Notes under the pieces: model-generated
Databases searched by the model: none
Seen by the model: only the letters and a program-made list of their open reading frames with translations
Told to the model about the DNA's origin: nothing
Made by a program: the position numbers and the translations under genes
Part shown: positions 1 through 64,000 of the stretch, piece after piece
Layout: every line of letters begins with the position of its first letter
How positions within the stretch are numbered: the first letter of the stretch is position 1
Assembly (NCBI RefSeq): GCF_005771675.1
Contig: NZ_VAJM01000001.1
Span: 186,001-250,000 of the forward strand
Direction of reading: 5' to 3'
From: Hymenobacter jeollabukensis
GTDB taxonomy: Bacteria > Bacteroidota > Bacteroidia > Cytophagales > Hymenobacteraceae
DNA: 64,000 nt

Positions 1-1
1 C

Positions 2-505
2 ACTATCGGCCACCTGACGGAAATTTCGCGCCTGCAGCAGGAGCACAACCAGCCCGCTTCGCACGTCTTGCTGGCCCAAGTGGTACACGAGGTCGAACTT
101 GATCTGGCCCCGCTGGTGGCGCGGACCGGGGCCCGGGTGGAGGCTCGCATTCCGGCGGACGTTACCCTGAACTTCTCGGAAAAAAACCTGCGCTCCGTCG
201 TGTACAACCTGCTCAGCAACGCCCTCAAGTACCACCGTCCCAACCAGGTGCCGCAGGTGTCCATCACCTACACCCTGCTGGAGGCCTATCACGTACTGGC
301 GGTGCAGGACGAGGGCCTGGGGCTGGACGTGGCCCAGGACCGGGAAAAGATTTTTGGCATGTTTCAGCGCCTGCATCCGCACGTGGAAGGCTCCGGCGTG
401 GGCTTGTACATGGTCAAAAAAATCGTCGAAAACGCGGGTGGGCGAATAGAAGTGGAGAGTACGCTCAACCAGGGTGCTACTTTCCGGGTCTACTTTCCCC
501 GCTAG
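2..505 (+). CDS. Sensor histidine kinase, C-terminal part (left edge of window)
   Basis: The reading frame is already open at the window edge, so only the last ~167 residues are visible. They hold the end of a HisKA-like dimerisation helix followed by a complete HATPase_c domain. The N box (YNLLSNALKYH), the G1 box (DEGLGLD) and the G2 box (GSGVGLYMVKKIV) are all present, so the ATP-binding fold looks intact. Such kinases phosphorylate a conserved His and pass the phosphate to a response regulator. The sensor domain and the phospho-acceptor His lie outside the window, so the signal cannot be inferred. The protein ends in FRVYFPR with no receiver domain after it. Confidence 0.9.
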   Translation, partial: TIGHLTEISRLQQEHNQPASHVLLAQVVHEVELDLAPLVARTGARVEARIPADVTLNFSEKNLRSVVYNLLSNALKYHRPNQVPQVSITYTLLEAYHVLAVQDEGLGLDVAQDREKIFGMFQRLHPHVEGSGVGLYMVKKIVENAGGRIEVESTLNQGATFRVYFPR

Positions 506-583
506 CTGGCTTAGGTGGCTCCGCACAGGCGGCTACTGTCCGTCGGGGCCGCGTCGAAGGCAGTGCTACCGGGCCAGCTGGCA

Positions 584-1150
584 TTACCACTCAAGCCTGA
601 ACTCCCCGACCGGCTGCCACTGCCGCCCGTCGTGCCGGAACAGCGTCAGCGCCGTGACCTGGAACGTGGCAGTATAGCGGCGGGCAGCAAAATCAACCTT
701 AAGGGCCGGCACCTGGGCCGGCGGCAGGTCGCGGGTGGCCAGGGTCATGTGCGGGGTGAACGGGCGCGTTTCCAGCGGTACCGCGGGCAAGTCGGTGCGG
801 CAGCGGGCCAGCAAAGCCGCGTGCAGCCGCTGCAACGCCTCGGCCTGCACCACGCGGACGAACAGCGTCCGATTCGCGAACCAGGCAAAATCCTGTAGGC
901 TGACTGCAACGGACGGCTGCGCGGCCGCAAAATCGGCCAGCACGGCCTGGGCGCGGGGCTCGAACTCGGTCGGCGGCAGGCGAAATGGCGGAATGAGCGT
1001 GATGTGCGGGGGCAGGCGCACGGCGTTGCGCGAACCGGTCAGGCGGTGGACTTCCTGCTTTAGGGCCCAGACCTCGGAGAAGACGGGTTCGGGCGGCAGC
1101 GTGGCCAGCAGGTAGCGGGCGGGTGGCGGGGCGGCAGATAGTGGCTCCAT
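584..1150 (-). CDS. 2'-5' RNA ligase / 2H phosphoesterase family protein
   Basis: A 188-residue protein with the two HxT motifs of the 2H phosphoesterase superfamily: PHITLIPPF in the first half and FTPHMTLA in the second. Each contributes a catalytic His and Thr for hydrolysis or ligation of 2'-5' or cyclic phosphodiester bonds. I chose the ATG encoding MEPLSAAPP because an upstream ATG in frame would make this gene run into the end of its neighbour; from the chosen start the gap is 13 nt. The upstream gene on the same strand may be co-transcribed. The physiological substrate is not evident from the sequence. Confidence 0.85.
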   Translation of the reverse strand: MEPLSAAPPPARYLLATLPPEPVFSEVWALKQEVHRLTGSRNAVRLPPHITLIPPFRLPPTEFEPRAQAVLADFAAAQPSVAVSLQDFAWFANRTLFVRVVQAEALQRLHAALLARCRTDLPAVPLETRPFTPHMTLATRDLPPAQVPALKVDFAARRYTATFQVTALTLFRHDGRQWQPVGEFRLEW

Positions 1151-1163
1151 CCGGATTCTTACG

Positions 1164-1625
1164 TCAAGCCATTCCCGCCGTTGAGGCCGGATCGGCGCGG
1201 GCAAAATACGGTCCAAAACCAGCCTCATGGGTCTGGCAGAAAACCCAATTCAGAGTGGGCTGCGTCACGTACACGTCGCGGCCTTCAGGTGGCCCCTGAC
1301 TGGACAGCTCACGCAGCAGCGGCCAGGGTGGCAGCCGCACGCCCCGACACCGAAAGCCCCAGGCAGCCTGCTCAAAGAACACCAGGAAGGCCCTAACTGG
1401 CTGCGCTTCGTAGTCGGCCACAGCCGGCGCACCCGTAAGGTGCGGATGCAGTCGAAAGCTGAAGCAATGCCACAGAAATGGCTGCTGGCCGCCGCCAAAC
1501 AACTGATGCCAGCGACGCTTCAACTCCTGCAACTCCTGCGGGCCAAATTCTTCTACCGATTCGACAACGGTTTCCAGCAATGCGCGCCACTGCTGCCGGC
1601 CCGGAGTAGCTCCACTCATGTTCAC
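1164..1625 (-). CDS. Hypothetical protein, possibly DUF4275-like
   Basis: A 153-residue soluble protein without signal peptide or membrane segment. It has an amphipathic N-terminal half (LLETVVESVEEFGPQELQEL) and a FLWHCFSF segment that recalls the DUF4275 family. That match is from memory and weak. It lies 13 nt upstream of the 2H phosphoesterase gene on the same strand, so the two are probably one transcript. A terminator sits between this gene and the M28 peptidase upstream, so transcription probably starts in the short gap just before this gene. No function can be assigned. Confidence 0.6.
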   Translation of the reverse strand: MNMSGATPGRQQWRALLETVVESVEEFGPQELQELKRRWHQLFGGGQQPFLWHCFSFRLHPHLTGAPAVADYEAQPVRAFLVFFEQAAWGFRCRGVRLPPWPLLRELSSQGPPEGRDVYVTQPTLNWVFCQTHEAGFGPYFARADPASTAGMA

Positions 1626-1644
1626 GCTGGTATCATTTAGTCAC

Positions 1645-1672
1645 AAAAAGCCCCGCCAGATGGTGGCGGGGC
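1645..1672 (-). terminator. Rho-independent terminator of the M28 peptidase gene
   Basis: Perfect 9-bp GC-rich arms (GCCCCGCCA and TGGCGGGGC) around a 5-nt loop. On the minus strand they are followed by TTTTT. It begins 28 nt after the stop of the M28 peptidase gene. Confidence 0.85.
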
Positions 1673-1699
1673 CGTCAGGAGCGCGACTGTGGGACTGAG

Positions 1700-3091
1700 T
1701 TACAGTCCGTACTTGCTCAGCAAATAAATCAGCGAGGCCATGCCGGCGCCGCCCAGCTCCAGCTCGCGGCGGTGCACCTTGTCGAAGGTGTCGGCTGCCG
1801 TGTGGTGAATGTCGAAGTAGCGCTGGGAGTCGCAGTCGTAGCCGATGAGGGCCTGGGCCTGGCCTTTGAGCGGGCCGATGTCGGTGCCGCCGTGGCCGGC
1901 GGCAATGTCGCCGGCGTGGTAGGGCGCCAGCAGGGGGCGCCACTGCTGCAGCTTGGCCACCACGGCGGGGCTGCCCTCCACCCCGAAGCCGCGCGGGGTG
2001 AAGCCGCCGCCGTCGGACTCGATGGCGGCGAGGTGCTTTTCGCCGGCGGCCTTGGCCAGCTCGGCGTACTTGGTGCCACCGCGGTTGCCGTTTTCCTCGT
2101 TCATGAAGAGCACGGCGCGCACGGTGCGCTCGGGGCGCAGGCCGGCGGCCAGCAGCAGGCGCAGGGCCTCCATGCTCTGCACGCAGCCGGTGCCGTCGTC
2201 GTGGGCACCCTGGGCCAGGTCCCAGCTGTCGAGGTGGCCGCCCACGGTGATGATTTCGTCGGGGTGCTTCGAGCCCTTGATTTCGCCCACCACGTTGTAG
2301 GATTTCACCTCGGGCAGGGACTGGCAGGCCATTTCCAGCTCGAATTCCAGGCCGGCGTCCTGCTTGAGCGCGGCGCTGAGGCGGTCGGCGGCCAGGGTGC
2401 TGAGGGCGGCGGCGGGCACCTTGGTCACTTTGTCGTCGTAGCGGGTGGTGCCGGTGTGCGGGAAGTCGTCCTTGGCCGAGGTCATGGAGCGCACCAAAGC
2501 CCCCACGGCCCCGCGTTTGGCGGCTTCCACCGGACCACGGCCGCGCTGGTCCACGGCCCCGCCGTAGGCCTGCCCCGGCTCGATGAGCTTGTCGTCGAAG
2601 GGGCGGTTGAAGAACACGAACCGGCCCTTCACCTGGTCGTCGGGCAGCTTGGCCAGCTCGTCCCAGCTGCGCACCTCCACCACCTTGGCTTTCAGCTTAC
2701 CGCCCGTGCCGACGGAGCCACCCAGCGCGCACACGGCCACGTCCTGGTTTTTGCCCTTGCCGGCTTTGAACGAGGCTTTTTCCTTGGCCCCGCGCACCCA
2801 GTGCGGCACCATCACCTCCTGCAAATACACCCGGTCGAAGCCCAGCTTTTCCATGGTCTGCTTGCCCCATTGCACGGCCTGCTCGGCCTGGGGCGAGCCG
2901 CTCAGGCGGGCGCCGATGTTTTGGCAGAGGTAGCGCAGGTTGTCGTAGCTCTGCCCGCGCAGCAAGGCCTCGTCGTAGATTTTGCGCAGGTTCAGCGAGT
3001 CGGTTTTGGCAGTGGTCTGGGCCTGGGCGGGAATGGTCAGCGCGGCGGAAAGCAGCAGGCCGGCCGCAGCGGAGCGGAAATGGTGGAGCAT
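1700..3091 (-). CDS. Secreted M28 family zinc metallopeptidase (carboxypeptidase Q-like)
   Basis: A 463-residue exported peptidase with a signal peptide at residues 1-25, cleaved near PAQAQ. The metal ligands of the co-catalytic M28 site are visible: His286 (GGHLDSW), bridging Asp298 (AHDDGTG), Glu332/333 (NEEN), Asp360 (ESDGGG) and His429/430 (DIHHTAADT). Residues ~130-240 fit the protease-associated insert typical of this subfamily. The family removes N-terminal residues or dipeptides from peptides in the periplasm or outside the cell. The gene is followed by its own terminator and looks monocistronic. A second, shorter M28 enzyme lies at 44545-45477. Confidence 0.9.
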   Translation of the reverse strand: MLHHFRSAAAGLLLSAALTIPAQAQTTAKTDSLNLRKIYDEALLRGQSYDNLRYLCQNIGARLSGSPQAEQAVQWGKQTMEKLGFDRVYLQEVMVPHWVRGAKEKASFKAGKGKNQDVAVCALGGSVGTGGKLKAKVVEVRSWDELAKLPDDQVKGRFVFFNRPFDDKLIEPGQAYGGAVDQRGRGPVEAAKRGAVGALVRSMTSAKDDFPHTGTTRYDDKVTKVPAAALSTLAADRLSAALKQDAGLEFELEMACQSLPEVKSYNVVGEIKGSKHPDEIITVGGHLDSWDLAQGAHDDGTGCVQSMEALRLLLAAGLRPERTVRAVLFMNEENGNRGGTKYAELAKAAGEKHLAAIESDGGGFTPRGFGVEGSPAVVAKLQQWRPLLAPYHAGDIAAGHGGTDIGPLKGQAQALIGYDCDSQRYFDIHHTAADTFDKVHRRELELGGAGMASLIYLLSKYGL

Positions 3092-3162
3092 GAAGGCGGA
3101 AGAAAGTGGCGGCCCAGTAGGGCGCGGCAGTCAGAGACGCCGCCCGCGGGCCGGAAGTTGCA

Positions 3163-3190
3163 GGCCGCCGCTTCGGTCGAAGCGGCGGCC
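3163..3190. repeat. Perfect 13-bp-arm GC-rich hairpin
   Basis: Arms GGCCGCCGCTTCG and CGAAGCGGCGGCC are separated by 2 nt, so the structure is almost a perfect palindrome. It lies about 70 bp upstream of the M28 peptidase start. There is no T-run on either side, so it is not an ordinary intrinsic terminator. It may be a leader structure or a small REP-like palindrome. Confidence 0.6.
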
Positions 3191-3300
3191 CCAAAGAAAC
3201 AGCGCCGCTCGTAGCCGGCCAAACCAAAGGCCCAGTGGGCGCCTACTGAAGCCGCTCCCGATATCAGCTTCGGGCGTCCTCGTCGCGCAGCTGGCATAAC

Positions 3301-3330
3301 AAAAACGCCGCGAGCGGTCAGGCTCGCGGC
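3301..3330 (-). terminator. Rho-independent terminator of the universal stress protein gene
   Basis: Arms GCCGCGAGC and GCTCGCGGC around a 6-nt loop, followed on the minus strand by C and then TTTTT. It lies about 35 nt after the universal stress protein stop codon. Confidence 0.85.
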
Positions 3331-3363
3331 GGGCATGGTGGCTGGGGGGTTACTACCGAAGAC

Positions 3364-4237
3364 TTAGGCCGTGGCAGTCGTAGCCGGGGCCTCGGCGGGC
3401 GGGGTGGCTACGGTCACGGGCTCGGCCACGGGCAGCAGCAGCACGGGCAGGGTGGCACGGCGCAGCACGCGGGCCGTCACGCTGCGGTGAAACAGCTGGC
3501 CCAGGAAGCTGCGGCGCCGGGCCAGCAGCACCAGCAGGTTGGCCCCGCGGGCCGTAGCGCTGCTCAGCAGGCCGTCTTCGGGCGTGGGGGCCAGGGGCTG
3601 GCAGAAGTCGATTTCGGCCTCGCCGGGCAGCAGGCCGCTGCGCTGGACGCTGCGCAGCACCTCGTTGCGACTCAGGCTGCTTTCGGGCGTGGTCGTGTAA
3701 GCCAGCGTCGGGGCGGCTTGCCAGGTGCTCAGCAGCTCCCGCAGGATGCCCGCAGCGGCCGTCGGCACGGCAAACGGCTCCCCATCGATGCCCACGACCA
3801 CGCGGCGCGGGGGCAGCAGGGCGGCGGTTTCGGGCACCAGCAGCGCCGGGTACGGGCTGTGGCGCAGCAGCGGCAGGGCGCGGTTGGCCAGCAAGGCGTC
3901 GAAGTACCGCTCGGTGCTCGTCAGGCCCAGCACCAGCAGCAGGGGCTGGTAGCGGGCCACGGCAGCCGCCAGCGCGTCGCCGAATGTACCATCGACGACT
4001 TCTACCACGGTGGGCACCAGCATGTCGGCCGCAATACCTTCCAGCGCCTCGGTTATCTGCTGCCGGTCGTAGTACATGACGTTGCCCACGGCCAGGCTCG
4101 ATTCGGCGGGCACGATGGGCGGCTGATATACGTGCAGCAGCACCACGCGGGCGCCCAGGGGGCCCCAGCTGGGCGGCGTAGCGGCGGGCGCGCTCGGCCG
4201 CCGGCGAAAGGTTGGTGAGTACGACGAGGGTGTCCAT
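3364..4237 (-). CDS. Universal stress protein (tandem UspA type), apparently frameshifted
   Basis: The start at 4237 encodes MDTLVVLTNLSPAAERARRY, a typical UspA N-terminus. The rest of the family sequence (VVLLHVYQPP through PVLLLPVAEP) is in a different frame. The switch falls in a run of five G and four C at 4158-4166. The span from start to stop is 874 nt, one more than a multiple of three, so removing one base restores a continuous ~290-residue protein with two Usp domains. UspA proteins bind ATP or help survival under stress. The shift could be real inactivation or a homopolymer sequencing error; the downstream frame alone (from a GTG at 4146) would lack the first beta strand. Confidence 0.8.
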
Positions 4238-4390
4238 GCAAAGGAGCGGGTTGGAGTACGGCGTAAAGGTGCTCCACCCCCGCGGCGGCGGGCATGACGC
4301 TCGTCAGTTACATGGACTAATGTTCATCAGCCTCGCTCCCAGCAGGCTTTTTCCGCTGTAGGCAGCTTCGGACGTAATGTGGCGGCGGGC

Positions 4391-4942
4391 CTACTTGCCC
4401 GCCCCGTAGCGGCGCACGGTGGCCGTGGCCGGGCCGCCGCTGGCCGGCAGCGTCACCACGAACAGGTAGCTGAACTCGTCGTCGCCAATGGCTTTGATGG
4501 GCCGCGGGGCTCCCAGGGCCTCAATGGTTTCGAGCACGGTGTTGGAGTGGCCCACCACCAGCGCCGCTTTGCCGGCCGGCGTGACCTGCCGAATGCGGGT
4601 GGCCAGGGCAGCCAGGCCGGGCGGGTCGGCTACGTACGACTCGGGGCTGATTTTGCGCGCTTCGGCCAAGGGCGCGGCCGTGTCGCGGGTGCGCTTGGTG
4701 TCGGTGCTGTAGATGGCCACGATGGGCTCCTTGCGCAGCACGTCGCGCAGGGCCTGGGCGCGCAGGGCGCCGGCGGCGCTGAGGGGCTGCTCGGCGGGTT
4801 TCTGCGGGTCGGCCAGCGGGCCTTTTTCGGCGTGGCGCACCAGGTACACGGTCACGGCCTTGGGCTTGGCCGCCTCGGGGGCGATGAAAGCGGCGGTGCC
4901 GAGCAGCGGCAGCAGGCAAAGCAAACGAAGCAGGAAAGGCAT
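4391..4942 (-). CDS. Secreted histidine phosphatase (phosphoglycerate mutase-like)
   Basis: A 183-residue protein of the histidine phosphatase superfamily, close in size to SixA-like enzymes. The catalytic RHG-type motif appears as LVRHAEK, with the second His in VVGHSNT; the STDTKRTRDTA segment supplies a further conserved Arg. The start at 4942 (MPFLLRLLCLLPLLGTAAF) gives a clear signal peptide, so the enzyme is probably exported. An upstream in-frame ATG would put 25 residues before the hydrophobic stretch and was rejected. The substrate is unknown; the family covers phosphoproteins, sugar phosphates and nucleotides. Confidence 0.85.
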   Translation of the reverse strand: MPFLLRLLCLLPLLGTAAFIAPEAAKPKAVTVYLVRHAEKGPLADPQKPAEQPLSAAGALRAQALRDVLRKEPIVAIYSTDTKRTRDTAAPLAEARKISPESYVADPPGLAALATRIRQVTPAGKAALVVGHSNTVLETIEALGAPRPIKAIGDDEFSYLFVVTLPASGGPATATVRRYGAGK

Positions 4943-5080
4943 CAGCAGGAACTCAATAGAAAGTGGAGCAAAGAAAGCAGGGCGGGCAAGATACGCGGCC
5001 CGGGTCGGCTTCCTCATTTCAGCTTCACCTCGGCGGCCTAGGTTTCGGCCACAACCATCACCTTAACTCCCATTTCTCCC

Positions 5081-5326
5081 ATGAAAAAGTACCTGCTGCT
5101 CCTCGTCGCCGTTTGCCTCAGCGCCGCCGCCGCCTCGGCCCAAACCACCCCGGGCACCACCACGACCACCACGACCACGCAAACCGGGAAGAAAGCCGGC
5201 AAAGTGATGAAAAAAGACGCCAAAGACGCCGGTGCGCCGAAAAGGGACGCCAAGGACACCAAGAAGATGATGAAGAAAGGCGACATGCAGAAAACCACCA
5301 CCACGACCACCACCGACAAGATGTAA
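5081..5326 (+). CDS. Small secreted Thr/Lys-rich protein
   Basis: An 81-residue protein with a signal peptide (MKKYLLLLVAVCLSAAAASA, cleavage near SAQT). The mature part is low-complexity: two blocks of seven or eight threonines flank a very basic centre (KKAGKVMKKDAKD, KDTKKMMKKGD). No fold or motif is recognisable. The next gene encodes a second small protein with the same start pattern and Thr-rich character, so the pair probably arose by duplication. It is probably a periplasmic or surface protein; no function is proposed. Confidence 0.7.
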   Translation: MKKYLLLLVAVCLSAAAASAQTTPGTTTTTTTTQTGKKAGKVMKKDAKDAGAPKRDAKDTKKMMKKGDMQKTTTTTTTDKM

Positions 5327-5406
5327 GCAGGGCGCCCGGCCCGGCTGCATCCCGGCGGGGCCGTTGCGCGTTCAAGCTCTAACCTTCCACTTTCCCCACA
5401 CTCGTC

Positions 5407-5679
5407 ATGAAAAAGCACCTCCTGCTACTCGCCGCCGGCGCCCTGCTCAGCACCGCCGCCTCGGCCCAGACCACGCCCACGAAGACGACCACCACGACCC
5501 AGTCGGGCACGACCTCGACGCGGACCAAGACCATGACCACGCCCAGCGGCCAGACCAAGACCTCGGGCCAGTACAAGTCCTCGTCGCAGCACCACCAGAC
5601 GATGACGCACACCACGCCCAGCGGCATCACCAAGACCCAGACGTCGAGCACGGCCACTAAGGCAACGGTGAAGCAGTAA
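5407..5679 (+). CDS. Small secreted Thr/Ser-rich protein, paralogue of the preceding gene
   Basis: A 90-residue protein with a signal peptide (MKKHLLLLAAGALLSTAASA, then QTTPTK), followed by a mature chain of mostly Thr, Ser, Gln and Lys. TTPSGQTKT and TTPSGITKT form an imperfect internal repeat. It shares the MKK(Y/H)LLLL start and the AQTTP cleavage site with its neighbour 80 bp upstream but lacks the long Lys-rich centre. A very strong hairpin terminator follows. The function is unknown. Confidence 0.7.
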   Translation: MKKHLLLLAAGALLSTAASAQTTPTKTTTTTQSGTTSTRTKTMTTPSGQTKTSGQYKSSSQHHQTMTHTTPSGITKTQTSSTATKATVKQ

Positions 5680-5692
5680 CGCTTGCCGCTTG

Positions 5693-5746
5693 CCCGAAAC
5701 ACGACGCGCCCCGGTCCACAAGAGCCGGGGCGCGTCGTGTTTCGGG
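5693..5746. terminator. Bidirectional hairpin terminator between convergent genes
   Basis: Perfect 22-bp arms (beginning CCCGAAACACGACG and ending CGTCGTGTTTCGGG) surround a 10-nt loop. It lies between the stop codons of the Thr-rich gene (plus strand) and surE (minus strand). Short A and T runs sit inside the arms. Confidence 0.8.
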
Positions 5747-5768
5747 GTATTTTCAGACCGATGTTATT

Positions 5769-6644
5769 CTAACCCTGCGGGTTGGCCGGGCCGTAGTCGC
5801 CGGGGCTGACGGGGGTGGGCTGCTCGGGCTCGGCGGGCGTGGGGCGGCCGGGCAGCTGCAGCGTCCAGGCGCCGTGCAGCTCGCGCAGGCCGGCGTGGTG
5901 GGTGAAGTCGAACTGGCAGGGCACGATGCTCACGTAGTTGTGGGCCAGGGCCCATTCGTCGGTGTCCTCGGCGTGGATTTCCTCGTTGAGGAAGTTGCCG
6001 AGCACCCAGTAGTACGGCCGGCGGTACGGGTCCTGGCGGGTGTCAAATTCCTCCTGCCACTTGGCCCGGGCCTGCCGGCACACCTTGGCCCCCACGATGG
6101 GGTCGTCGGATTTCTTGGGAATATTCACGTTCAGGGCCGTGCCGGCGGGCACACCCTTGCTAAGCGCCTCACGGGCCACGTGCTCAATCCACGGCTCGGC
6201 GTGCGAGAAATCGGCCTGGTGCGAAAAGTCGCAGAGCGAGAAGCCGATAGCGGGCAGCCCCTCGATGGCCGCTTCCAGCGCCGCCGACATGGTGCCCGAG
6301 TAAATCACGTTCACCGAAGCGTTGGAGCCGTGGTTGACGCCCGACACCACCAGGTCGGGCCGGCGGCCCTTCAGCACCAGGTGCTTGGCAATCTTGACGC
6401 AGTCGGCCGGGGTGCCCGAGCAGGTGTAGGCCTCGATGCCCTCGAACAGCTGGCTGCGGTCGAGGCGCAGCGGCTCGCTGAGCGTAATGGCGTGGCCCAT
6501 GCCCGACTGCGGGGCGGCGGGCGCCACCACCACCACTTCGCCCAGGCGGCGCATCACGCGCACGAGCACCGCAATGCCGGGGGCGGCAATGCTGTCGTCG
6601 TTGGAAATCAGAATCAGCGGCTGCTTGGGGGTGTCGAGGCTCAC
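5769..6644 (-). CDS. surE: 5'/3'-nucleotidase SurE
   Basis: A 291-residue cytoplasmic enzyme of the SurE family, which dephosphorylates nucleoside monophosphates with a divalent metal. The N-terminal ILISNDD motif (metal-binding Asp pair), the QSGMGHAIT region and SGVNHGSNASV with its metal-binding Asn are all present. The segment VIYSGTMSAALEA is also characteristic. The last ~30 residues are Pro/Gly-rich and extend beyond the usual ~250 residues. A -7 box TACCTTTG lies 36 bp upstream of the start. Confidence 0.95.
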   Translation of the reverse strand: MSLDTPKQPLILISNDDSIAAPGIAVLVRVMRRLGEVVVVAPAAPQSGMGHAITLSEPLRLDRSQLFEGIEAYTCSGTPADCVKIAKHLVLKGRRPDLVVSGVNHGSNASVNVIYSGTMSAALEAAIEGLPAIGFSLCDFSHQADFSHAEPWIEHVAREALSKGVPAGTALNVNIPKKSDDPIVGAKVCRQARAKWQEEFDTRQDPYRRPYYWVLGNFLNEEIHAEDTDEWALAHNYVSIVPCQFDFTHHAGLRELHGAWTLQLPGRPTPAEPEQPTPVSPGDYGPANPQG

Positions 6645-6679
6645 GGCAAAAACGGGTTGGTCGGCAGTAGATACGGCGG

Positions 6680-6687
6680 CAAAGGTA
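6680..6687 (-). promoter_or_regulatory. Predicted Bacteroidota -7 box for surE
   Basis: TACCTTTG on the minus strand matches TAnnTTTG and lies 36 bp upstream of the surE ATG. No clear -33 TTG was seen at the usual distance. Confidence 0.55.
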
Positions 6688-6773
6688 GAGCGGGGATGGA
6701 AAACGGATAATTAACGAATACAAACGGCTGCCAAACAGCGGGCCGCGGCTCAACGGTTGGCAGCCAAGTATCG

Positions 6774-6781
6774 TAGGTTTG
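6774..6781 (+). promoter_or_regulatory. Possible -7 box immediately before the lipoprotein gene
   Basis: TAGGTTTG matches TAnnTTTG but ends 4 nt before the ATG at 6786. If used, the transcript would be leaderless or nearly so. It is one of two boxes with this layout here; the other precedes tsaE. Confidence 0.35.
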
Positions 6782-6785
6782 GGCC

Positions 6786-7445
6786 ATGCTTCGCCTCTCC
6801 TCTACCCTGCCCGCCGCCGGGCTGGCCCTGCTGCTGGCTGCCTGCGGCCCCACCGAACGGCCCGCCGCCAACCCCACCGCCGCCCCGGCTGCGGCCCCAG
6901 CCGCCACCACGCCGCCGGCAACCCCGGATTCGGCGGCGCCTACCACTCTTATTCCGACGGCCAAGGACGAGCACCTGCTGCTCCAGCCCGGCTACGTGGG
7001 GCCGTTGCGGCTCAACATGAAAGAAGCCGACCTGCTGACTTTGCTGCCGCCGAGCACGCTCACCAAAACCACCCGCAGCCTCGAAGGCATCGAATACCCG
7101 GTGTATGAGTACCGTCCCGACGACGCGCCAGCCGGCTCGCCCCCGCTGCTGCTGGAAATGGTGGGCGCGGTGGAAGACGGCGGCAACCGCCTCTGGCGCG
7201 TGCAGCTGCAGGACGCGCGCTACCGCACGGCCGAGGGCATTGGGGTGGGCAGCACCTACGGCGAGGCCCGCCGGGCCTACGGTGTGCAGACCATCGAGCG
7301 GGCCGAAGGGCGGCTGGTGGCCGTGTCGGAGCGCGTGGGCATGACCTGGGTGCTCGACAAAGCCGGTCTGAACCTGAACCGCACGTTACGCAAGGACGAC
7401 GTGCCGCCCGCCACGCGCATCACCGGCATTATACTTTACCAGTAG
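6786..7445 (+). CDS. Hypothetical lipoprotein
   Basis: A 219-residue predicted lipoprotein with lipobox LLAAC (Cys near residue 20). An Ala/Pro/Thr-rich linker reaches residue ~60, and the globular domain begins at GYVGPLRLNMKEADLLTLLP. The GYVGPLRLNM and GVGSTYGEARRAYG segments look like two similar subdomains, each with a 'G-x-G-x(3)-E' start, as in proteins that monitor curve-like or kinetic values, but no family is recognised. It is divergent from surE and is followed after 122 bp by a DoxX gene. No function is assigned. Confidence 0.75.
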   Translation: MLRLSSTLPAAGLALLLAACGPTERPAANPTAAPAAAPAATTPPATPDSAAPTTLIPTAKDEHLLLQPGYVGPLRLNMKEADLLTLLPPSTLTKTTRSLEGIEYPVYEYRPDDAPAGSPPLLLEMVGAVEDGGNRLWRVQLQDARYRTAEGIGVGSTYGEARRAYGVQTIERAEGRLVAVSERVGMTWVLDKAGLNLNRTLRKDDVPPATRITGIILYQ

Positions 7446-7567
7446 AACTTGGCTTTTGGCGGTGCGAATCAGCCGACGTTTGTGTACTTTGGCGGCGCAG
7501 GCCCGCCACTTCGTTCGTTATCCGCCTCCCGGGCCGGCCGCTCTCACCCCACACCTAGCCTGCCGCC

Positions 7568-8002
7568 ATGCCCCTGCTCGAAAACCGTTACCGCTACGCC
7601 GACCTCGGGCTGCTGCTGCTGCGCCTGGGCCTGGGCGTGATGATGGTCGTTCACGGCTACCCCAAGCTGATGGGCGGGCCGGAGAAATGGACGGCGCTGG
7701 GCGGGGAAATGCGCCACCTCGGCATCAACTTCGCTCCCGCCGCCTGGGGCCTGGCCGCCGCCATTGCCGAAACCATCGGCGGGCAGCTGCTGGCGCTGGG
7801 CCTGCTGTTTCGCTGGGCCTGCGGGGCGCTGCTCATCACCATGCTGGTGGCGGCCGTGTCGCATCTGGCCGTGGGCGAAGGGTTCGGGGACTACTCGCAC
7901 GCGCTGGAAAACGGCATCGTATTTCTTGGCCTGCTGCTCATCGGCCCGGGCAAATACAGCGTGGATCAGCAGGTGTTTCCGCCCAGCCGGAAGCGGTACT
8001 GA
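7568..8002 (+). CDS. DoxX family integral membrane protein
   Basis: A 144-residue inner-membrane protein with four hydrophobic helices. The N-terminal LLLLRLGLGVMMVVHGYPKL motif and the ETIGGQLLALGLLFR segment are typical of the DoxX/DoxD family. Members are linked to quinone-dependent oxidation or to thiol stress, but most are uncharacterised. The gene ends 15 bp before the convergent ridA-like gene, and no terminator is visible between them. Confidence 0.9.
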   Translation: MPLLENRYRYADLGLLLLRLGLGVMMVVHGYPKLMGGPEKWTALGGEMRHLGINFAPAAWGLAAAIAETIGGQLLALGLLFRWACGALLITMLVAAVSHLAVGEGFGDYSHALENGIVFLGLLLIGPGKYSVDQQVFPPSRKRY

Positions 8003-8017
8003 GCATCTGGCCAGTCT

Positions 8018-8419
8018 TCAGCCTTCGACGAAGGCCGTGGCTTCGATTTCCACCAAATACTCCGGGCGCCCCAGCGCCGCCACGAACAGCACCGTGATGG
8101 TGGGCGGGGCGGCATTCGGGCCCATGACCTCCTGCGCGGCTTTGAAGCCTGCCTGCACGTCCTGGCCCTGCACCAGGTAAACGCCCAGGCGCACCACCTC
8201 AGCCCAACCGGCGCCGGCGGCTTCCAGGGCCGTTTGCACGTTCAGCAGCGCCTGCCGCGTCTGGGCCGTCAGGTCGCCGGAACCGACGAGCTGGCCCTGC
8301 GCATCCACCGCGTTCTGCCCGCCGACGTAGATGGTGCGGCCCGGTCCCTGCGTCACGATGGCCTGGGAAAAGGCGGGGCTCTGGAAGAGGTCGGCGGGGT
8401 TGAGGCGCAGGATGCTCAT
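8018..8419 (-). CDS. RidA / YjgF / YER057c family protein (possible enamine/imine deaminase)
   Basis: A 133-residue protein of the RidA superfamily, which hydrolyses reactive enamines and imines released by PLP enzymes. The opening LNPADLFQSPAFSQAIV, the VYVGGQ-like IYVGGQNAVDAQG and the C-terminal RPEYLVEIEATAFVE fit the family. The Arg that binds the substrate carboxylate in true RidA is normally in a C-R-V context; here the comparable segment reads VLFVAALGRPEYLVEIEA, so the activity could differ. It is cytoplasmic and stands alone. Confidence 0.85.
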   Translation of the reverse strand: MSILRLNPADLFQSPAFSQAIVTQGPGRTIYVGGQNAVDAQGQLVGSGDLTAQTRQALLNVQTALEAAGAGWAEVVRLGVYLVQGQDVQAGFKAAQEVMGPNAAPPTITVLFVAALGRPEYLVEIEATAFVEG

Positions 8420-8578
8420 GGCGTTGGGCAGAAAAATGGGTTTGATAAGGCGCTTTGCCGCTGAAGTCCGGGTCGGATGCGTACGTCAGGGCGCGGGGCC
8501 GAGTTGAAGCCTGCTCCGGGGTATGGGGTGGCCGCTTCGGCCCAGTCGGAAGCGGCATTCAACTCGCCCAAAACCCGG

Positions 8579-9241
8579 CTACTGCGCTGGACTGCCGCTC
8601 ATGCGCAGATCTATCTCTTCACGGTCGTATTCCAAAATCCAATCGTTGAACCGCTGATAGATTGGTTTCAGCGCTACGATTTCGGTAGCCAGGATATCGA
8701 GCCCCCGGTCATCGTACATGTGAAAAATCATTTTCCGGTCGATGTTGAGTAGGTAGATTTCCGTAGCGTTCAGCACGCCTTTTTGCCTGAGTCGCGGCTG
8801 GTAAGGCGGAAAATCGGTGTTGGCAATGGTTTGCAGCAGGTTCTGGTAGTTGAGGCGACTCACCGCTATTCTGCTCGCCGCAGTGTTCCACACGTCGAAC
8901 CGGTCACGCTCGTACCGCTGATACGCTTTGGCGTAACTCACCTCCGGCCGCCGCAGGTCCGCAATTTGCCGAAAGCCATAGTTGCCAAAGCGAATCTTGC
9001 CCCGGCGGTACCGACGCTCCATGAGCACAAGGAGTACGGTATCCGTGGGCGCAAATACGGCCTCCCATAACGCCGTAGCCCGCCTGTGCACTTCCTGGAA
9101 ATAGGCGGCCGTGTCGGTGCCGTTATCCGTTTGCAGATCGAAGCGCAACGCCTTCCGCCAATTGTAAAACAAGGGAGCACGCAGGCTCAGGCCGGGAAAG
9201 TAATCGGCTAAAAAGCGCCAGCAGGCTTGTATGGCGGTCAT
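8579..9241 (-). CDS. DUF3885-like protein
   Basis: A 220-residue soluble protein. The C-terminal part reads FHMYDDRGLDILATE and then YQRFNDWILEYDREEID, which I associate with the DUF3885 family. Family members have no known biochemical role. The N-terminal half is rich in Arg, Tyr and Phe. The neighbours on both sides are unrelated, and GC content is slightly lower than in the flanking genes. Confidence is good that it is a gene and moderate for the family. Confidence 0.7.
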   Translation of the reverse strand: MTAIQACWRFLADYFPGLSLRAPLFYNWRKALRFDLQTDNGTDTAAYFQEVHRRATALWEAVFAPTDTVLLVLMERRYRRGKIRFGNYGFRQIADLRRPEVSYAKAYQRYERDRFDVWNTAASRIAVSRLNYQNLLQTIANTDFPPYQPRLRQKGVLNATEIYLLNIDRKMIFHMYDDRGLDILATEIVALKPIYQRFNDWILEYDREEIDLRMSGSPAQ

Positions 9242-9364
9242 TGATCAAGGGCTAGGGACACAAGCAAAGATGAACCGGTTGACGCCGGCAAAAGTAATCT
9301 TCCGCTCCACCGTCGCGCCTTTTCCGCCGCATCTGTGGCATCTTGCCGCCCCGAACGTTTCCCC

Positions 9365-11122
9365 ATGCTTGCGACCCTTATGCTAGCCGCCGCCCTGCAC
9401 GCCACGCCCGCCGCCGACAAACCCGACTGGCAAACGCCCTTTGAGAAGGGCAACGGCAACACCACCGCCACCTACGCCGAGTGCATCGACTATTACCGGC
9501 GCCTCGACGCGGCCTATGCCGAAGTAACCCTGCGCGAAGCCGGGCCCACCGACAGCGGGGAGCCCCTGCACGAAGTCGTCATTTCCCTCGACGGCGACGC
9601 GGACCCGGCCTCGGTGCGGCGCAAAAACCGGCGCGTGGTCTTTATTCAGAACGGCATTCACCCCGGCGAGCCGGAAGGCATCGACGCCTCGATGATGCTG
9701 GTGCGCGACTACCTGCAGGACAAAAAGCTCCGGCAGCAGCTGGAAAACCTGACGCTGGTGGTGGTGCCCGTCTACAACGTGGACGGGATGCTGAACCGCA
9801 ACAGCCACACCCGCGCCAACCAGAACGGGCCCGAGCAGTACGGCTTCCGCGGCAACGGCCGGCACTACGACCTGAACCGCGACTACATCAAGCAGGAGTC
9901 GCGCAACGCCCGCTCGTTTGCCGCGCTGTTTCAGGGCTGGCGGCCCGAGGTGTTCGTGGAGACGCACACTTCCAACGGCGCCGACTACCAGTACACCATG
10001 ACGCTGATTGCCTCGCAGAAGGACAAACTGCACCCGGTACTCGGCCAGTATCTGCAGCAGCGCCTGCTGCCCGCCCTCTACGGTGGCATGGAGAAGCGCC
10101 AGTGGCCGATGACGCCCTACGTGGACTTCGACGGCCAGACGCCCGAAAGCGGCCTGATCGGCTTTTCCGACTCGCCGCGCTACTCCACCGGTTACGCGGC
10201 CCTGTTTAACTGCATCGGCTTCATGCCCGAGACGCACATGCTGAAAGCCTTCCGGCCGCGCGTCGAATCCACCTACGCCCTGCTCGACGAGGTCATCCAC
10301 TTCGTGCACCGCGACGCGGAGGAGCTGGGCAAGGCCCGCGCCGAGGCCGACCGGCAGCTGCTCACCCAGACGCTGTTTCCGCTGACCTGGCAGCTGGACA
10401 AGGCCCAGGTGGAGGAGCTGCAGTTCCGGGGCTACGAGGGCCGCACCAAGCCCAGCGAGGTGAGCGGCCTGCCCCGGCTGTACTACGACCGCGCCGCGCC
10501 CTACACCCGCCCGGTGAAGTACTACAACACCTACCGCCCGGGCGTGTCGGTGCCGAAGCCGGCCGCTTACCTGATTCCGCAGGCCTGGGAAACCATCATC
10601 GAGCGGCTGCGGCGCAACGGCGTGCAGCTGCAGCGCCTCACCCAGGATGCCACCGTGGAGGTAGAAGCCCGCTACATCGAAGATTTCCAGACCACGCCGC
10701 GCCCCTTCGAAGGCCACTACGTGCACTCGAAAGTGGAGCTGCGCCCGGTGCTCCAAACCCAGCAGCTGCGCCGCGGCGACTACGTAGCCCGCCTCGACCA
10801 GCCCGCCGCCCGCTACTTGGTGGAAACGCTGGAGCCGCAGGCCGTCGACTCGTTTTTCGCCTGGGGCTTCTTCGACAGCATCCTGCAGAGCAAGGAGCAC
10901 TTCTCCGACTACGTGTTCGAAGACCTGGCCGCCGAGGTGCTGCGCCGGCAACCGGAGCTGCGCCAGCAGCTGGAAGAAAAGAAAAAAGCCGACGCGGCCT
11001 TCGCCAAGGACGCCGCCGCCCAGCTCGACTGGGTGTACCGCCGCTCGGAGTACGCGGAGCCGGGCTACTGCCGCTACCCGGTGCTGCGGCTCATGGGTCA
11101 GGAGCAATTGAAAGTGGAGTAA
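9365..11122 (+). CDS. Secreted M14 family zinc carboxypeptidase
   Basis: A 585-residue exported peptidase. The chosen start (MLATLMLAAALHATPA) gives a short signal peptide; an in-frame start 30 nt upstream would add polar residues before it. The zinc motif HxxE is seen in NGIHPGEPEG and the third ligand in VETHTSNGADYQ; the Arg/Asn-rich DLNRDYIKQESRN segment fits the substrate pocket. ETHMLKAFRPRVES probably carries the catalytic Glu. The ~250 residues after the catalytic domain are not recognised. It probably degrades peptides in the periplasm or outside the cell. Confidence 0.9.
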   Translation: MLATLMLAAALHATPAADKPDWQTPFEKGNGNTTATYAECIDYYRRLDAAYAEVTLREAGPTDSGEPLHEVVISLDGDADPASVRRKNRRVVFIQNGIHPGEPEGIDASMMLVRDYLQDKKLRQQLENLTLVVVPVYNVDGMLNRNSHTRANQNGPEQYGFRGNGRHYDLNRDYIKQESRNARSFAALFQGWRPEVFVETHTSNGADYQYTMTLIASQKDKLHPVLGQYLQQRLLPALYGGMEKRQWPMTPYVDFDGQTPESGLIGFSDSPRYSTGYAALFNCIGFMPETHMLKAFRPRVESTYALLDEVIHFVHRDAEELGKARAEADRQLLTQTLFPLTWQLDKAQVEELQFRGYEGRTKPSEVSGLPRLYYDRAAPYTRPVKYYNTYRPGVSVPKPAAYLIPQAWETIIERLRRNGVQLQRLTQDATVEVEARYIEDFQTTPRPFEGHYVHSKVELRPVLQTQQLRRGDYVARLDQPAARYLVETLEPQAVDSFFAWGFFDSILQSKEHFSDYVFEDLAAEVLRRQPELRQQLEEKKKADAAFAKDAAAQLDWVYRRSEYAEPGYCRYPVLRLMGQEQLKVE

Positions 11123-11139
11123 CGCTTGTCAACTCATCA

Positions 11140-11616
11140 ATGATGCGCAACGCCTTTATCTGCTTAGCCGGCGGCACAGCCTCACTGCTCGGCGCATGCT
11201 CTTCTGGAACCGAGGGCAACCCGTCTACTGCGAAAGCGCCCCGGCTTCCTCGCCTTTCCCTTGAAAGTCCGCGGCGAATTGCCGCGGCCCGTGACACCAT
11301 CTACCCCGGCCAGCTCTACCAACGTAAAGTCTTTCTCAACAACGGGGCGTTGCGGCAACTGGCTGCTACGTCAAATTATCCTTACTCCGTGGTAGCGAGA
11401 ACCTTTCTACCTGATCAGCCCGGTATTACCCTAGACCATACCTGGGCCGGGGATACCTGCTACGTAACAATCGACCCTTCGAAAGTGCCCGGGCACCCGG
11501 CGGCCATTACGTGGCAATGCATGTTTCATATTGACTACAAAGGCAATGGCAAGGCAACCGACACAGTTTTTGCCATTCGCGACGTCGTGGTAGTTGATAA
11601 ACAACCGAGCCGCTAA
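11140..11616 (+). CDS. Hypothetical lipoprotein with a beta-rich domain
   Basis: A 158-residue lipoprotein (lipobox LLGAC, Cys about residue 20). The mature domain runs from DTIYPGQLYQRKVFLNNG to DTVFAIRDVVVVDKQPSR, with alternating hydrophobic positions that suggest a beta sandwich. The pattern 'DT-x-Y-x-G-x-x-Y' near the start and 'TDTVFxIRDVVVV' at the end resembles the last domain of the two GldM-like lipoproteins at 48773-50661; this is only an impression. It lies 17 bp after the M14 peptidase and 32 bp before the ABC operon. Confidence 0.65.
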   Translation: MMRNAFICLAGGTASLLGACSSGTEGNPSTAKAPRLPRLSLESPRRIAAARDTIYPGQLYQRKVFLNNGALRQLAATSNYPYSVVARTFLPDQPGITLDHTWAGDTCYVTIDPSKVPGHPAAITWQCMFHIDYKGNGKATDTVFAIRDVVVVDKQPSR

Positions 11617-11648
11617 TCCTACACTGGTTCTGCAACTTTTTCCACCCC

Positions 11649-12554
11649 ATGTCTGCCATCCTCGATATTGAGCACCTGACCAAGCGCTACGCCCGCACCA
11701 CCGCCGTGCAGGACCTTTCGCTGAGCGTGCCCGCCGGCAGCGTGTTTGGCTTGCTGGGCCCCAACGGCTCGGGCAAAACCACTACCCTCGGCATTGCCCT
11801 GGGCGTGCTGCACGCCAGCAGCGGCGCGGTGCGCTGGTTCGGGGCGGCGCCCACGGCCGAGGCCCGCCGCCGGGTGGGCGCCCTGCTCGAAACGCCCAAC
11901 TTCTTCCCCTACCTCACGGCCCGCCAGAACCTGCAGATCAGCGCCGACACCAAGCGCGCCGCCCCCGCCACCATCGACGCGGCGCTGGAAACGGTGGAGC
12001 TGGCCGGGCGGCAGCACGAGCCGGTGCGCGGCTTTTCGCTGGGCATGAAGCAGCGCTTGGCCCTGGCCGCCGCCCTGCTCGGGCAGCCCGAGGTGCTGGT
12101 ACTCGACGAGCCCACCAACGGCCTCGACCCCCAGGGCATTGCCGACGTGCGCCGCCTGATTCAGCGCCTGAGCGCCGAGGGCCGCACCATCATCCTGGCC
12201 AGCCACCTGCTCGACGAAGTGCAGAAGGTGTGCACCCACGCCGCCGTGCTCCACCAGGGCCAGCTGCGCGCCGCCGGCCCGGTCGGCCAGATCCTGGCCG
12301 CCACCGACCGCGTGCACCTGCGCCTGGCGCCCGACGCCGACCCGCAAACCCTGCTGCGGGCCCTGGCCGCCGTGCCCTTCGCCCAGGACGTGCAGCCCGC
12401 GCCCGGCGGAGCCTGCTCGCTCGCCCTGGCCCCCGGCCACTCCCCCGCCGACCTCAACCGCGCCCTCTTCGCCCAGGGCCTCGCGCTGGCCCACCTCAGC
12501 ACCGAGCAGCGCAGCCTGGAAAATCAGTTCCTGCAGCTGATTCAGAACTCCTAA
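11649..12554 (+). CDS. ABC transporter ATP-binding protein
   Basis: A 301-residue ATPase of the DrrA/CcmA-like ABC-2 type. Walker A is GPNGSGKTT, the signature is FSLGMKQRLALA (LGMKQR form), and Walker B is VLVLDEPTNGLDPQG, followed by the H-loop ASHLLDE. The ~90 residues after the ATPase core form the small C-terminal extension common in this group. The permease gene begins 23 bp downstream, so the two form one transporter. The substrate (drug, lipid, ion or antimicrobial peptide) is not shown by the sequence. Confidence 0.95.
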   Translation: MSAILDIEHLTKRYARTTAVQDLSLSVPAGSVFGLLGPNGSGKTTTLGIALGVLHASSGAVRWFGAAPTAEARRRVGALLETPNFFPYLTARQNLQISADTKRAAPATIDAALETVELAGRQHEPVRGFSLGMKQRLALAAALLGQPEVLVLDEPTNGLDPQGIADVRRLIQRLSAEGRTIILASHLLDEVQKVCTHAAVLHQGQLRAAGPVGQILAATDRVHLRLAPDADPQTLLRALAAVPFAQDVQPAPGGACSLALAPGHSPADLNRALFAQGLALAHLSTEQRSLENQFLQLIQNS

Positions 12555-12577
12555 TTCCGCATTCAGCACTCCACATT

Positions 12578-13345
12578 ATGCTTCGTACCGAGCTTCGCAA
12601 GCTGCTGCCCTACCGCACGGCCTGGGTGATTCTGCTGCTGTTTACCGGCCTGCTGGCCGCCACCGTGGCCGGGGCGGGCGGCGTCAACGTCAACGGGCAG
12701 CAGCTGGGGCAGGCGCTGTACGCGCTGCCGGGGCTGTGGACCAACCTGACGTATCTGGCCAGCTACTTCTCGTTGCTACCAGCCTTTCTGCTGATCATGC
12801 TCATCACCGATGAGTTTCAGTACCGCACCCTGCGCCAGCAGATTATCGACGGGGCTTCGCGCGAGCAGCTGGTGCTCGACAAGCTGCTGGTAACCGCGCT
12901 ACTGGTGGGCTGGGCGGTGCTGTCGGTGCTGCTGGTGGGCGCGTATTTCGGGCTGACGCGGGCGGCCAATGCCACGCTGCCCGCGGTGCTGGCCGCCGCC
13001 CCGCGTCCGCTGCTGCTCTACGCGGCCCAGCTGCTGGGCTACCTCTCGCTGGCGGCGCTGCTGGCCGTGCTCATCCGCAAAAGCACCCCGGCCATCGTGG
13101 CGCTGCTGCTCTACGTGTGGGTGGTGGAGCGCCTGATCCGCTATTTCCTGCCCGATAGCATCGACCGGTTTCTGCCCATCAAAGCGCTGGATATTCTCAC
13201 GCCCTCGCCCTTCGCGCAGACGCTCGACACCGTGCTGGGCCCGAGCGGGGCGCTGCTGCCCGGCGAGGCCGTGCCGGTGGCCCTGGCCTGGGCGGCGGTG
13301 TTTTGGCTGCTGAGCGCCGGCCTATTGCGCACCCGCGACCTGTAG
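12578..13345 (+). CDS. ABC-2 type transporter permease
   Basis: A 255-residue membrane protein, partner of the ATPase just upstream. The start at 12578 (MLRTELRKLLPYRTAWVILL) gives the usual cytoplasmic amphipathic helix before the first membrane segment; the reading frame is open far upstream inside the ATPase gene, but that stretch is a shadow. About six hydrophobic helices are visible. FQYRTLRQQIIDGASREQ between helices 2 and 3 is typical of ABC-2 permeases that couple to the ATPase. Confidence 0.92.
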   Translation: MLRTELRKLLPYRTAWVILLLFTGLLAATVAGAGGVNVNGQQLGQALYALPGLWTNLTYLASYFSLLPAFLLIMLITDEFQYRTLRQQIIDGASREQLVLDKLLVTALLVGWAVLSVLLVGAYFGLTRAANATLPAVLAAAPRPLLLYAAQLLGYLSLAALLAVLIRKSTPAIVALLLYVWVVERLIRYFLPDSIDRFLPIKALDILTPSPFAQTLDTVLGPSGALLPGEAVPVALAWAAVFWLLSAGLLRTRDL

Positions 13346-13389
13346 CCGCTACCTTTACTTCCTGACGGCGGCTTTTCCGCCGTCGCCCG

Positions 13390-13935
13390 ATGCTCATGCG
13401 TCTGACTACTACTTTGCTTACCGGCGTCCTCCTGGCGCTGTCGGGGGCGGCTGCCGCCCAAACTATTACGCCCACCCTTGCCCCGGCCCAGACGCCCCAG
13501 GAACGGGCTCAGGCCGAAGCCGCCGCCGTGCGGGCCCGCGCCGCTGCGGCTCTGCAGGCTCGCTCCGAAGCCGAGGCCGCCGCCAAAACCGGCGGCCCGC
13601 GCATGACCGCGCCCATGGCCTCGGCCCAACTCATCTACGGCGACTACAGCTGCATTCAAAACGCGCTCGATGCCACCAAGCGCATGCAGTTTATCCCGAG
13701 AGGCGTTATTCAACTCAACAACAACGGCACCTACCGCTACCTCGACGGCAACACCACCGGGCGCTACACCTACGACGCCGCGACACGCCAAATCACCTGG
13801 CTCACCGGCTATTTTGCCGAGCACGCGCCCGCCAAGACCACATTCTCCATTGCCGACAAAGCGGGGCAGCTCGATATTGAGCTGCGCACCGGCACCGGCA
13901 CCCAAAACTGGAGCTGCGGCTGCGCCAAGAAGTAA
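13390..13935 (+). CDS. Hypothetical secreted protein
   Basis: A 181-residue exported protein with a signal peptide (cleavage near AAAAQ). An Ala/Glu/Arg-rich helical segment spans residues ~33-65 (ERAQAEAAAVRARAAAAL). The C-terminal domain starts at LIYGDYSCIQN and continues RGVIQLNNNGTYRYLDGN and YDAATRQITWLTGYF. This alternation of short strands, with DGTYRY-like turns and a final CGC, suggests a small beta barrel or lipocalin-like fold. No family is assigned. A TACCTTTA sequence at 13350 may be its promoter. Confidence 0.7.
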   Translation: MLMRLTTTLLTGVLLALSGAAAAQTITPTLAPAQTPQERAQAEAAAVRARAAAALQARSEAEAAAKTGGPRMTAPMASAQLIYGDYSCIQNALDATKRMQFIPRGVIQLNNNGTYRYLDGNTTGRYTYDAATRQITWLTGYFAEHAPAKTTFSIADKAGQLDIELRTGTGTQNWSCGCAKK

Positions 13936-13980
13936 TCAAGGTGCTGCGGCCAGCTTATTCAGCTAGGCCAGCCACTTAGA

Positions 13981-14817
13981 TTAACGAGTTGCCCGTTGGA
14001 GCCCATTGGCATAGTCAACAATGACGGCCAGTTCATCTGGCTTCGTGTAACTCAGCTTATGGTAACGCGCATAGGTCTTAATGCGCGGTGCTGACTCTTG
14101 GAAATAGGACAGTAGCTCTGTCTTTGGTTGCCGCACTAGTAAGACGGAATCCGCTGACGTGACGTAGTACAGCCGGGTAACAGAATGCACGTCGTAGGGC
14201 CGGTTTCTCGCCGCCGACTGACTTTGCGTTGGCGCAGGTATTACTTTATGCGCCAGCAAATTGCGCGCATCCGTATTGAACGAGACCGGCACAAATGAAT
14301 TATTGGCCGAGCCGGATTTCCGCTGCGGCTGATATCCCAGAGGGCGCGCCCACAACGTAGTGCGTTGCCACAGACAGATATTGCCTATGCTCAGCACCTC
14401 ATAAAAGCCAGGCTCGGCTTCGGCAGTCAGCCTCGTGCGCATCACATTCCGATAGCTCACAAAGGCGTGCATCGTAGTGTCAAACACTGTTACCGCTTGA
14501 TCCTGCGCACGCACGTTGCCACTGCCCAGGTTTTCAATTCGGGTGTTATCAAACAACAGCGTGGTGTAGAGCTGCTGGGTTAGCTGGCCTTTGGCAGCAA
14601 AAGCTTTTACGGTAAAGGGCGTCTGGGTGCTCTGCGTTCCATCGGCGGTCTTGACGATCAGCAGATTCTGTTCCGTATACAGCGTCAATTCGCCCCGCAG
14701 CGTATCACCGTTAGTCAGCAGCACGGTGCTGCTGGCAAAATGGCGCCCGACCTCCTGCTGGGCCCACGCTGGTACTAGTCCGAAGGTTAGCAAGCCTGAT
14801 AATAAAAGCTGTTTCAT
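13981..14817 (-). CDS. Hypothetical secreted protein
   Basis: A 278-residue exported protein (MKQLLLSGLLTFGLVPAWAQ signal peptide). The mature N-terminus reads STVLLTNGDTLRGELTLY, a pattern often seen in Bacteroidota proteins that start with a 'v-L-x-D/N-G-D-t-L-x-G' beta strand. No catalytic motif or repeat is visible. GC content is lower than in neighbours, which fits a less conserved accessory gene. It is convergent with the preceding gene, 45 bp apart, and lies downstream of ribBA on the same strand. Confidence 0.7.
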   Translation of the reverse strand: MKQLLLSGLLTFGLVPAWAQQEVGRHFASSTVLLTNGDTLRGELTLYTEQNLLIVKTADGTQSTQTPFTVKAFAAKGQLTQQLYTTLLFDNTRIENLGSGNVRAQDQAVTVFDTTMHAFVSYRNVMRTRLTAEAEPGFYEVLSIGNICLWQRTTLWARPLGYQPQRKSGSANNSFVPVSFNTDARNLLAHKVIPAPTQSQSAARNRPYDVHSVTRLYYVTSADSVLLVRQPKTELLSYFQESAPRIKTYARYHKLSYTKPDELAVIVDYANGLQRATR

Positions 14818-14923
14818 GTTGCTACGGGTTTACTCAAACTACTGCTCGCTAAAAGCAGGCCAAAATATACCCAAAGCAACCAAAAAGCCCAGGCCGGACA
14901 ACAGCGGCAGCAGCCCGCGTCGG

Positions 14924-16177
14924 CTACTGCGACGACAGCAGCTCGGCCGCGGCCTGGGCCGGGTGCGGGCCGCGGTCCTTCGTGAGGATGGTGTGGCCCA
15001 GCTTGTCGCGCTTGGTGGCCAGGTACCGCTCGTTGTGCTCGTTGGGCGTCACCTCGATGGGCACCGTGTCCACGATTTCGAGGCCGTAGCCGATCAGGCC
15101 GGTGCGCTTGCGGGGGTTGTTGGTGAGCAGGCGCATCTTGGTCAGGCCCAGGTCGCGCAGGATCTGGGCGCCCACGCCGTAGTCGCGCTCGTCCATGCCG
15201 AAGCCCAGCTCCAGGTTGGCTTCCACCGTGTCGCGGCCCTGCTCCTGCAGCTTGTAGGCGCGCAGCTTATTCAGCAGGCCGATGCCGCGGCCTTCCTGGT
15301 TCATGTACACCAGCACGCCCTTGCCCTCGCGCTCGATCTGCTGCATGGCGTGGTGCAGCTGGGGGCCGCAGTCGCAGCGGCAGGAGCCGAAGATGTCGCC
15401 CGTCACGCAGCTGCTGTGCACGCGCACCAGCACCGGCTCGTCGCCGCTGATGCCGCCTTTCACCAGGGCCAAGTGCTGGGCGCCGGTGCTGCGCTGGGTG
15501 TAGGCAATCAGCTCAAAGTCGCCCCACTGGGTGGGCAGCTGCACCGCAATTTCGCGGTCGATGAGGCTTTCCTGCTTGAGGCGGTACTTGATCAGGTCCT
15601 GCACCGAAATCAGCTTCAGATTCCACTTGTCGGCAATCTGGCGCAGCTCGGGCAGACGGGCCATTTCGCCGTCTTCCTTCAGAATCTCGACCAGCACCCC
15701 GGCGGGCTCGAACCCGGCCAGGCGGGCCAGGTCGATGGCGGCTTCGGTGTGGCCGGCGCGGCGCAACACGCCTTCCTTGCGGGCCTTGAGCGGGAAGATG
15801 TGGCCGGGCTTGCCCAACTCCTCGGGCTTGGTGTCGGGGTCGATGAGGGCCAGGATTGTCTTCGAGCGGTCGGAGGCCGAAATGCCGGTGGTCACGCCGT
15901 TCTTCAGCAGGTCGATGGACACGGTGAAGGGCGTGGCGTGCAGGGCGGTGTTGCGGCCCACCATCAGCTCCAGGCCCAGCGCCTCGCAGCGGTCCTCGAT
16001 GAGCGGGGCGCACACCAGGCCGCGGCCGTGGGTGGCCATGAAGTTGATGACTTCGGGGGTGGCGCAGCGGGCGGCGCAGATAAAGTCGCCCTCGTTTTCG
16101 CGGTCTTCGTCGTCCACTACTACCACCACTTTGCCGGCGCGGATGTCGGCAATGGCGTCTTCGATGGGGTCAAGCAT
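14924..16177 (-). CDS. ribBA: Bifunctional 3,4-dihydroxy-2-butanone 4-phosphate synthase / GTP cyclohydrolase II
   Basis: A 417-residue fusion that makes both precursors of riboflavin. The N-terminal RibB half has [11 protein letters not shown] and the [13 protein letters not shown] motif. The C-terminal RibA half has the zinc ligands in [18 protein letters not shown] and the catalytic [19 protein letters not shown] segment. Both halves look complete. The ATG at 16177 ([16 protein letters not shown]) is the family start; the longer open frame upstream is a shadow. TAACTTTG lies 80 nt upstream as a possible promoter. No FMN riboswitch was recognised in the leader. Confidence 0.97.
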
Positions 16178-16257
16178 GGCTTGCTTCAGAAAGGGCGGCC
16201 GGCCAGGGGTAGCGGGCCGCGGGTTGGGTGTTGGGCTGACAACCGCCAGCGGCCCTA

Positions 16258-16265
16258 CAAAGTTA
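16258..16265 (-). promoter_or_regulatory. Possible -7 box for ribBA
   Basis: TAACTTTG on the minus strand fits TAnnTTTG and lies 80 nt upstream of the ribBA ATG, just past the stop of the XRE gene. No good -33 element was seen. Confidence 0.4.
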
Positions 16266-16307
16266 ACGGCCCGTTCGGAATCGTTGGCGGTAGTTGCCGA
16301 ACAGTTG

Positions 16308-16937
16308 TTAGGCAGGCGCTGGAGCGGCCCCCAACAGCTCATCCAACGCCGTCCGCTCGGCTTCCAGACCGCGCAGGCGGGCCGTGCGCAGGGCCCGTTC
16401 GGTGGCGGTGAGCGGCTCCGGTGCGTCGGCAGCATCTTTGGCTAATAGCCGCAGCCACAACATATCCTCCTCGGGATGGGGCGCGGCAATCTGCCACATC
16501 TTCAGCAGCGCCGGCGCGGTGGGCGCGGTGGTGGTGGCCAGGCCCGTGCGCAGTACCTGCAACGCCCAGTGGCGGCGGGCATAGGTTTGCTGCCGCCGCC
16601 CCCGCCCCATCAGTTCCAATTTGATTTTGGCAATAGCGGCCTGCACATACAAGCGCCGGTAGCTCAGCTCGTCCCGGTCGGGCAGATCAGGGGCCGCAGT
16701 GGGCTCGGCGGTAAACTCGGGCGCGGCCGGCCCCTCGCCGCCCGGGGCGGGCATCCAGCGCAGCAACACGAACAGGCGCTGCAGGGCGGAATACGGCAGG
16801 GTGCGGCGGCCGGCTTCCACATTGGCCAGCAGCGCCCGGCTAATGCCCAGAAAATCGGCCAGCTCGGTCTGGCTAAGCGCAAAATGCGTCCGCACCTGGG
16901 CGCACAGCTCATGTGAATACGACTGCCGATACCGCAT
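16308..16937 (-). CDS. XRE-family helix-turn-helix transcriptional regulator
   Basis: A 209-residue DNA-binding protein. Residues ~12-60 form an HTH_3 domain: [28 protein letters not shown], with helix 2 and recognition helix 3 clearly seen. The C-terminal two thirds are helical and rich in Arg, Ala and Leu, and may mediate dimerisation; I do not recognise a ligand domain. The upstream region holds an array of palindromes on an exact 42-bp period, the nearest ending 15 bp before the ATG. Autoregulation through this array is the simplest inference. The gene is downstream of, and on the same strand as, the glycosyltransferase pair. Confidence 0.9.
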
Positions 16938-16952
16938 ATACAGGGACGAATG

Positions 16953-17101
16953 CTCGGTTCAAGCGGTGGAACGCTTTTGCTAAAATAATAAAGGAGTGTT
17001 CCAATACCTGGAACACTCCCCGATCTTTTTCTCAGCAGTGTTCCAACCATTGGAACACTTTCTATTATTTCTCCCTGAAGTGTTCCAGTTGCTGAACCAG
17101 C
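16953..17101. promoter_or_regulatory. Four operator-like palindromes on a 42-bp period
   Basis: Two perfect palindromes AGTGTTCCA-N5-TGGAACACT lie at 16995-17017 and 17037-17059. A third copy at 17079-17101 has a perfect left half and a degraded right half. A fourth at 16953-16975 has a degraded left half and an 8/9 right half (TGGAACGCT). Start-to-start distances are exactly 42 bp, four helical turns, while the 5-nt centres and the sequences between sites differ. The array fills the space between the glycosyltransferase stop and the XRE gene start, so it probably binds a regulator, perhaps the XRE protein itself. Confidence 0.8.
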
Positions 17102-17105
17102 CGGC

Positions 17106-18281
17106 CTACTCCGCCAGCAGCCGCGCCAGCCGCTCGGTGGTGCCATCCCAGGTGTACCGCTCGCGCACGAACTCCCTACCCTGCGCAGCCAAACCGGCAG
17201 CTTCCTCGGGGTGCTCCAGCAGCTGGCAGATGCTCTCGGCCAGCCCGTCGGTATCGGCCCCGACGAGCAGGTGCTGGCCGGGCGTGCCGCCGAGGGCGTT
17301 GTTGGCCAGCGGGGTGGTCACCGAGGGGCGGGCCATGGCCATGGCTTCGAGCAGCTTGTTTTGCAGGCCGGTGCCGGTGCGCATGGGCGCCACGAACACC
17401 CGCGCCGAGGCGTAAGCGGTGCGGATATCGGGCAGCCAGCCGCTGACTTTGACGGCTTCCGACTGCAGGGCCAGCACCCGGGCCGCGGGCGTGGTGCCGG
17501 CCAGCAGCAGCCGGGCGGCGGGGTGGCGGCGCCGCACGGCGGGCAGAATGCCCTCGGCCAGCCACTCGGCCGCTTCCACGTTGGGGTGGTAGGCCATGTT
17601 GCCGCAGAACACCAGCTCAAACGGCTCGTCGGCGGCTACGGCACCGGGGCGGAAAAATTCGGTGTCGATGCCGTTGGGCACCACCTGAATGCGCTGCCGC
17701 TGCTCGTGGTCGATGAGCTGCCGGTCCTGGTCGGAAATGATGGTGTGGTGACGGAACCAGTCGAAGGCGCGGGCCTCGTACTGCTGCAGGCGGCGGGCTT
17801 CGAGGGCCATGACGGGGCGCTGCCACAGCGGGGCCTTGCCGGCCCAGCGCTGCATGCCGGTCGAAAACACGTCCATGTAATCGAGCGTGAACGGGACGGC
17901 CGTGGCGTGGCGCCGGGCGTACTCGGCCATACGAATCAGCTGGCAGTAGCCGCGTTCGGGCCGGAACTCCCGCACCACGTCGGCCAGCCGGCGCTGGGCC
18001 GCCGCGTCGTGGAAGTAGCCGACCTGGAAGGGCTGGCCCTGCACGGCGGCCAGGGCCATGTTGGCAGCAATGCCGGGCTTCTGCAGCCGGTGCACGTGCA
18101 CGCCGCCCCGGCAGAGCGGGGCCACGGCCGCGTGCGACGCGGGCGTCACGTCCTCGTCCGAGAGGGCGAAGAGGCAGACCTCGAAGTGACGGGCCAGGTA
18201 GCGCAGCTGGTGAAAGGCGCGGAGTTTGTCGCCCTTGTCGAGCGGATACGGAAAGCGGGACAGCAGGACGAGAAGCTTCAT
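17106..18281 (-). CDS. Glycosyltransferase (GT4-like; PEP-CTERM/EpsH-associated type)
   Basis: A 391-residue GT-B glycosyltransferase. The N-terminus MKLLVLLSRFPYPLDKGDKLR and the FTLDYMDVFS segment resemble the sugar transferases described next to exosortase systems. The C-terminal donor-binding domain has FVAPMRTGTGLQNKLLEAMAMA, where a Glu binds the nucleotide sugar. Its ATG at 18281 overlaps the stop of the upstream glycosyltransferase gene (ATGA overlap of 4 nt), so translation is probably coupled. Both probably add sugars to a surface polysaccharide or lipid. A much longer frame upstream was rejected. Confidence 0.88.
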   Translation of the reverse strand: MKLLVLLSRFPYPLDKGDKLRAFHQLRYLARHFEVCLFALSDEDVTPASHAAVAPLCRGGVHVHRLQKPGIAANMALAAVQGQPFQVGYFHDAAAQRRLADVVREFRPERGYCQLIRMAEYARRHATAVPFTLDYMDVFSTGMQRWAGKAPLWQRPVMALEARRLQQYEARAFDWFRHHTIISDQDRQLIDHEQRQRIQVVPNGIDTEFFRPGAVAADEPFELVFCGNMAYHPNVEAAEWLAEGILPAVRRRHPAARLLLAGTTPAARVLALQSEAVKVSGWLPDIRTAYASARVFVAPMRTGTGLQNKLLEAMAMARPSVTTPLANNALGGTPGQHLLVGADTDGLAESICQLLEHPEEAAGLAAQGREFVRERYTWDGTTERLARLLAE

Positions 18282-19510
18282 CGGGGCGGCAAAGCTACGG
18301 CCTGGCCCGCACCCACGCGCCGGTACAGCTCGACAAAACGCTGCACCACCTTGTCGTTGTCGTAGAGCAGCTGGGCGGTGCGCTGGGCCTGCTCGCCCAC
18401 GCCCTTGTAGCAAAACTCGCCGTGGCAGTACTGGCGCAGCACCTCAATCCACTGCTGCGGGTCGTCGCACACCAGGATGTCGTGCAGGTGCCGCACGGCA
18501 ATGCCCTCGGAGCCCAGGCCGGTGCTGATGATGCACTTGCCCAGGGCCATGCCCTCGATGATTTTGACCCGCATGCCGCCGCCCGATAGCAGGGGCACTA
18601 TCATCACCTCGTACTCCTGCATGAACACCGGCGCCGAGGCCACGAAGCCGTGCACGTGCACGCCGGGCACGCGCAGGTCGCGGATGTGGGCCGGCATGTT
18701 CTTGCCGGCCACCTGCAGCTCCAGCTCGGGGTGGTTTTTGCGGGCTTCGGGCCACACTTTTTCCAGAAACCACTCCAGGCCCTCCACGTTGGGGCGCCAG
18801 TCGAGGGAGCCGAGGAAAAACAGCGTCTTGGGCTGGGCTTTGATGGCCGGGTCGGGCTGCACCCGCGTCAGGTCGACGCCGGCGGGGATGAACACCACCG
18901 GCTCGGGGCAGCCCAGCTGGCGCAGGCGGCGCTGGTCGGGCTCGGTGATGGCGGCCACGGCCGAGAAGCGCGGCAGGTAGCGGGCCTCGAAGCGCTTGAG
19001 GCGGCGGGCCAGGTGGCGCAGGTAGCCGGCTTTCAGCCCCTGCCGCTCGTTGCGGGCCAGCTGGTCCCAGATTTCGTGCTCCACGTTGTGGGCCCGAAGC
19101 ACGGTGGGCACGCCGGGCGCCACGCGCTGCACCACGTCCACGTACCAGGCCACGAAGGTGCCTTCCATCTGCACCACGTCGAAGTGCTCGGTGGTGAGCA
19201 GCTCGGTCAGCTTGGCGGCCAGCGCCCCGGACATGAAGCGTTCCACGTTGTAGGGGTGCGGGCTGAAGAGCAGGTTGCGCAGGGCCTTGAGCGGCGAGAG
19301 GCTGGTGTCCACGTCCACGGTCACCAGGCGCAGGCCGGGGCCGAGGTGGGCCAACGCATCAGCCGCCTGCTGGTGCTTGGGCGTGTTGGCGGCCAGCAGC
19401 GTGACGGTATGCCCGGCGCGCACCAGGCCGGCGGCCACGTCGTACATGGCAATGGCGCCGCCATCGGTGGGCGGAAACGGGACGCGGGGACAGAGCTGTA
19501 GAACGTTCAC
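18278..19510 (-). CDS. Glycosyltransferase (GT4-like)
   Basis: A 410-residue GT-B glycosyltransferase and first gene of a two-gene operon. The acceptor domain begins MNVLQLCPRVPFPPTDGGAIAM; the donor domain contains PAGVDLTRVQPDP, LGSLDWRPNVEGLEWFLEKV and MIVPLLSGGGMRVKIIEGMA with the conserved Glu. It is distinct from the next gene but similar in plan, and the two probably act in sequence on one surface glycan. A -7 box TATCTTTG lies 29 bp upstream. No other capsule or LPS genes are in the window. Confidence 0.9.
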   Translation of the reverse strand: MNVLQLCPRVPFPPTDGGAIAMYDVAAGLVRAGHTVTLLAANTPKHQQAADALAHLGPGLRLVTVDVDTSLSPLKALRNLLFSPHPYNVERFMSGALAAKLTELLTTEHFDVVQMEGTFVAWYVDVVQRVAPGVPTVLRAHNVEHEIWDQLARNERQGLKAGYLRHLARRLKRFEARYLPRFSAVAAITEPDQRRLRQLGCPEPVVFIPAGVDLTRVQPDPAIKAQPKTLFFLGSLDWRPNVEGLEWFLEKVWPEARKNHPELELQVAGKNMPAHIRDLRVPGVHVHGFVASAPVFMQEYEVMIVPLLSGGGMRVKIIEGMALGKCIISTGLGSEGIAVRHLHDILVCDDPQQWIEVLRQYCHGEFCYKGVGEQAQRTAQLLYDNDKVVQRFVELYRRVGAGQAVALPPR

Positions 19511-19538
19511 GGACCGAAACGGCTGGACGGGTGGACTA

Positions 19539-19546
19539 CAAAGATA
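19539..19546 (-). promoter_or_regulatory. Predicted -7 box for the glycosyltransferase pair
   Basis: TATCTTTG on the minus strand matches TAnnTTTG, 29 bp upstream of the first glycosyltransferase ATG. The flanking inverted repeat element begins 18 bp farther upstream. Confidence 0.5.
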
Positions 19547-19563
19547 TTAGGGAACGGGGGTTG

Positions 19564-19680
19564 AACGTCATTCAGAGCGCAGCGAAGAATCTCGCTTGCT
19601 GACTCCCGATAGTAATTTCTCCACCAAGGTTACTATCTGACCAAACACGCGAGATTCTTCGCTACGCTCTGAATGACGTT
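19564..19680. repeat. Palindromic intergenic element, type GTCATTCAGAGCG
   Basis: A 117-bp nested inverted repeat. The outer arms start AACGTCATTCAGAGCG and end CGCTCTGAATGACGTT, and run on through GCGAAGAATCTCGC and its complement. An inner pair GATAGTAA / TTACTATC sits near the centre. A second copy with the same plan and inner pair lies at 54936-55045. It is intergenic, between the glycosyltransferase promoter and the end of the K+ channel gene. Confidence 0.8.
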
Positions 19681-19699
19681 CTTCTTGCCACTCTCCCAC

Positions 19700-20722
19700 T
19701 CACCTTCTCAGCTCCTGCACCACGCGCAGGATCTGCTCGTCGGTGCCGAGCAGCAGCAGGATGTCGCCGGGGGCGGGGCGGAAATCGGCGGCGGGGCTGA
19801 CTTCGAAGCGGCCGGCGCTGTCCTTGAGGCCGATGACGGTGGCGCCGGTGCGCGAGCGGACGTCCAGTTCGCGGATGGAGCGGCCGCGCAGGTCGGGGCG
19901 CAGGTCCTGGTAGGCCAGCTCTTCCAGGCGCAGGCGGTTGGGGCCCAGGCCGCTGATCATTTCCAGAAAGCGGATGACTTCGGGGCGCATCACCAGGTTG
20001 GCCATGTGCGAGCCGCCGATCTCGTCGGGCATCACCACCGAGTCGGCGCCGGCGCGCAGCAGCTTGCTCTCGGAAGTCTTGAGGGAGGCGCGGGCAATGA
20101 TTTTCAGCCGGGGGTTCAGCTCGCGGGCCGTCAGGGTCACGAACACGTTGTCGGCGTCCTTGGGCAGGGCCGAAATCAGGGCGCTGGCCCGCTCGATGCC
20201 GGCTTGCTTGAGCGTCTCGTCGGCCGTGGCGTCGCCGAAGACCACCGGCACGGCGCTGTTGCCCAGGGCTTCGGCGTTGGCGCGCATCAGCTCCTGGCTC
20301 TGCTCGATGATGACGACTTTGGCCCCGTTGGCGCGCAGCTCGTGGTAGGCCTTGCTGCCGTTGCGCCCGAAACCGCAGACGATGACGTGGCCGTGGATGT
20401 GGCGGATTTCCTGATCGGTCATAAACATCTTGAAGAGGTTGCGCAGCTCCCCGTCGAAGAGGTACTGGGTGAGCACCGACACGAGGTAGGCCACCACCAC
20501 CAGGTTGTACATGATGTAGAGCGAGACGAACAGCTCCCCGCGCTCCGACAGGGGCTTGACTTCCTCAAACCCGGTGGTGCTGATGGTAATGACCGTCATG
20601 TAGAAGGCCTGCAACCAGGTGTAGCCCTCGATGAGCATGAAGCCGGCCATGCCGATGCCCATGCTGAGCATCGAGAGGATGATGGCCAGCATGAGCCGGC
20701 TAAGGTTGGCGCGTTTCCACAT
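19700..20722 (-). CDS. Potassium channel protein with RCK (TrkA-N/TrkA-C) domains
   Basis: A 340-residue two-TM ion channel fused to regulatory domains. TM1 is residues ~9-29, the pore loop and filter (VITISTTGFEEV) 44-55, and TM2 64-86. TrkA-N follows from ~111 with nucleotide-binding HVIVCGFGRNG, and TrkA-C is near the C-terminus (ELDVRSRTGATVIGLK). The filter reads TTGF rather than TVGYG, so ion selectivity may be altered. The ATG at 20722 (MWKRANLSRL) is preferred over an upstream ATG that adds 20 basic residues. A -7 box TACCTTCG is 16 bp upstream. Confidence 0.9.
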   Translation of the reverse strand: MWKRANLSRLMLAIILSMLSMGIGMAGFMLIEGYTWLQAFYMTVITISTTGFEEVKPLSERGELFVSLYIMYNLVVVAYLVSVLTQYLFDGELRNLFKMFMTDQEIRHIHGHVIVCGFGRNGSKAYHELRANGAKVVIIEQSQELMRANAEALGNSAVPVVFGDATADETLKQAGIERASALISALPKDADNVFVTLTARELNPRLKIIARASLKTSESKLLRAGADSVVMPDEIGGSHMANLVMRPEVIRFLEMISGLGPNRLRLEELAYQDLRPDLRGRSIRELDVRSRTGATVIGLKDSAGRFEVSPAADFRPAPGDILLLLGTDEQILRVVQELRR

Positions 20723-20737
20723 ATTGCTGCGAGCAGG

Positions 20738-20745
20738 CGAAGGTA
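20738..20745 (-). promoter_or_regulatory. Predicted -7 box for the K+ channel gene
   Basis: TACCTTCG on the minus strand, a one-base variant of TAnnTTTG, lies 16 bp upstream of the ATG. It sits in a ~55-bp stretch that is repeated before the lipoprotein gene at 22703-23116. Confidence 0.45.
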
Positions 20746-20825
20746 GCGGGCGGCGGGGCTTTGTTGTGCGTGCCAGCAGCATTGCGTATCTCGCAGCGTT
20801 TATTCCGCCGTTCTTTTATCGTTTC

Positions 20826-21992
20826 ATGCTGAAACGCCTCCTGCTGACCGTGGTCGGCCTCTACTTCCTGTACCTGGCCGCGGGTATTGGTCTGGCCTAC
20901 TTCGGGCTCGTTGACCGGGTCTATTTCTTCCCCTACTACTCCATCAAGCGCCCCCACGCCGACCAATCCGGCTTTTCGCCCGACGGCCCGCTGGTGCAGT
21001 ACCAGCCTGCCGGCCCGGCCCTGAGCCGGCGCATCGTGCCGGGCCGGGCGGGCGCGGCGGTGCAGCTCGATAGGCTGGCCCGCGCCACCGATTCGCTGAC
21101 CTGCTTCGTGCAGGAAACCGGTCTTACGTTCCGCTTTCCGCGCCACGCCTTTCCCGCTGCAGAACCCGCCGAGTACCCCGCGCCCGAAAAGATGCTGGTG
21201 GTGTCCGACATCGAAGGCAACTTTAAGGGGCTGCTGCTGCTGCTGCAGGGCGCCGGCGTGACGGACGCGCGGGCCCGCTGGACCTTTGGCCGGGGCCACC
21301 TGGTGTTCGTCGGCGACATGTTCGACCGCGGCCTGCAGGTGACCGAGTGCCTGTGGCTGCTCTACAAGCTGGAGCACGAAGCCGCGCAGGCCGGCGGCCA
21401 GGTGCATTTCATCCTGGGCAACCACGAGGTGATGAACCTGACCGGCCACTACAAGTACCTGCGCCGCAAATACCGCAAGAACGCTGACTCGCTCGGCGTC
21501 GACTACGCCCGCTGGTACGCCCCCGACACCGAGCTGGGCCGCTGGCTGCGCAGCAAAAACGTGGTGGAGCGCCTCGGCCCTACGTTGTTCGTGCACGGCG
21601 GTATCAGCCCCGAAGTAGCCGCCCTGCGCCTGCCCCTGTCGGCTCTGAACGACCTCACCCGCCGCAGCCTCGACGCGCCCGATACCACCGGCCTGCCGCC
21701 CGCCGAAAAGCTGGCGCGCAACCCCAAACTCAGCCCCGACTGGTACCGCGGCCTGGCCCAGGAAGAAGCCCCGGCGGCCCACGTAGCGGCGGTGCTGCGG
21801 CAGTACGGGGCCACCCGCCTGGTCATTGCCCACACGCCCGTGGAGCAGATTACCGCGCTCTACGGCGGGCAGGTCGTGGCCATCGATTTGCCGCACCAGG
21901 AGAATACCGGCCAAGGCTTTATGCAGGCCCTGTGGATTGAGGGCGGAAAGTTGTCGGTGGTGGATAATCAGGGGCGGAAGCGGGCGTTGTGA
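20826..21992 (+). CDS. Membrane-anchored calcineurin-like metallophosphatase
   Basis: A 388-residue protein with an uncleaved N-terminal hydrophobic anchor (residues ~5-25: LLLTVVGLYFLYLAAG). The metallophosphatase core shows VVSDIEGN, FVGDMFDRG, LGNHEVMN and FVHGGISPE in order. A further His is in VIAHTPVEQ. The first motif has DxE where most family members have DxH; the bacterial Shewanella-like branch of PPP enzymes can vary here. It probably acts in the periplasm on phosphoproteins or phosphoesters. It is divergent from the K+ channel gene. The start at 20826 is chosen because the upstream open frame lies inside the divergent gene. Confidence 0.88.
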   Translation: MLKRLLLTVVGLYFLYLAAGIGLAYFGLVDRVYFFPYYSIKRPHADQSGFSPDGPLVQYQPAGPALSRRIVPGRAGAAVQLDRLARATDSLTCFVQETGLTFRFPRHAFPAAEPAEYPAPEKMLVVSDIEGNFKGLLLLLQGAGVTDARARWTFGRGHLVFVGDMFDRGLQVTECLWLLYKLEHEAAQAGGQVHFILGNHEVMNLTGHYKYLRRKYRKNADSLGVDYARWYAPDTELGRWLRSKNVVERLGPTLFVHGGISPEVAALRLPLSALNDLTRRSLDAPDTTGLPPAEKLARNPKLSPDWYRGLAQEEAPAAHVAAVLRQYGATRLVIAHTPVEQITALYGGQVVAIDLPHQENTGQGFMQALWIEGGKLSVVDNQGRKRAL

Positions 21993-22020
21993 GCATATGG
22001 GTCGACACAAGGCTACCGCC

Positions 22021-22530
22021 ATGCGTTTCAAGCTTGCCTTTTTACTACTTGTGGCACTTCCGGCCCACCTCGTGCTAGCTCAGCAGTCGGGCGGTGTGCA
22101 CACGGCACCGGGCAAGGCGCTGCGGGTGCAGCGCGGGCTGCCGCCGCCGTACGTGCCTGATAAGGCCCCTCAACCACCTTTACCGCTGGTGGAAGTGCCC
22201 CGCTTCTGGCTCCCAATCGACAGCATACAGCGGCACGAACAACGCCTTCTTTTTTGGCGGTCCTTGCAAGGGAAGATGCAGTATCCGGCACCAGCTTTGC
22301 GTGCCCAGGCCGAAGGGAAGTTTACGTTCCGGTTGGTGGTTGGGCCTGATGGTGTAGTGCAACCCGCGGTGCTGGTACGCCGCTCCTTCACAATAGCCGA
22401 ACCAGCATACGAACCCGCCGCCCTGGCCGCAATTGAGGCAGAAGGCCAACGGGTATTAGCTCGTTTACGGTTTGCATCCGCCCCCCGGGCAGATACCGTG
22501 TTTGTTCCACTCACCTTTTCCCTTCCATGA
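22021..22530 (+). CDS. Secreted protein with a TonB C-terminal-like domain
   Basis: A 169-residue protein with a signal peptide (MRFKLAFLLLVALPAHLVLAQ). The second half reads MQYPAPALRAQAEGKFTFRL and VVGPDGVVQPAVLVRRS, the usual start of a TonB_C fold, with an AALAAIEAEGQRVLARLRF helix. Unlike real TonB it has no membrane anchor after the signal and no long Pro/Lys spacer, so it may be a periplasmic partner rather than an energy transducer. It lies 28 bp after the phosphatase gene and may share its transcript. Confidence 0.75.
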   Translation: MRFKLAFLLLVALPAHLVLAQQSGGVHTAPGKALRVQRGLPPPYVPDKAPQPPLPLVEVPRFWLPIDSIQRHEQRLLFWRSLQGKMQYPAPALRAQAEGKFTFRLVVGPDGVVQPAVLVRRSFTIAEPAYEPAALAAIEAEGQRVLARLRFASAPRADTVFVPLTFSLP

Positions 22531-22702
22531 CGGAAAAGTGTCCCCTGGGGAGGCATAGCTAATGCTATTGCCAGAGTTGCGGCCCACTCAGATCCGCACT
22601 GAGCAAGGACTTAACCGCCGGCAACGTCAGGTATTCTGCGCTCCGCCCTTACCGCGCCGCAATCGGGCTCAGTGGCCTTAAGAGGCTGGCCCAAAGGGCC
22701 GG

Positions 22703-23116
22703 TCAGCGCAGTTGCAGCTCTATCCTCGTTACTATTCCAGAAACCGGCGTCTTATCTGTTCCTTCGAATTCAACCAGAGTTTCCTGCTTCATATTTCGCA
22801 AGCCTCTGTTCACCAGACACCGTTTTACCTGGTATGCGGCTAAATACGCATCCTTTACTGGACGCGAACCAGCCACTCCGGAACCTCCATAGCCTAGTTG
22901 GAGTCTCATGCGCCGCAAGCTCCGCTGATTCAGCTGCTGAATTAGCGTATCCAACGCCGCAAAGCTGCTGGAGTCTACCCGGTAATCTGCGCCTGTAAAC
23001 CGGACCATGCGGGTAATATCCAAGCGTACCGGCTGCCGATTCACCGGCCGTTGGGCGCAGCCGCTGCTTAGCGCTAATCCCGACAGGACCATTAACAGGA
23101 GCCCGCGCTTAGGCAT
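22703..23116 (-). CDS. Hypothetical lipoprotein
   Basis: A 137-residue predicted lipoprotein; the ATG at 23116 (MPKRGLLLMVLSGLALSSGC) gives a lipobox with Cys20. An in-frame ATG 57 nt upstream would begin MWKRTTVRAG, which copies the MWKR start of the K+ channel because the two share their 5' region. The C-terminal part (AYLAAYQVKRCLVNRGL ... VTRIELQL) faintly recalls OmpA-like domains, where such a helix and strand pair follows the peptidoglycan site, but the core motif is absent. The 172-bp gap to the preceding gene shows nothing recognisable. Confidence 0.65.
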   Translation of the reverse strand: MPKRGLLLMVLSGLALSSGCAQRPVNRQPVRLDITRMVRFTGADYRVDSSSFAALDTLIQQLNQRSLRRMRLQLGYGGSGVAGSRPVKDAYLAAYQVKRCLVNRGLRNMKQETLVEFEGTDKTPVSGIVTRIELQLR

Positions 23117-23188
23117 GTCTCTTTGACCAATCTGAAGTGTAGACCCAGCTCTGACCGTGGTGCGTTTCCACATAGCTGCGAGTGGAGG

Positions 23189-23196
23189 CGAAGGTA
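23189..23196 (-). promoter_or_regulatory. Predicted -7 box in a duplicated 5' region
   Basis: TACCTTCG on the minus strand lies 73 bp upstream of the preferred lipoprotein ATG. The surrounding ~55 bp closely resemble the region before the K+ channel gene. Confidence 0.4.
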
Positions 23197-23247
23197 GTGG
23201 ACGGTAGGGCTAATTGCGAAGAGAAACGACAGTACAGCTGGCCGCCC

Positions 23248-25350
23248 TTACCGCGAAATAATCGTCCCTAACAACCCCGCCAGTTGCATATCCAGCTGCT
23301 TGAGGCTTTTGAAGATGGCCATCTGCGCCAGGTACTCCTCCACGTTGCTGGGATTCAAGGAGTTCATTGTGTTCAGGCACTCGGTCAGCTCCCGCTCCAC
23401 GTTGCACTTGTTCAGACGCAGAATGGCGTTTTCGCAGGCCTGCTGCAGCTGGTCCAGCTCCCGGGGCACGTAAATCTGGTGGGTAATCCAGTTCGGGCTC
23501 AGCTCGTGCATCTCCGACACCATATCGGTAATGGCGGCGCGGATGTCGCCGCGCTCGTGGCGCACCAGCTCCCGGGCATCGGGGAAGCGGCCGGCCTGCA
23601 CGGCCTGGGTGCAGAGGTGCAGCAGATCGGCGTAGATGGGCGTGCGGAAGGGCGTCTCGTCCACCTGGCTCACCAGGTACTCAGCCACGGACACGCCGTC
23701 GGCCAGAGCCTGGGCGGGGTAGTTCAAAATCAGCCGGATAACCTCCCGCTCGCAGCTCTGCTGCACGTCGGGCACCGGCTCCAGGTCGAGGGCGTCGCCT
23801 TCGCCGGGCTCCTCGTCGCCCATGAAGCCGTAGGCCTCGTCGGGCATGGAGTCGTCGTAGCCGGGGCTGGTGGCGGGCCGGGGGGCCGACGGCTGCGTCA
23901 GGCCGGTGAGCTGGCCGCCGGGCTGCACGGCCGCGCCGCTGCTGGCCGGGCGCGGGGCGGCACCGTTGCCGCTGTTGCGCGTGCCGCCGGTGGCGGGGCC
24001 TGCGTTACCGCCGCCGGGGCGCGGACCGGGCGCGGCCTGCTTCACCTGCTTGTTGTAGGCGTCGATGAGCACCTGCTCGTCGATGTGGAAGGTAGCCGAC
24101 GTCTGCTGCAGAAACACCTGGCGCTTCAGCGGGTCGGGCACTTTGGCAATGCTCTGCAGGACCTCCCGGATTGCCTCGGCCTTCTTCACCGGGTCGTTGG
24201 CCGCCTCCTTGGCCACCAGCCGGGTCTTGAAGCTGATGAAGTCCTGGCTGTTCTCTTCCACGAACTGCCGGAACCGCTGGTCCCCGACTTTGCGGATGTA
24301 GCTGTCGGGGTCGTCGCCGTCGGGAAACAGCACCACGCGCACGTTCAGGCCGTTTTCCAGGATGATGTCGAGCCCGCGCAAGGCCGCCCGGATGCCGGCC
24401 GCGTCGCCGTCGTAGAGCACCGTCACGTTGTCGGTGTAGCGGGCAATCAGGCGGATCTGGCCCTCGGTGAGCGAAGTACCCGACGAGGCCACCACGTTCT
24501 TCACCCCGCCCTGGTGCAGGCTGATAACGTCGAGGTAGCCCTCCACCAAATAGCACAGCTCCTCCTGCCGAATGGCCTGCTTGGCCTGAAAAAGGCCGTA
24601 AAGCACGTCGGATTTATGATAAATCTCCGACTCGGGCGAGTTCAGGTATTTGGCGCCGGCTTTTTCATCCCGCCGCAGCGTGCGGGCCCCGAAGCCCACG
24701 ACCCGGCCCGAAATGTTGTGAATCGGGAACATCACCCGGCCGCGGAACCGGTCGTAGCGCCGGCCGTCCTCCTCGCGCCGGATGACCAGGCCGGTTTTCT
24801 CCAGGTACTTCCCGTCGAAGCCGGCCTGCTGGGCGTGGTTGAGTACGTCGTCCCACTTGTCCAGCGAGTAGCCCAGCTCGAAGGTGTCGATGGTCTGCTG
24901 GTTCAGCCCGCGCTCCTTGAGGTAGGCCCAGCCGATACTCTCGCCCTCCTCCGAGTCGCGCAGCAGGGTCTTGTAGCGGTTTTTGGCCCAATCGGACACG
25001 ATGTACTGCGAATCCCGCTCGTTCTGGGCCAGTTGCTGCTCGGGGGTGCGTTCCTCTTCCTTGATTTCGACGCCGTACTTCTTGGCCAGCCACTTGATGG
25101 CCTCCGGGTAGCTCACCGACTCGATGTCCATCACGAAGCGTACCACGTCGCCGGCCTTGCCGCAGCCGAAGCACTTGTAGATGCCCTTGGCCGGCGCCAC
25201 CGAGAAGGAGGGCGACTTTTCGTGGTGAAAAGGACAGCAGGCCCACAGGTTCTGGCCCTTCTTCTTCAGCGACACAAAGTCGCCCACCACCTCCACGATA
25301 TCGGCGTAGTGGAGGACTTGGTCAATGGTTTCTTTGGGGATGAGGGCCAC
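23248..25350 (-). CDS. dnaG: DNA primase DnaG
   Basis: A 700-residue primase that lays RNA primers at the replication fork. The CHC2 zinc finger (CCPFHHEKSPSFSV ... YKCFGCGKAGD), the Toprim core (YLVEGYLDVISL, VLYDGDAAGIRA, LFPDGDDPDSYIR) and the C-terminal helicase-binding region follow in order. Between the Toprim half and the helicase-binding domain is a ~90-residue Pro/Gly/Ala-rich linker (GPRPGGGNAGPATGG). Translation probably starts at GTG 25350 (VALIPKETIDQVL), which matches the family N-terminus; the longer upstream frame begins in a repeat element. A TACCTTCG box lies 23 bp upstream. Confidence 0.95.
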   Translation of the reverse strand: MALIPKETIDQVLHYADIVEVVGDFVSLKKKGQNLWACCPFHHEKSPSFSVAPAKGIYKCFGCGKAGDVVRFVMDIESVSYPEAIKWLAKKYGVEIKEEERTPEQQLAQNERDSQYIVSDWAKNRYKTLLRDSEEGESIGWAYLKERGLNQQTIDTFELGYSLDKWDDVLNHAQQAGFDGKYLEKTGLVIRREEDGRRYDRFRGRVMFPIHNISGRVVGFGARTLRRDEKAGAKYLNSPESEIYHKSDVLYGLFQAKQAIRQEELCYLVEGYLDVISLHQGGVKNVVASSGTSLTEGQIRLIARYTDNVTVLYDGDAAGIRAALRGLDIILENGLNVRVVLFPDGDDPDSYIRKVGDQRFRQFVEENSQDFISFKTRLVAKEAANDPVKKAEAIREVLQSIAKVPDPLKRQVFLQQTSATFHIDEQVLIDAYNKQVKQAAPGPRPGGGNAGPATGGTRNSGNGAAPRPASSGAAVQPGGQLTGLTQPSAPRPATSPGYDDSMPDEAYGFMGDEEPGEGDALDLEPVPDVQQSCEREVIRLILNYPAQALADGVSVAEYLVSQVDETPFRTPIYADLLHLCTQAVQAGRFPDARELVRHERGDIRAAITDMVSEMHELSPNWITHQIYVPRELDQLQQACENAILRLNKCNVERELTECLNTMNSLNPSNVEEYLAQMAIFKSLKQLDMQLAGLLGTIISR

Positions 25351-25372
25351 GGCACAAAAGCTAAACGGACCG

Positions 25373-25380
25373 CGAAGGTA
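25373..25380 (-). promoter_or_regulatory. Predicted -7 box for dnaG
   Basis: TACCTTCG on the minus strand lies 23 bp upstream of the GTG start. It is identical to the boxes before the K+ channel and the 22703-23116 lipoprotein. Confidence 0.5.
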
Positions 25381-25414
25381 CGAACGGGGCGGCCGGGGCG
25401 GTTGCCGGGGAGCC

Positions 25415-25610
25415 GGCTGGCGCCGGTTTAGCCGCGCAGCGGCGTAACCGGTGCCGACCATAAAGCAGGTTTTCAACCTGCGGGCGGCGCCCAAACGAGC
25501 AGTCCAGCTCCTTTAACAACAGTCGACTAACAACGGTCGACGCAGGCTGAAAGCCTGCCTTATTTTCGGCACCGATTACTCTCGCTTCGCTCGCTAAACC
25601 GGCGCCAGCC
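25415..25610. repeat. 196-bp nested inverted repeat between two genes
   Basis: Outer arms GGCTGGCGCCGGTTTAGC (25415-25432) and GCTAAACCGGCGCCAGCC (25593-25610) are perfect 18-mers. Inside lies a second pair, CGGTGCCGA / TCGGCACCG, and two small hairpins built on GCAGG...CCTGC (one AGCAGGTTTTCAACCTGC, one GCAGGCTGAAAGCCTGC). There is no open reading frame. The element ends 2 bp from the stop codon of the next gene. The plan is that of a non-autonomous palindromic element (MITE or REP cluster). Confidence 0.8.
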
Positions 25611-25612
25611 GC

Positions 25613-26899
25613 CTACAAATTGCGGCTGGCGGCCGTTTCGGGGATGATGACCACGTAATCGTAGCCGAGCAGGGTGGCCTGCAGCTCCTGGTCGGGCACG
25701 GGCAGGCCCTGGTAGAGCATGGCCCGGCGCAGGGGGCGCACATCGAACACCTGCCAGGCCGCGCCGGCGGGCGTAGCGGCCATAAAGGGGCGCAGCATGG
25801 CTTCGTCGGCCATGGAGTAGGCGCTGCTGTTCTTGCTGAAGTCCGCCGGGTTCTGGCCCGTCACCTTGCGGCCCTGCTTGCCGATAATGAAGATGTGCAG
25901 GGTTTTCTGGTCGTGAGCGTCGGCCAGGTTCACGGCCAGGTTGCCCACGTCGTAGATGTCGCCCCAGATGCTGCGGCCCCGGCCCAGGTGGTTGGCCCCG
26001 AACTTGAAGAGCATGGGCGGCAGCGGCTGCCCGGGCACCTGGTAGGGCTGCAGCTCCGCCAGCAGGTTGCGCTTCATCAGGTTGATGCGGGCCTGGTGGC
26101 CGCCGGGCTTGCCGGCGGCGTTGGTCTTGAAAATGGCCCCGCTGGCTTCCAGGTCGCGCAGCATCTGCTGCACGGCGGGCCCGTCCTGCCGGGTGAGGGT
26201 GCGCAGGCTGTCGAGCAGGCCGGGGCGCAGCGCGTTGATGCTGATGGCGCCGTAGTTGCCGGCCACCAGGGCGGCGCGGTCGTGGGCCTGCAGGGCGGCG
26301 GCTTGCTGGCGCAGGTAGAGGCGGGCCGGCTTGCTCTTGGTTTCGTCGGCCATCAGCCCCAGCAGGCGACCGGGCGTGGCAAAGCCCACCTGCTCCACGC
26401 CCACCAAGGCCGTGCCCCGGGCCCGCAGCGCTCGGGCCAGCTCAAACTCCTCGGCCCAGCTGTAAAACGACAGATTCATGGGGTACTGCTGTAGAAACGC
26501 CGTCGGCGGACCGGGCTGGGCCACCAGGCGCGTCAGGTCGCGGGCCTGGTACCGGTCGATTTCGGCCACGTACACCTTGGGCTGCAGCACCTGGGCCAGG
26601 GCCTGGGTGAAGGCCGGAATTTCGGCCATGCCGTGGTCTTCGCCCACCAGCACCAGCGCGCTTTTGCGGATATCCTGCTGCAGCTTGTCCCAGCCCGGCC
26701 CGCTGAATTGGGTGCCCGCGGCCGTCAGCGCCGTCTGGTTTTTGCGCATCAGCCGCACGAAGGCCGTATCCGCTGGCGCGGCGGCCGGCGCCTGGGCCGC
26801 GGCCGTGCCGCTGAGCAGCAGAGCACTTAGTGCCCCCAGCCATACCTGCTTCCGCCAAAATCTGCCCCCCGAAACCACCGCGCTGAACTTATGAATCAT
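25613..26899 (-). CDS. Secreted EreA/ChaN-like superfamily protein
   Basis: A 428-residue exported protein (signal peptide to ~residue 36, GTAAAQ). After it comes ALVLVGEDHGMAEIPAFTQAL, then YVAEIDRYQARDLTRL and later LFKFGANHLGRG. The GExHG...E...H order recalls the erythromycin-esterase / ChaN / TIKI superfamily, in which these residues bind metal or haem or form the active site. I do not claim a resistance activity; most members in this phylum have no known substrate. A TATCTTCG box lies 35 bp upstream and the gene is divergent from the Mrp gene. Confidence 0.65.
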   Translation of the reverse strand: MIHKFSAVVSGGRFWRKQVWLGALSALLLSGTAAAQAPAAAPADTAFVRLMRKNQTALTAAGTQFSGPGWDKLQQDIRKSALVLVGEDHGMAEIPAFTQALAQVLQPKVYVAEIDRYQARDLTRLVAQPGPPTAFLQQYPMNLSFYSWAEEFELARALRARGTALVGVEQVGFATPGRLLGLMADETKSKPARLYLRQQAAALQAHDRAALVAGNYGAISINALRPGLLDSLRTLTRQDGPAVQQMLRDLEASGAIFKTNAAGKPGGHQARINLMKRNLLAELQPYQVPGQPLPPMLFKFGANHLGRGRSIWGDIYDVGNLAVNLADAHDQKTLHIFIIGKQGRKVTGQNPADFSKNSSAYSMADEAMLRPFMAATPAGAAWQVFDVRPLRRAMLYQGLPVPDQELQATLLGYDYVVIIPETAASRNL

Positions 26900-26934
26900 G
26901 TCAATCGTCCTTGAAAAGCATCAATACTGCGGGC

Positions 26935-26942
26935 CGAAGATA
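26935..26942 (-). promoter_or_regulatory. Predicted -7 box for the EreA/ChaN-like gene
   Basis: TATCTTCG on the minus strand lies 35 bp upstream of the ATG, a one-base variant of TAnnTTTG. Confidence 0.4.
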
Positions 26943-27082
26943 GCGCCGCGCCCCTATCGGGAGCTGGCCGGAAGATGCCGGCCGGTGCGGGTTGGTTGCC
27001 CCGGCGCGGTATTTAGCCGGGCCGGCACCGGCCACGGCCGCCTTGCCCCAACTTTGGCCCAACCTTGGCCCCGTTTGCTGGT

Positions 27083-27090
27083 TATCTTTG
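27083..27090 (+). promoter_or_regulatory. Predicted -7 box for the Mrp/NifU pair
   Basis: TATCTTTG lies 33 bp upstream of the Mrp ATG. TTG at 27065-27067 may be a -33 element, though the 15-nt spacing is short. Confidence 0.5.
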
Positions 27091-27123
27091 CGCCTTCCTT
27101 TCGTCTCTTCCCTCCTACCATAC

Positions 27124-28224
27124 ATGGCCACGATTACCAAAGAAGCCGTCCTGAAAGCCCTGAGCTACGTTGAGGAGCCCGATCTGGGCAAGGACCTCGT
27201 CACGCTCAACATGATTGAGGACGTGCAGATCGACGGGCAGAAGGTCGCCTTCACCGTCGTGCTGACCACCCCCGCCTGCCCGCTCAAGGAGCTGATTCAC
27301 AACGCCTGCGTGCGCGCCATTCACACGATGGTCGACAAGGACGCCGAGGTGACGGTGAACCTGACTTCGCGGGTGACCAGCATGCGCCAGAACCGCGACG
27401 TGCTGCCCGGCGTGAAGAACATCATTGCCATTGCCTCGGGCAAGGGCGGCGTGGGCAAAAGCACCGTCACGGCCAACCTGGCCGTGGCCCTGGCCCGCTC
27501 CGGGGCCAAAGTTGGCCTCATCGACGCCGACATTTCGGGCCCCTCGATGCCGGTGATGTTCGGCGTGGAGGACGCCCGCCCGCACGTGTTCCAGAGCGAA
27601 GACGGCCGCAACCTGATCGAGCCCATCGAACGGTTCGGGGTCAAAATCATGAGCATTGGCTTCCTGGCCCCCGCCGAGTCGGCCATCGTGTGGCGCGGCC
27701 CTATGGCCTCGTCGGCGCTCAAGCAGTTCATCACCGAAGTGGACTGGGGCGAGCTGGACTACCTGCTGCTCGACATGCCCCCCGGCACCTCCGATATTCA
27801 CCTAACGCTGGTGCAGACGCTGCCCGTGACGGGCGCCGTTATCGTGACCACGCCGCAGAAAGTGGCCCTGGCCGACGCGCAGAAGGGTTTGCAGATGTTC
27901 CGGCAGCCGCAGATCAACGTGCCGGTGCTCGGCATCATCGAGAACATGGCCTGGTTTACACCCGAGGAGTTGCCCGACAACAAGTACTACATCTTCGGCC
28001 AGGGTGGCGGCGCCGCGCTGGCTGCCAAGCACGAAGTACCGCTGTTGGGCGAGATTCCGCTGGTGCAGGGCATCCGCGAAAACGGCGACCAGGGCATCCC
28101 AGCCGTGCTCCAGACCACCTCGGCCGTGGCCCCCATCTTCGAGCAGCTGGCCGAGTCGGTGGCCCGGGCCGTGTCCATCCGCAACAACGTGGCCCCGCGC
28201 ACGCAGGTGGTCGAAATGAAGTAA
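27124..28224 (+). CDS. Mrp/ApbC family iron-sulfur cluster carrier ATPase
   Basis: A 366-residue P-loop ATPase that carries Fe-S clusters to target enzymes. An N-terminal MIP18/DUF59 domain (residues ~1-85) is followed by the deviant Walker A SGKGGVGKSTVTANLA and the DMPPGTSDIHLT motif. The CxxC that holds the bridging cluster in many Mrp proteins is replaced by ENMAWFTPEELPDNKYY, as I recall from other Bacteroidota homologues. The ATG at 27124 follows a TATCTTTG box. A NifU-like gene lies 59 bp downstream on the same strand, which supports the Fe-S role. Confidence 0.95.
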   Translation: MATITKEAVLKALSYVEEPDLGKDLVTLNMIEDVQIDGQKVAFTVVLTTPACPLKELIHNACVRAIHTMVDKDAEVTVNLTSRVTSMRQNRDVLPGVKNIIAIASGKGGVGKSTVTANLAVALARSGAKVGLIDADISGPSMPVMFGVEDARPHVFQSEDGRNLIEPIERFGVKIMSIGFLAPAESAIVWRGPMASSALKQFITEVDWGELDYLLLDMPPGTSDIHLTLVQTLPVTGAVIVTTPQKVALADAQKGLQMFRQPQINVPVLGIIENMAWFTPEELPDNKYYIFGQGGGAALAAKHEVPLLGEIPLVQGIRENGDQGIPAVLQTTSAVAPIFEQLAESVARAVSIRNNVAPRTQVVEMK

Positions 28225-28283
28225 ACCCGGCGCGAGTGCCGCGAAAGTGCGAACTTCACGGCCCCGCCCAGTGTCTTGTGTCT

Positions 28284-28577
28284 ATGTCTGCAACTGCCTC
28301 TGTTCTGGAACATCCCCTGCTACCGCGCATCGAGCAGGCCCTCGACGGCATCCGCCCCTACCTGGAAGCCGACGGCGGCAACGTCCGCGTGCTCGACATT
28401 ACCGACGACATGGTCCTGCGCCTGGAGCTGCTCGGCGCCTGTGGCACCTGCCCCATGTCGCCGATGACGCTGAAAGCCGGCGTGGAGGAATCGGTGAAGC
28501 GCGCCGTGCCCGAAATCCGCGCCGTGGAGGCTGTGAATGGCGCCACCGCGCCGCAGCCGGCCGGACAGGTTCGGTAG
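28284..28577 (+). CDS. NifU-like iron-sulfur scaffold protein
   Basis: A 97-residue protein equal to the C-terminal NifU domain. The motif EADGGNVRVL and the cluster-binding CGTCPMS with its CxxC are clear, as is the KAGVEESVKRAVPEI helix. Such stand-alone domains assemble or store clusters for transfer. It lies 59 bp after the Mrp ATPase, followed by a strong terminator, so the two form a compact Fe-S operon. The start at 28284 is chosen because the open frame upstream is a shadow within the Mrp gene. Confidence 0.93.
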   Translation: MSATASVLEHPLLPRIEQALDGIRPYLEADGGNVRVLDITDDMVLRLELLGACGTCPMSPMTLKAGVEESVKRAVPEIRAVEAVNGATAPQPAGQVR

Positions 28578-28626
28578 AGTTCGTTTTTCGTTGTTGGTTT
28601 TCCGTTTCTCGGAGGCCAGAATAGCA

Positions 28627-28672
28627 GCGCCCCGCTCCTGCCGGTTTCGGCGGAGGCGGGGCGCGGTTTTTT
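28627..28672 (+). terminator. Rho-independent terminator of the Mrp/NifU operon
   Basis: GC-rich arms starting GCGCCCCGC and ending GCGGGGCGC with a GTTT loop and a few internal mismatches, followed by GGTTTTTT. It lies 50 bp after the NifU-like stop codon. Confidence 0.85.
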
Positions 28673-28709
28673 AGTGATTATTTATTCGAAGTCACGTCAA
28701 GCTTGGCAC

Positions 28710-29396
28710 TCAACGATTGAAAGTGTACTGCAAACCAATACTGAAAAAATTAAAGTAATCAATCCTACCGTAATTCAAACGAAGACTGGTGTTTCTCAAG
28801 ATGAACCCCTGAGTATACACAGAGTAAGTGGTGTAATGAAAATAATATCCAAAATCAACACCCAGATACATTGCGCTCAAAGATTTCTTATCAAAGTTTC
28901 TAGTATAACTTTTCTGAAGCCCTATTTTCGCACCGAAGCCTTTCGCGTTATTCAATTCCTGCCATCCTATTTTAGTAACTACTCCACAGTTGATGAAGCC
29001 AAGCCCACGTTCTGCTGATAGATTAGCATTCCGATAAAGTAATCTGTTGCCGCTAAAACTCAGCTGAGAATATTCAATAGAAGCTAATGAAACCCAGCGC
29101 AAGGAAGTATATGCCAATTTACCATCAAAGGAGTAGCTGTTTTTAAAATCAGTCATCCCCTGAATCTTATAAAGTATGGAAGCAGGCAAGTCTTCAAAGT
29201 GCATAACCGGTTCTTCATCTAATCCATTACTCAAAGACACGCCACCAAACTGATTAACAACATCATAATTTAAGCCTATCGTTGACCACCGGTTGTGAGG
29301 ATGTTTTAGTACAGAATCAAGTGCCGCGATATTCACTTGTCCGCGGCACACAGAGCAGTAACAAGTCAGTAACAGTAGCAGGAATGCTCGAATCAT
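28710..29396 (-). CDS. AT-rich predicted outer-membrane or secreted protein
   Basis: A 228-residue protein with a signal peptide (MIRAFLLLLLTCYCSVCRG, start at 29396). Alternating aromatic and polar residues and many Tyr, Ser and Asn suggest beta strands; the C-terminus FNFFSIGLQYTFNR ends like an outer-membrane barrel strand. Its base composition is strikingly AT-rich beside the GC-rich neighbours, which suggests recent transfer. The longer frame upstream (44 residues more) was rejected because it puts the hydrophobic signal inside the chain. The function is unknown. Confidence 0.7.
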   Translation of the reverse strand: MIRAFLLLLLTCYCSVCRGQVNIAALDSVLKHPHNRWSTIGLNYDVVNQFGGVSLSNGLDEEPVMHFEDLPASILYKIQGMTDFKNSYSFDGKLAYTSLRWVSLASIEYSQLSFSGNRLLYRNANLSAERGLGFINCGVVTKIGWQELNNAKGFGAKIGLQKSYTRNFDKKSLSAMYLGVDFGYYFHYTTYSVYTQGFILRNTSLRLNYGRIDYFNFFSIGLQYTFNR

Positions 29397-29543
29397 TAGG
29401 TTAGTTTTTGTGGCATGACACATCGAATAGATTGCTCTAGTCTTCTTTTTCCATAAAAACAGCCAAGAATTCAAAATTTGGCTGTGGGACCAGTATCGGC
29501 GAAACACGAATACGGCCGTGTTCTTCATTTAGCGCCACGGTTC

Positions 29544-29551
29544 TACCTTTG
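29544..29551 (+). promoter_or_regulatory. Predicted -7 box for fumarylacetoacetase
   Basis: TACCTTTG matches TAnnTTTG and lies 32 bp upstream of the ATG at 29584. Confidence 0.5.
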
Positions 29552-29583
29552 CCCCATTCCGTACCACCCTGCTGATTCCGAAC

Positions 29584-30867
29584 ATGGCCAACCCCAACGA
29601 CCCCGCCCTGCACTCCTGGATTGACATTCCGCCCCACAGCGACTTTCCCATCCAGAACCTGCCCTTCGGCGTGTTCTATACCGAGGACCGGGGCACCCGC
29701 GTGGGCGTGGCCATTGGCGAGTATGTGCTGGATTTGTATGCGGCCAGCCAGTTTGGCTACTTCCGCGGGCTGGATTTGCCCACCGAGCCCAAGGTGTTCC
29801 GCCGCCGCTCCCTGAACGCGTTTATTAAGTTGGGCCGGCCGGCGTGGCGGGCCGTGCGCCAGCGCGTGAGCGAGATTCTGCGCCACGACAACGGCGAGCT
29901 GCGCGACCAGGAGGAAGCCATGCGCGAGTGCCTGCTGCGCCAGCGCGACGTGCGGATGCTGCGCCCGGTGAAGCCCCAGAACTACACCGATTTCTACAGC
30001 AGCATCGAGCACGCTACGAACGTGGGCACCATGTTCCGCGACCCCAGTAACGCCCTGCTGCCCAACTGGAAGTGGATTCCCATCGGCTACCACGGCCGCA
30101 CCAGCAGCATCGTGGTCAGCGGCACCGATATCCGCCGGCCCAACGGGCAGCGCAAGGCGCCGGACGCGCAGGTGCCCACGTTCGGCCCCTCGCAGCAGCT
30201 GGATTTCGAGCTGGAGGTGTCGATGGTGGTGGGGCAAGGCACCGAGATGGGCCAGACGGTGCCGCTGGCCGAGGCCGAAGACCACGTGTTTGGGCTGATT
30301 TTGTTCAACGACTGGTCGGCCAGGGACCTGCAGAGCTGGGAGTACGTGCCGCTGGGGCCGTTTCTGGGCAAGAACTTCGGCAGCAGCGTCTCGCCCTGGG
30401 TGGTGACGCTGGACGCGCTGGAGCCCTTCCGGGTGGCCGGCCCGGTGCAGGAGCCCGAGCCGCTGCCCTACCTGCAGCAAACCGGCGCCCACAACTTCGA
30501 CATTCAGCTGGAGGTGAGCCTGGCCCCGCAGGGCGGCCCCGAAACCGTCATCAGCCGCACCAACTACAAGGACATGTACTGGAGCATGGCCCAGCAGCTG
30601 ACCCACCACGCCTCGAACGGCTGCCCGCTGGAAGTCGGCGACCTGTACGCCTCGGGCACCATCAGCGGCGCCACGCCCGACGCCTACGGCTCGATGCTGG
30701 AGCTGACCTGGCGCGGCACCAAGCCGCTGACGCTGGCCGACGGCTCACAGCGCAAGTTCATCCTGGACGGCGACACGGTGGTGATGCGCGGTTTCTGCCA
30801 GCGCGGCGAAGTGCGCATCGGCTTCGGCGAGGTGCGCGGCACGGTGCTGCCGGCGCATGGTGAATGA
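29584..30867 (+). CDS. fahA: Fumarylacetoacetase
   Basis: A 427-residue enzyme that hydrolyses fumarylacetoacetate to fumarate and acetoacetate, the last step of tyrosine catabolism. The short N-terminal domain (PPHSDFPIQNLPFGVFYTED) and the large FAH domain are complete. The metal-binding region FNDWSARDLQSWEYVPLGPF and LGKNFGSSVSPWVV fit the family closely. No other tyrosine-catabolism gene is in the window. The stop codon is the first part of a hairpin made of repeated GAATGA units. A TACCTTTG box lies upstream. Confidence 0.96.
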   Translation: MANPNDPALHSWIDIPPHSDFPIQNLPFGVFYTEDRGTRVGVAIGEYVLDLYAASQFGYFRGLDLPTEPKVFRRRSLNAFIKLGRPAWRAVRQRVSEILRHDNGELRDQEEAMRECLLRQRDVRMLRPVKPQNYTDFYSSIEHATNVGTMFRDPSNALLPNWKWIPIGYHGRTSSIVVSGTDIRRPNGQRKAPDAQVPTFGPSQQLDFELEVSMVVGQGTEMGQTVPLAEAEDHVFGLILFNDWSARDLQSWEYVPLGPFLGKNFGSSVSPWVVTLDALEPFRVAGPVQEPEPLPYLQQTGAHNFDIQLEVSLAPQGGPETVISRTNYKDMYWSMAQQLTHHASNGCPLEVGDLYASGTISGATPDAYGSMLELTWRGTKPLTLADGSQRKFILDGDTVVMRGFCQRGEVRIGFGEVRGTVLPAHGE

Positions 30868-30924
30868 GTGAATGAGCGAATGAGTGATTGTCGTTCTGAT
30901 ACTTCACTCATTCGCACATTCACC
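30867..30924. repeat. Stuttered hairpin starting at the fahA stop codon
   Basis: Arms 30867-30887 and 30904-30924 pair over 21 bp with two mismatches. The left arm is made of repeats of about 8 bp (GTGAATGA, GTGAATGA, GCGAATGA, GTGATTGT from 30860). The arms contain no T-run. A similar structure lies at 34542-34634. Confidence 0.65.
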
Positions 30925-30982
30925 TCGGGCCAACCTTATCGGTCCGGAGCCGCACTACCTGTTAGCTATTCGATTGTTTTGC

Positions 30983-31867
30983 ATGCATTTCGTGTTTTCC
31001 TGTTTGGTCGCGCTGACGGCGGCCACCATTGGCAGTGCAGCCAGCCAGGCCCAAGCCATTAGTGGCACCATCCGCAACGGCCGTACCCACGAGCCGGTGC
31101 CCTTCGTCAACCTGGGACTGCCCAAGCGCAACCTCGGCACCGTGGCCGACGAGCAGGGGCGCTACCAGCTGGCGGCCCGCCCCGAGTACGCGACCGATAC
31201 CGTACGCGTATCCAGCCTGGGATATGAGCCGCTGCTGCTGCCGCTACGCACTCTGCTGGCTCAGCCCAACCTGGAGCTGCAGCCCCAGGCGGTGGAGCTC
31301 GGCGAGGTAGCCGTGGCGGCCCCCGGCGCCTACCGCGACCTGCGCACCGTGGGCCTGGCCAAGTCGGCCCGGGGCTTCGTGGTACACATGACTTCCAACC
31401 AGCTGGGCACGGAGCTTGGGGCCCTGGTGCACCTGCCGAAACGCCCGGCGCTGCTCCAGAGCCTAAACGTGGTGGTAGCTAAAAACGACGCCGGCCCCCT
31501 CACCTTCCGCCTGAACCTCTACCGCCTCGACGCGTGGGGCTTCCCCACCGCCGCCAAGCTGCTGAGCCACGACGTGCTGCTGACGGCAACTCCCCAAGCC
31601 GGCGTGCTCACCGTGGACCTCGCGGCCGAAAAGGTGGTGCTGGACGAAGACTTTCTGATGGGTCTGGAACTGGTGCAAGTACCCGCCTCCCCCACCCCAC
31701 TCGACCTGACAAAGCAGATCAGCTTCGGGGGCGCCCTCGAGCTGGGCGGGCAGCTGTTTGTGCGCCTCGCCAGCCAGGGCCAGTGGATAAAGCCCACCGT
31801 GACGAGCAACGGCCCGCTGCTGGGCCGCCGGCCGGCGGTGGCCCTGTACGCCACGGTGAAAGAGTAG
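30983..31867 (+). CDS. Secreted protein with a carboxypeptidase-regulatory-like domain
   Basis: A 294-residue exported protein (signal peptide MHFVFSCLVALTAATIGSAA). Residues ~28-105 form a CarboxypepD_reg-like beta domain: ISGTIRNGRTHEPVPFVNLG, then GTVADEQGRYQL and DTVRVSSLGYEPL. Such domains usually begin outer-membrane receptors, but here a receptor barrel is missing; the C-terminal ~190 residues are beta-rich and unassigned. It is probably an envelope or secreted protein. It follows fahA after 115 bp. Confidence 0.75.
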   Translation: MHFVFSCLVALTAATIGSAASQAQAISGTIRNGRTHEPVPFVNLGLPKRNLGTVADEQGRYQLAARPEYATDTVRVSSLGYEPLLLPLRTLLAQPNLELQPQAVELGEVAVAAPGAYRDLRTVGLAKSARGFVVHMTSNQLGTELGALVHLPKRPALLQSLNVVVAKNDAGPLTFRLNLYRLDAWGFPTAAKLLSHDVLLTATPQAGVLTVDLAAEKVVLDEDFLMGLELVQVPASPTPLDLTKQISFGGALELGGQLFVRLASQGQWIKPTVTSNGPLLGRRPAVALYATVKE

Positions 31868-31901
31868 CGGGCCGACAACCGTGGCGAACGGGCAGCAGCC
31901 T

Positions 31902-33107
31902 CTACCGCGCCAACTTCACCAGCCGGCGTACCTCCCGCTGCCCCTCGGCTTCGAGCTGCAGCCAGTAGACGCCGGGGTGCAGCAACCCCAGGTCGATGGT
32001 CAGCGCGTCGACCTGCTGGCGGGTGCGGGTGAGCAGCACGCGGCCCAGCGCGTCGGAGATGCGGATGGCAAAGGGCAGGCAGCTGTTGGCCTGCGGCAGC
32101 ACCGTCAGCTGGTCGGCCACGGGGTTGGGGAACACCTGCACCTGGCTCAGGCACTTGCCCACAGGCTGTACCAGCCCGGGCTGCGCCAGAACCTGCGCGA
32201 AGGCCGCCAGCTGCCGGGGCCGCAGCCGCCGGTGCTGGAAGTTGGCCGGATACACAAACACGCCGTGGGCTTCCCAGTACGTCTGGTTATCGGTGGCAAT
32301 CAAAGAACTACCGCTCATTCCGGGGGCCCCGTCCTGCAGGGGAATTACATACTGCCAGACCGTATCGGCCTTGCTGCCGGCGCCGAATTCGTAGTAGAGC
32401 GTATCGCCGTTGTAGCGGGGCGGCTGCACGAGGTCGTCGCCGGCCGGGTAGCTGAACTTATGCCAGACGGGAACCTCGTAATCGGCTGGGTTGCGGTAGC
32501 TGCCCAGGCTCACCCAGCCGGTGGTCTGGCCGATGGGGCGGGCCAACTCCAGCAACGCCAGGTCGTCGAATTCCGCGCCGGTGGTCCAGCTCTGAAACAG
32601 GTAAAACCGGTAGGCAAACGCGCTCGGTAGCACCGGGTCGCGGCCGTTGTCGTAGGCCGGCACCACCAGGATGCTGTCGGCACCATATGTCAGCCGGCGC
32701 GTGATATAGTTGGACACGCAGTGAGCGGCCGTCAGCACAAACCGCTCCCCGACCAGCGTGCCCGTACACATCTGCAGCCGCTGACCGCCCTGGTAGGCAA
32801 ACAGCGCAACGGTGGTGCGAACGGGGTAATCGAGCACGTTGAACGAAGCCGCAGCGCGGCGGCGCGGACTGAACTGGGTGCCAGGCAGCGCGTCGGTGCT
32901 CGGGGGCGTTTGGGCCAGGGTCACCCGGTTGGCCAGCGCCCCGAAAGAGTGCGCGGTGCGCAGCGGCCCGGTGGCCGGTAGCGGCACCGCTGGCAGTACG
33001 TGGTTGCGCCCGGTGCGCAGATCGTAGCAGACCACGGCATTGCCTTGCGCCCAGGCCAGGACAGGAAAGCACACCAGAAACAGCAACAGGAGTCGAAGTA
33101 ATAGCAT
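31902..33107 (-). CDS. Secreted trypsin-like serine protease with a T9SS sorting domain
   Basis: A 401-residue protein with a signal peptide (MLLLRLLLLFLVCFPVLAWA). The catalytic triad is His129 in LTAAHCV, Asp181 or 182 in EFDDLALLEL and Ser265 in PGMSGSSL; the serine motif is GMSGS rather than GDSGG. Residues ~320-401 form a T9SS type A C-terminal domain: VQVFPNPVADQL, then GVYWLQLEAEGQ and a basic end. It is therefore probably exported to the cell surface or medium. The ATG at 33107 is chosen because the upstream frame would precede the signal by 75 Cys-rich residues. Confidence 0.9.
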   Translation of the reverse strand: MLLLRLLLLFLVCFPVLAWAQGNAVVCYDLRTGRNHVLPAVPLPATGPLRTAHSFGALANRVTLAQTPPSTDALPGTQFSPRRRAAASFNVLDYPVRTTVALFAYQGGQRLQMCTGTLVGERFVLTAAHCVSNYITRRLTYGADSILVVPAYDNGRDPVLPSAFAYRFYLFQSWTTGAEFDDLALLELARPIGQTTGWVSLGSYRNPADYEVPVWHKFSYPAGDDLVQPPRYNGDTLYYEFGAGSKADTVWQYVIPLQDGAPGMSGSSLIATDNQTYWEAHGVFVYPANFQHRRLRPRQLAAFAQVLAQPGLVQPVGKCLSQVQVFPNPVADQLTVLPQANSCLPFAIRISDALGRVLLTRTRQQVDALTIDLGLLHPGVYWLQLEAEGQREVRRLVKLAR

Positions 33108-33186
33108 AAGCAGCAGAATAACCGAGGTAGCAAACGCGGCCCCGCTCCACTTATTGCCAAGCGCCGGCGCAGTACAGCCCGTTGGT

Positions 33187-34539
33187 TTACCCGTAGAGCC
33201 GCTCGGTCCGCAGCCGACGCCAGCGGCGCAGCAACAGGAAGCTACTGGCCAGCCCGCCCAGCACCAGCCAGTACACCAGCTCGGTGGCCCACACGCCGGG
33301 CAGCGGCAGCCGCCACCAATGCACGGCCGCATAAGCCGTCAGCAGGTAGGCCCCGATGGCGACGACTTCGATCTGAAACGCCCGCCCGGCCCCGCCCAGG
33401 CCGATAATGCTGTTGTAGAGAATATTGCTGGCGGCGAAGAGCGTGAGAATCAGGGTCAGCACCGGGGCCAGGGGCACCAGGGCGGCGTTCAGGGCCGGCT
33501 CGGAGGTGAACAGCCCGCCCACGTGCACCGGCAGCAGGCTGATGAGCAGACCCACCGGCACCGTGGCCAACAGGCTCAGCGCGATGGTGCGGGCAATGAC
33601 GGGGGCCAGCAAATCAGGGCGGCGCTGGCCCAGGTAGCGGCTGGTGAGCGTGTAGATGGCCGAGGCCAGCGCCAGGGAGGGCAGGCTGACCACCGTGTAC
33701 ACGCTGCGCACGATATTGGACACGGCCAGCTCCTGCCGCCCCATCGCGCCTACCAGCACGAAAAACCCGAACCAGCCGGCCGTTTCGACCAGCTGCTTGC
33801 CCACGATGGGCGCCCCGACCAGCAGCAGGCGCCGCAGCGGCAGCCGCATCGGGGGGTGGCGCAGCAGGGCGTAGCGGTACCGCAGCCCGGGCCGCCGCAG
33901 CGCCAGCAGCAGCACCGCCGCCCCCGCCCCCTCCGATACCACCGAGGCCCAGGCCGAGCCGGCAATGCCCAGCTTCGGCAGTCCCAGTCCGCCCCACACC
34001 CAGCCGTAGTTCAGCGCCACGTTGGCCAAGGTCATCAGCAGGGTGCTCAGGCTGATGACGCGCGTGCGGGCAATGCCGGTGAAAAAGCCCGCGAGGCAGT
34101 GCCACAGGAAGCTGGCCGGCAGGGCCCACACCACGGCGCGCAGGTACAGCTGCATCTGCCCCCCCACCGCCGCATCGTCCACGAGGCGGGCGGCCAGCCC
34201 GGGCGCCAGCGCGTAGCCCAAAGCGGCCAGCGCGGCGGCCAGGGTCAGGCTCAGGTACAGGGTGTTGTCGAACAGGCGGCCGACGGCGCGGCGGCGGCCC
34301 TGCCCGATGCGGCGAGCGGTGAGAATCTGCAGGGCCACGGCCAGGCCCGCGCCCACGGTGGTGAGCAGGTAGAACAGCAGCCCGCCCAGGCCTACGGCTG
34401 CCAGCGGCACCTCGCCCAGTCGCCCCACAAACACCGAATCGGTCAGGTAAATGACGCTCTGCGCCAGGCTGCCCAGCATAATGGGCGCCGCAATGTCGAG
34501 GATGGCGCGGTAAGACGCCGGGCGCCGGCGACGGGACAT
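33187..34539 (-). CDS. MATE family efflux transporter
   Basis: A 450-residue membrane protein with about twelve hydrophobic helices in two homologous halves (NorM/DinF plan). Helix 1 is IAAPIMLGSLAQSVIYLTDS; VFVGRLGEVPLAAVGL follows, with the polar and Gly-rich pattern of MATE exporters. These use a Na+ or H+ gradient to expel cationic compounds. Only 2 bp separate its ATG from the left arm of a hairpin that also includes the end of the upstream SET gene on the same strand, so translation could be sensitive to that structure. Confidence 0.93.
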   Translation of the reverse strand: MSRRRRPASYRAILDIAAPIMLGSLAQSVIYLTDSVFVGRLGEVPLAAVGLGGLLFYLLTTVGAGLAVALQILTARRIGQGRRRAVGRLFDNTLYLSLTLAAALAALGYALAPGLAARLVDDAAVGGQMQLYLRAVVWALPASFLWHCLAGFFTGIARTRVISLSTLLMTLANVALNYGWVWGGLGLPKLGIAGSAWASVVSEGAGAAVLLLALRRPGLRYRYALLRHPPMRLPLRRLLLVGAPIVGKQLVETAGWFGFFVLVGAMGRQELAVSNIVRSVYTVVSLPSLALASAIYTLTSRYLGQRRPDLLAPVIARTIALSLLATVPVGLLISLLPVHVGGLFTSEPALNAALVPLAPVLTLILTLFAASNILYNSIIGLGGAGRAFQIEVVAIGAYLLTAYAAVHWWRLPLPGVWATELVYWLVLGGLASSFLLLRRWRRLRTERLYG

Positions 34540-34541
34540 GG

Positions 34542-34634
34542 GGTGAGGTGGTGAGGTGGTGAACTGGTGAGTTGATGTTCTGAAATGGGCCCGTTGAACG
34601 TCAACTCACCACTTCACAATTTCACCACCTCACC
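34542..34634. repeat. Stuttered hairpin between SET and MATE genes
   Basis: Arms of 34 nt (34542-34575 and 34601-34634) pair with four mismatches. The left arm consists of GGTGAGGT-like units of 8 bp. The right arm covers the SET stop codon and the codons before it; the left arm ends 2 bp before the MATE ATG. The plan repeats the structure at 30867-30924. Confidence 0.7.
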
Positions 34635-35216
34635 GCGGTAGTAGCAGTTCAGGATGGAGTCCATCGGCTCGCGGCCGGCGGCTACGGCTTCCACTTTGGC
34701 CTGGTAGCGGGCTTCGAGCAGGGGCTTGAGGGGCTGGTCCACCTGGTTGAAGTGGCGGAAGGCTTCCGTGAGCTTGGCATCCCACTCGGGGTGGAAGTTC
34801 AGCAGGTCGTCGGGCAGCACCTGGGTGCGGGCGCTGCCGGGCTCGGGCAGGCAGTCGAAGGGCTCCCACACGTTCAGGTAGCCGTAGTCGTCGGTCAACT
34901 CCTCGCCGGGGTGAATGTCGCGCACGGCCAGCTCGAAGTTGTAGGCCGTCGACACCAGGGAGCTGTTGAAGGAGTGGTTGACGAAGCGGGAGTTGTCCCA
35001 GCAGAGCACGAAGTCGCCCTGGGCGTCGCGGTAGCTGTACTTGTTGAGAATGTCCTTGTGCATCTGGTCGAGCCCGCGCACCCGCTCGGGGCTGAACGTC
35101 TGGTCGAAGGCGTCGAAAATCCAGCAGATGGTGCCTTTGGGAATGAAGCGGGTGGCCACCACGCCGTAGCCGATTTCGGGGGAGATGAAGCGCAGTTCGG
35201 TGTCAGGATGAATCAT
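34614..35216 (-). CDS. SET domain protein
   Basis: A 200-residue protein. The SET core is seen in GYGVVATRFIPKGTICWIFD, then RFVNHSFNSS and GEELTDDYGY, which carry the AdoMet-binding Asn-His and the catalytic Tyr. Bacterial SET proteins methylate lysines on proteins, including DNA-binding and ribosomal ones, but no substrate is evident. A post-SET-like Cys cluster is absent. The ATG at 35216 (MIHPDTELRF) fits; an upstream ATG adds 14 residues. The gene lies upstream of a MATE transporter on the same strand. Confidence 0.88.
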   Translation of the reverse strand: MIHPDTELRFISPEIGYGVVATRFIPKGTICWIFDAFDQTFSPERVRGLDQMHKDILNKYSYRDAQGDFVLCWDNSRFVNHSFNSSLVSTAYNFELAVRDIHPGEELTDDYGYLNVWEPFDCLPEPGSARTQVLPDDLLNFHPEWDAKLTEAFRHFNQVDQPLKPLLEARYQAKVEAVAAGREPMDSILNCYYRGEVVKL

Positions 35217-35515
35217 GGGGAGGGAAGGCAGAAAGCGGAGAATTGCAATACTAGCCAAAAGCCGGCTGCGACCCTAACGGCTTGTGTGGTTGGCCAAAGC
35301 GCCGCGCGCTGCGAAGCCCGGGCGGGCTTCGGGCAGGTCTACGGATTTAACGCAGATACCCGGAGGTTAACACGTAAATCCGCCCGCAAAGCGCCGATTC
35401 GGCTCCGGCCGGCGTACTAGTTCCACAGCTACCTGGTCGGCGCGCGCCATTGGCCGCGCCGGCCGGGTAGTTCTGCTGTATTTCCCGCCCATCAACCGCC
35501 AAAACGCCTAAGCCT
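35217..35515. other. Divergent spacer with two small inverted repeats
   Basis: This 299-bp spacer separates the SET and dehydrogenase genes, which diverge. It holds a palindrome CGAAGCCC-N4-GGGCTTCG at 35312-35331 and the pair CGGATTTA / TAAATCCG at 35342-35349 and 35375-35382. No gene or RNA is recognised in it. Confidence 0.5.
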
Positions 35516-36670
35516 ATGCTTGCTATGGATTACCGGGGCCCCAAACGGGTCCGCGCCGTGCAAAAACCCATGCCGGAAATCAAGCACCCGCAGGATGCCA
35601 TCGTGAAGGTGCTGCGCACCTGCATCTGCGGCTCCGACCTGCACCTCTACAACGGCAACGTGCCCGACACCCGCGTGGGCTCCACCTTCGGCCACGAGTT
35701 CGTGGGCGAAGTGGTGGAAGTCGGCGCGGAAGTCACCAAGGTGAAAGTCGGCGACCGGGTCATCGTGCCCTTCAACATTGCCTGCGGCGAGTGTCACTTC
35801 TGCCGCCAGGGCATGTTCGGCAACTGCCACGAATCGAACACCGAGGCCACGGCCGTGGGCGCCATTTTCGGCTACTCGCACACCGCCGGCGGCTTCAACG
35901 GCGGGCAGGCCGAGTACTGCCGCGTGCCCTACGCCAACGTCGGCCCGGTCATCGTGCCCGAGGGCATGGACCTGGACGACGCCGTGCTGCTCACCGACGT
36001 GGTGCCCACCGGCTACCAGGCCGCCGAAATGGCCGGCATTCAGACCGGCGACACGGTGGTGGTCTTTGGGGCCGGGCCCATCGGCATCATGGCTGCCCGC
36101 TGCGCCTGGCTGTTCGGCGCCGGCCGCGTCATCATCATCGACCAGGAAGACTACCGCCTCGATTTTGCCCGCAACTACTCCTACTGCGAGGCCTACAACT
36201 TCAAGGAAATGGACGACCCGGTCGTGTTCATTAAGAAAATCACCGACTGGATCGGGGCCGACGTAGTCATCGACGCCGTGGGCGCGGAAGCGGCCGGCAA
36301 CACCATGCAGACCATTACCGGGCGCAAGCTGCTGCTGCAGGCGGGCTCGGCCACGGCCCTGCACTGGGCCATCAACTCGGTGAAGAAGGGCGGCGTGGTG
36401 AGCATCGTGGGCGTGTACGGGCCGACCGACAACTTGGTGCCCATTGGCAACGTGCTCAACAAGGGCCTGACCATCCGGGCCAACCAAGCTTCGGTGAAGC
36501 GCCTGCTGCCGCGCCTAATTCAGCACGTGCAGAGCGGCGTGCTCAACCCCAAAGGGCTGATTACGCACCGCCTGCCGCTGGAGGAAGTGGCCGACGGCTA
36601 CCGCATGTTCTCCGCCAAGCTCGACAACTGCATCAAAACCGTGCTGCTGCCCCCTACCGCCAGCAACTAG
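35516..36670 (+). CDS. Zinc-dependent alcohol dehydrogenase (formaldehyde dehydrogenase-like MDR)
   Basis: A 384-residue medium-chain dehydrogenase. The catalytic-zinc region is CICGSDLHLYNG (with GHEFVGEVVEVG); the structural-zinc Cys cluster is CGECHFCRQGMFGNC. The Rossmann fold shows VVFGAGPIGIMAA, then IIIDQEDYRLDFA. The long Gly-rich loop after the structural zinc resembles glutathione-independent formaldehyde dehydrogenases, but the substrate is not certain. The next gene starts 13 bp downstream and encodes a small membrane-anchored protein, so the two probably form an operon. Confidence 0.92.
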   Translation: MLAMDYRGPKRVRAVQKPMPEIKHPQDAIVKVLRTCICGSDLHLYNGNVPDTRVGSTFGHEFVGEVVEVGAEVTKVKVGDRVIVPFNIACGECHFCRQGMFGNCHESNTEATAVGAIFGYSHTAGGFNGGQAEYCRVPYANVGPVIVPEGMDLDDAVLLTDVVPTGYQAAEMAGIQTGDTVVVFGAGPIGIMAARCAWLFGAGRVIIIDQEDYRLDFARNYSYCEAYNFKEMDDPVVFIKKITDWIGADVVIDAVGAEAAGNTMQTITGRKLLLQAGSATALHWAINSVKKGGVVSIVGVYGPTDNLVPIGNVLNKGLTIRANQASVKRLLPRLIQHVQSGVLNPKGLITHRLPLEEVADGYRMFSAKLDNCIKTVLLPPTASN

Positions 36671-36683
36671 CGCCGCCCGACTC

Positions 36684-37229
36684 ATGGAAACCAACGTGAT
36701 AAACACGCCCATCGACCCCAAGCAGATTCCCGGCTGGGGCATCGACGCCGACCCTAAGAACGACCCGACCTACCCCATGCGCCAGCGCATGAACGTGGGC
36801 CAGGACCCGGACAGCAAGCACCGCCCCCAGTCGCTGCAGCCCGTCGATACCGAAGTGCTGCGCTCCATTGAGCGGCCCAACGTGTCGGCCGTGTTCGGCA
36901 CGCCCGAGCCGCCCAGCGGCCTGAGCGGCATGATCCGGCGGGCGGCCTTTCACTACAGCGAAAACCGCTACCGCCACTGGCTGCCGCTGGTGCTGGCCGA
37001 CCGCGTAAACGTGGTGGAGGGCATCATCGAAGACCTGGCCCACGGCAAGCTGCCCAACATCTGGGCCGAGAAGGGCTACGACGTGGAGTGGAAGCACAAC
37101 CGCACCAGCCTGATCCTGAAACTCTCGGCCGTGGCCGCCGTAGCTGCGGGCGCCGTCGTGCTGCTCAGCTCCGGCGACAAAGAGCCGAAGAAGCCGAAGC
37201 ACTACCGCGGGGCATACCCCGAGGAATAG
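36684..37229 (+). CDS. Hypothetical tail-anchored protein, partner of the dehydrogenase
   Basis: A 181-residue protein. The first ~140 residues are polar, with IDPKQIPGWGIDADP and YPMRQRMNVGQDPDSKH, and a helical RAAFHYSENRYRHWLPLVLADRVNVVEGI. A single membrane segment follows at ~142-163 (ILKLSAVAAVAAGAVVLLSS), with a basic tail after it (KEPKKPKHYRG), so it looks tail-anchored with most of it in the cytoplasm. It starts 13 bp after the dehydrogenase stop and probably docks the enzyme to the membrane; this is inference. A terminator follows. Confidence 0.75.
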   Translation: METNVINTPIDPKQIPGWGIDADPKNDPTYPMRQRMNVGQDPDSKHRPQSLQPVDTEVLRSIERPNVSAVFGTPEPPSGLSGMIRRAAFHYSENRYRHWLPLVLADRVNVVEGIIEDLAHGKLPNIWAEKGYDVEWKHNRTSLILKLSAVAAVAAGAVVLLSSGDKEPKKPKHYRGAYPEE

Positions 37230-37255
37230 GCCCGAACGCACATGCCTTTCTTCCG

Positions 37256-37290
37256 AAGTCCGGTTGGCACCTGCCAGCCGGACTTTTTGT
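37256..37290 (+). terminator. Rho-independent terminator of the dehydrogenase operon
   Basis: Arms AAGTCCGGTTGGC and GCCAGCCGGACTT (one G-T pair) around a 4-nt loop, followed by TTTTGTGTTTTTT. Confidence 0.88.
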
Positions 37291-37405
37291 GTTTTTTCCC
37301 AGCTATTGTCACTGGAAATGGCTGCGCAACGTGATAATTTTACCCGTTCGCGCGGTGGCGCGGCGGCTCCGTGGAGCATTCTGTTATTCTCCCATTTCTC
37401 GTTTT

Positions 37406-39976
37406 ATGCGGAAAAATTTTACGCTAGTCCTGGCATTGTGCGGGGGGCTTCTGCTTCAGTCCGGTACCGCGCTACGGGCGCAGAGCCTCGACCCGGACTT
37501 TCTGCCGACGGTGCTGAAAGCACCCATGGTATCGACGCTGCAATCGGGCGTGAACACGCTGGCCGTGCAGGCCGACGGCAAAATCCTGGCGGCCGGCGGC
37601 TTCGATTTCGTGGGCGGCACGCTCACCGGCAAGCTGCAGCGCTTCAACACCGACGGCACGGTGGATGCCACCTTCAACGCCGGCACCGGCGCCAACGGCT
37701 TTATTTCGGCCGTGGCCGTGCAGCCCGACGGTAAAATCCTGGTGGCGGGCGGCTTCAATACCTTCAATGGCGCCGTGGATGCCAACCTGGTGCGCCTGAA
37801 CGCCAACGGCTCGCTCGACGCCACCTTCTCCAGCATCGGCGCCGGCGTGCCGCGGCAGCCGATGAGCCTGGCGCTGCAGCCCGACGGCAAGCTGCTGGTG
37901 GGCGGCATTTCCACCGACCTAGCCGGCCTCAGCAGCCCCTCGGTGGTGCGGCTGAACGCCAACGGCACCAAGGACACGGGCTTCAACCCCGGCACCGGGG
38001 CCGATGGGGGCTTCGTACGGACCCTGACGCTGCAGCCCGACGGCAAGATCCTGGCTGGCGGCTCGTTTTCGACCTTCAACGGCCAGACGGCCAACAGCCT
38101 CGTGCGCCTGAACGCCAACGGCTCGGTCGACGCGACGTTTGCGGCCAGCAATCAGTTGCTCAACGGCTCGACGCAGGCCGTGCTGCGCCAGGCCAGTGGC
38201 AAGTTGCTGGTGGCCGGCTCGTTTTTTACGAACAACGCGAGCTTGCGCCTGTTGCGGCTGCTGCCCGACGGCAGCCCCGACAACACCTTTACGCCCGGCA
38301 CCGGGCCTAACGGCTTGGTCATCAGCATGAAGGAACTCAGCTCGGGCGCGGTGCTGCTGGGCGGCTCGTTTGCGCAGTACGACGGCGTGGCCCGGGGCCG
38401 CCTGGCCCGCATTTCGCCCGATGGCGTGCTGGATGCTGCGTTTGCCCCCAACACCGGTGCCAACAGCAGCGTGCTGGCCCTGGCTACCACCAGCACCGGG
38501 CAGGTGCTGATCGGCGGCATCTTCAGCCAGTACAACGCGACCGACCAGACGGCCCTGGCCCGGCTCAGCAACAGCGGCTCGCTCGACGTGGGCTTCTCGC
38601 CCCTCATCGAAGCCCGCGGCACGGTGCAGCAGGCGTTTCCGCTGAGCAACGGCCAGCTGCTGGTGGGCGGCAACCTCAGCGCCATCAACGGCACTACCCT
38701 GACGGGGGCAAACACCCTGCCGCGCCGCTTCAACGCCGACGGCTCCCTGGACGCGAGCTACGCGCCGGCCGTCAGCGGCTCGGTGCTGGCCGCGCTGCCG
38801 GGCGGCGGCAGCTACGTGCTCGATAATACCGCCGCTGTTACCGTACGGCGCCTGCTGCCCGGTGGCACCCTCGACAACGGGTTTGCAACGCGCACCCTCG
38901 CCAGCCGCTACGGCACCGGCACCGGCAACCTCGGCGCCTCCCTGTCGGGCGCTGCTCTCCAGCCCGATGGCAAGGTGCTGCTCTACGGCGTCTTCTCTTC
39001 CTACGACGGGGTGCCGCGCAGCAGCTTGGTGCGCCTGCTGGCCGACGGCTCACTCGATGCTTCGTTTGTCCCGCCGGCTAGCACCAGCCTGCCAGTCAAT
39101 CCCAACGAATTCCGCCGCGTGACGGCGGTGTGGGTGCTGCCCGGGGGCAAGATCCTGTACCAATGGGCTGCTTACCAAGGCTCGCTTCAGCAGTTCTTAA
39201 CCCGCCTCAACGCCGACGGCAGCGTGGATAACACCTTTGCCATCGGCACGGGACCGGCCAACGCCAGCGGCGCGCTGCCCACCTTCGCCGTGCTGCCCCA
39301 GTCCGATGGCAAGCTGCTCGTCTGGAATACGGCCTTCACCAGCTTCAGCGGGCAGTCGGCGCCCTACGGCCTGACGCGCCTGACCACCACCGGCGCGGTA
39401 GACGCCACGTTTTCCGGCCTGACGGAGTACTACACGCCGCGCTACGTGCAGGCCGACGGCAAAATCGTAGCCACTACCGGCAGCAACGCGTTGAGCAACG
39501 CCGGCAGCCAGCTGGTGCGCCTGAACGCCGATGGTTCGCGCGACAACGGCTACGCGGCCGTGGCCGTGCCGAGCAGCATTTTCACCGGCGACGACGTGCT
39601 GACGGGCGTGACCCAGCAGCCCACCGACGGTAAGCTGATCCTCTACGGCTCGTTCCGCTACGTGGCCGGCCAGACGCGCATCGGCCTGGCCCGCCTCACC
39701 AATACCACCCTGGCCACCCAGCCGGCCGGCAAGCTGCCCCAGCCGCTCACGCTCTACCCCAACCCGGCCCAGCAGCAAGTAACGGTGCAGCTGCCCGCCG
39801 GCGCCGAGCAGCTGCGCCTGCTCGATTTGCAGGGCCGCCTGGTGCAGCAGCGCCGCCTGCCCGCCCGCCAGGCGGAAGCCAACCTGAATCTGACGGCAGT
39901 GCCCGCCGGACTGTACCTGGTACAGGTCGTGGGCGCAGCCGGCCTCTACCAGCAGCGCGTAGTGGTGACGCACTAA
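37406..39976 (+). CDS. Secreted delta-60 repeat (beta-propeller) protein with a T9SS sorting domain
   Basis: An 856-residue exported protein (signal peptide MRKNFTLVLALCGGLLLQSG). From residue ~25 it carries about a dozen delta-60 type repeats of ~55-60 residues, each with phrases like VQPDGKILVAGGF, LVRLNANGSLDATF and FNAGTGANG. Such repeats form beta-propellers. The last ~75 residues are a T9SS type A domain (LTLYPNPAQQQVTVQLP, GLYLVQVVGAAGLYQQRVVV), so the protein is probably displayed at or released from the surface. The ATG at 37406 was chosen because the upstream frame crosses the terminator. Confidence 0.9.
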   Translation: MRKNFTLVLALCGGLLLQSGTALRAQSLDPDFLPTVLKAPMVSTLQSGVNTLAVQADGKILAAGGFDFVGGTLTGKLQRFNTDGTVDATFNAGTGANGFISAVAVQPDGKILVAGGFNTFNGAVDANLVRLNANGSLDATFSSIGAGVPRQPMSLALQPDGKLLVGGISTDLAGLSSPSVVRLNANGTKDTGFNPGTGADGGFVRTLTLQPDGKILAGGSFSTFNGQTANSLVRLNANGSVDATFAASNQLLNGSTQAVLRQASGKLLVAGSFFTNNASLRLLRLLPDGSPDNTFTPGTGPNGLVISMKELSSGAVLLGGSFAQYDGVARGRLARISPDGVLDAAFAPNTGANSSVLALATTSTGQVLIGGIFSQYNATDQTALARLSNSGSLDVGFSPLIEARGTVQQAFPLSNGQLLVGGNLSAINGTTLTGANTLPRRFNADGSLDASYAPAVSGSVLAALPGGGSYVLDNTAAVTVRRLLPGGTLDNGFATRTLASRYGTGTGNLGASLSGAALQPDGKVLLYGVFSSYDGVPRSSLVRLLADGSLDASFVPPASTSLPVNPNEFRRVTAVWVLPGGKILYQWAAYQGSLQQFLTRLNADGSVDNTFAIGTGPANASGALPTFAVLPQSDGKLLVWNTAFTSFSGQSAPYGLTRLTTTGAVDATFSGLTEYYTPRYVQADGKIVATTGSNALSNAGSQLVRLNADGSRDNGYAAVAVPSSIFTGDDVLTGVTQQPTDGKLILYGSFRYVAGQTRIGLARLTNTTLATQPAGKLPQPLTLYPNPAQQQVTVQLPAGAEQLRLLDLQGRLVQQRRLPARQAEANLNLTAVPAGLYLVQVVGAAGLYQQRVVVTH

Positions 39977-39997
39977 CCGCAAGCGGTTCAGCTGGCA

Positions 39998-40204
39998 GTC
40001 ATTGCGAGCAACGCGAAGCAACCGCAGGAAGGCGTAGCCAATCCTTCCGCTCGCGGCACGACGGCCCCACTGGTAGAAAACGAAAACGGCACTGCCCGAA
40101 ACCAAGTAACTCTAGTTTCGGGCAGTGCCGTTTTCGGTTCGCAGGAATTGTAGCGGCGGTGCTACTAGAGGAAGGATTGCTTCGGCTACGCCTCGCAATG
40201 ACTG
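39998..40204. repeat. Palindromic intergenic element, type GTCATTGCGAG
   Basis: Outer arms begin CAGTCATTGCGAG and end CTCGCAATGACTG, with GAAGCAA and TCCTTCC blocks on both sides in reverse orientation. The left arm carries an extra ~16 bp (GGAAGGCGTAG) that seems to be a partial duplication. The arms enclose the terminator at 40081-40136. The outer arms resemble GTCATTGCGAG repeats I associate with Bacteroidota genomes. Confidence 0.7.
40081..40136. terminator. Bidirectional terminator between the delta-60 and acs genes
   Basis: Perfect 22-bp arms (starting CGAAAACGGCACTGCC and ending GGCAGTGCCGTTTTCG) around a 12-nt loop. It lies between convergent genes and is flanked by A and T runs, so it can act in both directions. 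Confidence 0.88.
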
Positions 40205-40217
40205 CTTGTACTACCGC

Positions 40218-42134
40218 TTACTTCCGCCCGCCGATGATTTCGTCCACCACGGCCGGGTCGAGCAGGGTGGTGGTGTCGCCGAGGTTGCTGGTTTCGCCTT
40301 CGGCTACTTTGCGCAGGATGCGGCGCATGATTTTGCCGGAGCGCGTTTTGGGCAGGCCCGACACGATTTGGATCTTGTCGGGGCGGGCAATTTTGCCGAT
40401 TTCGGCCACCACGGTTTCGATGATGCTGGCTTCGAGGTGGAGCAGGTCGGTTTCCTTCTGCCCCTCGCCCGGCCGGCAGATAACGTAGGCGTAGATGCCC
40501 TGCCCCTTCACGTCGTGCGGGAAGCCCACCACGGCCGACTCCACCACGTGGGGGTTTTGGTTGATGGCGTTTTCGATTTCGGCCGTGCCGAAGCGGTGGC
40601 CCGACACGTTGATGACGTCGTCGACGCGGCCGATGATGCGGTAGAGGCCGTTTTCGTCGCGGCGGGCGCCGTCGCCGGTGAAGTAGTAGCCGGGGTACGG
40701 CCGGAAGTAGGTCTGCTCGGCGCGCTCATGGTCGCCCCAGGTGGTGCGGATGACGGCCGGCCACGAGGCCTTGATGGCCAGGTAGCCTTCCTGGTCGTTG
40801 CCCTCGATTTCCTGGCCTTCCTGCGTCAGCAGCACCGGCTGCACGCCGGGTATGGGCAGGCCGGCGTGGGCGGGCTTCGAGGGCGTGATGCCGGCCAGGG
40901 CCGAGAGCATGATGCCGCCGGTTTCCGTCTGCCACCAGGTATCCACGATGGGGCAGCGCTCCTTGCCCACGTGGGTGTGGTACCAGTACCAGGCTTCCTC
41001 GTTGATGGGCTCCCCCACCGAGCCGAGCACCCGCAGCGAGTCGAGCGAGTAGCTAAGCACGTTGTCGAGGGGCGCGGCCATCAGGCTGCGGATGGCGGTG
41101 GGCGCGGTGTAGAAGATGCTCACCGAGTGCTTGTCGATGACTTCCCAGAAGCGGCCGGCGTCGGGGTAGGTCGGCACGCCCTCAAACATGAGCGAGGTGC
41201 TGCCGGCCAGCAGCGGGCCGTAGAGCAGGTACGAGTGGCCGGTGACCCAGCCCACGTCGGCGGTGCACCAGTACACGTCGTTTTCCTCCACCTGAAACAC
41301 GTTGCGGAAGGTGTAATCGGCCCACACCATGTAGCCGGCGGTGCTGTGCACCACGCCCTTGGGCTTGCCCGTCGAGCCGGAGGTGTAGAGGATGAACAGC
41401 GGGTCTTCGGCCTCCATTTCCTCGGCCGGGCAGGTTTTGGCCACGCCCTCGGCTTCCTCGTGGTACCACACGTCGCGGCCTTCGTGCATGTGCACGGGCC
41501 AGCCCAGGTGCTCCACCACCAGCACCTTGCGCACCGAGGGGCAATGGGCCAGGGCCTCATCCACCACGCGCTTCACCGGAATCTGCTTGGGGCCGCGGTT
41601 CAGCCCATCGGCGGTGATGACGAAGGCGGCTTCGGCGTCGTTGACGCGGTCGGCAATGGCGGTGCTGCTGAAGCCGGCGAAGATGACCGAGTGAATGGCT
41701 CCGACGCGGGCGCAGGCCAGCACGGCAATGGCCAGCTGCGGAATCATGGGCATGTAGAGGCACACCCGGTCGCCCTTCTCCACGCCGAGGTTGTGGAGCA
41801 CGTTGGCGAAGCGGCACACTTCCTGGTGCAGCTCGCGGTAGGTCAGGCGCAGGTGGCGCTGCTTGGGGTCGTTGGGCTCCCAGATCAGGGCCAGCTTGTT
41901 GCCGCGCTGGGCCAGGTGGCGGTCGAGGCAGTTCTCGGTGATGTTGAGGCGGGCCCCGTCGAACCAGGTGCTGCGGCCTTCGGGCGAAAACGCGCCGCCG
42001 CGCACCGAGGTCCACTTGCGGCGCCAGGTAAAGGGCTCGGCCACCTCGGCCCAGAACGCGTCGGGGTCCTGGACGCTGCGCTGGTAGGCCTGCTGGTACT
42101 CTTCAACGGAACGAATGCGGGGGTGCTGAGGCAT
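40218..42134 (-). CDS. acs: Acetyl-CoA synthetase
   Basis: A 638-residue AMP-forming enzyme of acetate use. The adenylate motif is ILYTSGSTGKPKGVVHS, followed by ADVGWVTGHSYLLYGPL and TGDGARRDENGLYRIIGRVDD, and the acetylation-sensitive Lys is in LPKTRSGKIMRRILR. It has full length for the family. It is convergent with the delta-60 gene and upstream of an MHS-type transporter, separated by 752 bp of repeats. The acs/transporter pair could serve uptake and activation of an organic acid, but the gap argues against one operon. Confidence 0.96.
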   Translation of the reverse strand: MPQHPRIRSVEEYQQAYQRSVQDPDAFWAEVAEPFTWRRKWTSVRGGAFSPEGRSTWFDGARLNITENCLDRHLAQRGNKLALIWEPNDPKQRHLRLTYRELHQEVCRFANVLHNLGVEKGDRVCLYMPMIPQLAIAVLACARVGAIHSVIFAGFSSTAIADRVNDAEAAFVITADGLNRGPKQIPVKRVVDEALAHCPSVRKVLVVEHLGWPVHMHEGRDVWYHEEAEGVAKTCPAEEMEAEDPLFILYTSGSTGKPKGVVHSTAGYMVWADYTFRNVFQVEENDVYWCTADVGWVTGHSYLLYGPLLAGSTSLMFEGVPTYPDAGRFWEVIDKHSVSIFYTAPTAIRSLMAAPLDNVLSYSLDSLRVLGSVGEPINEEAWYWYHTHVGKERCPIVDTWWQTETGGIMLSALAGITPSKPAHAGLPIPGVQPVLLTQEGQEIEGNDQEGYLAIKASWPAVIRTTWGDHERAEQTYFRPYPGYYFTGDGARRDENGLYRIIGRVDDVINVSGHRFGTAEIENAINQNPHVVESAVVGFPHDVKGQGIYAYVICRPGEGQKETDLLHLEASIIETVVAEIGKIARPDKIQIVSGLPKTRSGKIMRRILRKVAEGETSNLGDTTTLLDPAVVDEIIGGRK

Positions 42135-42238
42135 GAGGAGGTGACTGGTAGGTAGGAGCGGCAGTTTACGAAAAAGCGGCTGCGCCCGCGTTGTCGGATT
42201 GTCGCAGAATGTGGCGCTGGAGTCGCAGAGCGGGATGT

Positions 42239-42319
42239 AGCGCGAACGTTCCGGGCGCGTCGCGCTGCTGGCGCCTGGCCGGAAGTCGTGCTGCGCGACG
42301 CGCCCGGAACGTCCGCGCC
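42239..42319. repeat. Inverted repeat with ~26-bp GC-rich arms
   Basis: The left arm runs AGCGCGAACGTTCCGGGCG and the right arm CGCCCGGAACGTCCGCGCC, with GCGTCGCGC complementarity inside; one base differs. It forms the left flank of the repeat island between acs and the MHS transporter. No open reading frame is visible. Confidence 0.65.
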
Positions 42320-42378
42320 ATATCCCCTACCCCTTTCGCTGCCAGCTTGCTGCTCAGGTGGTTCGGGGCGCTCCGTTG

Positions 42379-42715
42379 TTCGCTGAACGGCTTCTGCGTC
42401 GGTACTGCGCGCCACTACGTCCGGTGCGCGTGCTTCTTTGTGCGTCGAACAGCCTTTGCGTTGGTTTCGGCCGTTTCTTCGTCCGTTAAACGGCTTCTTT
42501 GTTGGTTGCGGGCGCCTCTTTATCCGTTGGGGGCGCCTCTTTATCCGTTGGGGGCGCTTCTTTATTCGTTGGAGGTGCTTCTTTATCCGTTGCGGGCGCT
42601 TCTACGTTGGTTTCGGTCGCTTCTACGTCCGTTTCCGGTGCTTCTCCGTTCGTCGCGGTGTTTCTAAGAAGGTTTCCGCTGCTTCTACGTCCGTTTCCGG
42701 TGTTTCTACGCTGAT
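42379..42715. repeat. Degenerate 20-21-bp minisatellite, about 16 units
   Basis: Units such as TCCGTTGGGGGCGCTTCTTTA and TCCGTTTCCGGTGCTTCTACG follow each other with a period of 21 bp in the centre and 20 bp in places. The centre (about 42500-42650) is best conserved. On the minus strand an open frame (stop at 42486) reads a small signal-peptide-like start at 42788, then EAPPTDK-type 7-residue repeats. The 20-bp units break this frame outside the centre, so I treat it as a DNA repeat that happens to be open. Confidence 0.8.
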
Positions 42716-42775
42716 TTGCGCGGTTTGAATCGGCGTAGAAGCTACTCACGGGCATCAAGAAAGCTAGCAGGCCGG

Positions 42776-42874
42776 TGTAGAGACGCATCCTTGCGTCTCG
42801 TCGTTGAACAATTTTCGCTGCCACGGCGAGGTCCACGCGGCGCGGACGCCGAGACGCAAGGATGCGTCTCTACA
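42776..42874. repeat. 99-bp element with perfect 25-bp terminal inverted repeats
   Basis: Arms 42776-42800 and 42850-42874 are perfect inverted copies, starting TGTAGAGACGCATCC and ending GGATGCGTCTCTACA; with one mismatch they extend further. The ~49-bp centre has no gene. The ATG of the minus-strand repeat frame falls inside the left arm. The arms resemble TAGAGACGC repeats found in other bacterial genomes, from memory. Confidence 0.8.
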
Positions 42875-42886
42875 TCGGCCCGATGT

Positions 42887-44383
42887 TTATTCCTGGATCA
42901 GCTTCACGCCCCGCACGTCCTTCATGAGCGCGGTGCCGATAATCCAGCAGGCCAGCGCGATGATGACCGGGTAGAGCAGGCCCGACAAGGAGGCGTGCTG
43001 CTGGAAAAACGAGCCTTCGGGCTGGGCCTTGGCCCACACCGCAATCCAGGTGGCTACGAGCGGCACGAAGCCGCCGAACACGCCGTTGCCGATGTGGTAG
43101 GGCACGGAGAGGGAGGTGTAGCGCACTTTCGTGGGGAACAGCTCCACCAGGTAGGCGGCAATGGGGCCGTAGACCATCGTGACGAACAACACCAGGCAGA
43201 AGGTCAGCGCTGTCATCATCGGCAGGTTGGGCGTGAGGGCCTTCTGCACGGCGGCCACGGTTTTGCCGGCCGCGTCGACGGTGGCGGGCGTGACTTCCGT
43301 CAGCGGGCCGGCGTAGGCCTGCAGGCCGTAGAACAGGGGCACGGTGAAGAGGGCCGCGCAGAGCATCCCGGTCATGATGATGCGCTTGCGGCCGATGCGG
43401 TCCGAGAGGGCGCCGAAGTACACGAACAGCGGGGTGGCCAGCACCATGGCCACCACCAGCACGATACTAGCGTCGATGAGGTCGAGCTTCAGCGTGTTCT
43501 GCATGAAGGAGTAGGCGTAGAACTGCGAGGTGTAGAACACCACGCCCTGCCCCATGGTGGCGCCGAACAGGGCAATGAGCACCAGGCGGCGGTTCACCGG
43601 GTTCAGAAACGACTCGCGCAGCGGGTGCTGGCTGGTGCGCCCCTCGGCCTTGGCTTTGGCAAAAAGCGGCGACTCGTGCAGGCGGCGGCGGATGTAGTAC
43701 GAGGCCACAATCAGGGCCGAGGAGAGCAGGAAGGGCACCCGCCAGCCCCAGTCTTTAAAAGCCGCGTCGGACATGGACTTCTTGGTCAGCACAATCACCA
43801 GGATGCTCAGAATCAGGCCGGCGGTGGCCGTAATCTGGATGTAGCTGGTGAAGTAGCCGCGCTTCTTATCGGGCGAGTATTCGGCCACGTACGTAGCCGC
43901 GCCGCCGTACTCCCCGCCCAGGGCCAGCCCCTGCAGCAGCCGCAGCACCAGCACGATGAGCGGGGCCGCCAGCCCGATGCGGTCGTAGCTCGGAATCAGG
44001 CCCGTAACCACCGTGGCGCCGCCCATGATGAGTAGGGTGAGCAGGAAGGTGTACTTGCGCCCGATCATGTCGCCGATGCGGCCGAAGAACACCGCCCCGA
44101 AGGGACGCACCACGAAGCCCGCGCCGAACACGGCCAGCGCTCCGAGCAGGGTGTCCTCGGGCTTGCCCTGCGAGCCGAACAGCACCGGCCCGATGATGGC
44201 CGCCAACGAGCCGAAGATGTAGAAGTCGTACCACTCGATGACGGTGCCCACCGAGGAGGCCGAAATGACCTGCCAGATTTTGCCGACGGGCACGTCGTTG
44301 TTGTCGTGGGCCGCCGGGGTGGCGGCGGCGCCCGCGGCCCGGGTTTCGGTGGCCGGGGCGCGGTGCGGGAGCTGGGAAGGCAT
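42887..44383 (-). CDS. MHS-family major facilitator transporter
   Basis: A 498-residue membrane protein with 12 predicted helices and the metabolite:H+ symporter pattern (ProP/ShiA/KgtP-like). GRIGDMIGRKYTFL between helices 2 and 3 and the LALGGEYGGAATYVAEYSP motif in helix 5 are characteristic. An N-terminal Ala/Pro-rich cytoplasmic tail precedes helix 1. The ATG at 44383 (MPSQLPHRAP) is preferred over an upstream ATG. The acs gene is downstream on the same strand, which suggests an organic-acid substrate. Confidence 0.9.
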   Translation of the reverse strand: MPSQLPHRAPATETRAAGAAATPAAHDNNDVPVGKIWQVISASSVGTVIEWYDFYIFGSLAAIIGPVLFGSQGKPEDTLLGALAVFGAGFVVRPFGAVFFGRIGDMIGRKYTFLLTLLIMGGATVVTGLIPSYDRIGLAAPLIVLVLRLLQGLALGGEYGGAATYVAEYSPDKKRGYFTSYIQITATAGLILSILVIVLTKKSMSDAAFKDWGWRVPFLLSSALIVASYYIRRRLHESPLFAKAKAEGRTSQHPLRESFLNPVNRRLVLIALFGATMGQGVVFYTSQFYAYSFMQNTLKLDLIDASIVLVVAMVLATPLFVYFGALSDRIGRKRIIMTGMLCAALFTVPLFYGLQAYAGPLTEVTPATVDAAGKTVAAVQKALTPNLPMMTALTFCLVLFVTMVYGPIAAYLVELFPTKVRYTSLSVPYHIGNGVFGGFVPLVATWIAVWAKAQPEGSFFQQHASLSGLLYPVIIALACWIIGTALMKDVRGVKLIQE

Positions 44384-44544
44384 GGGAATCGGCTGGTGGT
44401 GGAAAGGACGTGGCGGCCAATGTACACGCCCCCGGGCCCAAACCTGCCTGTACCCTCCTATTCCGGCCGCCAAAACCTATCCGAAAACGGTTGCGTGGCT
44501 GGTCACGTCATCCTGCGCGCGGCGAACCGGAGGTCGACGAAGCG

Positions 44545-45477
44545 CTACATCCGCAGCAGGGCAGCCAGCACGGCATCGGTGGCCAGGGCCAGGCGGCGCA
44601 GGTCCAGTTTTTCCAGCGAGTCGGTGGCGTGGTGGTAGTTGCGGTTGCGGTAAAAGGCGGTGTCGGTGAGCAGCAGGGCCGAGTAGCCGAACTGCCAGTA
44701 GTTGAGGTGGTCGGAGAAGTCGACGCCGGGCAGACAGGCGGGCCCGATGAAGCGCTTGACGGGCAGCTGGGCGCCGTGGTCGTAGTGGCGGCTGAAGCGC
44801 CGGGCGAAACGGCCGCCGCCCAGCTTGCGCACGGCCGTGACGTAGTTGCCGCGCCCGCCGTAGAGCAGCCGCAACGGGCCGAAGGGGTAGTGCTGGGAGC
44901 CGGGCCGGTCGTCGTAGTAGCCGAGCATTTCCAGGGCCACCATGCCCGTTACGGCCGCCTGTTCGTCGTGCAGGCTCTTGGCGTGCACGTAGCTGCCCAT
45001 CTGCCGGGTGCGGAAGTAGGGCGGCTCTTCCAGGGTGTAGGCCACCAGGTCGATGCGCTGCTTCAGGTTGGCTTGCTGCCCGAGCAGGCGGGCCAGCTCC
45101 AGCAGCGCGGCCACGCCCGAGCCATTGTCGTCGGCGCCGGGCTGCTCCCCGCACACGTCGTAGTGCGCCCCCACAATGAGGCGCGGGCCGGTTGCGGGCC
45201 CGAAGCTGGCAATGACGTTGCGGTAGGTCTGGCCGCCGGCCTGGTAGGGCTGCTCCGAAACGCGGCCGCCGCTGCGGCTCAGCTGCCGGCCGAGGTAGGC
45301 GGCTACCGAGTCGAGCACGGCGACGTACTGGTGGTTACGCGGCTGCGGGGTCGAGACGAGGTAGGTAAGGTGTCGGCGCAGGCGGGCAGAGTCGGCAGAG
45401 GCCGCTGCGGTGGCGGCGGCCGGGCGGCTGTGGGCAATCAGCAGGCCCAGGCAGACGATTATCAGGGGTAGACGCAT
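44545..45477 (-). CDS. Secreted M28 family peptidase (short form)
   Basis: A 310-residue exported peptidase (signal MRLPLIIVCLGLLIAHSRPA). Metal ligands appear as VGAHYDVCG, GADDNGSGVA, YTLEEPPYF, ALEMLGYYDD and NYHHATDS in order, which is the complete M28 set. It lacks the protease-associated insert of the larger enzyme at 1700-3091. The family includes aminopeptidases and glutaminyl-peptide cyclases; the GAHYD and ADDNGSG context fits either. The gene appears alone, with a 367-bp spacer upstream. Confidence 0.9.
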   Translation of the reverse strand: MRLPLIIVCLGLLIAHSRPAAATAAASADSARLRRHLTYLVSTPQPRNHQYVAVLDSVAAYLGRQLSRSGGRVSEQPYQAGGQTYRNVIASFGPATGPRLIVGAHYDVCGEQPGADDNGSGVAALLELARLLGQQANLKQRIDLVAYTLEEPPYFRTRQMGSYVHAKSLHDEQAAVTGMVALEMLGYYDDRPGSQHYPFGPLRLLYGGRGNYVTAVRKLGGGRFARRFSRHYDHGAQLPVKRFIGPACLPGVDFSDHLNYWQFGYSALLLTDTAFYRNRNYHHATDSLEKLDLRRLALATDAVLAALLRM

Positions 45478-45844
45478 ACGTGTAAGCAGACAACGACCCG
45501 CGGAAGACGCCAGTACATTTTGGCCGGATCAATATTAGACTATGCGAATTTTACAAATCAGGCCTTGGCTCAGCTCATTAGCAGGTTATTTGCACAATCA
45601 CAATATTCACTTAAACAAGCTTCTCCTATTTTGAATTTTCGCACGACAAAGTAAAAGCAGCGTGTATCAACAAGGCAGCAAGCTTCTTAGATTTGCAATG
45701 GGTTCAACGGGCTCAGGCAGAACTGACTCAGCAATTAGATTTTTTCGCCAGCTCAGCCTCACTGCCAACCGAACCCGCATCGAATAAGTACTATTAGCCG
45801 GCAGCCAGGTTACGGGTTGCCTTCAGCTTGCCAGCCGTTGTTGC
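45478..45844. other. AT-rich spacer with a possible gene remnant
   Basis: This 367-bp spacer is much more AT-rich than its neighbours. Plus-strand 45615-45797 is an open frame of 60 residues without a start codon (YFEFSHDKVKAACINKAASF, then QRAQAELTQQLDFF) ending in TAG. Just upstream, in another frame, NQALAQLISRLFAQSQ reads like the same chain. The pattern fits a decayed gene, but the case is weak and no family is recognised. Confidence 0.35.
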
Positions 45845-47176
45845 ATGGGTAAACTCTACTTCTGCTTCTTCCTGCTTACGCCGCGGCTGCGCCGCTCCGC
45901 CGCCGGCCTGCTGGCCGCGTTGGGGCTGTTGCTGGCCGCCCCGGTGGCCCAGGGCCAGTCGGCCGCCGATACGCTGCGCGTGGTGCGGCTGGCCAACGTG
46001 GACGTGAACCCCGAAGCGGTGCAGGGCTGGCTGCTCGTCAACCCCGACATCCGGCTGGAGCTGGAGGGGGCCGTCGACAACCTATACAACTTCAAGCACG
46101 ACAAGGCCCAGCGGCAGTTTCGCTCCCTGCGCCGCCGCTACCCTCAGCACCCCATGCCCTACTTCCTGATGGGCCTGGCGCAGTGGTGGCAGATGGTACC
46201 CTCGCAGCTGCAGACCACCAGCTACGACCGGCCCTTCCTGGCGTACATGGACACGGCCATTACCAAGGCCGAGGCGCTGTACGCGCAGGACGCGCACAAC
46301 TACGAGGCCTGCTTTTTCCTCTCGGCCGCCTACGGCTTCGATGCCCGCCTGAACGCGCTGCGCCACAACTGGCGCCGCGCTACCGTCAGCAGCAAGCACG
46401 CCCTCGACTACCTCGCCAAAAGCCAGGAAGCCAATAACCTCAGCCCGGAGTTTCTCTTCGGCCAGGGCCTGCTGAACTACTACGCGCCGTGGATTTCGGA
46501 CAACTACCCGCTGCTGAAGCCGGTGCTGCTGTTTTTCCCCAAGGGCAACCGGCAGCTGGGCCTGCAGCAGCTGCGCCACGTGGCCGCCAACGGCTTCTAC
46601 ACCGCGCCCGAAACGCAGTATTTCCTGCTGCAGATTCTGCAGTACGAGGAGCACCGCCCCCACGAGGCCCTGCCCCTGGCCCGCACGCTGGCCGCCAGAT
46701 ACCCCGACAACCCCTACTTCCAGCGCACCTACGCCCAGCTGTGCTTCAGCCAGGGCCAGATCCGCGAGTGTGAGCGGGTCAGCCTGGAAATCCTCGACAA
46801 GCTGGGCCACGGGCAGGCGGGCTACGAGGCCGTGAGCGGGCGCTACGCCAGCTACTTTCTGGCCTATCTGCAGCAGTACCGCTACAAGAACCCGGCCCAG
46901 GCCCGGGAGCTGTACCAGCGCTGCCTGGTCTTCGCCGAAACCACCGGCGACACCCGCGGCGGCTATTACCTGAACGCCCATTGGAACCTGGCCAAGCTGG
47001 CCCAGCAGCAGCAGGACTGGTCGGCCGCTACGCGCTACTTCGCGCTGGTGAAGGCCCAGGCCGAGCCCTACTCCGAAATGGCTACCGACGCCGAGGCGTA
47101 CTTCAAGGAAAAGCGCCACGCCCGCGCCGGTAAGCACGGCGGGGACGGTACCAGCACGCTGAGCCTGGCGCGATAA
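45845..47176 (+). CDS. Secreted TPR-like repeat protein
   Basis: A 443-residue exported protein (signal peptide ~1-38, AQGQSA). The mature part is all helical with tetratricopeptide-like pairs: YNFKHDKAQRQFRSLRRRYP, NYEACFFLSAAYGFDARLNAL, HEALPLARTLAARYPDNPYF and ARELYQRCLVFAETTGD. Such proteins scaffold complexes in the periplasm or on the outer membrane. No catalytic motif is seen. A pilin-like gene starts 77 bp downstream on the same strand. Confidence 0.75.
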   Translation: MGKLYFCFFLLTPRLRRSAAGLLAALGLLLAAPVAQGQSAADTLRVVRLANVDVNPEAVQGWLLVNPDIRLELEGAVDNLYNFKHDKAQRQFRSLRRRYPQHPMPYFLMGLAQWWQMVPSQLQTTSYDRPFLAYMDTAITKAEALYAQDAHNYEACFFLSAAYGFDARLNALRHNWRRATVSSKHALDYLAKSQEANNLSPEFLFGQGLLNYYAPWISDNYPLLKPVLLFFPKGNRQLGLQQLRHVAANGFYTAPETQYFLLQILQYEEHRPHEALPLARTLAARYPDNPYFQRTYAQLCFSQGQIRECERVSLEILDKLGHGQAGYEAVSGRYASYFLAYLQQYRYKNPAQARELYQRCLVFAETTGDTRGGYYLNAHWNLAKLAQQQQDWSAATRYFALVKAQAEPYSEMATDAEAYFKEKRHARAGKHGGDGTSTLSLAR

Positions 47177-47253
47177 GGCGGCTACGGTGGCCGTCAGCAT
47201 GTTGGCGGGGAGTGTACTTTAGCACTTGTTGTCCACCTTACCTTCTATCATTC

Positions 47254-47790
47254 GTGCGTCGCCCCGGCAAATCCTTTGTGTTTCCGCTGCTCTCCGGCTT
47301 CTTGCTGCTGCTGGGCCTGTTGGTGCTGCAGCTGCAACTGTTTCTCGGCGTCCAGTTCGTCATTAGCTCGGCCGTCCTGCTGCTCGGCGCAGTCTTGCTG
47401 GCCCCGCTGACATTTATCTACACCCGGCAGCCGCTGCGGGCCTACCTGCGGGCCACCACGGCCGCGCTGGCCCTGGCGGTGGTGTTGCCGTTCGTGCTGG
47501 CCGGTTGGCAAGCCGACGTTTCCCGCCGCCGCGCCGCCACGCTGATTCAGTCCTTGGAGCAATACCGCACCCGGCAGGGCCACTACCCCGATTCCTTGGC
47601 GCAGCTGGTGCCGACGTATCTGCCGGCCGAGCCGCACACGGCTTACGCCCTGGGGCAGTACACCTTCTACTACCACTCCGATGCAGCCGATACGTCGCGG
47701 GCCGGCGGCTACCAGCTGGGGTACGACGAGGGCCTGATGGTGCAGTCGTTTTACCACGGCCCCGGCGGCCGCTGGCATTCCGACGACTGA
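47254..47790 (+). CDS. Membrane protein with a pseudopilin-like C-terminal domain
   Basis: A 178-residue protein, starting at GTG 47254 (VRRPGKSFVFPLLSGFLLL); an upstream GTG at 47212 is possible. Two or three hydrophobic helices fill the first ~95 residues. The C-terminal part reads LIQSLEQYRTRQGHYPDSLAQ and then YALGQYTFYYHSDA, which resembles the globular domain of type II secretion pseudopilins (long helix, then YPxS). A prepilin cleavage site is not evident. The domain resemblance is from memory. Confidence 0.65.
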   Translation: MRRPGKSFVFPLLSGFLLLLGLLVLQLQLFLGVQFVISSAVLLLGAVLLAPLTFIYTRQPLRAYLRATTAALALAVVLPFVLAGWQADVSRRRAATLIQSLEQYRTRQGHYPDSLAQLVPTYLPAEPHTAYALGQYTFYYHSDAADTSRAGGYQLGYDEGLMVQSFYHGPGGRWHSDD

Positions 47791-47835
47791 TTCCGGCCAA
47801 AAACCAGAACTTCGGCCCCGAATCAGCCCATTCGT

Positions 47836-48771
47836 ATGCCCCTGCCCGCCCCCACCGCTTCCGCGTTTCGCACCATCACGCCCGGCACCCTGCCCGGCCC
47901 CGAGTGGCACCAGTTCATGCTCGGCGCCGTGGCCCCGCGGCCCATTGCCTTCGTCAGCACCATCGACCGGGCCGGCAACGTGAACCTGAGCCCGTTCTCG
48001 TTTTTCAACGTGTTCAGCTCCAACCCCGCCACGCTCATCTTCTCGCCGGCCAACCGCGTGCGCGACAACACCCAGAAGCACACCCTTTACAACGTGCGCG
48101 ACGAGGTGCCCGAGTGCGTCATCAACATCTGCGACTACCCGCTGGTGGAGCAAATGTCGCTGGCCTCGACCGAGTACGGCCGCGAGGTCAACGAATTCCG
48201 CAAGGCGGGCCTCACCGAGCTGGCCGCCGACAAGGTGCGCCCGCCCCGCGTGGCCGAGTGCCCGGTCTCGTTTGAGTGCGTGGTGGAGCAGGTCATTGCC
48301 ATCGGCGACCAGCACGGCGGCGGCAACCTGGTCATCTGCCGGGTGGTGCAGAGCCACTTCCGCGAAGACATTCTGCTCGCCAACGGGGCCGGCATCGACC
48401 CGCACAAGTTCGACGCGGTAGCCCGCCTCGGCGGCGACTGGTACAGCCGCGTCATTCCCGAAAGCCTGTTCGAAGTGCCCAAGCCCAACCGCCACAAGGG
48501 CATCGGCATTGATGAGCTGCCGGTCCACATCCGCCACTCGGAGGTGCTGACGGGCAACAACCTGGGCCGCCTGGGCAACATCGAGCGCGAAGCCCTGCCC
48601 ACGGCCGCCGACGCGCAGGCCTACCGCGACGAGCCGCTGGTGGCCTTCACGCTGAACAAATACGCCGACAACGCCCCGGAGCTGCGCCGTCATCTGCACC
48701 GGCTGGGCCAGCAGCTGCTGGAAGAAGGCCGCCTGCTCGACGCCTGGAAAGTGCTGCTGCTGGCCGAGTAA
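47836..48771 (+). CDS. Flavin reductase family protein
   Basis: A 311-residue FMN-binding split-barrel protein. The N-terminal HQFMLGAVAPRPIAFVSTID motif, then NLSPFSFFNVFSSNP and RDNTQKHTLYN, fit the flavin reductase-like/DIM6 family. These transfer hydride from NAD(P)H to FMN or FAD, often for partner monooxygenases. No monooxygenase is nearby. Its stop codon is one base from the stop of the convergent GldM-like gene, leaving no room for a terminator. Confidence 0.9.
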   Translation: MPLPAPTASAFRTITPGTLPGPEWHQFMLGAVAPRPIAFVSTIDRAGNVNLSPFSFFNVFSSNPATLIFSPANRVRDNTQKHTLYNVRDEVPECVINICDYPLVEQMSLASTEYGREVNEFRKAGLTELAADKVRPPRVAECPVSFECVVEQVIAIGDQHGGGNLVICRVVQSHFREDILLANGAGIDPHKFDAVARLGGDWYSRVIPESLFEVPKPNRHKGIGIDELPVHIRHSEVLTGNNLGRLGNIEREALPTAADAQAYRDEPLVAFTLNKYADNAPELRRHLHRLGQQLLEEGRLLDAWKVLLLAE

Positions 48772-48772
48772 G

Positions 48773-49741
48773 CTAGCGGCCCCGCACGATGGTGTAGGGC
48801 ACGCGGACGTGGAAAGTAGTGTCGCGGCCCAAGTAGCGGTGCGTGATAGTGCCCGTCCACTCGGCCCGGCGACGCGTGAGGCCGGAGGGAAGAGCCGGCA
48901 CCACAAACGCGACCTGCCCATACCCGGCCGCGTCCACCGAAATGGGCTGCCCGTTGCAGGTCATTTTCAGCGTCCGGTTGGCATTCAGGGCCGTCGTCAG
49001 CAGCAGGGTCGCCCGGTACGTCGCGCCCGGCGCCACCGTGGCGTTGACGGCAATGGCCAGGGGGCGCGGCGTGGGTTTGAGCACGCCGGCTTCCGTCCGC
49101 GCCCGTAGCGCGGCCAGCACGGTCTCCTCGTCCAGCAGGGCGCGGGATTCGCGCTCGGCCAGCGCGGCCAGCACCGCCACCAGCGGCGCGTCGGTGAAGT
49201 CGAAGGCGGCGGGCTCCGGCGCCAGCGTCGCCCCGGAAGCCAGGTTGGTGCCGGCCGCGGGCGGTAATGGCTGCCGCAGCAGGGCGTCGTGGCGGCGCAG
49301 CTGGATCTGCAGGCTGTCGACCACGGCGGCTCCCAGCAGGTCGGCTACTTCGCGGTGGGCATCCAGGTGCTCGAAACGGGCGGCGTTGCCCGTGGCGCGC
49401 AGCAGCCGTTCGCGCAGGCTCTGCAGGTAGCCCAGCAGGTGGCGTGTGCTGTCATGCACGGCCTCGGCCCGCCGAAGCGCCAGCGTGTCGGACGGCTGGC
49501 GCTGGTTGCGGTCGACCTGAGCGTGAATGGCCCGCAGGGTATGCTCGTTGGTTCGCCACAGCTCGGCATTGGTGGCCAGGAGCGCGTCATTGATGTACTC
49601 CAGGCGCAACAGCTCGGCCGAACGCCCGGCCGGCTGGCAGGAGGCTACGGCCAGCAGTACGCCTCCCAGCACTACCTGCCGCAACGGGCGGCGCCCCGGC
49701 ACGCGCTGCTTCCACAACATAGTCTTCATTGAGCGGCTCAT
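48773..49741 (-). CDS. GldM-like lipoprotein (second of a pair)
   Basis: A 322-residue protein with lipobox LLAVASC (Cys35). Two helical stretches follow (EYINDALLATNAELWRTNEH; HDSTRHLLGYLQSLRERLL), then APLVAVLAALAERESRALLDEE and a beta domain ending TTFHVRVPYTIV. This order resembles the periplasmic part of GldM/PorM, the T9SS motor component, where a helix pair precedes Ig-like domains. Real GldM has a membrane helix instead of a lipobox. The start overlaps the stop of the upstream paralogue by 4 nt (ATGA), so the two are co-translated. Confidence 0.7.
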   Translation of the reverse strand: MSRSMKTMLWKQRVPGRRPLRQVVLGGVLLAVASCQPAGRSAELLRLEYINDALLATNAELWRTNEHTLRAIHAQVDRNQRQPSDTLALRRAEAVHDSTRHLLGYLQSLRERLLRATGNAARFEHLDAHREVADLLGAAVVDSLQIQLRRHDALLRQPLPPAAGTNLASGATLAPEPAAFDFTDAPLVAVLAALAERESRALLDEETVLAALRARTEAGVLKPTPRPLAIAVNATVAPGATYRATLLLTTALNANRTLKMTCNGQPISVDAAGYGQVAFVVPALPSGLTRRRAEWTGTITHRYLGRDTTFHVRVPYTIVRGR

Positions 49742-50661
49742 TTCGGCAGAATCGTGTAGGGTACGCGCAGGGTAAAGGTGGTATCCTGGCCGCGAAAGCC
49801 CCCCTGAATGCGCCCCTCCCAGGCAGCCGGGCCGGGGGCGGTGGCGGCGGGCACGACAAACGCCACCTGCCCCCGCCCATCGGGCCCGACCGGCACCGGC
49901 CGGCTATCGGCCTGCATGGTCAGGCGCCTTGTGGGGGCGCTAGTGGTCAAAAACAACGAGGCCCGGTAGGTTTCGCCGGCCCCGACTTCATCCGCCAGGG
50001 GCACGGCCATGGGTGCTATTTTATCGAATACGATAACTGGGCCGCCAACCTTCTGGCTCGGCAGCTGCAGGGCGGCCCGTTCCAGCCGGCGCACTTCGGC
50101 TTCCTGCCGCAGCAGAGTGGTCCGCGCGGCCGTCACGGTGGCTCCTTTGAATGCGACTTCGCCGTAGCGCCACGCCCGCAACGCCTTCAGCGCCGGGCTG
50201 ATGCGGACATCGTCGGCCCCATCCAGCGCGAGCGGGGCGGCATCCGGCACGAACCGGCGGATGTAGCGGGCATAGGCGTTCAAGCGTTGCTGCAGCGTGT
50301 CGGCGCTGGCACCCGGTAGGCCCGCTGACTCGGGCAGGGAGGACACCGGGTCGGACGGCAACTGCTGCCGCAGCTGCCCGAGGTAGCCCGCCAGGCTGTC
50401 GGTGCGCGTGCGAATGGCTTCGGCCTCGCGCAGCACGGCCACGTCCCGGGGCTGCCAGCCGTTGCGTTTCACCTGCTCCGTCAGGTTAGCCAGGGTGCTC
50501 CGAGCCTGGTGGCGGCTCTGCTGGTTGAGCAGCGTCAGCGTCTGTTCCAGCGACTGGTACCGGGCCAGCTCGGCGGCTGAGGGGGCCGCTTGGCACGCGC
50601 TCAGTCCGGCAAGCAGCAGGCCGCTGCCGCGGCGGATAATGGCGGACCAGGTTGGATTCAT
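49738..50661 (-). CDS. GldM-like lipoprotein (first of a pair)
   Basis: A 307-residue protein with lipobox GLSAC (Cys23). It shares the plan of its downstream neighbour: helical EQTLTLLNQQSRHQARSTL and REAEAIRTRTDSLAGYLGQL, then FKGATVTAARTTLLRQEAEV and a beta domain VGAGETYRASLFLTTSAP ... GQVAFVVPA ... RGQDTTFTLRVPYTI. Sequence identity to the neighbour is clear only in the last ~110 residues. The ATG at 50661 was chosen over a far longer frame. No other Gld or Por genes are near, so a link to type IX secretion is an inference. Confidence 0.7.
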   Translation of the reverse strand: MNPTWSAIIRRGSGLLLAGLSACQAAPSAAELARYQSLEQTLTLLNQQSRHQARSTLANLTEQVKRNGWQPRDVAVLREAEAIRTRTDSLAGYLGQLRQQLPSDPVSSLPESAGLPGASADTLQQRLNAYARYIRRFVPDAAPLALDGADDVRISPALKALRAWRYGEVAFKGATVTAARTTLLRQEAEVRRLERAALQLPSQKVGGPVIVFDKIAPMAVPLADEVGAGETYRASLFLTTSAPTRRLTMQADSRPVPVGPDGRGQVAFVVPAATAPGPAAWEGRIQGGFRGQDTTFTLRVPYTILPK

Positions 50662-50747
50662 TGGCAAAGCGCGGAGGCGGTGAGAAGTTGAGCCGGCAGT
50701 ATACATCAAATTCTCCGGTGCCTGCCTCAGCGGCCCACAGGCGCGGT

Positions 50748-51602
50748 TTACAGCGGCCGTTCCATTTCGTACAGCTCCAGGGCGGTCTGCGTCCAGCCGC
50801 AGCTCCGTAGCAGGGCCTGCCCCGGGCCGGGCGGCAGCAGGCAGGGCATCAGCAGCGGCTTGCCGGCGTAGCGCGCTTCGAGGGCGCGCAACAGGCGCGT
50901 GCCCCAGCCCTGCCGGCGGTGCGCTGTGGGTACCACCAGGCTCAGCAGCACGGTTTTGTCGGCCTCGGGGCGCACCAGGGCGTAGGCCTGCTCGCCCAGC
51001 TGCCAGGCCTGCACGAAGGGCGCGGTGGTGGCGGCCAGCGTCTCGCCGGCCAGCATCCACGGCAGGTCCGCGTCGCTGTGCCGGCTGATCTGCCGCGCCA
51101 CCTCAGCCGGGTCGGCTTCTGTCAGCTCGTGAGTCGGGGCCGCGCCCGATGCAGGGCCGGCGGGGGCACCGAAGCCGCTCAGGGTGCGGGTGATGCCAAA
51201 GCCCAGCCGCTCGTACAGCCGGATGGCGGCCGGGTTGTTGGTAAACACTTCGAGCATGATGCGCCGGTCGCCGCGCTGCCGGGCTTCGTCGATGGCCGTT
51301 TGCAGCATCGGCTTGCCCAGGCCCCGCCCCCGCGCCTCCACCACCAGGCCCATGGCGGCCACGCGGCTCGTCCAGCCCCGCCGGCTGATGTAGACCACGC
51401 CCACTAATTCCCCGTCGCAGTACCAGAGGCGGCTGGCTTCGGCGTCGAGGTGCTCCCCGCGGAAGCGGCGCTGAAAGCTGGCCACGTCGAAGCGCAGGGG
51501 CACGATGTACTGCTCGAAGGAGCAGTTCATGGCCGCAGCCTGCTCGGCGGCGGAACACTCCAATAGGGTTCGGGAAGTAAGACGGTCGGCGGAGAAAGTC
51601 AT
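50748..51602 (-). CDS. Tandem GNAT acetyltransferase
   Basis: A 284-residue protein with two GNAT domains. The first has the acetyl-CoA motif VVEARGRGLGKPMLQTAID and NNPAAIRLYERLGFGI; the second has VVPTAHRRQGWGTRLLRALE and a short end. Fused GNATs often use one domain to bind CoA and the other for substrate or dimerisation. The substrate is not evident. The ATG at 51602 (MTFSADRLTSRTLLE) fits the first domain; the long upstream frame was rejected. Confidence 0.88.
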   Translation of the reverse strand: MTFSADRLTSRTLLECSAAEQAAAMNCSFEQYIVPLRFDVASFQRRFRGEHLDAEASRLWYCDGELVGVVYISRRGWTSRVAAMGLVVEARGRGLGKPMLQTAIDEARQRGDRRIMLEVFTNNPAAIRLYERLGFGITRTLSGFGAPAGPASGAAPTHELTEADPAEVARQISRHSDADLPWMLAGETLAATTAPFVQAWQLGEQAYALVRPEADKTVLLSLVVPTAHRRQGWGTRLLRALEARYAGKPLLMPCLLPPGPGQALLRSCGWTQTALELYEMERPL

Positions 51603-51778
51603 GGCGGCAAGTTGCGCAAATGCTGCGCTTGAAGCCAGTGCCTGTACAGGCAGCCGAAAGGCAAGCGCACGAAAAAGCCCGCACCAAAGCGCGGGCTCAA
51701 ATCGTCCACAAAATCCGTACAATCCGAACCGACGGTCGGCGTAGCCAAAAATCCGTCGAATCCGTGGTCCGTGGCTCC

Positions 51779-53011
51779 TTAGTTGCGCACGGCAATCATC
51801 AGGCCCAGCTCCTTGTAGCGCAGGTTGTACTTGCGCGCAATCATGGCGTTGGTCAGGGAGCCTTTGTAGAGGTACACGCCCGAGCGGAAATGCTCGTCGG
51901 CGAACAGGGCCTCGTTGATGCCGCCCTGCTGGCTGATTTCCTGCAGAATGGGCGTGAAGATGTTGCTGAGCGCGTTGGAGGCCGTGCGCGGCACCCGCGA
52001 GGCAATGTTGGGCACGCAGTAGTGAATCACGTCGTACTTGCGGTACACCGGCCGGGCGTGCGAGGTCATTTCGCTGGTCATGAAGCAACCGCCCTGGTCG
52101 ATGCTCACGTCGATAATCACCGAGCCCGGCGACATGGTGCTGACCACGTCCTCGGATACCATAAACGGAATGCGGCCCTCCTCGGCGTTCAGCGCCCCGA
52201 TAACCACGTCGGCGCGGCGGACCTGCTGGCTGAGCGTGAACGAGTCGAAGGTGCTGGTGAACAGCTGCGGGGCGCCCAGGTTCTGCTTGAGGCGGCGCAG
52301 CTTGTAGAGGTGGTTGTCGAACACCTTCACGTCGGCGCCCAGGCCGATGGCGGCGCGGGCGGCGTACTCGGCCACCGTGCCGGCCCCCAGAATGACCACC
52401 TGCGAGGGTGGCACCCCGGTAATGCCGCCCAGAATGATGCCCTTGCCCTCGTTGCCCAGGGCCAGGTACTCGGCCGCCACCAGCATCACCGTGGAGCCGG
52501 CAATTTCCGACATGGCCCGCACCACCGGCTTGGCGCCCGAAGGGTCCTTGATCAGCTCAAACGCAATGGCGTTGACCTTCTTGCGCTGCAAAGCCAGCAG
52601 GTATTCCACCGAGAGGGAGCCGAGCTGCAGGGCCGAAATCAAGGTCTGGCCCGCGTGCAGGTGCTCCATTTCCTCCAGCGTGGGCGGGGCAATCTTGAGG
52701 ATGAGGTCGGCCTCGTACACTTCCTTGGGCGTGTACACGATGCTGGCCCCGGCCTCGGAGTAGTCGTGGTCGGAGTACTTGCTGGGCTCCCCCGCCCCGC
52801 TTTCCAGTACCACCTCGTGGCCCTCGTTGACGAGGTGCTTCACCGCCTCGGGCGTGAGGCCCACGCGGTTTTCCTGCAGCGAAGTTTCGCGGGGCAGCCC
52901 GATGAACAGCCGGCGCTTGCGCGTCTCGACGGCCAGCATGGATTCCTGGGGCACGTAGGCCCGGCCGGGCGCGGTCAGCGAGGAGAAGCCGGGGGGGAGC
53001 TGGTCGGGCAT
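51779..53011 (-). CDS. ald: Alanine dehydrogenase
   Basis: A 410-residue enzyme that interconverts alanine and pyruvate with NAD+ and ammonia. GLPRETSLQENRVGLTPEAV, with the conserved Arg and Glu, opens the domain; the Rossmann motif is VVILGAGTVAEYAARAA; DVSIDQGGCFMTSEMTSH carries the Asp and later HYCVPNIASRVPRTAS follow. Full length for the family, with an extra ~30-residue N-terminal tail (PPGFSSLTAPGRAYVPQ). It lies upstream of the GNAT gene and downstream of tsaE on the same strand. Confidence 0.93.
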   Translation of the reverse strand: MPDQLPPGFSSLTAPGRAYVPQESMLAVETRKRRLFIGLPRETSLQENRVGLTPEAVKHLVNEGHEVVLESGAGEPSKYSDHDYSEAGASIVYTPKEVYEADLILKIAPPTLEEMEHLHAGQTLISALQLGSLSVEYLLALQRKKVNAIAFELIKDPSGAKPVVRAMSEIAGSTVMLVAAEYLALGNEGKGIILGGITGVPPSQVVILGAGTVAEYAARAAIGLGADVKVFDNHLYKLRRLKQNLGAPQLFTSTFDSFTLSQQVRRADVVIGALNAEEGRIPFMVSEDVVSTMSPGSVIIDVSIDQGGCFMTSEMTSHARPVYRKYDVIHYCVPNIASRVPRTASNALSNIFTPILQEISQQGGINEALFADEHFRSGVYLYKGSLTNAMIARKYNLRYKELGLMIAVRN

Positions 53012-53059
53012 TGTGGAGGGGGTGGTCGAAGCGAAAATGGGCGGGCGTAACGGTCGGGG

Positions 53060-53497
53060 TCAGTCCGCCTCGCGCTGCACCCGGACCCGGCGCGACTCCG
53101 GCCCCGTGACGTCCACGGTGACGAGCAGCCGATCCGGCGGAAGCAGCGGCCCGACGCGGCTGGGCCATTCGATCAGGCAAAGATAACCGGAATCGAAGTA
53201 CTCCTGCGCCCCGATGCGCAGGGCCTCGTCCACGGAGTCGATGCGGTAGAAATCGAAGTGGTAAATGGGCCGGCCCAGGGCGTCGCGGTACTCGTTGACG
53301 AGCGAGAAGGTGGGGCTGCTCACGTCGTCCTGCACGCCCAGCACGGCGCACAGGGCCTTGATGAGGGTGGTTTTGCCCGCGCCCATCTCCCCTTCCAGCA
53401 GCACCACCGGGCAGCCGGCGGCGGCAAGGATGGCTTTGAGCTCTTGGGCGGCGGCGGGCAGGGCGGCCAGCGTCGGAATGTCGATATCGGCAAGCAT
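53060..53497 (-). CDS. tsaE: tRNA threonylcarbamoyladenosine biosynthesis protein TsaE
   Basis: A 145-residue ATPase needed for the t6A modification of tRNAs that read ANN codons. Walker A is LEGEMGAGKTTLIK, with SSPTFSLVNEY and the Asp-rich DFYRIDSVDEAL segment that follow in this family. The ATG at 53497 lies only 5 nt after a TACCTTTG box, so the mRNA may be leaderless. Longer upstream frames would cross this promoter. It precedes the alanine dehydrogenase by 48 bp. Confidence 0.95.
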   Translation of the reverse strand: MLADIDIPTLAALPAAAQELKAILAAAGCPVVLLEGEMGAGKTTLIKALCAVLGVQDDVSSPTFSLVNEYRDALGRPIYHFDFYRIDSVDEALRIGAQEYFDSGYLCLIEWPSRVGPLLPPDRLLVTVDVTGPESRRVRVQREAD

Positions 53498-53502
53498 GGG
53501 CG

Positions 53503-53510
53503 CAAAGGTA
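53503..53510 (-). promoter_or_regulatory. Predicted -7 box for tsaE
   Basis: TACCTTTG on the minus strand ends 5 nt before the ATG at 53497, in the layout TACCTTTGCGCCCATG. Confidence 0.45.
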
Positions 53511-53645
53511 TCAGGGAAACGCCGCTGGTGCCGAATCCGCTCCTGACGTGACTTTTCCGGCCGAAAACCGTTTGAGCGTCTAACTTGCGGCGCCGTGGCC
53601 CGGCCGGGGCCGCCGCGTTTGCCACGCGTACCAGCACCATTTTTC

Positions 53646-54902
53646 ATGCAAGTTTCCAAAATGGCCGGCAGCCTCATCGGCTCCGAAATCATCAAAATCG
53701 GCAACGAGGTCAACGACATGATCCGCAAGGGGGAGCAGATCTGCAACCTCACCATCGGCGACTTCGACTCCGGCATTTTCCCGATTCCCAGCGAGTTGGA
53801 AGCCGAAATCACCGCCGCTTACCAAGCCGGCAACACCAACTACCCGCCCGCCAACGGCGTGCTCGACCTGCGCCAGGCGGTCAGCCAGTTCCTGGAAACG
53901 CGCCTGGGCCTCAAGTACTCGCCCAACGACATCCTGGTGGCCGGCGGCTCCCGCCCCCTCATCTACGCCACCTACATGGCCCTGATTGACCCGGGCGACA
54001 AGGTGGTTTTCCCGGTGCCCTCCTGGAACAACAACCACTACTGCCACCTCAGCGGCGCCGAGCAGGGCCTGGTGGAAACGCGGCCCGAAAACAACTTCAT
54101 GCCCACCGCCGCCGAGGTAGCCCCGCACCTCGCGGGCGCCACCTTGCTGGCCCTTTGCTCGCCGCTCAATCCCACCGGCACCGTCTTCTCCCGGGCCGAC
54201 CTGGAAGAAATCTGCGACCTGGTCATTGCCGAAAACCAGCGCCGCGGCCCCGACGAAAAGCCGTTGTACATCATGTACGACCAGATTTACTGGCTGCTGA
54301 CTTTCGGTGACACCAAGCACTTCGACCCGGTGAACCTGCGCCCCGAGCTGCGCGAGTACGTCATCTACATCGACGGCATTTCGAAGGCTCTGGCCGCCAC
54401 CGGCGTGCGCGTGGGCTACGCCTTCGGCCCCAGCCTGATCATCGACAAGATGAAGGCCATTCTGGGTCACATCGGCGCCTGGGCGCCCAAGGCCGAGCAG
54501 GTGGCCACCGCCCACTACCTGCCCCGCACCACCGAAGTCGACGGCTTCGTCGACGGCTTCCGGGATAAAATCCAGGCCAGCCTCGACGCGCTCTACCACG
54601 GCCTGCAGGAGCTGCAGCAGCAGGGCTACCCGGTGCAGGCCGTCGAGCCGATGGGCGCCATCTACCTCACCATCAAGCTCGACGTACTGGGCAAAACCAC
54701 GCCCGCCGGGCAGGTGCTCAGCACCACGCAGGAGCTGACGTCTTACCTTATCAGCGCCGCCCGCCTGGCCCTGGTGCCGTTCAGCGCGTTCGGCACGGCA
54801 CCCACCGCGCCGTGGTTCCGGGCTTCAGTTGGCGGCGCTTCTCTGGAGTCGATTCAGGCCGCGCTGCCCCGCCTGAAGGCCGCGCTCGACGCGCTCAAGT
54901 AA
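53646..54902 (+). CDS. PLP-dependent aminotransferase (class I/II)
   Basis: A 418-residue transaminase. The N-terminal NLTIGDFDSGIFPIP and YPPANGVLDLRQAVSQ bind substrate; AGGSRPLIYATYMALIDPGD, LCSPLNPTGTVFSRADL and YVIYIDGISKALAATGVRVG give the PLP pocket with Lys in the last motif. The substrate could be an aspartate, alanine or aromatic amino acid; the sequence does not settle it. Divergent from tsaE. A 110-bp palindromic element begins 34 bp after its stop. Confidence 0.9.
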   Translation: MQVSKMAGSLIGSEIIKIGNEVNDMIRKGEQICNLTIGDFDSGIFPIPSELEAEITAAYQAGNTNYPPANGVLDLRQAVSQFLETRLGLKYSPNDILVAGGSRPLIYATYMALIDPGDKVVFPVPSWNNNHYCHLSGAEQGLVETRPENNFMPTAAEVAPHLAGATLLALCSPLNPTGTVFSRADLEEICDLVIAENQRRGPDEKPLYIMYDQIYWLLTFGDTKHFDPVNLRPELREYVIYIDGISKALAATGVRVGYAFGPSLIIDKMKAILGHIGAWAPKAEQVATAHYLPRTTEVDGFVDGFRDKIQASLDALYHGLQELQQQGYPVQAVEPMGAIYLTIKLDVLGKTTPAGQVLSTTQELTSYLISAARLALVPFSAFGTAPTAPWFRASVGGASLESIQAALPRLKAALDALK

Positions 54903-54935
54903 GAGCCTAAATAGCCCCAGACGCCTCTGAAAAGA

Positions 54936-55045
54936 ACGTCATGTCGAGCGCAGCCGAGACATCTCGCGTGCTGACTTCGGATAGTAACCTGGCGACAGGA
55001 AATTACTATCCAGCGAGATGTCTCGGCTGTGCTCGGCATGACGTA
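54936..55045. repeat. Palindromic intergenic element, type GTCATGTCGAGCG
   Basis: A 110-bp inverted repeat of the same plan as 19564-19680. The outer arms start AACGTCATGTCGAGCG and end TGCTCGGCATGACGT; the inner pair is GGATAGTAA / TTACTATCC. Shared pieces between the two copies are CTCGC, TGCTGACT, GATAGTAA and TTACTATC. It lies after the aminotransferase stop. Confidence 0.8.
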
Positions 55046-55072
55046 TTGAGTAGCCTGACGCTCAAAAAAGCA

Positions 55073-55387
55073 CTACTGGCCGCTGGCTCCCCCGGAGTCG
55101 GCGGCTTTTTTTTCGGCGTCGCGCTGCTGGCGAAGCACCTCGTCGGTGCGGGTGTCGATGTAGAGCTGCTCGACCTTTTCGCGGGCCCAGGGCATGCGAC
55201 GCAGAAAGTTCAGGCTGCTCTTAATGGTGGGGTTGTTGGCGAAGCAGTTGATGCGAATCAGGCGGTCCAGCTCCTGCCAGCCGTAGTGCTGCACGAGGTA
55301 GTCGAGAATCTGCGCCAGCTTGACGCCGTGCAGTTCGCGGATGAGGTAGCCGTTTTCGTCGCGGGCTTCGTCGGGGTGGGCGGGCAT
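55073..55387 (-). CDS. VF530-like (DUF2132) DNA-binding protein
   Basis: A 104-residue protein whose core (LHGVKLAQILDYLVQHYGWQ, then INCFANNPTIKSSLNFLRR and PWAREKVEQLYI) matches the VF530/DUF2132 family, small proteins with a double-stranded DNA-binding fold described from Vibrio fischeri. The last 20 residues are charged. A TACTTTTG box lies 23 bp upstream. It is convergent with the aminotransferase. Confidence 0.9.
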   Translation of the reverse strand: MPAHPDEARDENGYLIRELHGVKLAQILDYLVQHYGWQELDRLIRINCFANNPTIKSSLNFLRRMPWAREKVEQLYIDTRTDEVLRQQRDAEKKAADSGGASGQ

Positions 55388-55409
55388 GGCAGCAGGTAGT
55401 TGAGCAGCG

Positions 55410-55417
55410 CAAAAGTA
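55410..55417 (-). promoter_or_regulatory. Predicted -7 box for the VF530 gene
   Basis: TACTTTTG on the minus strand matches TAnnTTTG, 23 bp upstream of the ATG. Confidence 0.5.
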
Positions 55418-55805
55418 AGCCGCGCCCGCTGCTTACCGGTTACTGCTGCTTCTGGAGATGAAATGCCTGGTGCCAGGCGGCGTGGATAGCAAGCCGAAAG
55501 ACCATCATGCTGAGCCCCGCGAAGCATGACGGCCAAATAGCAACAAAACTCATTCTGTGGTTGCTGCCCACAGCGCCTAATTGGCGCCTGATAGGATCAT
55601 AACCGAACAGCCTGTCCATGAATGGACATATTTACAACGGCTTATCCACCCCAATTACAAGTTAACAAATTGATTTATAGAATATTATAATCATGGCATT
55701 GTCATTGGCTATATCCATAGCGAAGGCTACCGGTATTCATCAAAACCGGACACTCATTCACTTCCCCATTCGCCAACCACCAACCGAAATACTTTTTGCA
55801 ACCTT

Positions 55806-55819
55806 TATGATATATCATA
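55806..55819. promoter_or_regulatory. Palindrome just upstream of the MarR gene
   Basis: TATGATATATCATA is a perfect 14-bp palindrome ending 24 bp before the MarR ATG. It differs from the TACGAA-N4-TTCGTA operators downstream. It could be a separate operator or just AT-rich promoter DNA. Confidence 0.4.
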
Positions 55820-55843
55820 GTCTTTGCGCCAACCTCGCTCCGC

Positions 55844-56275
55844 ATGCTCTCTTCCATCGTTTTTTACGCCCTCGACAAAGCCATCCGCAGCTACCGGCGC
55901 ATGGCCCAGGCCAACATCGACCGCGCCGGCCTCGACATCACCGTCGACCAGTGGCTGGTGCTGCGGGTGCTGCTGGAGCACGACGACCTGACCCAGCACG
56001 ACATTGCCGAGCGCGTATTCAAGGACCAGGCCTCGGTGGCCCGCATCCTGGCTTTGCTCACCCGCCGCGGCCTGCTCTCGGCCATTCCCCTGCCCCACGA
56101 CGGCCGCCGCACCCAGCTGCGCGTGACCGAGGCGGGCCACCGCATCCTGGAAGCGGTGCAGCCCATCATCCTGCAGAACCGCGCCAAAGCCCTGGCCGGC
56201 ATTTCCGAGGAGGAGTTGGCCCTGATGCGCCCCCTGCTCGACCGCATTGCCCTGAACTGCGCGCCCACTTCCTAG
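55844..56275 (+). CDS. MarR family transcriptional regulator
   Basis: A 143-residue winged-helix regulator. QWLVLRVLLEHDDLTQHDIA and FKDQASVARILALLTRRGLL form the helix-turn-helix, and PLPHDGRRTQLRVTEAG the wing with conserved Asp-Gly-Arg-Arg. MarR proteins bind palindromes as dimers and release them on ligand binding or oxidation. No Cys lies in the expected redox position, which suggests a ligand-type switch. Matching palindromes TACGAA-N4-TTCGTA sit between its stop and the next gene and again before the second receptor, so it probably controls both receptors. Confidence 0.93.
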   Translation: MLSSIVFYALDKAIRSYRRMAQANIDRAGLDITVDQWLVLRVLLEHDDLTQHDIAERVFKDQASVARILALLTRRGLLSAIPLPHDGRRTQLRVTEAGHRILEAVQPIILQNRAKALAGISEEELALMRPLLDRIALNCAPTS

Positions 56276-56316
56276 TGCCCGGCCTTGCTCCTGATTCTGA
56301 CGCGTTTTTTTGATAA

Positions 56317-56355
56317 TACGAAATCATTCGTACGTTTACTACGAAGTCGTTCGTA
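56317..56355. promoter_or_regulatory. Two TACGAA-N4-TTCGTA operators before the first receptor
   Basis: Perfect palindromes TACGAAATCATTCGTA (56317-56332) and TACGAAGTCGTTCGTA (56340-56355) lie 23 bp apart, start to start, and 74-97 bp upstream of the receptor ATG at 56429. They are ~40 bp after the MarR stop. The motif recurs before the second receptor, so it is a good candidate for a MarR-bound site. Confidence 0.75.
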
Positions 56356-56428
56356 ATACAGATTCACCTTTTACCCGCCGCCGTTGCCCTCCTCACTCCT
56401 GCCACTCTTGTTCCAGCCTTTCTTTGCT

Positions 56429-58900
56429 ATGAAAACCTCCTACTCCTCCCCCCGCGCCACGCTGCTGCTGCTCTCCGGCCTCGGACTGGCGCAGGTGAGC
56501 TACGCCCAGACCGCGGCCACCGTAAGCGGCGCCGTGCGCTCCTCGGCCGGCGCCGCCATCGACTACGCCACCGTGACGCTGCACCGGGCCAAGGACTCGA
56601 CCGTGGTCAAAACCGAGTTCAGCGACGACAAGGGGCTGTTTGCCTTCGAGCAGGCGCCGGCGGGCCAGTACCTCGTGTCGGCTTCGCAGGTGGGCTTTGA
56701 GCGGCAATGGTCGCGGCCGTTTGACGTGGGCGGCGAGAAAGTGGCGGTGCCGGCCCTGACCCTGGCGGCCAGCGCGGCCACCCAGCTCAAGGAGGTGAAG
56801 GTGACGGGCACGCGGCCGCAGTTTGAGCGCCTGGCCGACCGCACGGTGGTGAACGTGGAAAACTCGCCGCTGTCGGCCGGCAATACCTCGCTGGACGTGC
56901 TGCGCCGCTCCCCGGGCGTCACCGTCGATGGCAGCGACAACCTGGCGCTGCGCGGGCGGCAGGGGCTGCTGGTGCTCATCGACGGCAAGCGCCAGCCCAT
57001 GACGGGCACCGAGCTGGCCGACTACCTGCGCAACCTGCCGGCCGACCAGGTGAAAAACATCGAGCTGATAACCAACCCGCCGGCCAAGTACGACGCCCAG
57101 GGCGGCGCGGGCATCATTGCCATCAACCTGAAAAAGGACCAGAAGCTGGGCACCAACGGCTCCGCCAACCTCAGCTACGGCTACGGGCGCTACGGCAAGT
57201 TTACCTCGGGCCTGTCGCTGAACCACCGCCGCAAGAACCTGAACGTGTTCGGCACCTACACCTTCGCCGACCGCCGCAACTGGAACGCGCTGACCATCAA
57301 CCGCGACTTTTTTGTGAATCAGGATGGGGTGCGGACGCTGACGGGCCGCTCGTTTCTGGACAACGAGGGCGTGGGCCACGGCCGCTCCCACAACTGGAAA
57401 GCCGGCTTCGACTACTACCTCTCCGAGCGCACCGTGCTGGGCGTGGTGGCCAACGGGCTGGCCCTGCAAACCGACAGCCGCGGCAGCAACGACGTCAAAT
57501 CCTACGCTTCGGATGGCAGCTTGAACGAGCAGTACACGTCGGTGAACCTGCGCGACGGCGACCTGCCCAACTACTCGCTGAACGCCAACTTCCGCCACAC
57601 CTTCCAGGACTCTCTGGGCCAGCACGAGCTGACGGCCGATGCCGACTACGCCCGCTACGACTCGCGCCGCGGCCAGCGGCTCGACACGCGCTACACCCTG
57701 CCCGCCGAAACCCTGGACCGCCTGACCAGCGACCAGCGCAACGATCTGACCATTCAGTCGGTGAAGGCCGACTACACCCGGCCGCTGAGCAAGACCAGCC
57801 GACTGGAGGCGGGCAGCAAAGTCAGCTGGGTGCTGTCGGACAATGACTTGCTGTTCAAAGTGCCCGCCCGGGCCGGCGCCGTCGACGAGCTGGTGCGCGA
57901 CCCGCGCCGCTCCAACCGCTTCCGCTACGACGAGAACATCCTGGCTGGCTACGTGAGCATGAGCCAGACCCTGCCCCAGTGGACGCTGCAGGCCGGCCTG
58001 CGCGGGGAGCAGACCAACGCCATCGGCCGGCCGGAAGCCGACTCGGGCCGCTTCGACCGGCACTATTTCCAGCTGTTTCCCTCGGCGGCCGTGAAGCACA
58101 CCTTCTCCGACAAGAACGAAACCAGCCTCTCGCTGAGCCGCCGCATCGACCGGCCTTCCTACGGGCAGCTGAACCCTTTCAAGAGCTACATCAACCCGAC
58201 CACCTACGGGGCGGGCAACCAGAACCTGCGCCCGCAGACCAGCTACAACCTGGAGCTGACCCACACCTTCCGCCAGAAGTACAGCGTGGGCCTGAGCTAC
58301 GCCGTGACCAACAACCCCATCGTGGGCACGGTGCAGCCCGCCCCGGAAGGCGGCCGCACCGTGGTTTCGACCACCGAAAACCTGGACCGGCAGTTCAACT
58401 ACGCCCTGACGCTGACCGCGCCGGTGGAAATAACGAAGTGGTGGAGCGTGTACAACAACGCGGTGCTCTACTACAGCCGCTTCCAGGGCAAGCTGGCCGG
58501 CACCACGCTCAACGCCGGCCGCCCGGCCTACAACCTGAGCAGCAACAGCACCTTCACGTTGGGCCACGACTGGAAAGCCGATTTGAACGCCAACTACGAC
58601 TCGCCCAACCGCTACGCCTTCTTCGTGGGCCGGGGGCAGGGTCAGGTATCGTTGGGGGTGCAGAAATCGGTGTGGCACAACAAGGCCACGGTGAAGCTGA
58701 ACGCCACGGACATTTTCTTCACCAACAAAACCCGCTCGACGGTGGCCTTCGACAACTACGGGGAGCGGTTCTTCCAGCGCTACGAGTCGCGGGTGGTGAC
58801 GCTGTCGTTGAACTACCGCTTCGGCAACGACAAGGTGGCGCCGAGCAAGCGCCGCGGCGGCGGGGCCGAGGATGAGAAACGCCGCGCCGGGGGCAACTAG
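56429..58900 (+). CDS. TonB-dependent-receptor-like outer-membrane beta-barrel protein
   Basis: An 823-residue outer-membrane protein (signal peptide MKTSYSSPRATLLLLSGLGL, cleavage near SYAQ). Residues ~28-115 are a CarboxypepD_reg-like domain (VSGAVRSSAGAAIDYATVTL). A plug follows with LDVLRRSPGVTVDGSDNLAL and LRNLPADQVKNIELITNPPA. The rest is a barrel of the OMP_b-brl_3 type, ending VVTLSLNYRFGNDKV and a basic tail. Its ligand is unknown. Two palindromic operators lie upstream. The 850-residue gene at 59362 is a paralogue. Confidence 0.9.
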   Translation: MKTSYSSPRATLLLLSGLGLAQVSYAQTAATVSGAVRSSAGAAIDYATVTLHRAKDSTVVKTEFSDDKGLFAFEQAPAGQYLVSASQVGFERQWSRPFDVGGEKVAVPALTLAASAATQLKEVKVTGTRPQFERLADRTVVNVENSPLSAGNTSLDVLRRSPGVTVDGSDNLALRGRQGLLVLIDGKRQPMTGTELADYLRNLPADQVKNIELITNPPAKYDAQGGAGIIAINLKKDQKLGTNGSANLSYGYGRYGKFTSGLSLNHRRKNLNVFGTYTFADRRNWNALTINRDFFVNQDGVRTLTGRSFLDNEGVGHGRSHNWKAGFDYYLSERTVLGVVANGLALQTDSRGSNDVKSYASDGSLNEQYTSVNLRDGDLPNYSLNANFRHTFQDSLGQHELTADADYARYDSRRGQRLDTRYTLPAETLDRLTSDQRNDLTIQSVKADYTRPLSKTSRLEAGSKVSWVLSDNDLLFKVPARAGAVDELVRDPRRSNRFRYDENILAGYVSMSQTLPQWTLQAGLRGEQTNAIGRPEADSGRFDRHYFQLFPSAAVKHTFSDKNETSLSLSRRIDRPSYGQLNPFKSYINPTTYGAGNQNLRPQTSYNLELTHTFRQKYSVGLSYAVTNNPIVGTVQPAPEGGRTVVSTTENLDRQFNYALTLTAPVEITKWWSVYNNAVLYYSRFQGKLAGTTLNAGRPAYNLSSNSTFTLGHDWKADLNANYDSPNRYAFFVGRGQGQVSLGVQKSVWHNKATVKLNATDIFFTNKTRSTVAFDNYGERFFQRYESRVVTLSLNYRFGNDKVAPSKRRGGGAEDEKRRAGGN

Positions 58901-58917
58901 CATCCATTGGTCTGGCT

Positions 58918-59090
58918 TCCTGAGCAGAGCGAAGAACCTTTCTCGAACCCTGCATCAACCATAATGCGCAGCCACTATTGCCTAATCGTCTGGGCTTGGT
59001 GGCTGCGCTTCTTTTTTACCAAAAAAGCGTCGGCACTTCGTAGGCAGCGGCGGTGCAGGGTGCGAGGAAGGTCCTTCACTACGCTCAGGA
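58918..59090. repeat. Nested palindromic element between the two receptor genes
   Basis: Outer arms 58918-58954 and 59054-59090 (starting TCCTGAGCAGAGCGAAG and ending CACTACGCTCAGGA) pair over 37 bp with about six mismatches. Inside, GCGCAGCCAC and GTGGCTGCGC form a second perfect pair. A TTTTTTACCAAAAAA hairpin lies in the centre. The plan resembles the other intergenic elements but the sequence is a separate subtype. It fills the space between the first receptor and the upstream region of the second. Confidence 0.7.
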
Positions 59091-59152
59091 TAACGTTCAT
59101 ACGAATACCTATTTATATTTTTACTTACTATAAATCAGAAACTTACAGTTAA

Positions 59153-59168
59153 TACGAAATTTTTCGTT
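59153..59168. promoter_or_regulatory. TACGAA-N4-TTCGTT operator-like site, distal to the second receptor
   Basis: TACGAAATTTTTCGTT differs from the perfect palindrome by one end base and lies 194 bp upstream of the receptor ATG at 59362. It belongs to the same motif as the sites at 56317, 56340 and 59326. Confidence 0.55.
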
Positions 59169-59325
59169 GATAATATGCAACGGCGGTAATACTGATCGGT
59201 CTTTGCTACAACTTGAGCCGTTAGCCCTTTCGCGCAGCCAGTACGCGCAGCTCATTTTCCCTCCCCTTTCCCAGTAACCTTTTCGCTGGTGGACAGTGTC
59301 CACGGGCGACCCGCCGACCAAATTA

Positions 59326-59341
59326 TACGAAAACATTCGTA
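59326..59341. promoter_or_regulatory. TACGAA-N4-TTCGTA operator just before the second receptor
   Basis: TACGAAAACATTCGTA is a perfect TACGAA / TTCGTA palindrome, 20 bp upstream of the ATG at 59362. Its position so near the start suggests repression. Confidence 0.7.
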
Positions 59342-59361
59342 CAAACCTTGCCTGCCTTGCT

Positions 59362-61914
59362 ATGAAAAAAGCTACTCTCCTCTCCCGGCCAGTGGCGCTC
59401 CGGCCGAACCTGTCGACTACCTGCGCGGCTGGGCTGGCGCTGGGCCTGCTGCTGAGTGCCACGGTCCCGGTGGCCGCCCAAACCGCCCCCGCGGCCGGCA
59501 GCACGGCCGCGAAAGTCACCGGCCGCATCAGCGGGGTGGTGCAGAATGCGGCCAGCAAGCAGCCGGTGGAGTTTGCCACGGTGGCCCTGCTGGCGACGGG
59601 CAGCGAAAAAGCGGTGCTGGCCGGCGCCTGCGACGAGAAAGGCGCCTTCGTGCTCGGCAACGTGCCGGTGGGCGAGTACACGCTGGCGGTGAGCTTCGTG
59701 GGCTACCAGCCGCAGCGGGTGCCGGTGGTGGTGACGGCCGAGCGCCTGGTGCTGGAGCTGCCGCCGGTGCTGCTGGCGGCCACGGCTACGCAGCTCAGCG
59801 AGGTGAAGGTGACGGGCGAGCGGGCCCTGGTGGAAAGCAAGGTGGACCGCATCGTGTACAACGCCGATAAGGACCTGACCAACAGCGGGGGCACTGCGGC
59901 CGACGTGCTGCAGAAGGCCCCGCTACTCACCGTGGACCTCGACGGCAACCTGCAGCTGCGCGGCTCCTCGAACATCCGGGTGCTGGTGAACGGCAAGCCC
60001 TCCACCCTGCTGGCGACCAACCTGGCGGAGGCGCTCAAGCAGATTCCGGCCGACCAGATCAAGTCGGTGGAAGTCATTACCTCGCCCTCGGCCAAGTACG
60101 ACGCGGAGGGCACGGCGGGCGTGGTCAACATCATTCTGAAGAAAAACAACCTGGAGGGCAAGAGCGGCAACATCGGGGCGGGCGCGAGCAACCGCAACGC
60201 CTACGTAAACGGTAATTTCAACCAGCGTCGCGGCAAGCTGGGCCTGAACACGGGCCTGGGCACCAACCCCTTTTTCAACCTCGCCAAAAGCATGGCGCGC
60301 CGCACCGACTACCTCGGCGACAACGGCCAGAGCCAGCTGCTGCAAACCGGGCGCTTCCGCAACTCGGGCTGGGGCCTGTGGGGCAACCTGGGCCTGGACT
60401 ACGACCTGACGCCCAAGGACGTGCTCAGCCTGGGCGTGCAGGGCAACTACCGTGGCTTTCTGAACGACCGGCAGCAGTACACCGACTACCGGCTGTTCCG
60501 CCCGGGCCAAGACCCGTTCGTGGACGCCTACAACCGCGACATCGACACGCGCGACGCCAACGGCAACGTGGACGTGAACCTGGGCTACACCAAGCAATTT
60601 ACCAAGCCCAAGCAGGAGCTGAGCCTGCTGGGTCTCTACAGCGTGAATCTGGGCCGCACGCGCTATGAGCTGGACCAACAGCGCGGGGAGCGGACGGACT
60701 ACCTGGAGCGGAGCCGCAACGACTCGCGCAACCGCGAAATCACCCTGCAGGCCGACTACGTGCAGCCCCTCGACAGCACGCAGACCCTGGAAACCGGCGC
60801 CAAAACCATCCTGCGCCACGTCGACAGCGACTACCGCATCGACGCGGACAGCCTCGACGGGCGCGGTTACCGGCCGGTGCCGGCCCGCTCCAACGAGTTT
60901 GGCTACGACCAGAACGTGTACGCCGGCTACGCTTCCTACGGCTTCGGCCTGGGCAAGAAATGGACCTTCAAGGCCGGGGGGCGGCTGGAGCACACGCGCA
61001 TTGCCGGGGAGTTTCGGAGCACGGGCACCACGCTGCGCACCCACTACACCAACCTGGCGCCCAACCTGATGGCGGCCTGGGCCCTCACGCCCGACCACAC
61101 CCTGAAGCTGAGCTACTCGCGGCGCATTCAGCGGCCGGGCATCTGGTACCTGAACCCCTACATCAACACCGCGGACCGGCGCAACGTGTCGTCGGGCAAC
61201 CCGGACCTGCGCGCGGAGCTGACCGACGCCTACGAGCTGACTTACACCACCTTCATCAAGAAAAGCTCGGTGACGTTTTCGGGCTACTGGCGACAAACCA
61301 ACAACGCCATCGAGAGCGTGGCGCGGCTGGTGCCCGGCTCGGAGCTGCTGGCCACCGCCGACACGACGCGCATCCTCTACACGACCTTCCGCAACCTGGC
61401 CCGCAACTCGAATTACGGCCTCTCGGCCTTCGGCTCGACCAAGCTGACGGAGAAGTGGAGCCTGAGCGGCAACATGAACTTCTACTGGCGGCAGGTGAGC
61501 AGCCCGGCCCTGGGCCTCTCGAACAGCGGGGGCATGTTCAACCTGAACCTGAACTCCTCCTGGCAATTCGAGAAGGGCTGGAGCGCGCAGTTCTTCGCCT
61601 TCGCCAACTCGCGGCAGGTCACCTTGCAGGGCCGCAACTCGGGCTACCGCATCTACAGCCTGGGGGCCAAAAAGGAGTTCTGGGACAAGAAAGCCAACGT
61701 GGTGGTGGCCGTCATCAACCCCTTCAACGCCCGCCTGGCCTTCCGCAACGACCTGGCCACGCCCAGCTTCGACTACGAAAACAACTCCTACTTCTACAAC
61801 CGGCAGATCCGGGTGAGCTTCTTCTACCGCTTCGGCAAGATGGACAACCAGAGCCGCCCGAAGAAGAGCATTCAGAACGACGACCAGAAGCAGGGCGGCG
61901 GCAGCAACGGCTAA
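59362..61914 (+). CDS. TonB-dependent-receptor-like outer-membrane beta-barrel protein, paralogue
   Basis: An 850-residue outer-membrane protein (signal peptide reaching PVAAQT, ~residue 41). The CarboxypepD_reg-like domain (ISGVVQNAASKQPVEFATVA), plug (ADVLQKAPLLTVDLDGNLQL; LKQIPADQIKSVEVITSPSA) and barrel match the receptor at 56429 in order. The end reads FFYRFGKMDNQ and a Gln/Gly-rich tail. The two are clearly paralogous but differ throughout, so the duplication is not recent. Shared operators suggest joint control by the MarR protein. An ATG 66 nt upstream was rejected because it precedes the operator. Confidence 0.9.
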   Translation: MKKATLLSRPVALRPNLSTTCAAGLALGLLLSATVPVAAQTAPAAGSTAAKVTGRISGVVQNAASKQPVEFATVALLATGSEKAVLAGACDEKGAFVLGNVPVGEYTLAVSFVGYQPQRVPVVVTAERLVLELPPVLLAATATQLSEVKVTGERALVESKVDRIVYNADKDLTNSGGTAADVLQKAPLLTVDLDGNLQLRGSSNIRVLVNGKPSTLLATNLAEALKQIPADQIKSVEVITSPSAKYDAEGTAGVVNIILKKNNLEGKSGNIGAGASNRNAYVNGNFNQRRGKLGLNTGLGTNPFFNLAKSMARRTDYLGDNGQSQLLQTGRFRNSGWGLWGNLGLDYDLTPKDVLSLGVQGNYRGFLNDRQQYTDYRLFRPGQDPFVDAYNRDIDTRDANGNVDVNLGYTKQFTKPKQELSLLGLYSVNLGRTRYELDQQRGERTDYLERSRNDSRNREITLQADYVQPLDSTQTLETGAKTILRHVDSDYRIDADSLDGRGYRPVPARSNEFGYDQNVYAGYASYGFGLGKKWTFKAGGRLEHTRIAGEFRSTGTTLRTHYTNLAPNLMAAWALTPDHTLKLSYSRRIQRPGIWYLNPYINTADRRNVSSGNPDLRAELTDAYELTYTTFIKKSSVTFSGYWRQTNNAIESVARLVPGSELLATADTTRILYTTFRNLARNSNYGLSAFGSTKLTEKWSLSGNMNFYWRQVSSPALGLSNSGGMFNLNLNSSWQFEKGWSAQFFAFANSRQVTLQGRNSGYRIYSLGAKKEFWDKKANVVVAVINPFNARLAFRNDLATPSFDYENNSYFYNRQIRVSFFYRFGKMDNQSRPKKSIQNDDQKQGGGSNG

Positions 61915-62019
61915 GCCGCCCCGCGCCCGACCAGAAGCATTGTCACCGCAGCGCAGCCCTTGCGTGGGTGAGTGAATTGAGAAGCCCGCACCTCGCGGTG
62001 GCAATGCTTCGTCGGGGCG

Positions 62020-62538
62020 TTATTCATTGTTCACGTCCAATTCTTCCCAGGTTTTGCGGCTGAGGTTAAGCTTGACGTTAAAATAACATATCCCGCCATC
62101 CCACACTTGGATAATTCTCTTTTTCCAGCCGGAGCCATCCGCCCCACAAAATCCGTTAATCCAGACCCGCTTTTCACCAGCAGTATCGATGACGGCAATC
62201 AACTGGCGTTTGTATCCTTTTGAATTCAGTAAAGGGCCAGTGTAGCCGTGCTGACGCTGGTACCGGTTCCAAGCCGCTACGCTCTGCTGCAATAACGAAT
62301 CTGTTAGTACCAATTCACGTGGAGTTAACTCCAGATTGGTGGCGCCGCCGAATAATTCCTTGCGGCTATCCCGATAGAAGTACTCATCGGTTTTGTCGTA
62401 TGAAAGGACAGCCATGGTGTCTAGGTCACGGGATGGTGATATTATTTCCCAGTCATCCACAGGCTGGGTCGACTGAGTCGGCTGAGTCGTCCGACAGTTC
62501 ACCAGTAACAAGATTAGAATCAGAGCTACATATTTCAT
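62020..62538 (-). CDS. Hypothetical lipoprotein
   Basis: A 172-residue predicted lipoprotein with a very short signal (MKYVALILILLLVNC, lipobox LLVNC, Cys15). The linker TTQPTQSTQPVDDW has two TQPTQS-like repeats. The globular part includes LLNSKGYKRQLIAVIDTAGE and KRVWINGFCGADGSGWKKRI, with no known motif. GC content is lower than in neighbours. Its start lies 7 bp after the stop of the receptor to the right, so they may share a transcript. Confidence 0.7.
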   Translation of the reverse strand: MKYVALILILLLVNCRTTQPTQSTQPVDDWEIISPSRDLDTMAVLSYDKTDEYFYRDSRKELFGGATNLELTPRELVLTDSLLQQSVAAWNRYQRQHGYTGPLLNSKGYKRQLIAVIDTAGEKRVWINGFCGADGSGWKKRIIQVWDGGICYFNVKLNLSRKTWEELDVNNE

Positions 62539-62545
62539 TTCGTGT

Positions 62546-64000
62546 TCAGTTCAGCCCGTACGTTACCGAAAGGTAGTACAGCCCGCCCACGCTCGGGCCG
62601 CCGAGAAAGGACACATAGTAGTCGTTCAGCACGTTGGTGGCGCCGAGCTTGAAGCGCAGGTCGGGCTTGGGCACGGTGTAGCTTAGCTGCGCATCGAGGG
62701 TGCCGTAGGCCGGCACGTAGCCGGTGACCAGGAAGGTCTGCGAGTAGTAGCGCTGCTGCCAGCGGTAGTTCAGCCCGAAACCCAGGCCGCAGAAGGCGTG
62801 CTCGTGGCCCAGGCTGAGGTTGTAGATCCAGCGCGGGGTGTTGAAGCCGTCTTCCAGCCCGTCGCCCGACTCGGTGCGGCGCAGGCGGGCGTAGGTGGCG
62901 TTGGCCCCGGCCAGCAGGCCGCCGGGCAGCTCGTAGCGCAGGCCCAGGGAGCCGCCGTAGTTGCTCACGCGGCTCTGGGAGTTGGTCCAGAGACGGTAGC
63001 GGGCCTGGGTGGCGCGGGCATTCAGGGCGGTGGCCACGGCATTGGGGTCGGCGGCGGGGCTAAGGGGCTGGCCGGCGGCATCAAGCGGCACGTAGGCTTC
63101 CACCTGGGCAATGAAGTCCTGGTAGCGGTTGTAGTAGAAGTCCACGTCGAGCAGCAGCCGGCCGCCCGGCAGCAGGGCCGCCTTGTAGCCTAGCTCCAGG
63201 GAGCGGATGTGCTCGGGCCGCAGGTAAGTGTAAGGGTTCTTGCGCAGCAGGCCCTGGTTGTGCCCGATGGCGAGGCGGCGCTTGTCCGCCGCCGGGGCGC
63301 CGCTGGTATTGGCGTTGACTTCGGCCGTCACGGCGGCGTTGAACTGGTCGATGCTGCTGCGCAGGTAGCTGTTTTCGAACACGCCATCGGACATCACCCG
63401 CAGCCCGCCGATGCGCTTCACCTGCCCGCTGTTCACGTTCGAAAAGCCCTCGAACAGGCTCGGAAACCGGTAGCCGCTCTGGTAGCTCAACCGGAAGTGG
63501 TGCCGCGCGGTGGGCGACAGGACGGCCGTCAGCCGCGGGTTCAGGCGGACCGCGAAGTAGTCGTTTTTGTCGGCGCGCAGGGTGGCCGTGAGGCGCAGCC
63601 GCTCGCGCCAGAGCCGGGCGCCGGCCTGCACGAAGCCGCCGGTCTTGCCGTAGGTGAGCGGGCTGAACTGGTCCTTGCCCGGCTCGGGGTTGATAAAGTA
63701 ATTGCCGTCGGGCACGATGACGTAGGTGCGGTGGTCGAGGCCGGCGCGCAGGTCGTAGCGGGCGGGCAGGGCGGCCCAGGGGCCGCCGCGCAGGGCCTGG
63801 GCCACATCCACCTGGGTTTCGGCGTGGATGAGGTCGGCCCGCACCCGCAGCGCGGCGCCCTGGTCCCAGTTGTTGATGTCGGCCAGCTCCCGCAGTTTGG
63901 CCTCGAAGGCCGGCGTGCCGGGCTGCAGGCGGCCGGCATCGGCGGCCAGGCGGGCGGCAGCGTGGGCCTGCCCGACCGACTGCCCGGCCTGCACGGCGGC
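62546..64000 (-). CDS. TonB-dependent receptor, C-terminal part (right edge of window)
   Basis: The frame is open to the window edge; about 484 residues of the barrel are visible and the signal and plug lie outside. Strands end with phrases such as RLRLTATLRADKNDYFAVRL, HHFRLSYQSGYRFPSLFEGF and GLGFGLNYRWQQRYYSQTF, and the last strand is YYLSVTYGLN. PARYDLRAGLDHRTYVIVPD resembles classical TonB-dependent receptors rather than the two paralogues at 56429 and 59362. It probably imports a metal chelate or sugar, but the substrate is not determined. Confidence 0.85.
   Translation of the reverse strand, partial: AAVQAGQSVGQAHAAARLAADAGRLQPGTPAFEAKLRELADINNWDQGAALRVRADLIHAETQVDVAQALRGGPWAALPARYDLRAGLDHRTYVIVPDGNYFINPEPGKDQFSPLTYGKTGGFVQAGARLWRERLRLTATLRADKNDYFAVRLNPRLTAVLSPTARHHFRLSYQSGYRFPSLFEGFSNVNSGQVKRIGGLRVMSDGVFENSYLRSSIDQFNAAVTAEVNANTSGAPAADKRRLAIGHNQGLLRKNPYTYLRPEHIRSLELGYKAALLPGGRLLLDVDFYYNRYQDFIAQVEAYVPLDAAGQPLSPAADPNAVATALNARATQARYRLWTNSQSRVSNYGGSLGLRYELPGGLLAGANATYARLRRTESGDGLEDGFNTPRWIYNLSLGHEHAFCGLGFGLNYRWQQRYYSQTFLVTGYVPAYGTLDAQLSYTVPKPDLRFKLGATNVLNDYYVSFLGGPSVGGLYYLSVTYGLN

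Follow-up and report, generated by a model that had tools for sequence, protein, structure and literature searches.

The stretch of Hymenobacter jeollabukensis DNA analysed here (64,000 nucleotides, positions 186,001 to 250,000 of contig NZ_VAJM01000001.1, referred to as the window) carries a series of short palindromes just ahead of a gene for an XRE-family regulator, and the question raised by this locus is which protein, if any, reads these palindromes and what their constant distance means. In the first-pass annotation, four palindromes on an exact 42-bp period were described, the inner two of them being perfect, and this description was confirmed: 16995-17017 and 17037-17059 match AGTGTTCCA-N5-TGGAACACT perfectly, the outer partial copies lie exactly 42 bp from these, no other match was found in the window when up to three mismatches were allowed, and the dinucleotide-preserving shuffled window (n=100) yielded 0 matches. 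The copy at 16953-16975 keeps 8/9 positions of the right half and 4/9 of the left half, and the copy at 17079-17101 keeps 9/9 of the left and 5/9 of the right half. The same array can alternatively be described as three complete 37-bp units of the form TGGAACACT-N19-AGTGTTCCA (right half-site, spacer, left half-site; R-N19-L) which repeat every 42 bp, whereby the six half-sites make up three units and each half-site has its partner (Table 1). As R-N19-L is the unit kept in relatives, the N5 palindrome, though present, is not the conserved element, and the outer sites first regarded as partial are the end halves of units. Likewise, the sequence between the sites, first described as not kept, turned out to be not fully free, since the central base of the spacer is A or T in 9/9 units of the three arrays identified in this genome and since, in the predicted fold of the window array, the first and the third spacer partly pair with each other. 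The array was correctly placed between the stop of a glycosyltransferase gene (17106, minus strand) and the start of the XRE gene (16937, minus strand), with gaps of 18 bp to the former and 29 bp to the XRE start codon.

Table 1. Positions of the regulator gene, its neighbours and the putative operator units within the window.
Feature	Position	Strand	Basis or remark
XRE-family regulator, 209 aa, with N-terminal HTH_3 and helical C-terminal part	16308..16937	-	HTH_3 match; structure model
Helix-turn-helix domain, residues 14-55; recognition region includes ...ANVEAGRR	16773..16898	-	domain match; in relatives, covaries with bases of the half-sites
Predicted long-helix C-terminal part, residues 88-202	16332..16676	-	structure model
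Putative operator unit 1, TGGAACGCT-N19-AGTGTTCCA	16967..17003	.	nearest XRE start; first half-site 8/9; 42 bp from unit 2
Putative operator unit 2, TGGAACACT-N19-AGTGTTCCA	17009..17045	.	both half-sites perfect
Putative operator unit 3, TGGAACACT-N19-AGTGTTCCA	17051..17087	.	both half-sites perfect
Glycosyltransferase, upstream; conserved gene bordering a variable gene slot	17106..18413	-	
ribBA (DHBP synthase / GTP cyclohydrolase II), downstream; borders the slot on the other side	14924..16177	-	

The protein encoded next to the array matches HTH_3 with 26.6 bits against a cut-off of 23, and its structural model, the confidence of which is low to middling (mean pLDDT 67.4), comprises the helix-turn-helix domain, a low-confidence linker and long helices (residues 88-137, 142-147, 155-171 and 178-202); judged from this model, the long C-terminal helices are likely the oligomerisation part. 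With respect to a toxin-antitoxin role as for HipB or HigA, the antitoxin model TIGR03070 scored 21.9 bits and hence below its cut-off of 71.65, and no known toxin was found in the adjacent genes, i.e., glycosyltransferase and ribBA (the start of the latter was set by us at an 11-residue stretch kept in relatives). With respect to a restriction-modification controller, neither a restriction nor a methylase gene was found among the adjacent genes, and control-protein models matched the protein weakly (best E 0.011).

For the identification of relatives, a profile (A1) covering the helix-turn-helix and the helical C-terminal part was built from 14 rows, one of which is the window gene itself, so that its match (E 6.5e-63) is one by construction. 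Among the genomes of the taxonomic family, the XRE family thus defined was found in 63/204 and in 2/6 genera, the copy number per genome reaching 16, which is also the number of candidates scored. When named genomes were scanned with patterns from two close members, four loci were obtained, namely two Hymenobacter proteins and two archaeal contigs, the archaeal matches spanning only 41 residues of the helix-turn-helix. No paper on this XRE family was found in searches of the open-access literature, and the family is large and apparently undescribed. A number of the listed relatives contain an in-frame stop in the matched stretch, which suggests rapid turnover. Among the matches listed there are at least about 150 places of the family, 99 of which were used (14 first found, 25 best per genome and 60 listed, mostly in rank order); the loci L079 and L080, which are cut by contig ends, were left out, leaving 97 members. 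An array was scored when two R-N-L units of one word reached a score of at least 20 of 24. By this threshold, 72/97 members possess a two-unit array within the 230 bases before the matched start, as compared to 4/97 further upstream and 0/97 after shuffling. These two controls replaced an earlier one taken within the XRE coding region, which itself scored highly (61/97 at a score of at least 6, against 72 for the real and 1 for the shuffled sequences). The remaining 25/97 relatives lack a two-unit array at this threshold, some of them showing one unit.

Repeat distances among the 72 arrays were found to fall at 40-44 bp in 40 arrays and at 52-55 bp in 28, with none at 45-51 bp; two more lie at 57-58 bp (L130 57, L088 58) and two at 31-32 bp (L048 31, L097 32). 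The class means of 42.5 and 53.6 bp, the latter including the two arrays at 57-58 bp, are read from the sequences as four or five helical turns, and the five-turn arrays possess a longer gap where the four-turn arrays have the N5 loop. All later counts refer to the 68 arrays in these two period classes, with L048, L097, L130 and L088 left out and 8/68 arrays reported in L-R order. With three R-N-L units at 42 bp, the window array shows the trait of the family.

Evidence as to which protein reads the arrays was derived from their words. Anchoring by geometry kept 60/68 arrays, the window's array being among the eight dropped, and these 60 arrays carry 49 distinct 8-base words, 55 of them starting with TGT or GGT; the window's own word starts with TGG. 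The half-site distance is 28-30 bp in 26/26 raw 8-mers starting with TGT or GGT, and the corresponding counts for anchored arrays are not independent evidence because the anchoring rule required a distance of 27-31 bp. The strongest association between a helix-turn-helix column and the half-site was that of the residue at +4 after the conserved E with the first base: with K at this position (after ExGR) the first base is G in 11/11 arrays, as compared to 5/49 with any other residue (Fisher 1.3e-8, a value which ignores kinship; counted as independent pairs, the ratio is about 3 to 0). Moreover, K at -3 from the conserved E goes along with CC at bases 5-6 in 6/6 arrays vs 0/54, a pairing found both in clades with 41-42-bp and in clades with 53-bp repeats. 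The independent pairs mostly point in the same direction, their number being too small for a kinship-corrected p <0.05. Hymenobacter lucidus, a species outside the 97 members, combines EAGRK with GGTAACAA and hence agrees with the covariation; its array, by our reading, has four complete units, with neighbouring N5 palindromes 43 bp apart. In the H. lucidus genome beyond this array two single one-mismatch sites were found, vs one for a control pattern, and no remote array was present at either of them. The assignment of the array to the XRE gene, which had been proposed from its position, is hence supported both by the 72/97 upstream arrays and by the covariation between word and recognition region.

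A further view on this relation comes from the interval between glycosyltransferase and ribBA (16177-17106; L054-L057), which is a variable slot occupied by different single reading frames in close relatives. The XRE gene and its array fill the slot in this genome (G000) and in G006, while a 145-aa frame is found in G002, a 228-aa frame in G005 and nothing in G001; the search for the glycosyltransferase was negative in G003, G004 and G007. Comparison with G006 revealed a glycosyltransferase identity of 93%, an XRE identity of 48-53%, depending on the alignment, and an array of unchanged architecture with the word TGTCACACT. With regard to the proposed check of the period in relatives, approximately 42 bp are kept in G006 despite a new word and a diverged XRE protein, so that a freely varying spacing, which would have spoken against the first-pass annotation, was not encountered; this is what a repressor changing together with its own operator would look like. 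The leader before ribBA (CCTAACAA...) is alike in G000, G002, G005 and G006.

Considering these sequence comparisons, the window array is with good probability the operator of the adjacent XRE protein, which probably binds it cooperatively for autorepression. The XRE protein is suggested to read the 9-bp half-sites through its helix-turn-helix, whereby one unit would consist of two half-sites whose starts are separated by 28-30 bp. With units at whole helical turns, the bound proteins would share one DNA face and could contact each other, these contacts being probably made via the helical C-terminal part. Within units, the A+T content peaks at the axis and approximately 10 bp either side and dips near 5 bp, a phased pattern that is positive in 50/68 members and negative in 14 (p 1.3e-6), as if the DNA bends round the XRE protein. 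Measured in relatives, the distance from the first ATG back to the axis of the second reported unit has a median of 30 bases, so that the start region would lie under an occupied array, and occupation of the array upstream of the start codon may shut off the XRE gene's own transcription. A sigma-70-type promoter was not found in the array region of the window; the Bacteroidetes -7 box, the promoter element searched for in relatives, occurred 10 times vs 4.1 in shuffled sequence and 7 on the other strand, a modest enrichment. Binding, cooperativity, repression, looping and the control of two remote loci, described below, are what we infer, cooperative autorepression on one DNA face being suggested by the A+T phasing, the position of the array and the helical model of the protein.

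The spacing itself had been explained by selection for one face of the DNA, and this explanation stands insofar as the distances cluster at four and five turns. However, when the four- or five-turn label was mapped onto a rapidly built tree of these 97 XRE proteins, only three changes were counted; the class is hence largely inherited, and few independent events underlie the helical-face argument. Furthermore, when the interiors of adjacent units were compared as reverse complements, their identity was 80% or more in 10/68 arrays and complete in five of these, as compared to 1/68 for the direct order and 0.3% for mixed pairs, and arrays therefore appear to change by copying entire units in inverted orientation. 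As such copying would keep an exact spacing without any selection, it represents the main weakness of the helical-face argument and may contribute to the pattern. In its strict form, this consideration leads to the idea of a purely mutational spacing, in which inverted copying and an inherited period would account for the distances without any helical-face meaning, and which would be compatible with an operator role. Next to the exact reverse-complement interiors and the few changes on the tree, it is favoured by a third array of this genome, in which the 19-base spacer of a unit lacking in G002 is reverse-complementary, base for base, to the spacer that follows it (L008:4880-5014). Yet the interiors of most arrays are not closely alike in either order and their distances nevertheless fall within the two classes, the range of 45-51 bp is empty, and the A+T content within units is helically phased, wherefore we consider a purely mutational origin of the spacing somewhat unlikely, though a serious contender.

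The operator reading was extended by a search for the window word in the entire genome (6,177,743 bases), as the first-pass annotation had advised. The word is rare: it was found at three loci of the 6.18 Mb, always as exact 42-bp repeats, and once as a lone two-mismatch site on C7; a motif common at unrelated spacing, the other outcome that would have spoken against the first-pass annotation, was thus not observed. At the second locus (array 2) it occurs at C1:655212 and 655254, between what we take to be a glycosyltransferase-like gene on one side and a PqqD-like followed by an ATP-grasp-like gene on the other, and at the third locus (array 3) at C22:213380, 213422 (one mismatch) and 213464, presumably between genes for a DUF2723-like membrane protein and a GreA-like protein. 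No XRE gene was seen beside either array. Within the taxonomic family, 12/204 genomes contain the word with at most one mismatch, and multiple matches were identified only in this genome and in G002. Array 2 is missing from the corresponding place in G002 and G006, where G000 has an array-only stretch of roughly 160 bp, and was therefore probably gained in G000. Array 3 is confined to G000 and G002 among eight genus members, being absent upstream of the corresponding gene in the other six, and in G002 it has one unit fewer and weaker sites. A scan of 874,501/6,177,743 bases, the window and the array loci included, returned as score-24 arrays only the three with the window word. Judged from the shared word, the window XRE protein probably also occupies arrays 2 and 3, which could as well be former sites or chance acquisitions. 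A further 42-bp match, at L178, was rejected as a repeat inside a reading frame: L178:14795-15000 (G000:C22 near 54.8 kb) consists of short interspersed GCATTGGAAGG-type repeats in a SNALEGASNASEG-like frame at the start of an efflux-type protein. In G002, another 42-bp array with a different word (TTTGTTGCA / TGCAACAAA-like) was observed at L037:1430-1540 (C11 near 526453), preceded by a membrane-protein-like frame; within the 3 kb of this locus an XRE gene was not seen. In G001, an XRE gene with a similar word upstream of it is present (L051).

All three arrays of this genome are intergenic, and this finding, together with their folding properties, would also fit hairpins that act in RNA, be it as bidirectional terminators or as mRNA-end structures, the repeat distance then being a by-product of duplication. 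In the predicted fold the whole window array forms one long imperfect hairpin (z = -8.1), the array region has three terminator-like sites in 351 bp vs 0.3 in shuffles, and array 3 includes a single long palindrome that is almost perfect (L008:4880-5014). A function in RNA does not account for words that vary in step with the recognition residues of the XRE protein next to them, for the recurrence of arrays directly upstream of XRE starts or for the replacement of the N5 loop by a longer gap in five-turn arrays, and terminators would not need a word common to three loci of one genome; this explanation is therefore regarded as improbable. Even less credible is a REP- or MITE-like palindromic repeat that is mobile or propagates itself, with its enzyme elsewhere and the XRE gene as passenger, as the array-only stretch at locus 2, the additional unit at locus 3 as compared to G002 and the inverted duplication of units would agree with it, but neither the restriction of the word to three loci, nor the lack of additional score-24 arrays in the bases scanned, nor the position of the array before the XRE start in most relatives does. 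REP-, CRISPR- and integron-like readings were judged by the anatomy of the array and set aside, given that neither the loops nor the spacers are alike and that the word is limited to three loci of the genome.

Returning to the XRE protein and its putative operator, the loci of relatives revealed a second component, i.e., a gene for a coiled-coil-like protein of approximately 139 aa downstream of XRE. By clustering it was found in at least 59/97 loci (e.g., L014, L048 and L049; alignment A4), a lower bound because only the fetched flanks (about 1,000-1,500 bases downstream) were searched, and in 38 of the 59 it begins 80-170 bases past XRE; for L142 the partner gene was added by profile. Across genomes the partner occurs in 55/204, 54 of which also have the XRE gene, while XRE alone is found in 9 and the partner alone in 1. 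In the window the partner gene was not found, ribBA being the next gene after XRE. Library searches left the partner protein unnamed, with nothing near cut-off (8 proteins scanned in Pfam and PHROGs, 4 in PADLOC and 19 in NCBIfam), and that of L066 had no match in phage or plasmid records. Profile comparison gave no sign of kinship between the XRE family and the partner (probability 1.4), and the stretch separating both genes showed no enrichment of the XRE word (2/37 vs 4.7 expected). Arrays of at least three units more often go along with a missing partner than the other arrays do (11/14 vs 18/54, Fisher 0.005; L136, with its partner match upstream, was entered as having a partner), an association that is clade-bound and is therefore only mentioned.

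A wider model may be put forward, which we hold as tentative only: in Hymenobacter-type bacteria, an undescribed multi-copy family of array and XRE gene, usually with the approximately 139-aa partner, would diversify its words so that paralogues ignore each other, like phage immunity groups, the operators being rewritten or refreshed by inverted duplication of units. The window member would then have lost its partner, lengthened its array and gained two remote targets, i.e., a selfish or immunity-type module would have turned into an ordinary regulator. If the operator reading is right, the family would represent a natural library of repressor-operator pairs, often many per genome, with residues tracking words, and it would allow tests, within a single family, of how specificity shifts jointly in a helix-turn-helix protein and in its operator while function is kept, and also of how strongly helical phasing limits the spacing of operators. 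Moreover, the occurrence of XRE gene and partner in 54/204 genomes points to an uncharacterised two-gene module.

Genes for XRE / HTH_3 autoregulators are generally preceded by their own palindromic operators, and in this respect the locus is of a familiar kind. The nearest helix-turn-helix folds obtained with Foldseek were those of restriction-modification C proteins, HipB and 434 Cro, small helix-turn-helix proteins of the same fold, a similar list being obtained by profile, with no Foldseek match of the window XRE protein reaching 0.001. Unlike these, the window protein possesses a helical C-terminal part of approximately 140 residues, its family has half-sites 28-30 bp apart and several units at four or five turns, and many paralogues per genome carry differing words. 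C.Esp1396I was solved as a tetramer on its natural operator (entry 3clc). For the Xre-RES toxin-antitoxin system of Pseudomonas putida, autorepression and a higher-order complex in which the XRE protein occupies an inverted repeat of its own promoter have been described (PMC12204516). Both systems are alike in the XRE protein and the inverted repeat before its own gene, and for the window XRE protein complex and autorepression would be the expected counterparts; they differ in that the P. putida partner is a RES toxin and the window neighbours are glycosyltransferase and ribBA, and in the architecture of the array. The spacing of lambda operators was reportedly engineered by Hochschild and Ptashne in 1986, whereas an entire XRE family would have such an arrangement by nature. 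For lambda repressor, cooperative binding to operators at whole helical turns is documented (PMC9283939). The likeness lies in a helix-turn-helix repressor and helically phased sites, with cooperativity being presumed for the XRE family. What is known is this kind of system; the interest lies in an architecture shared across the family, in how much the words differ and in the partner gene.
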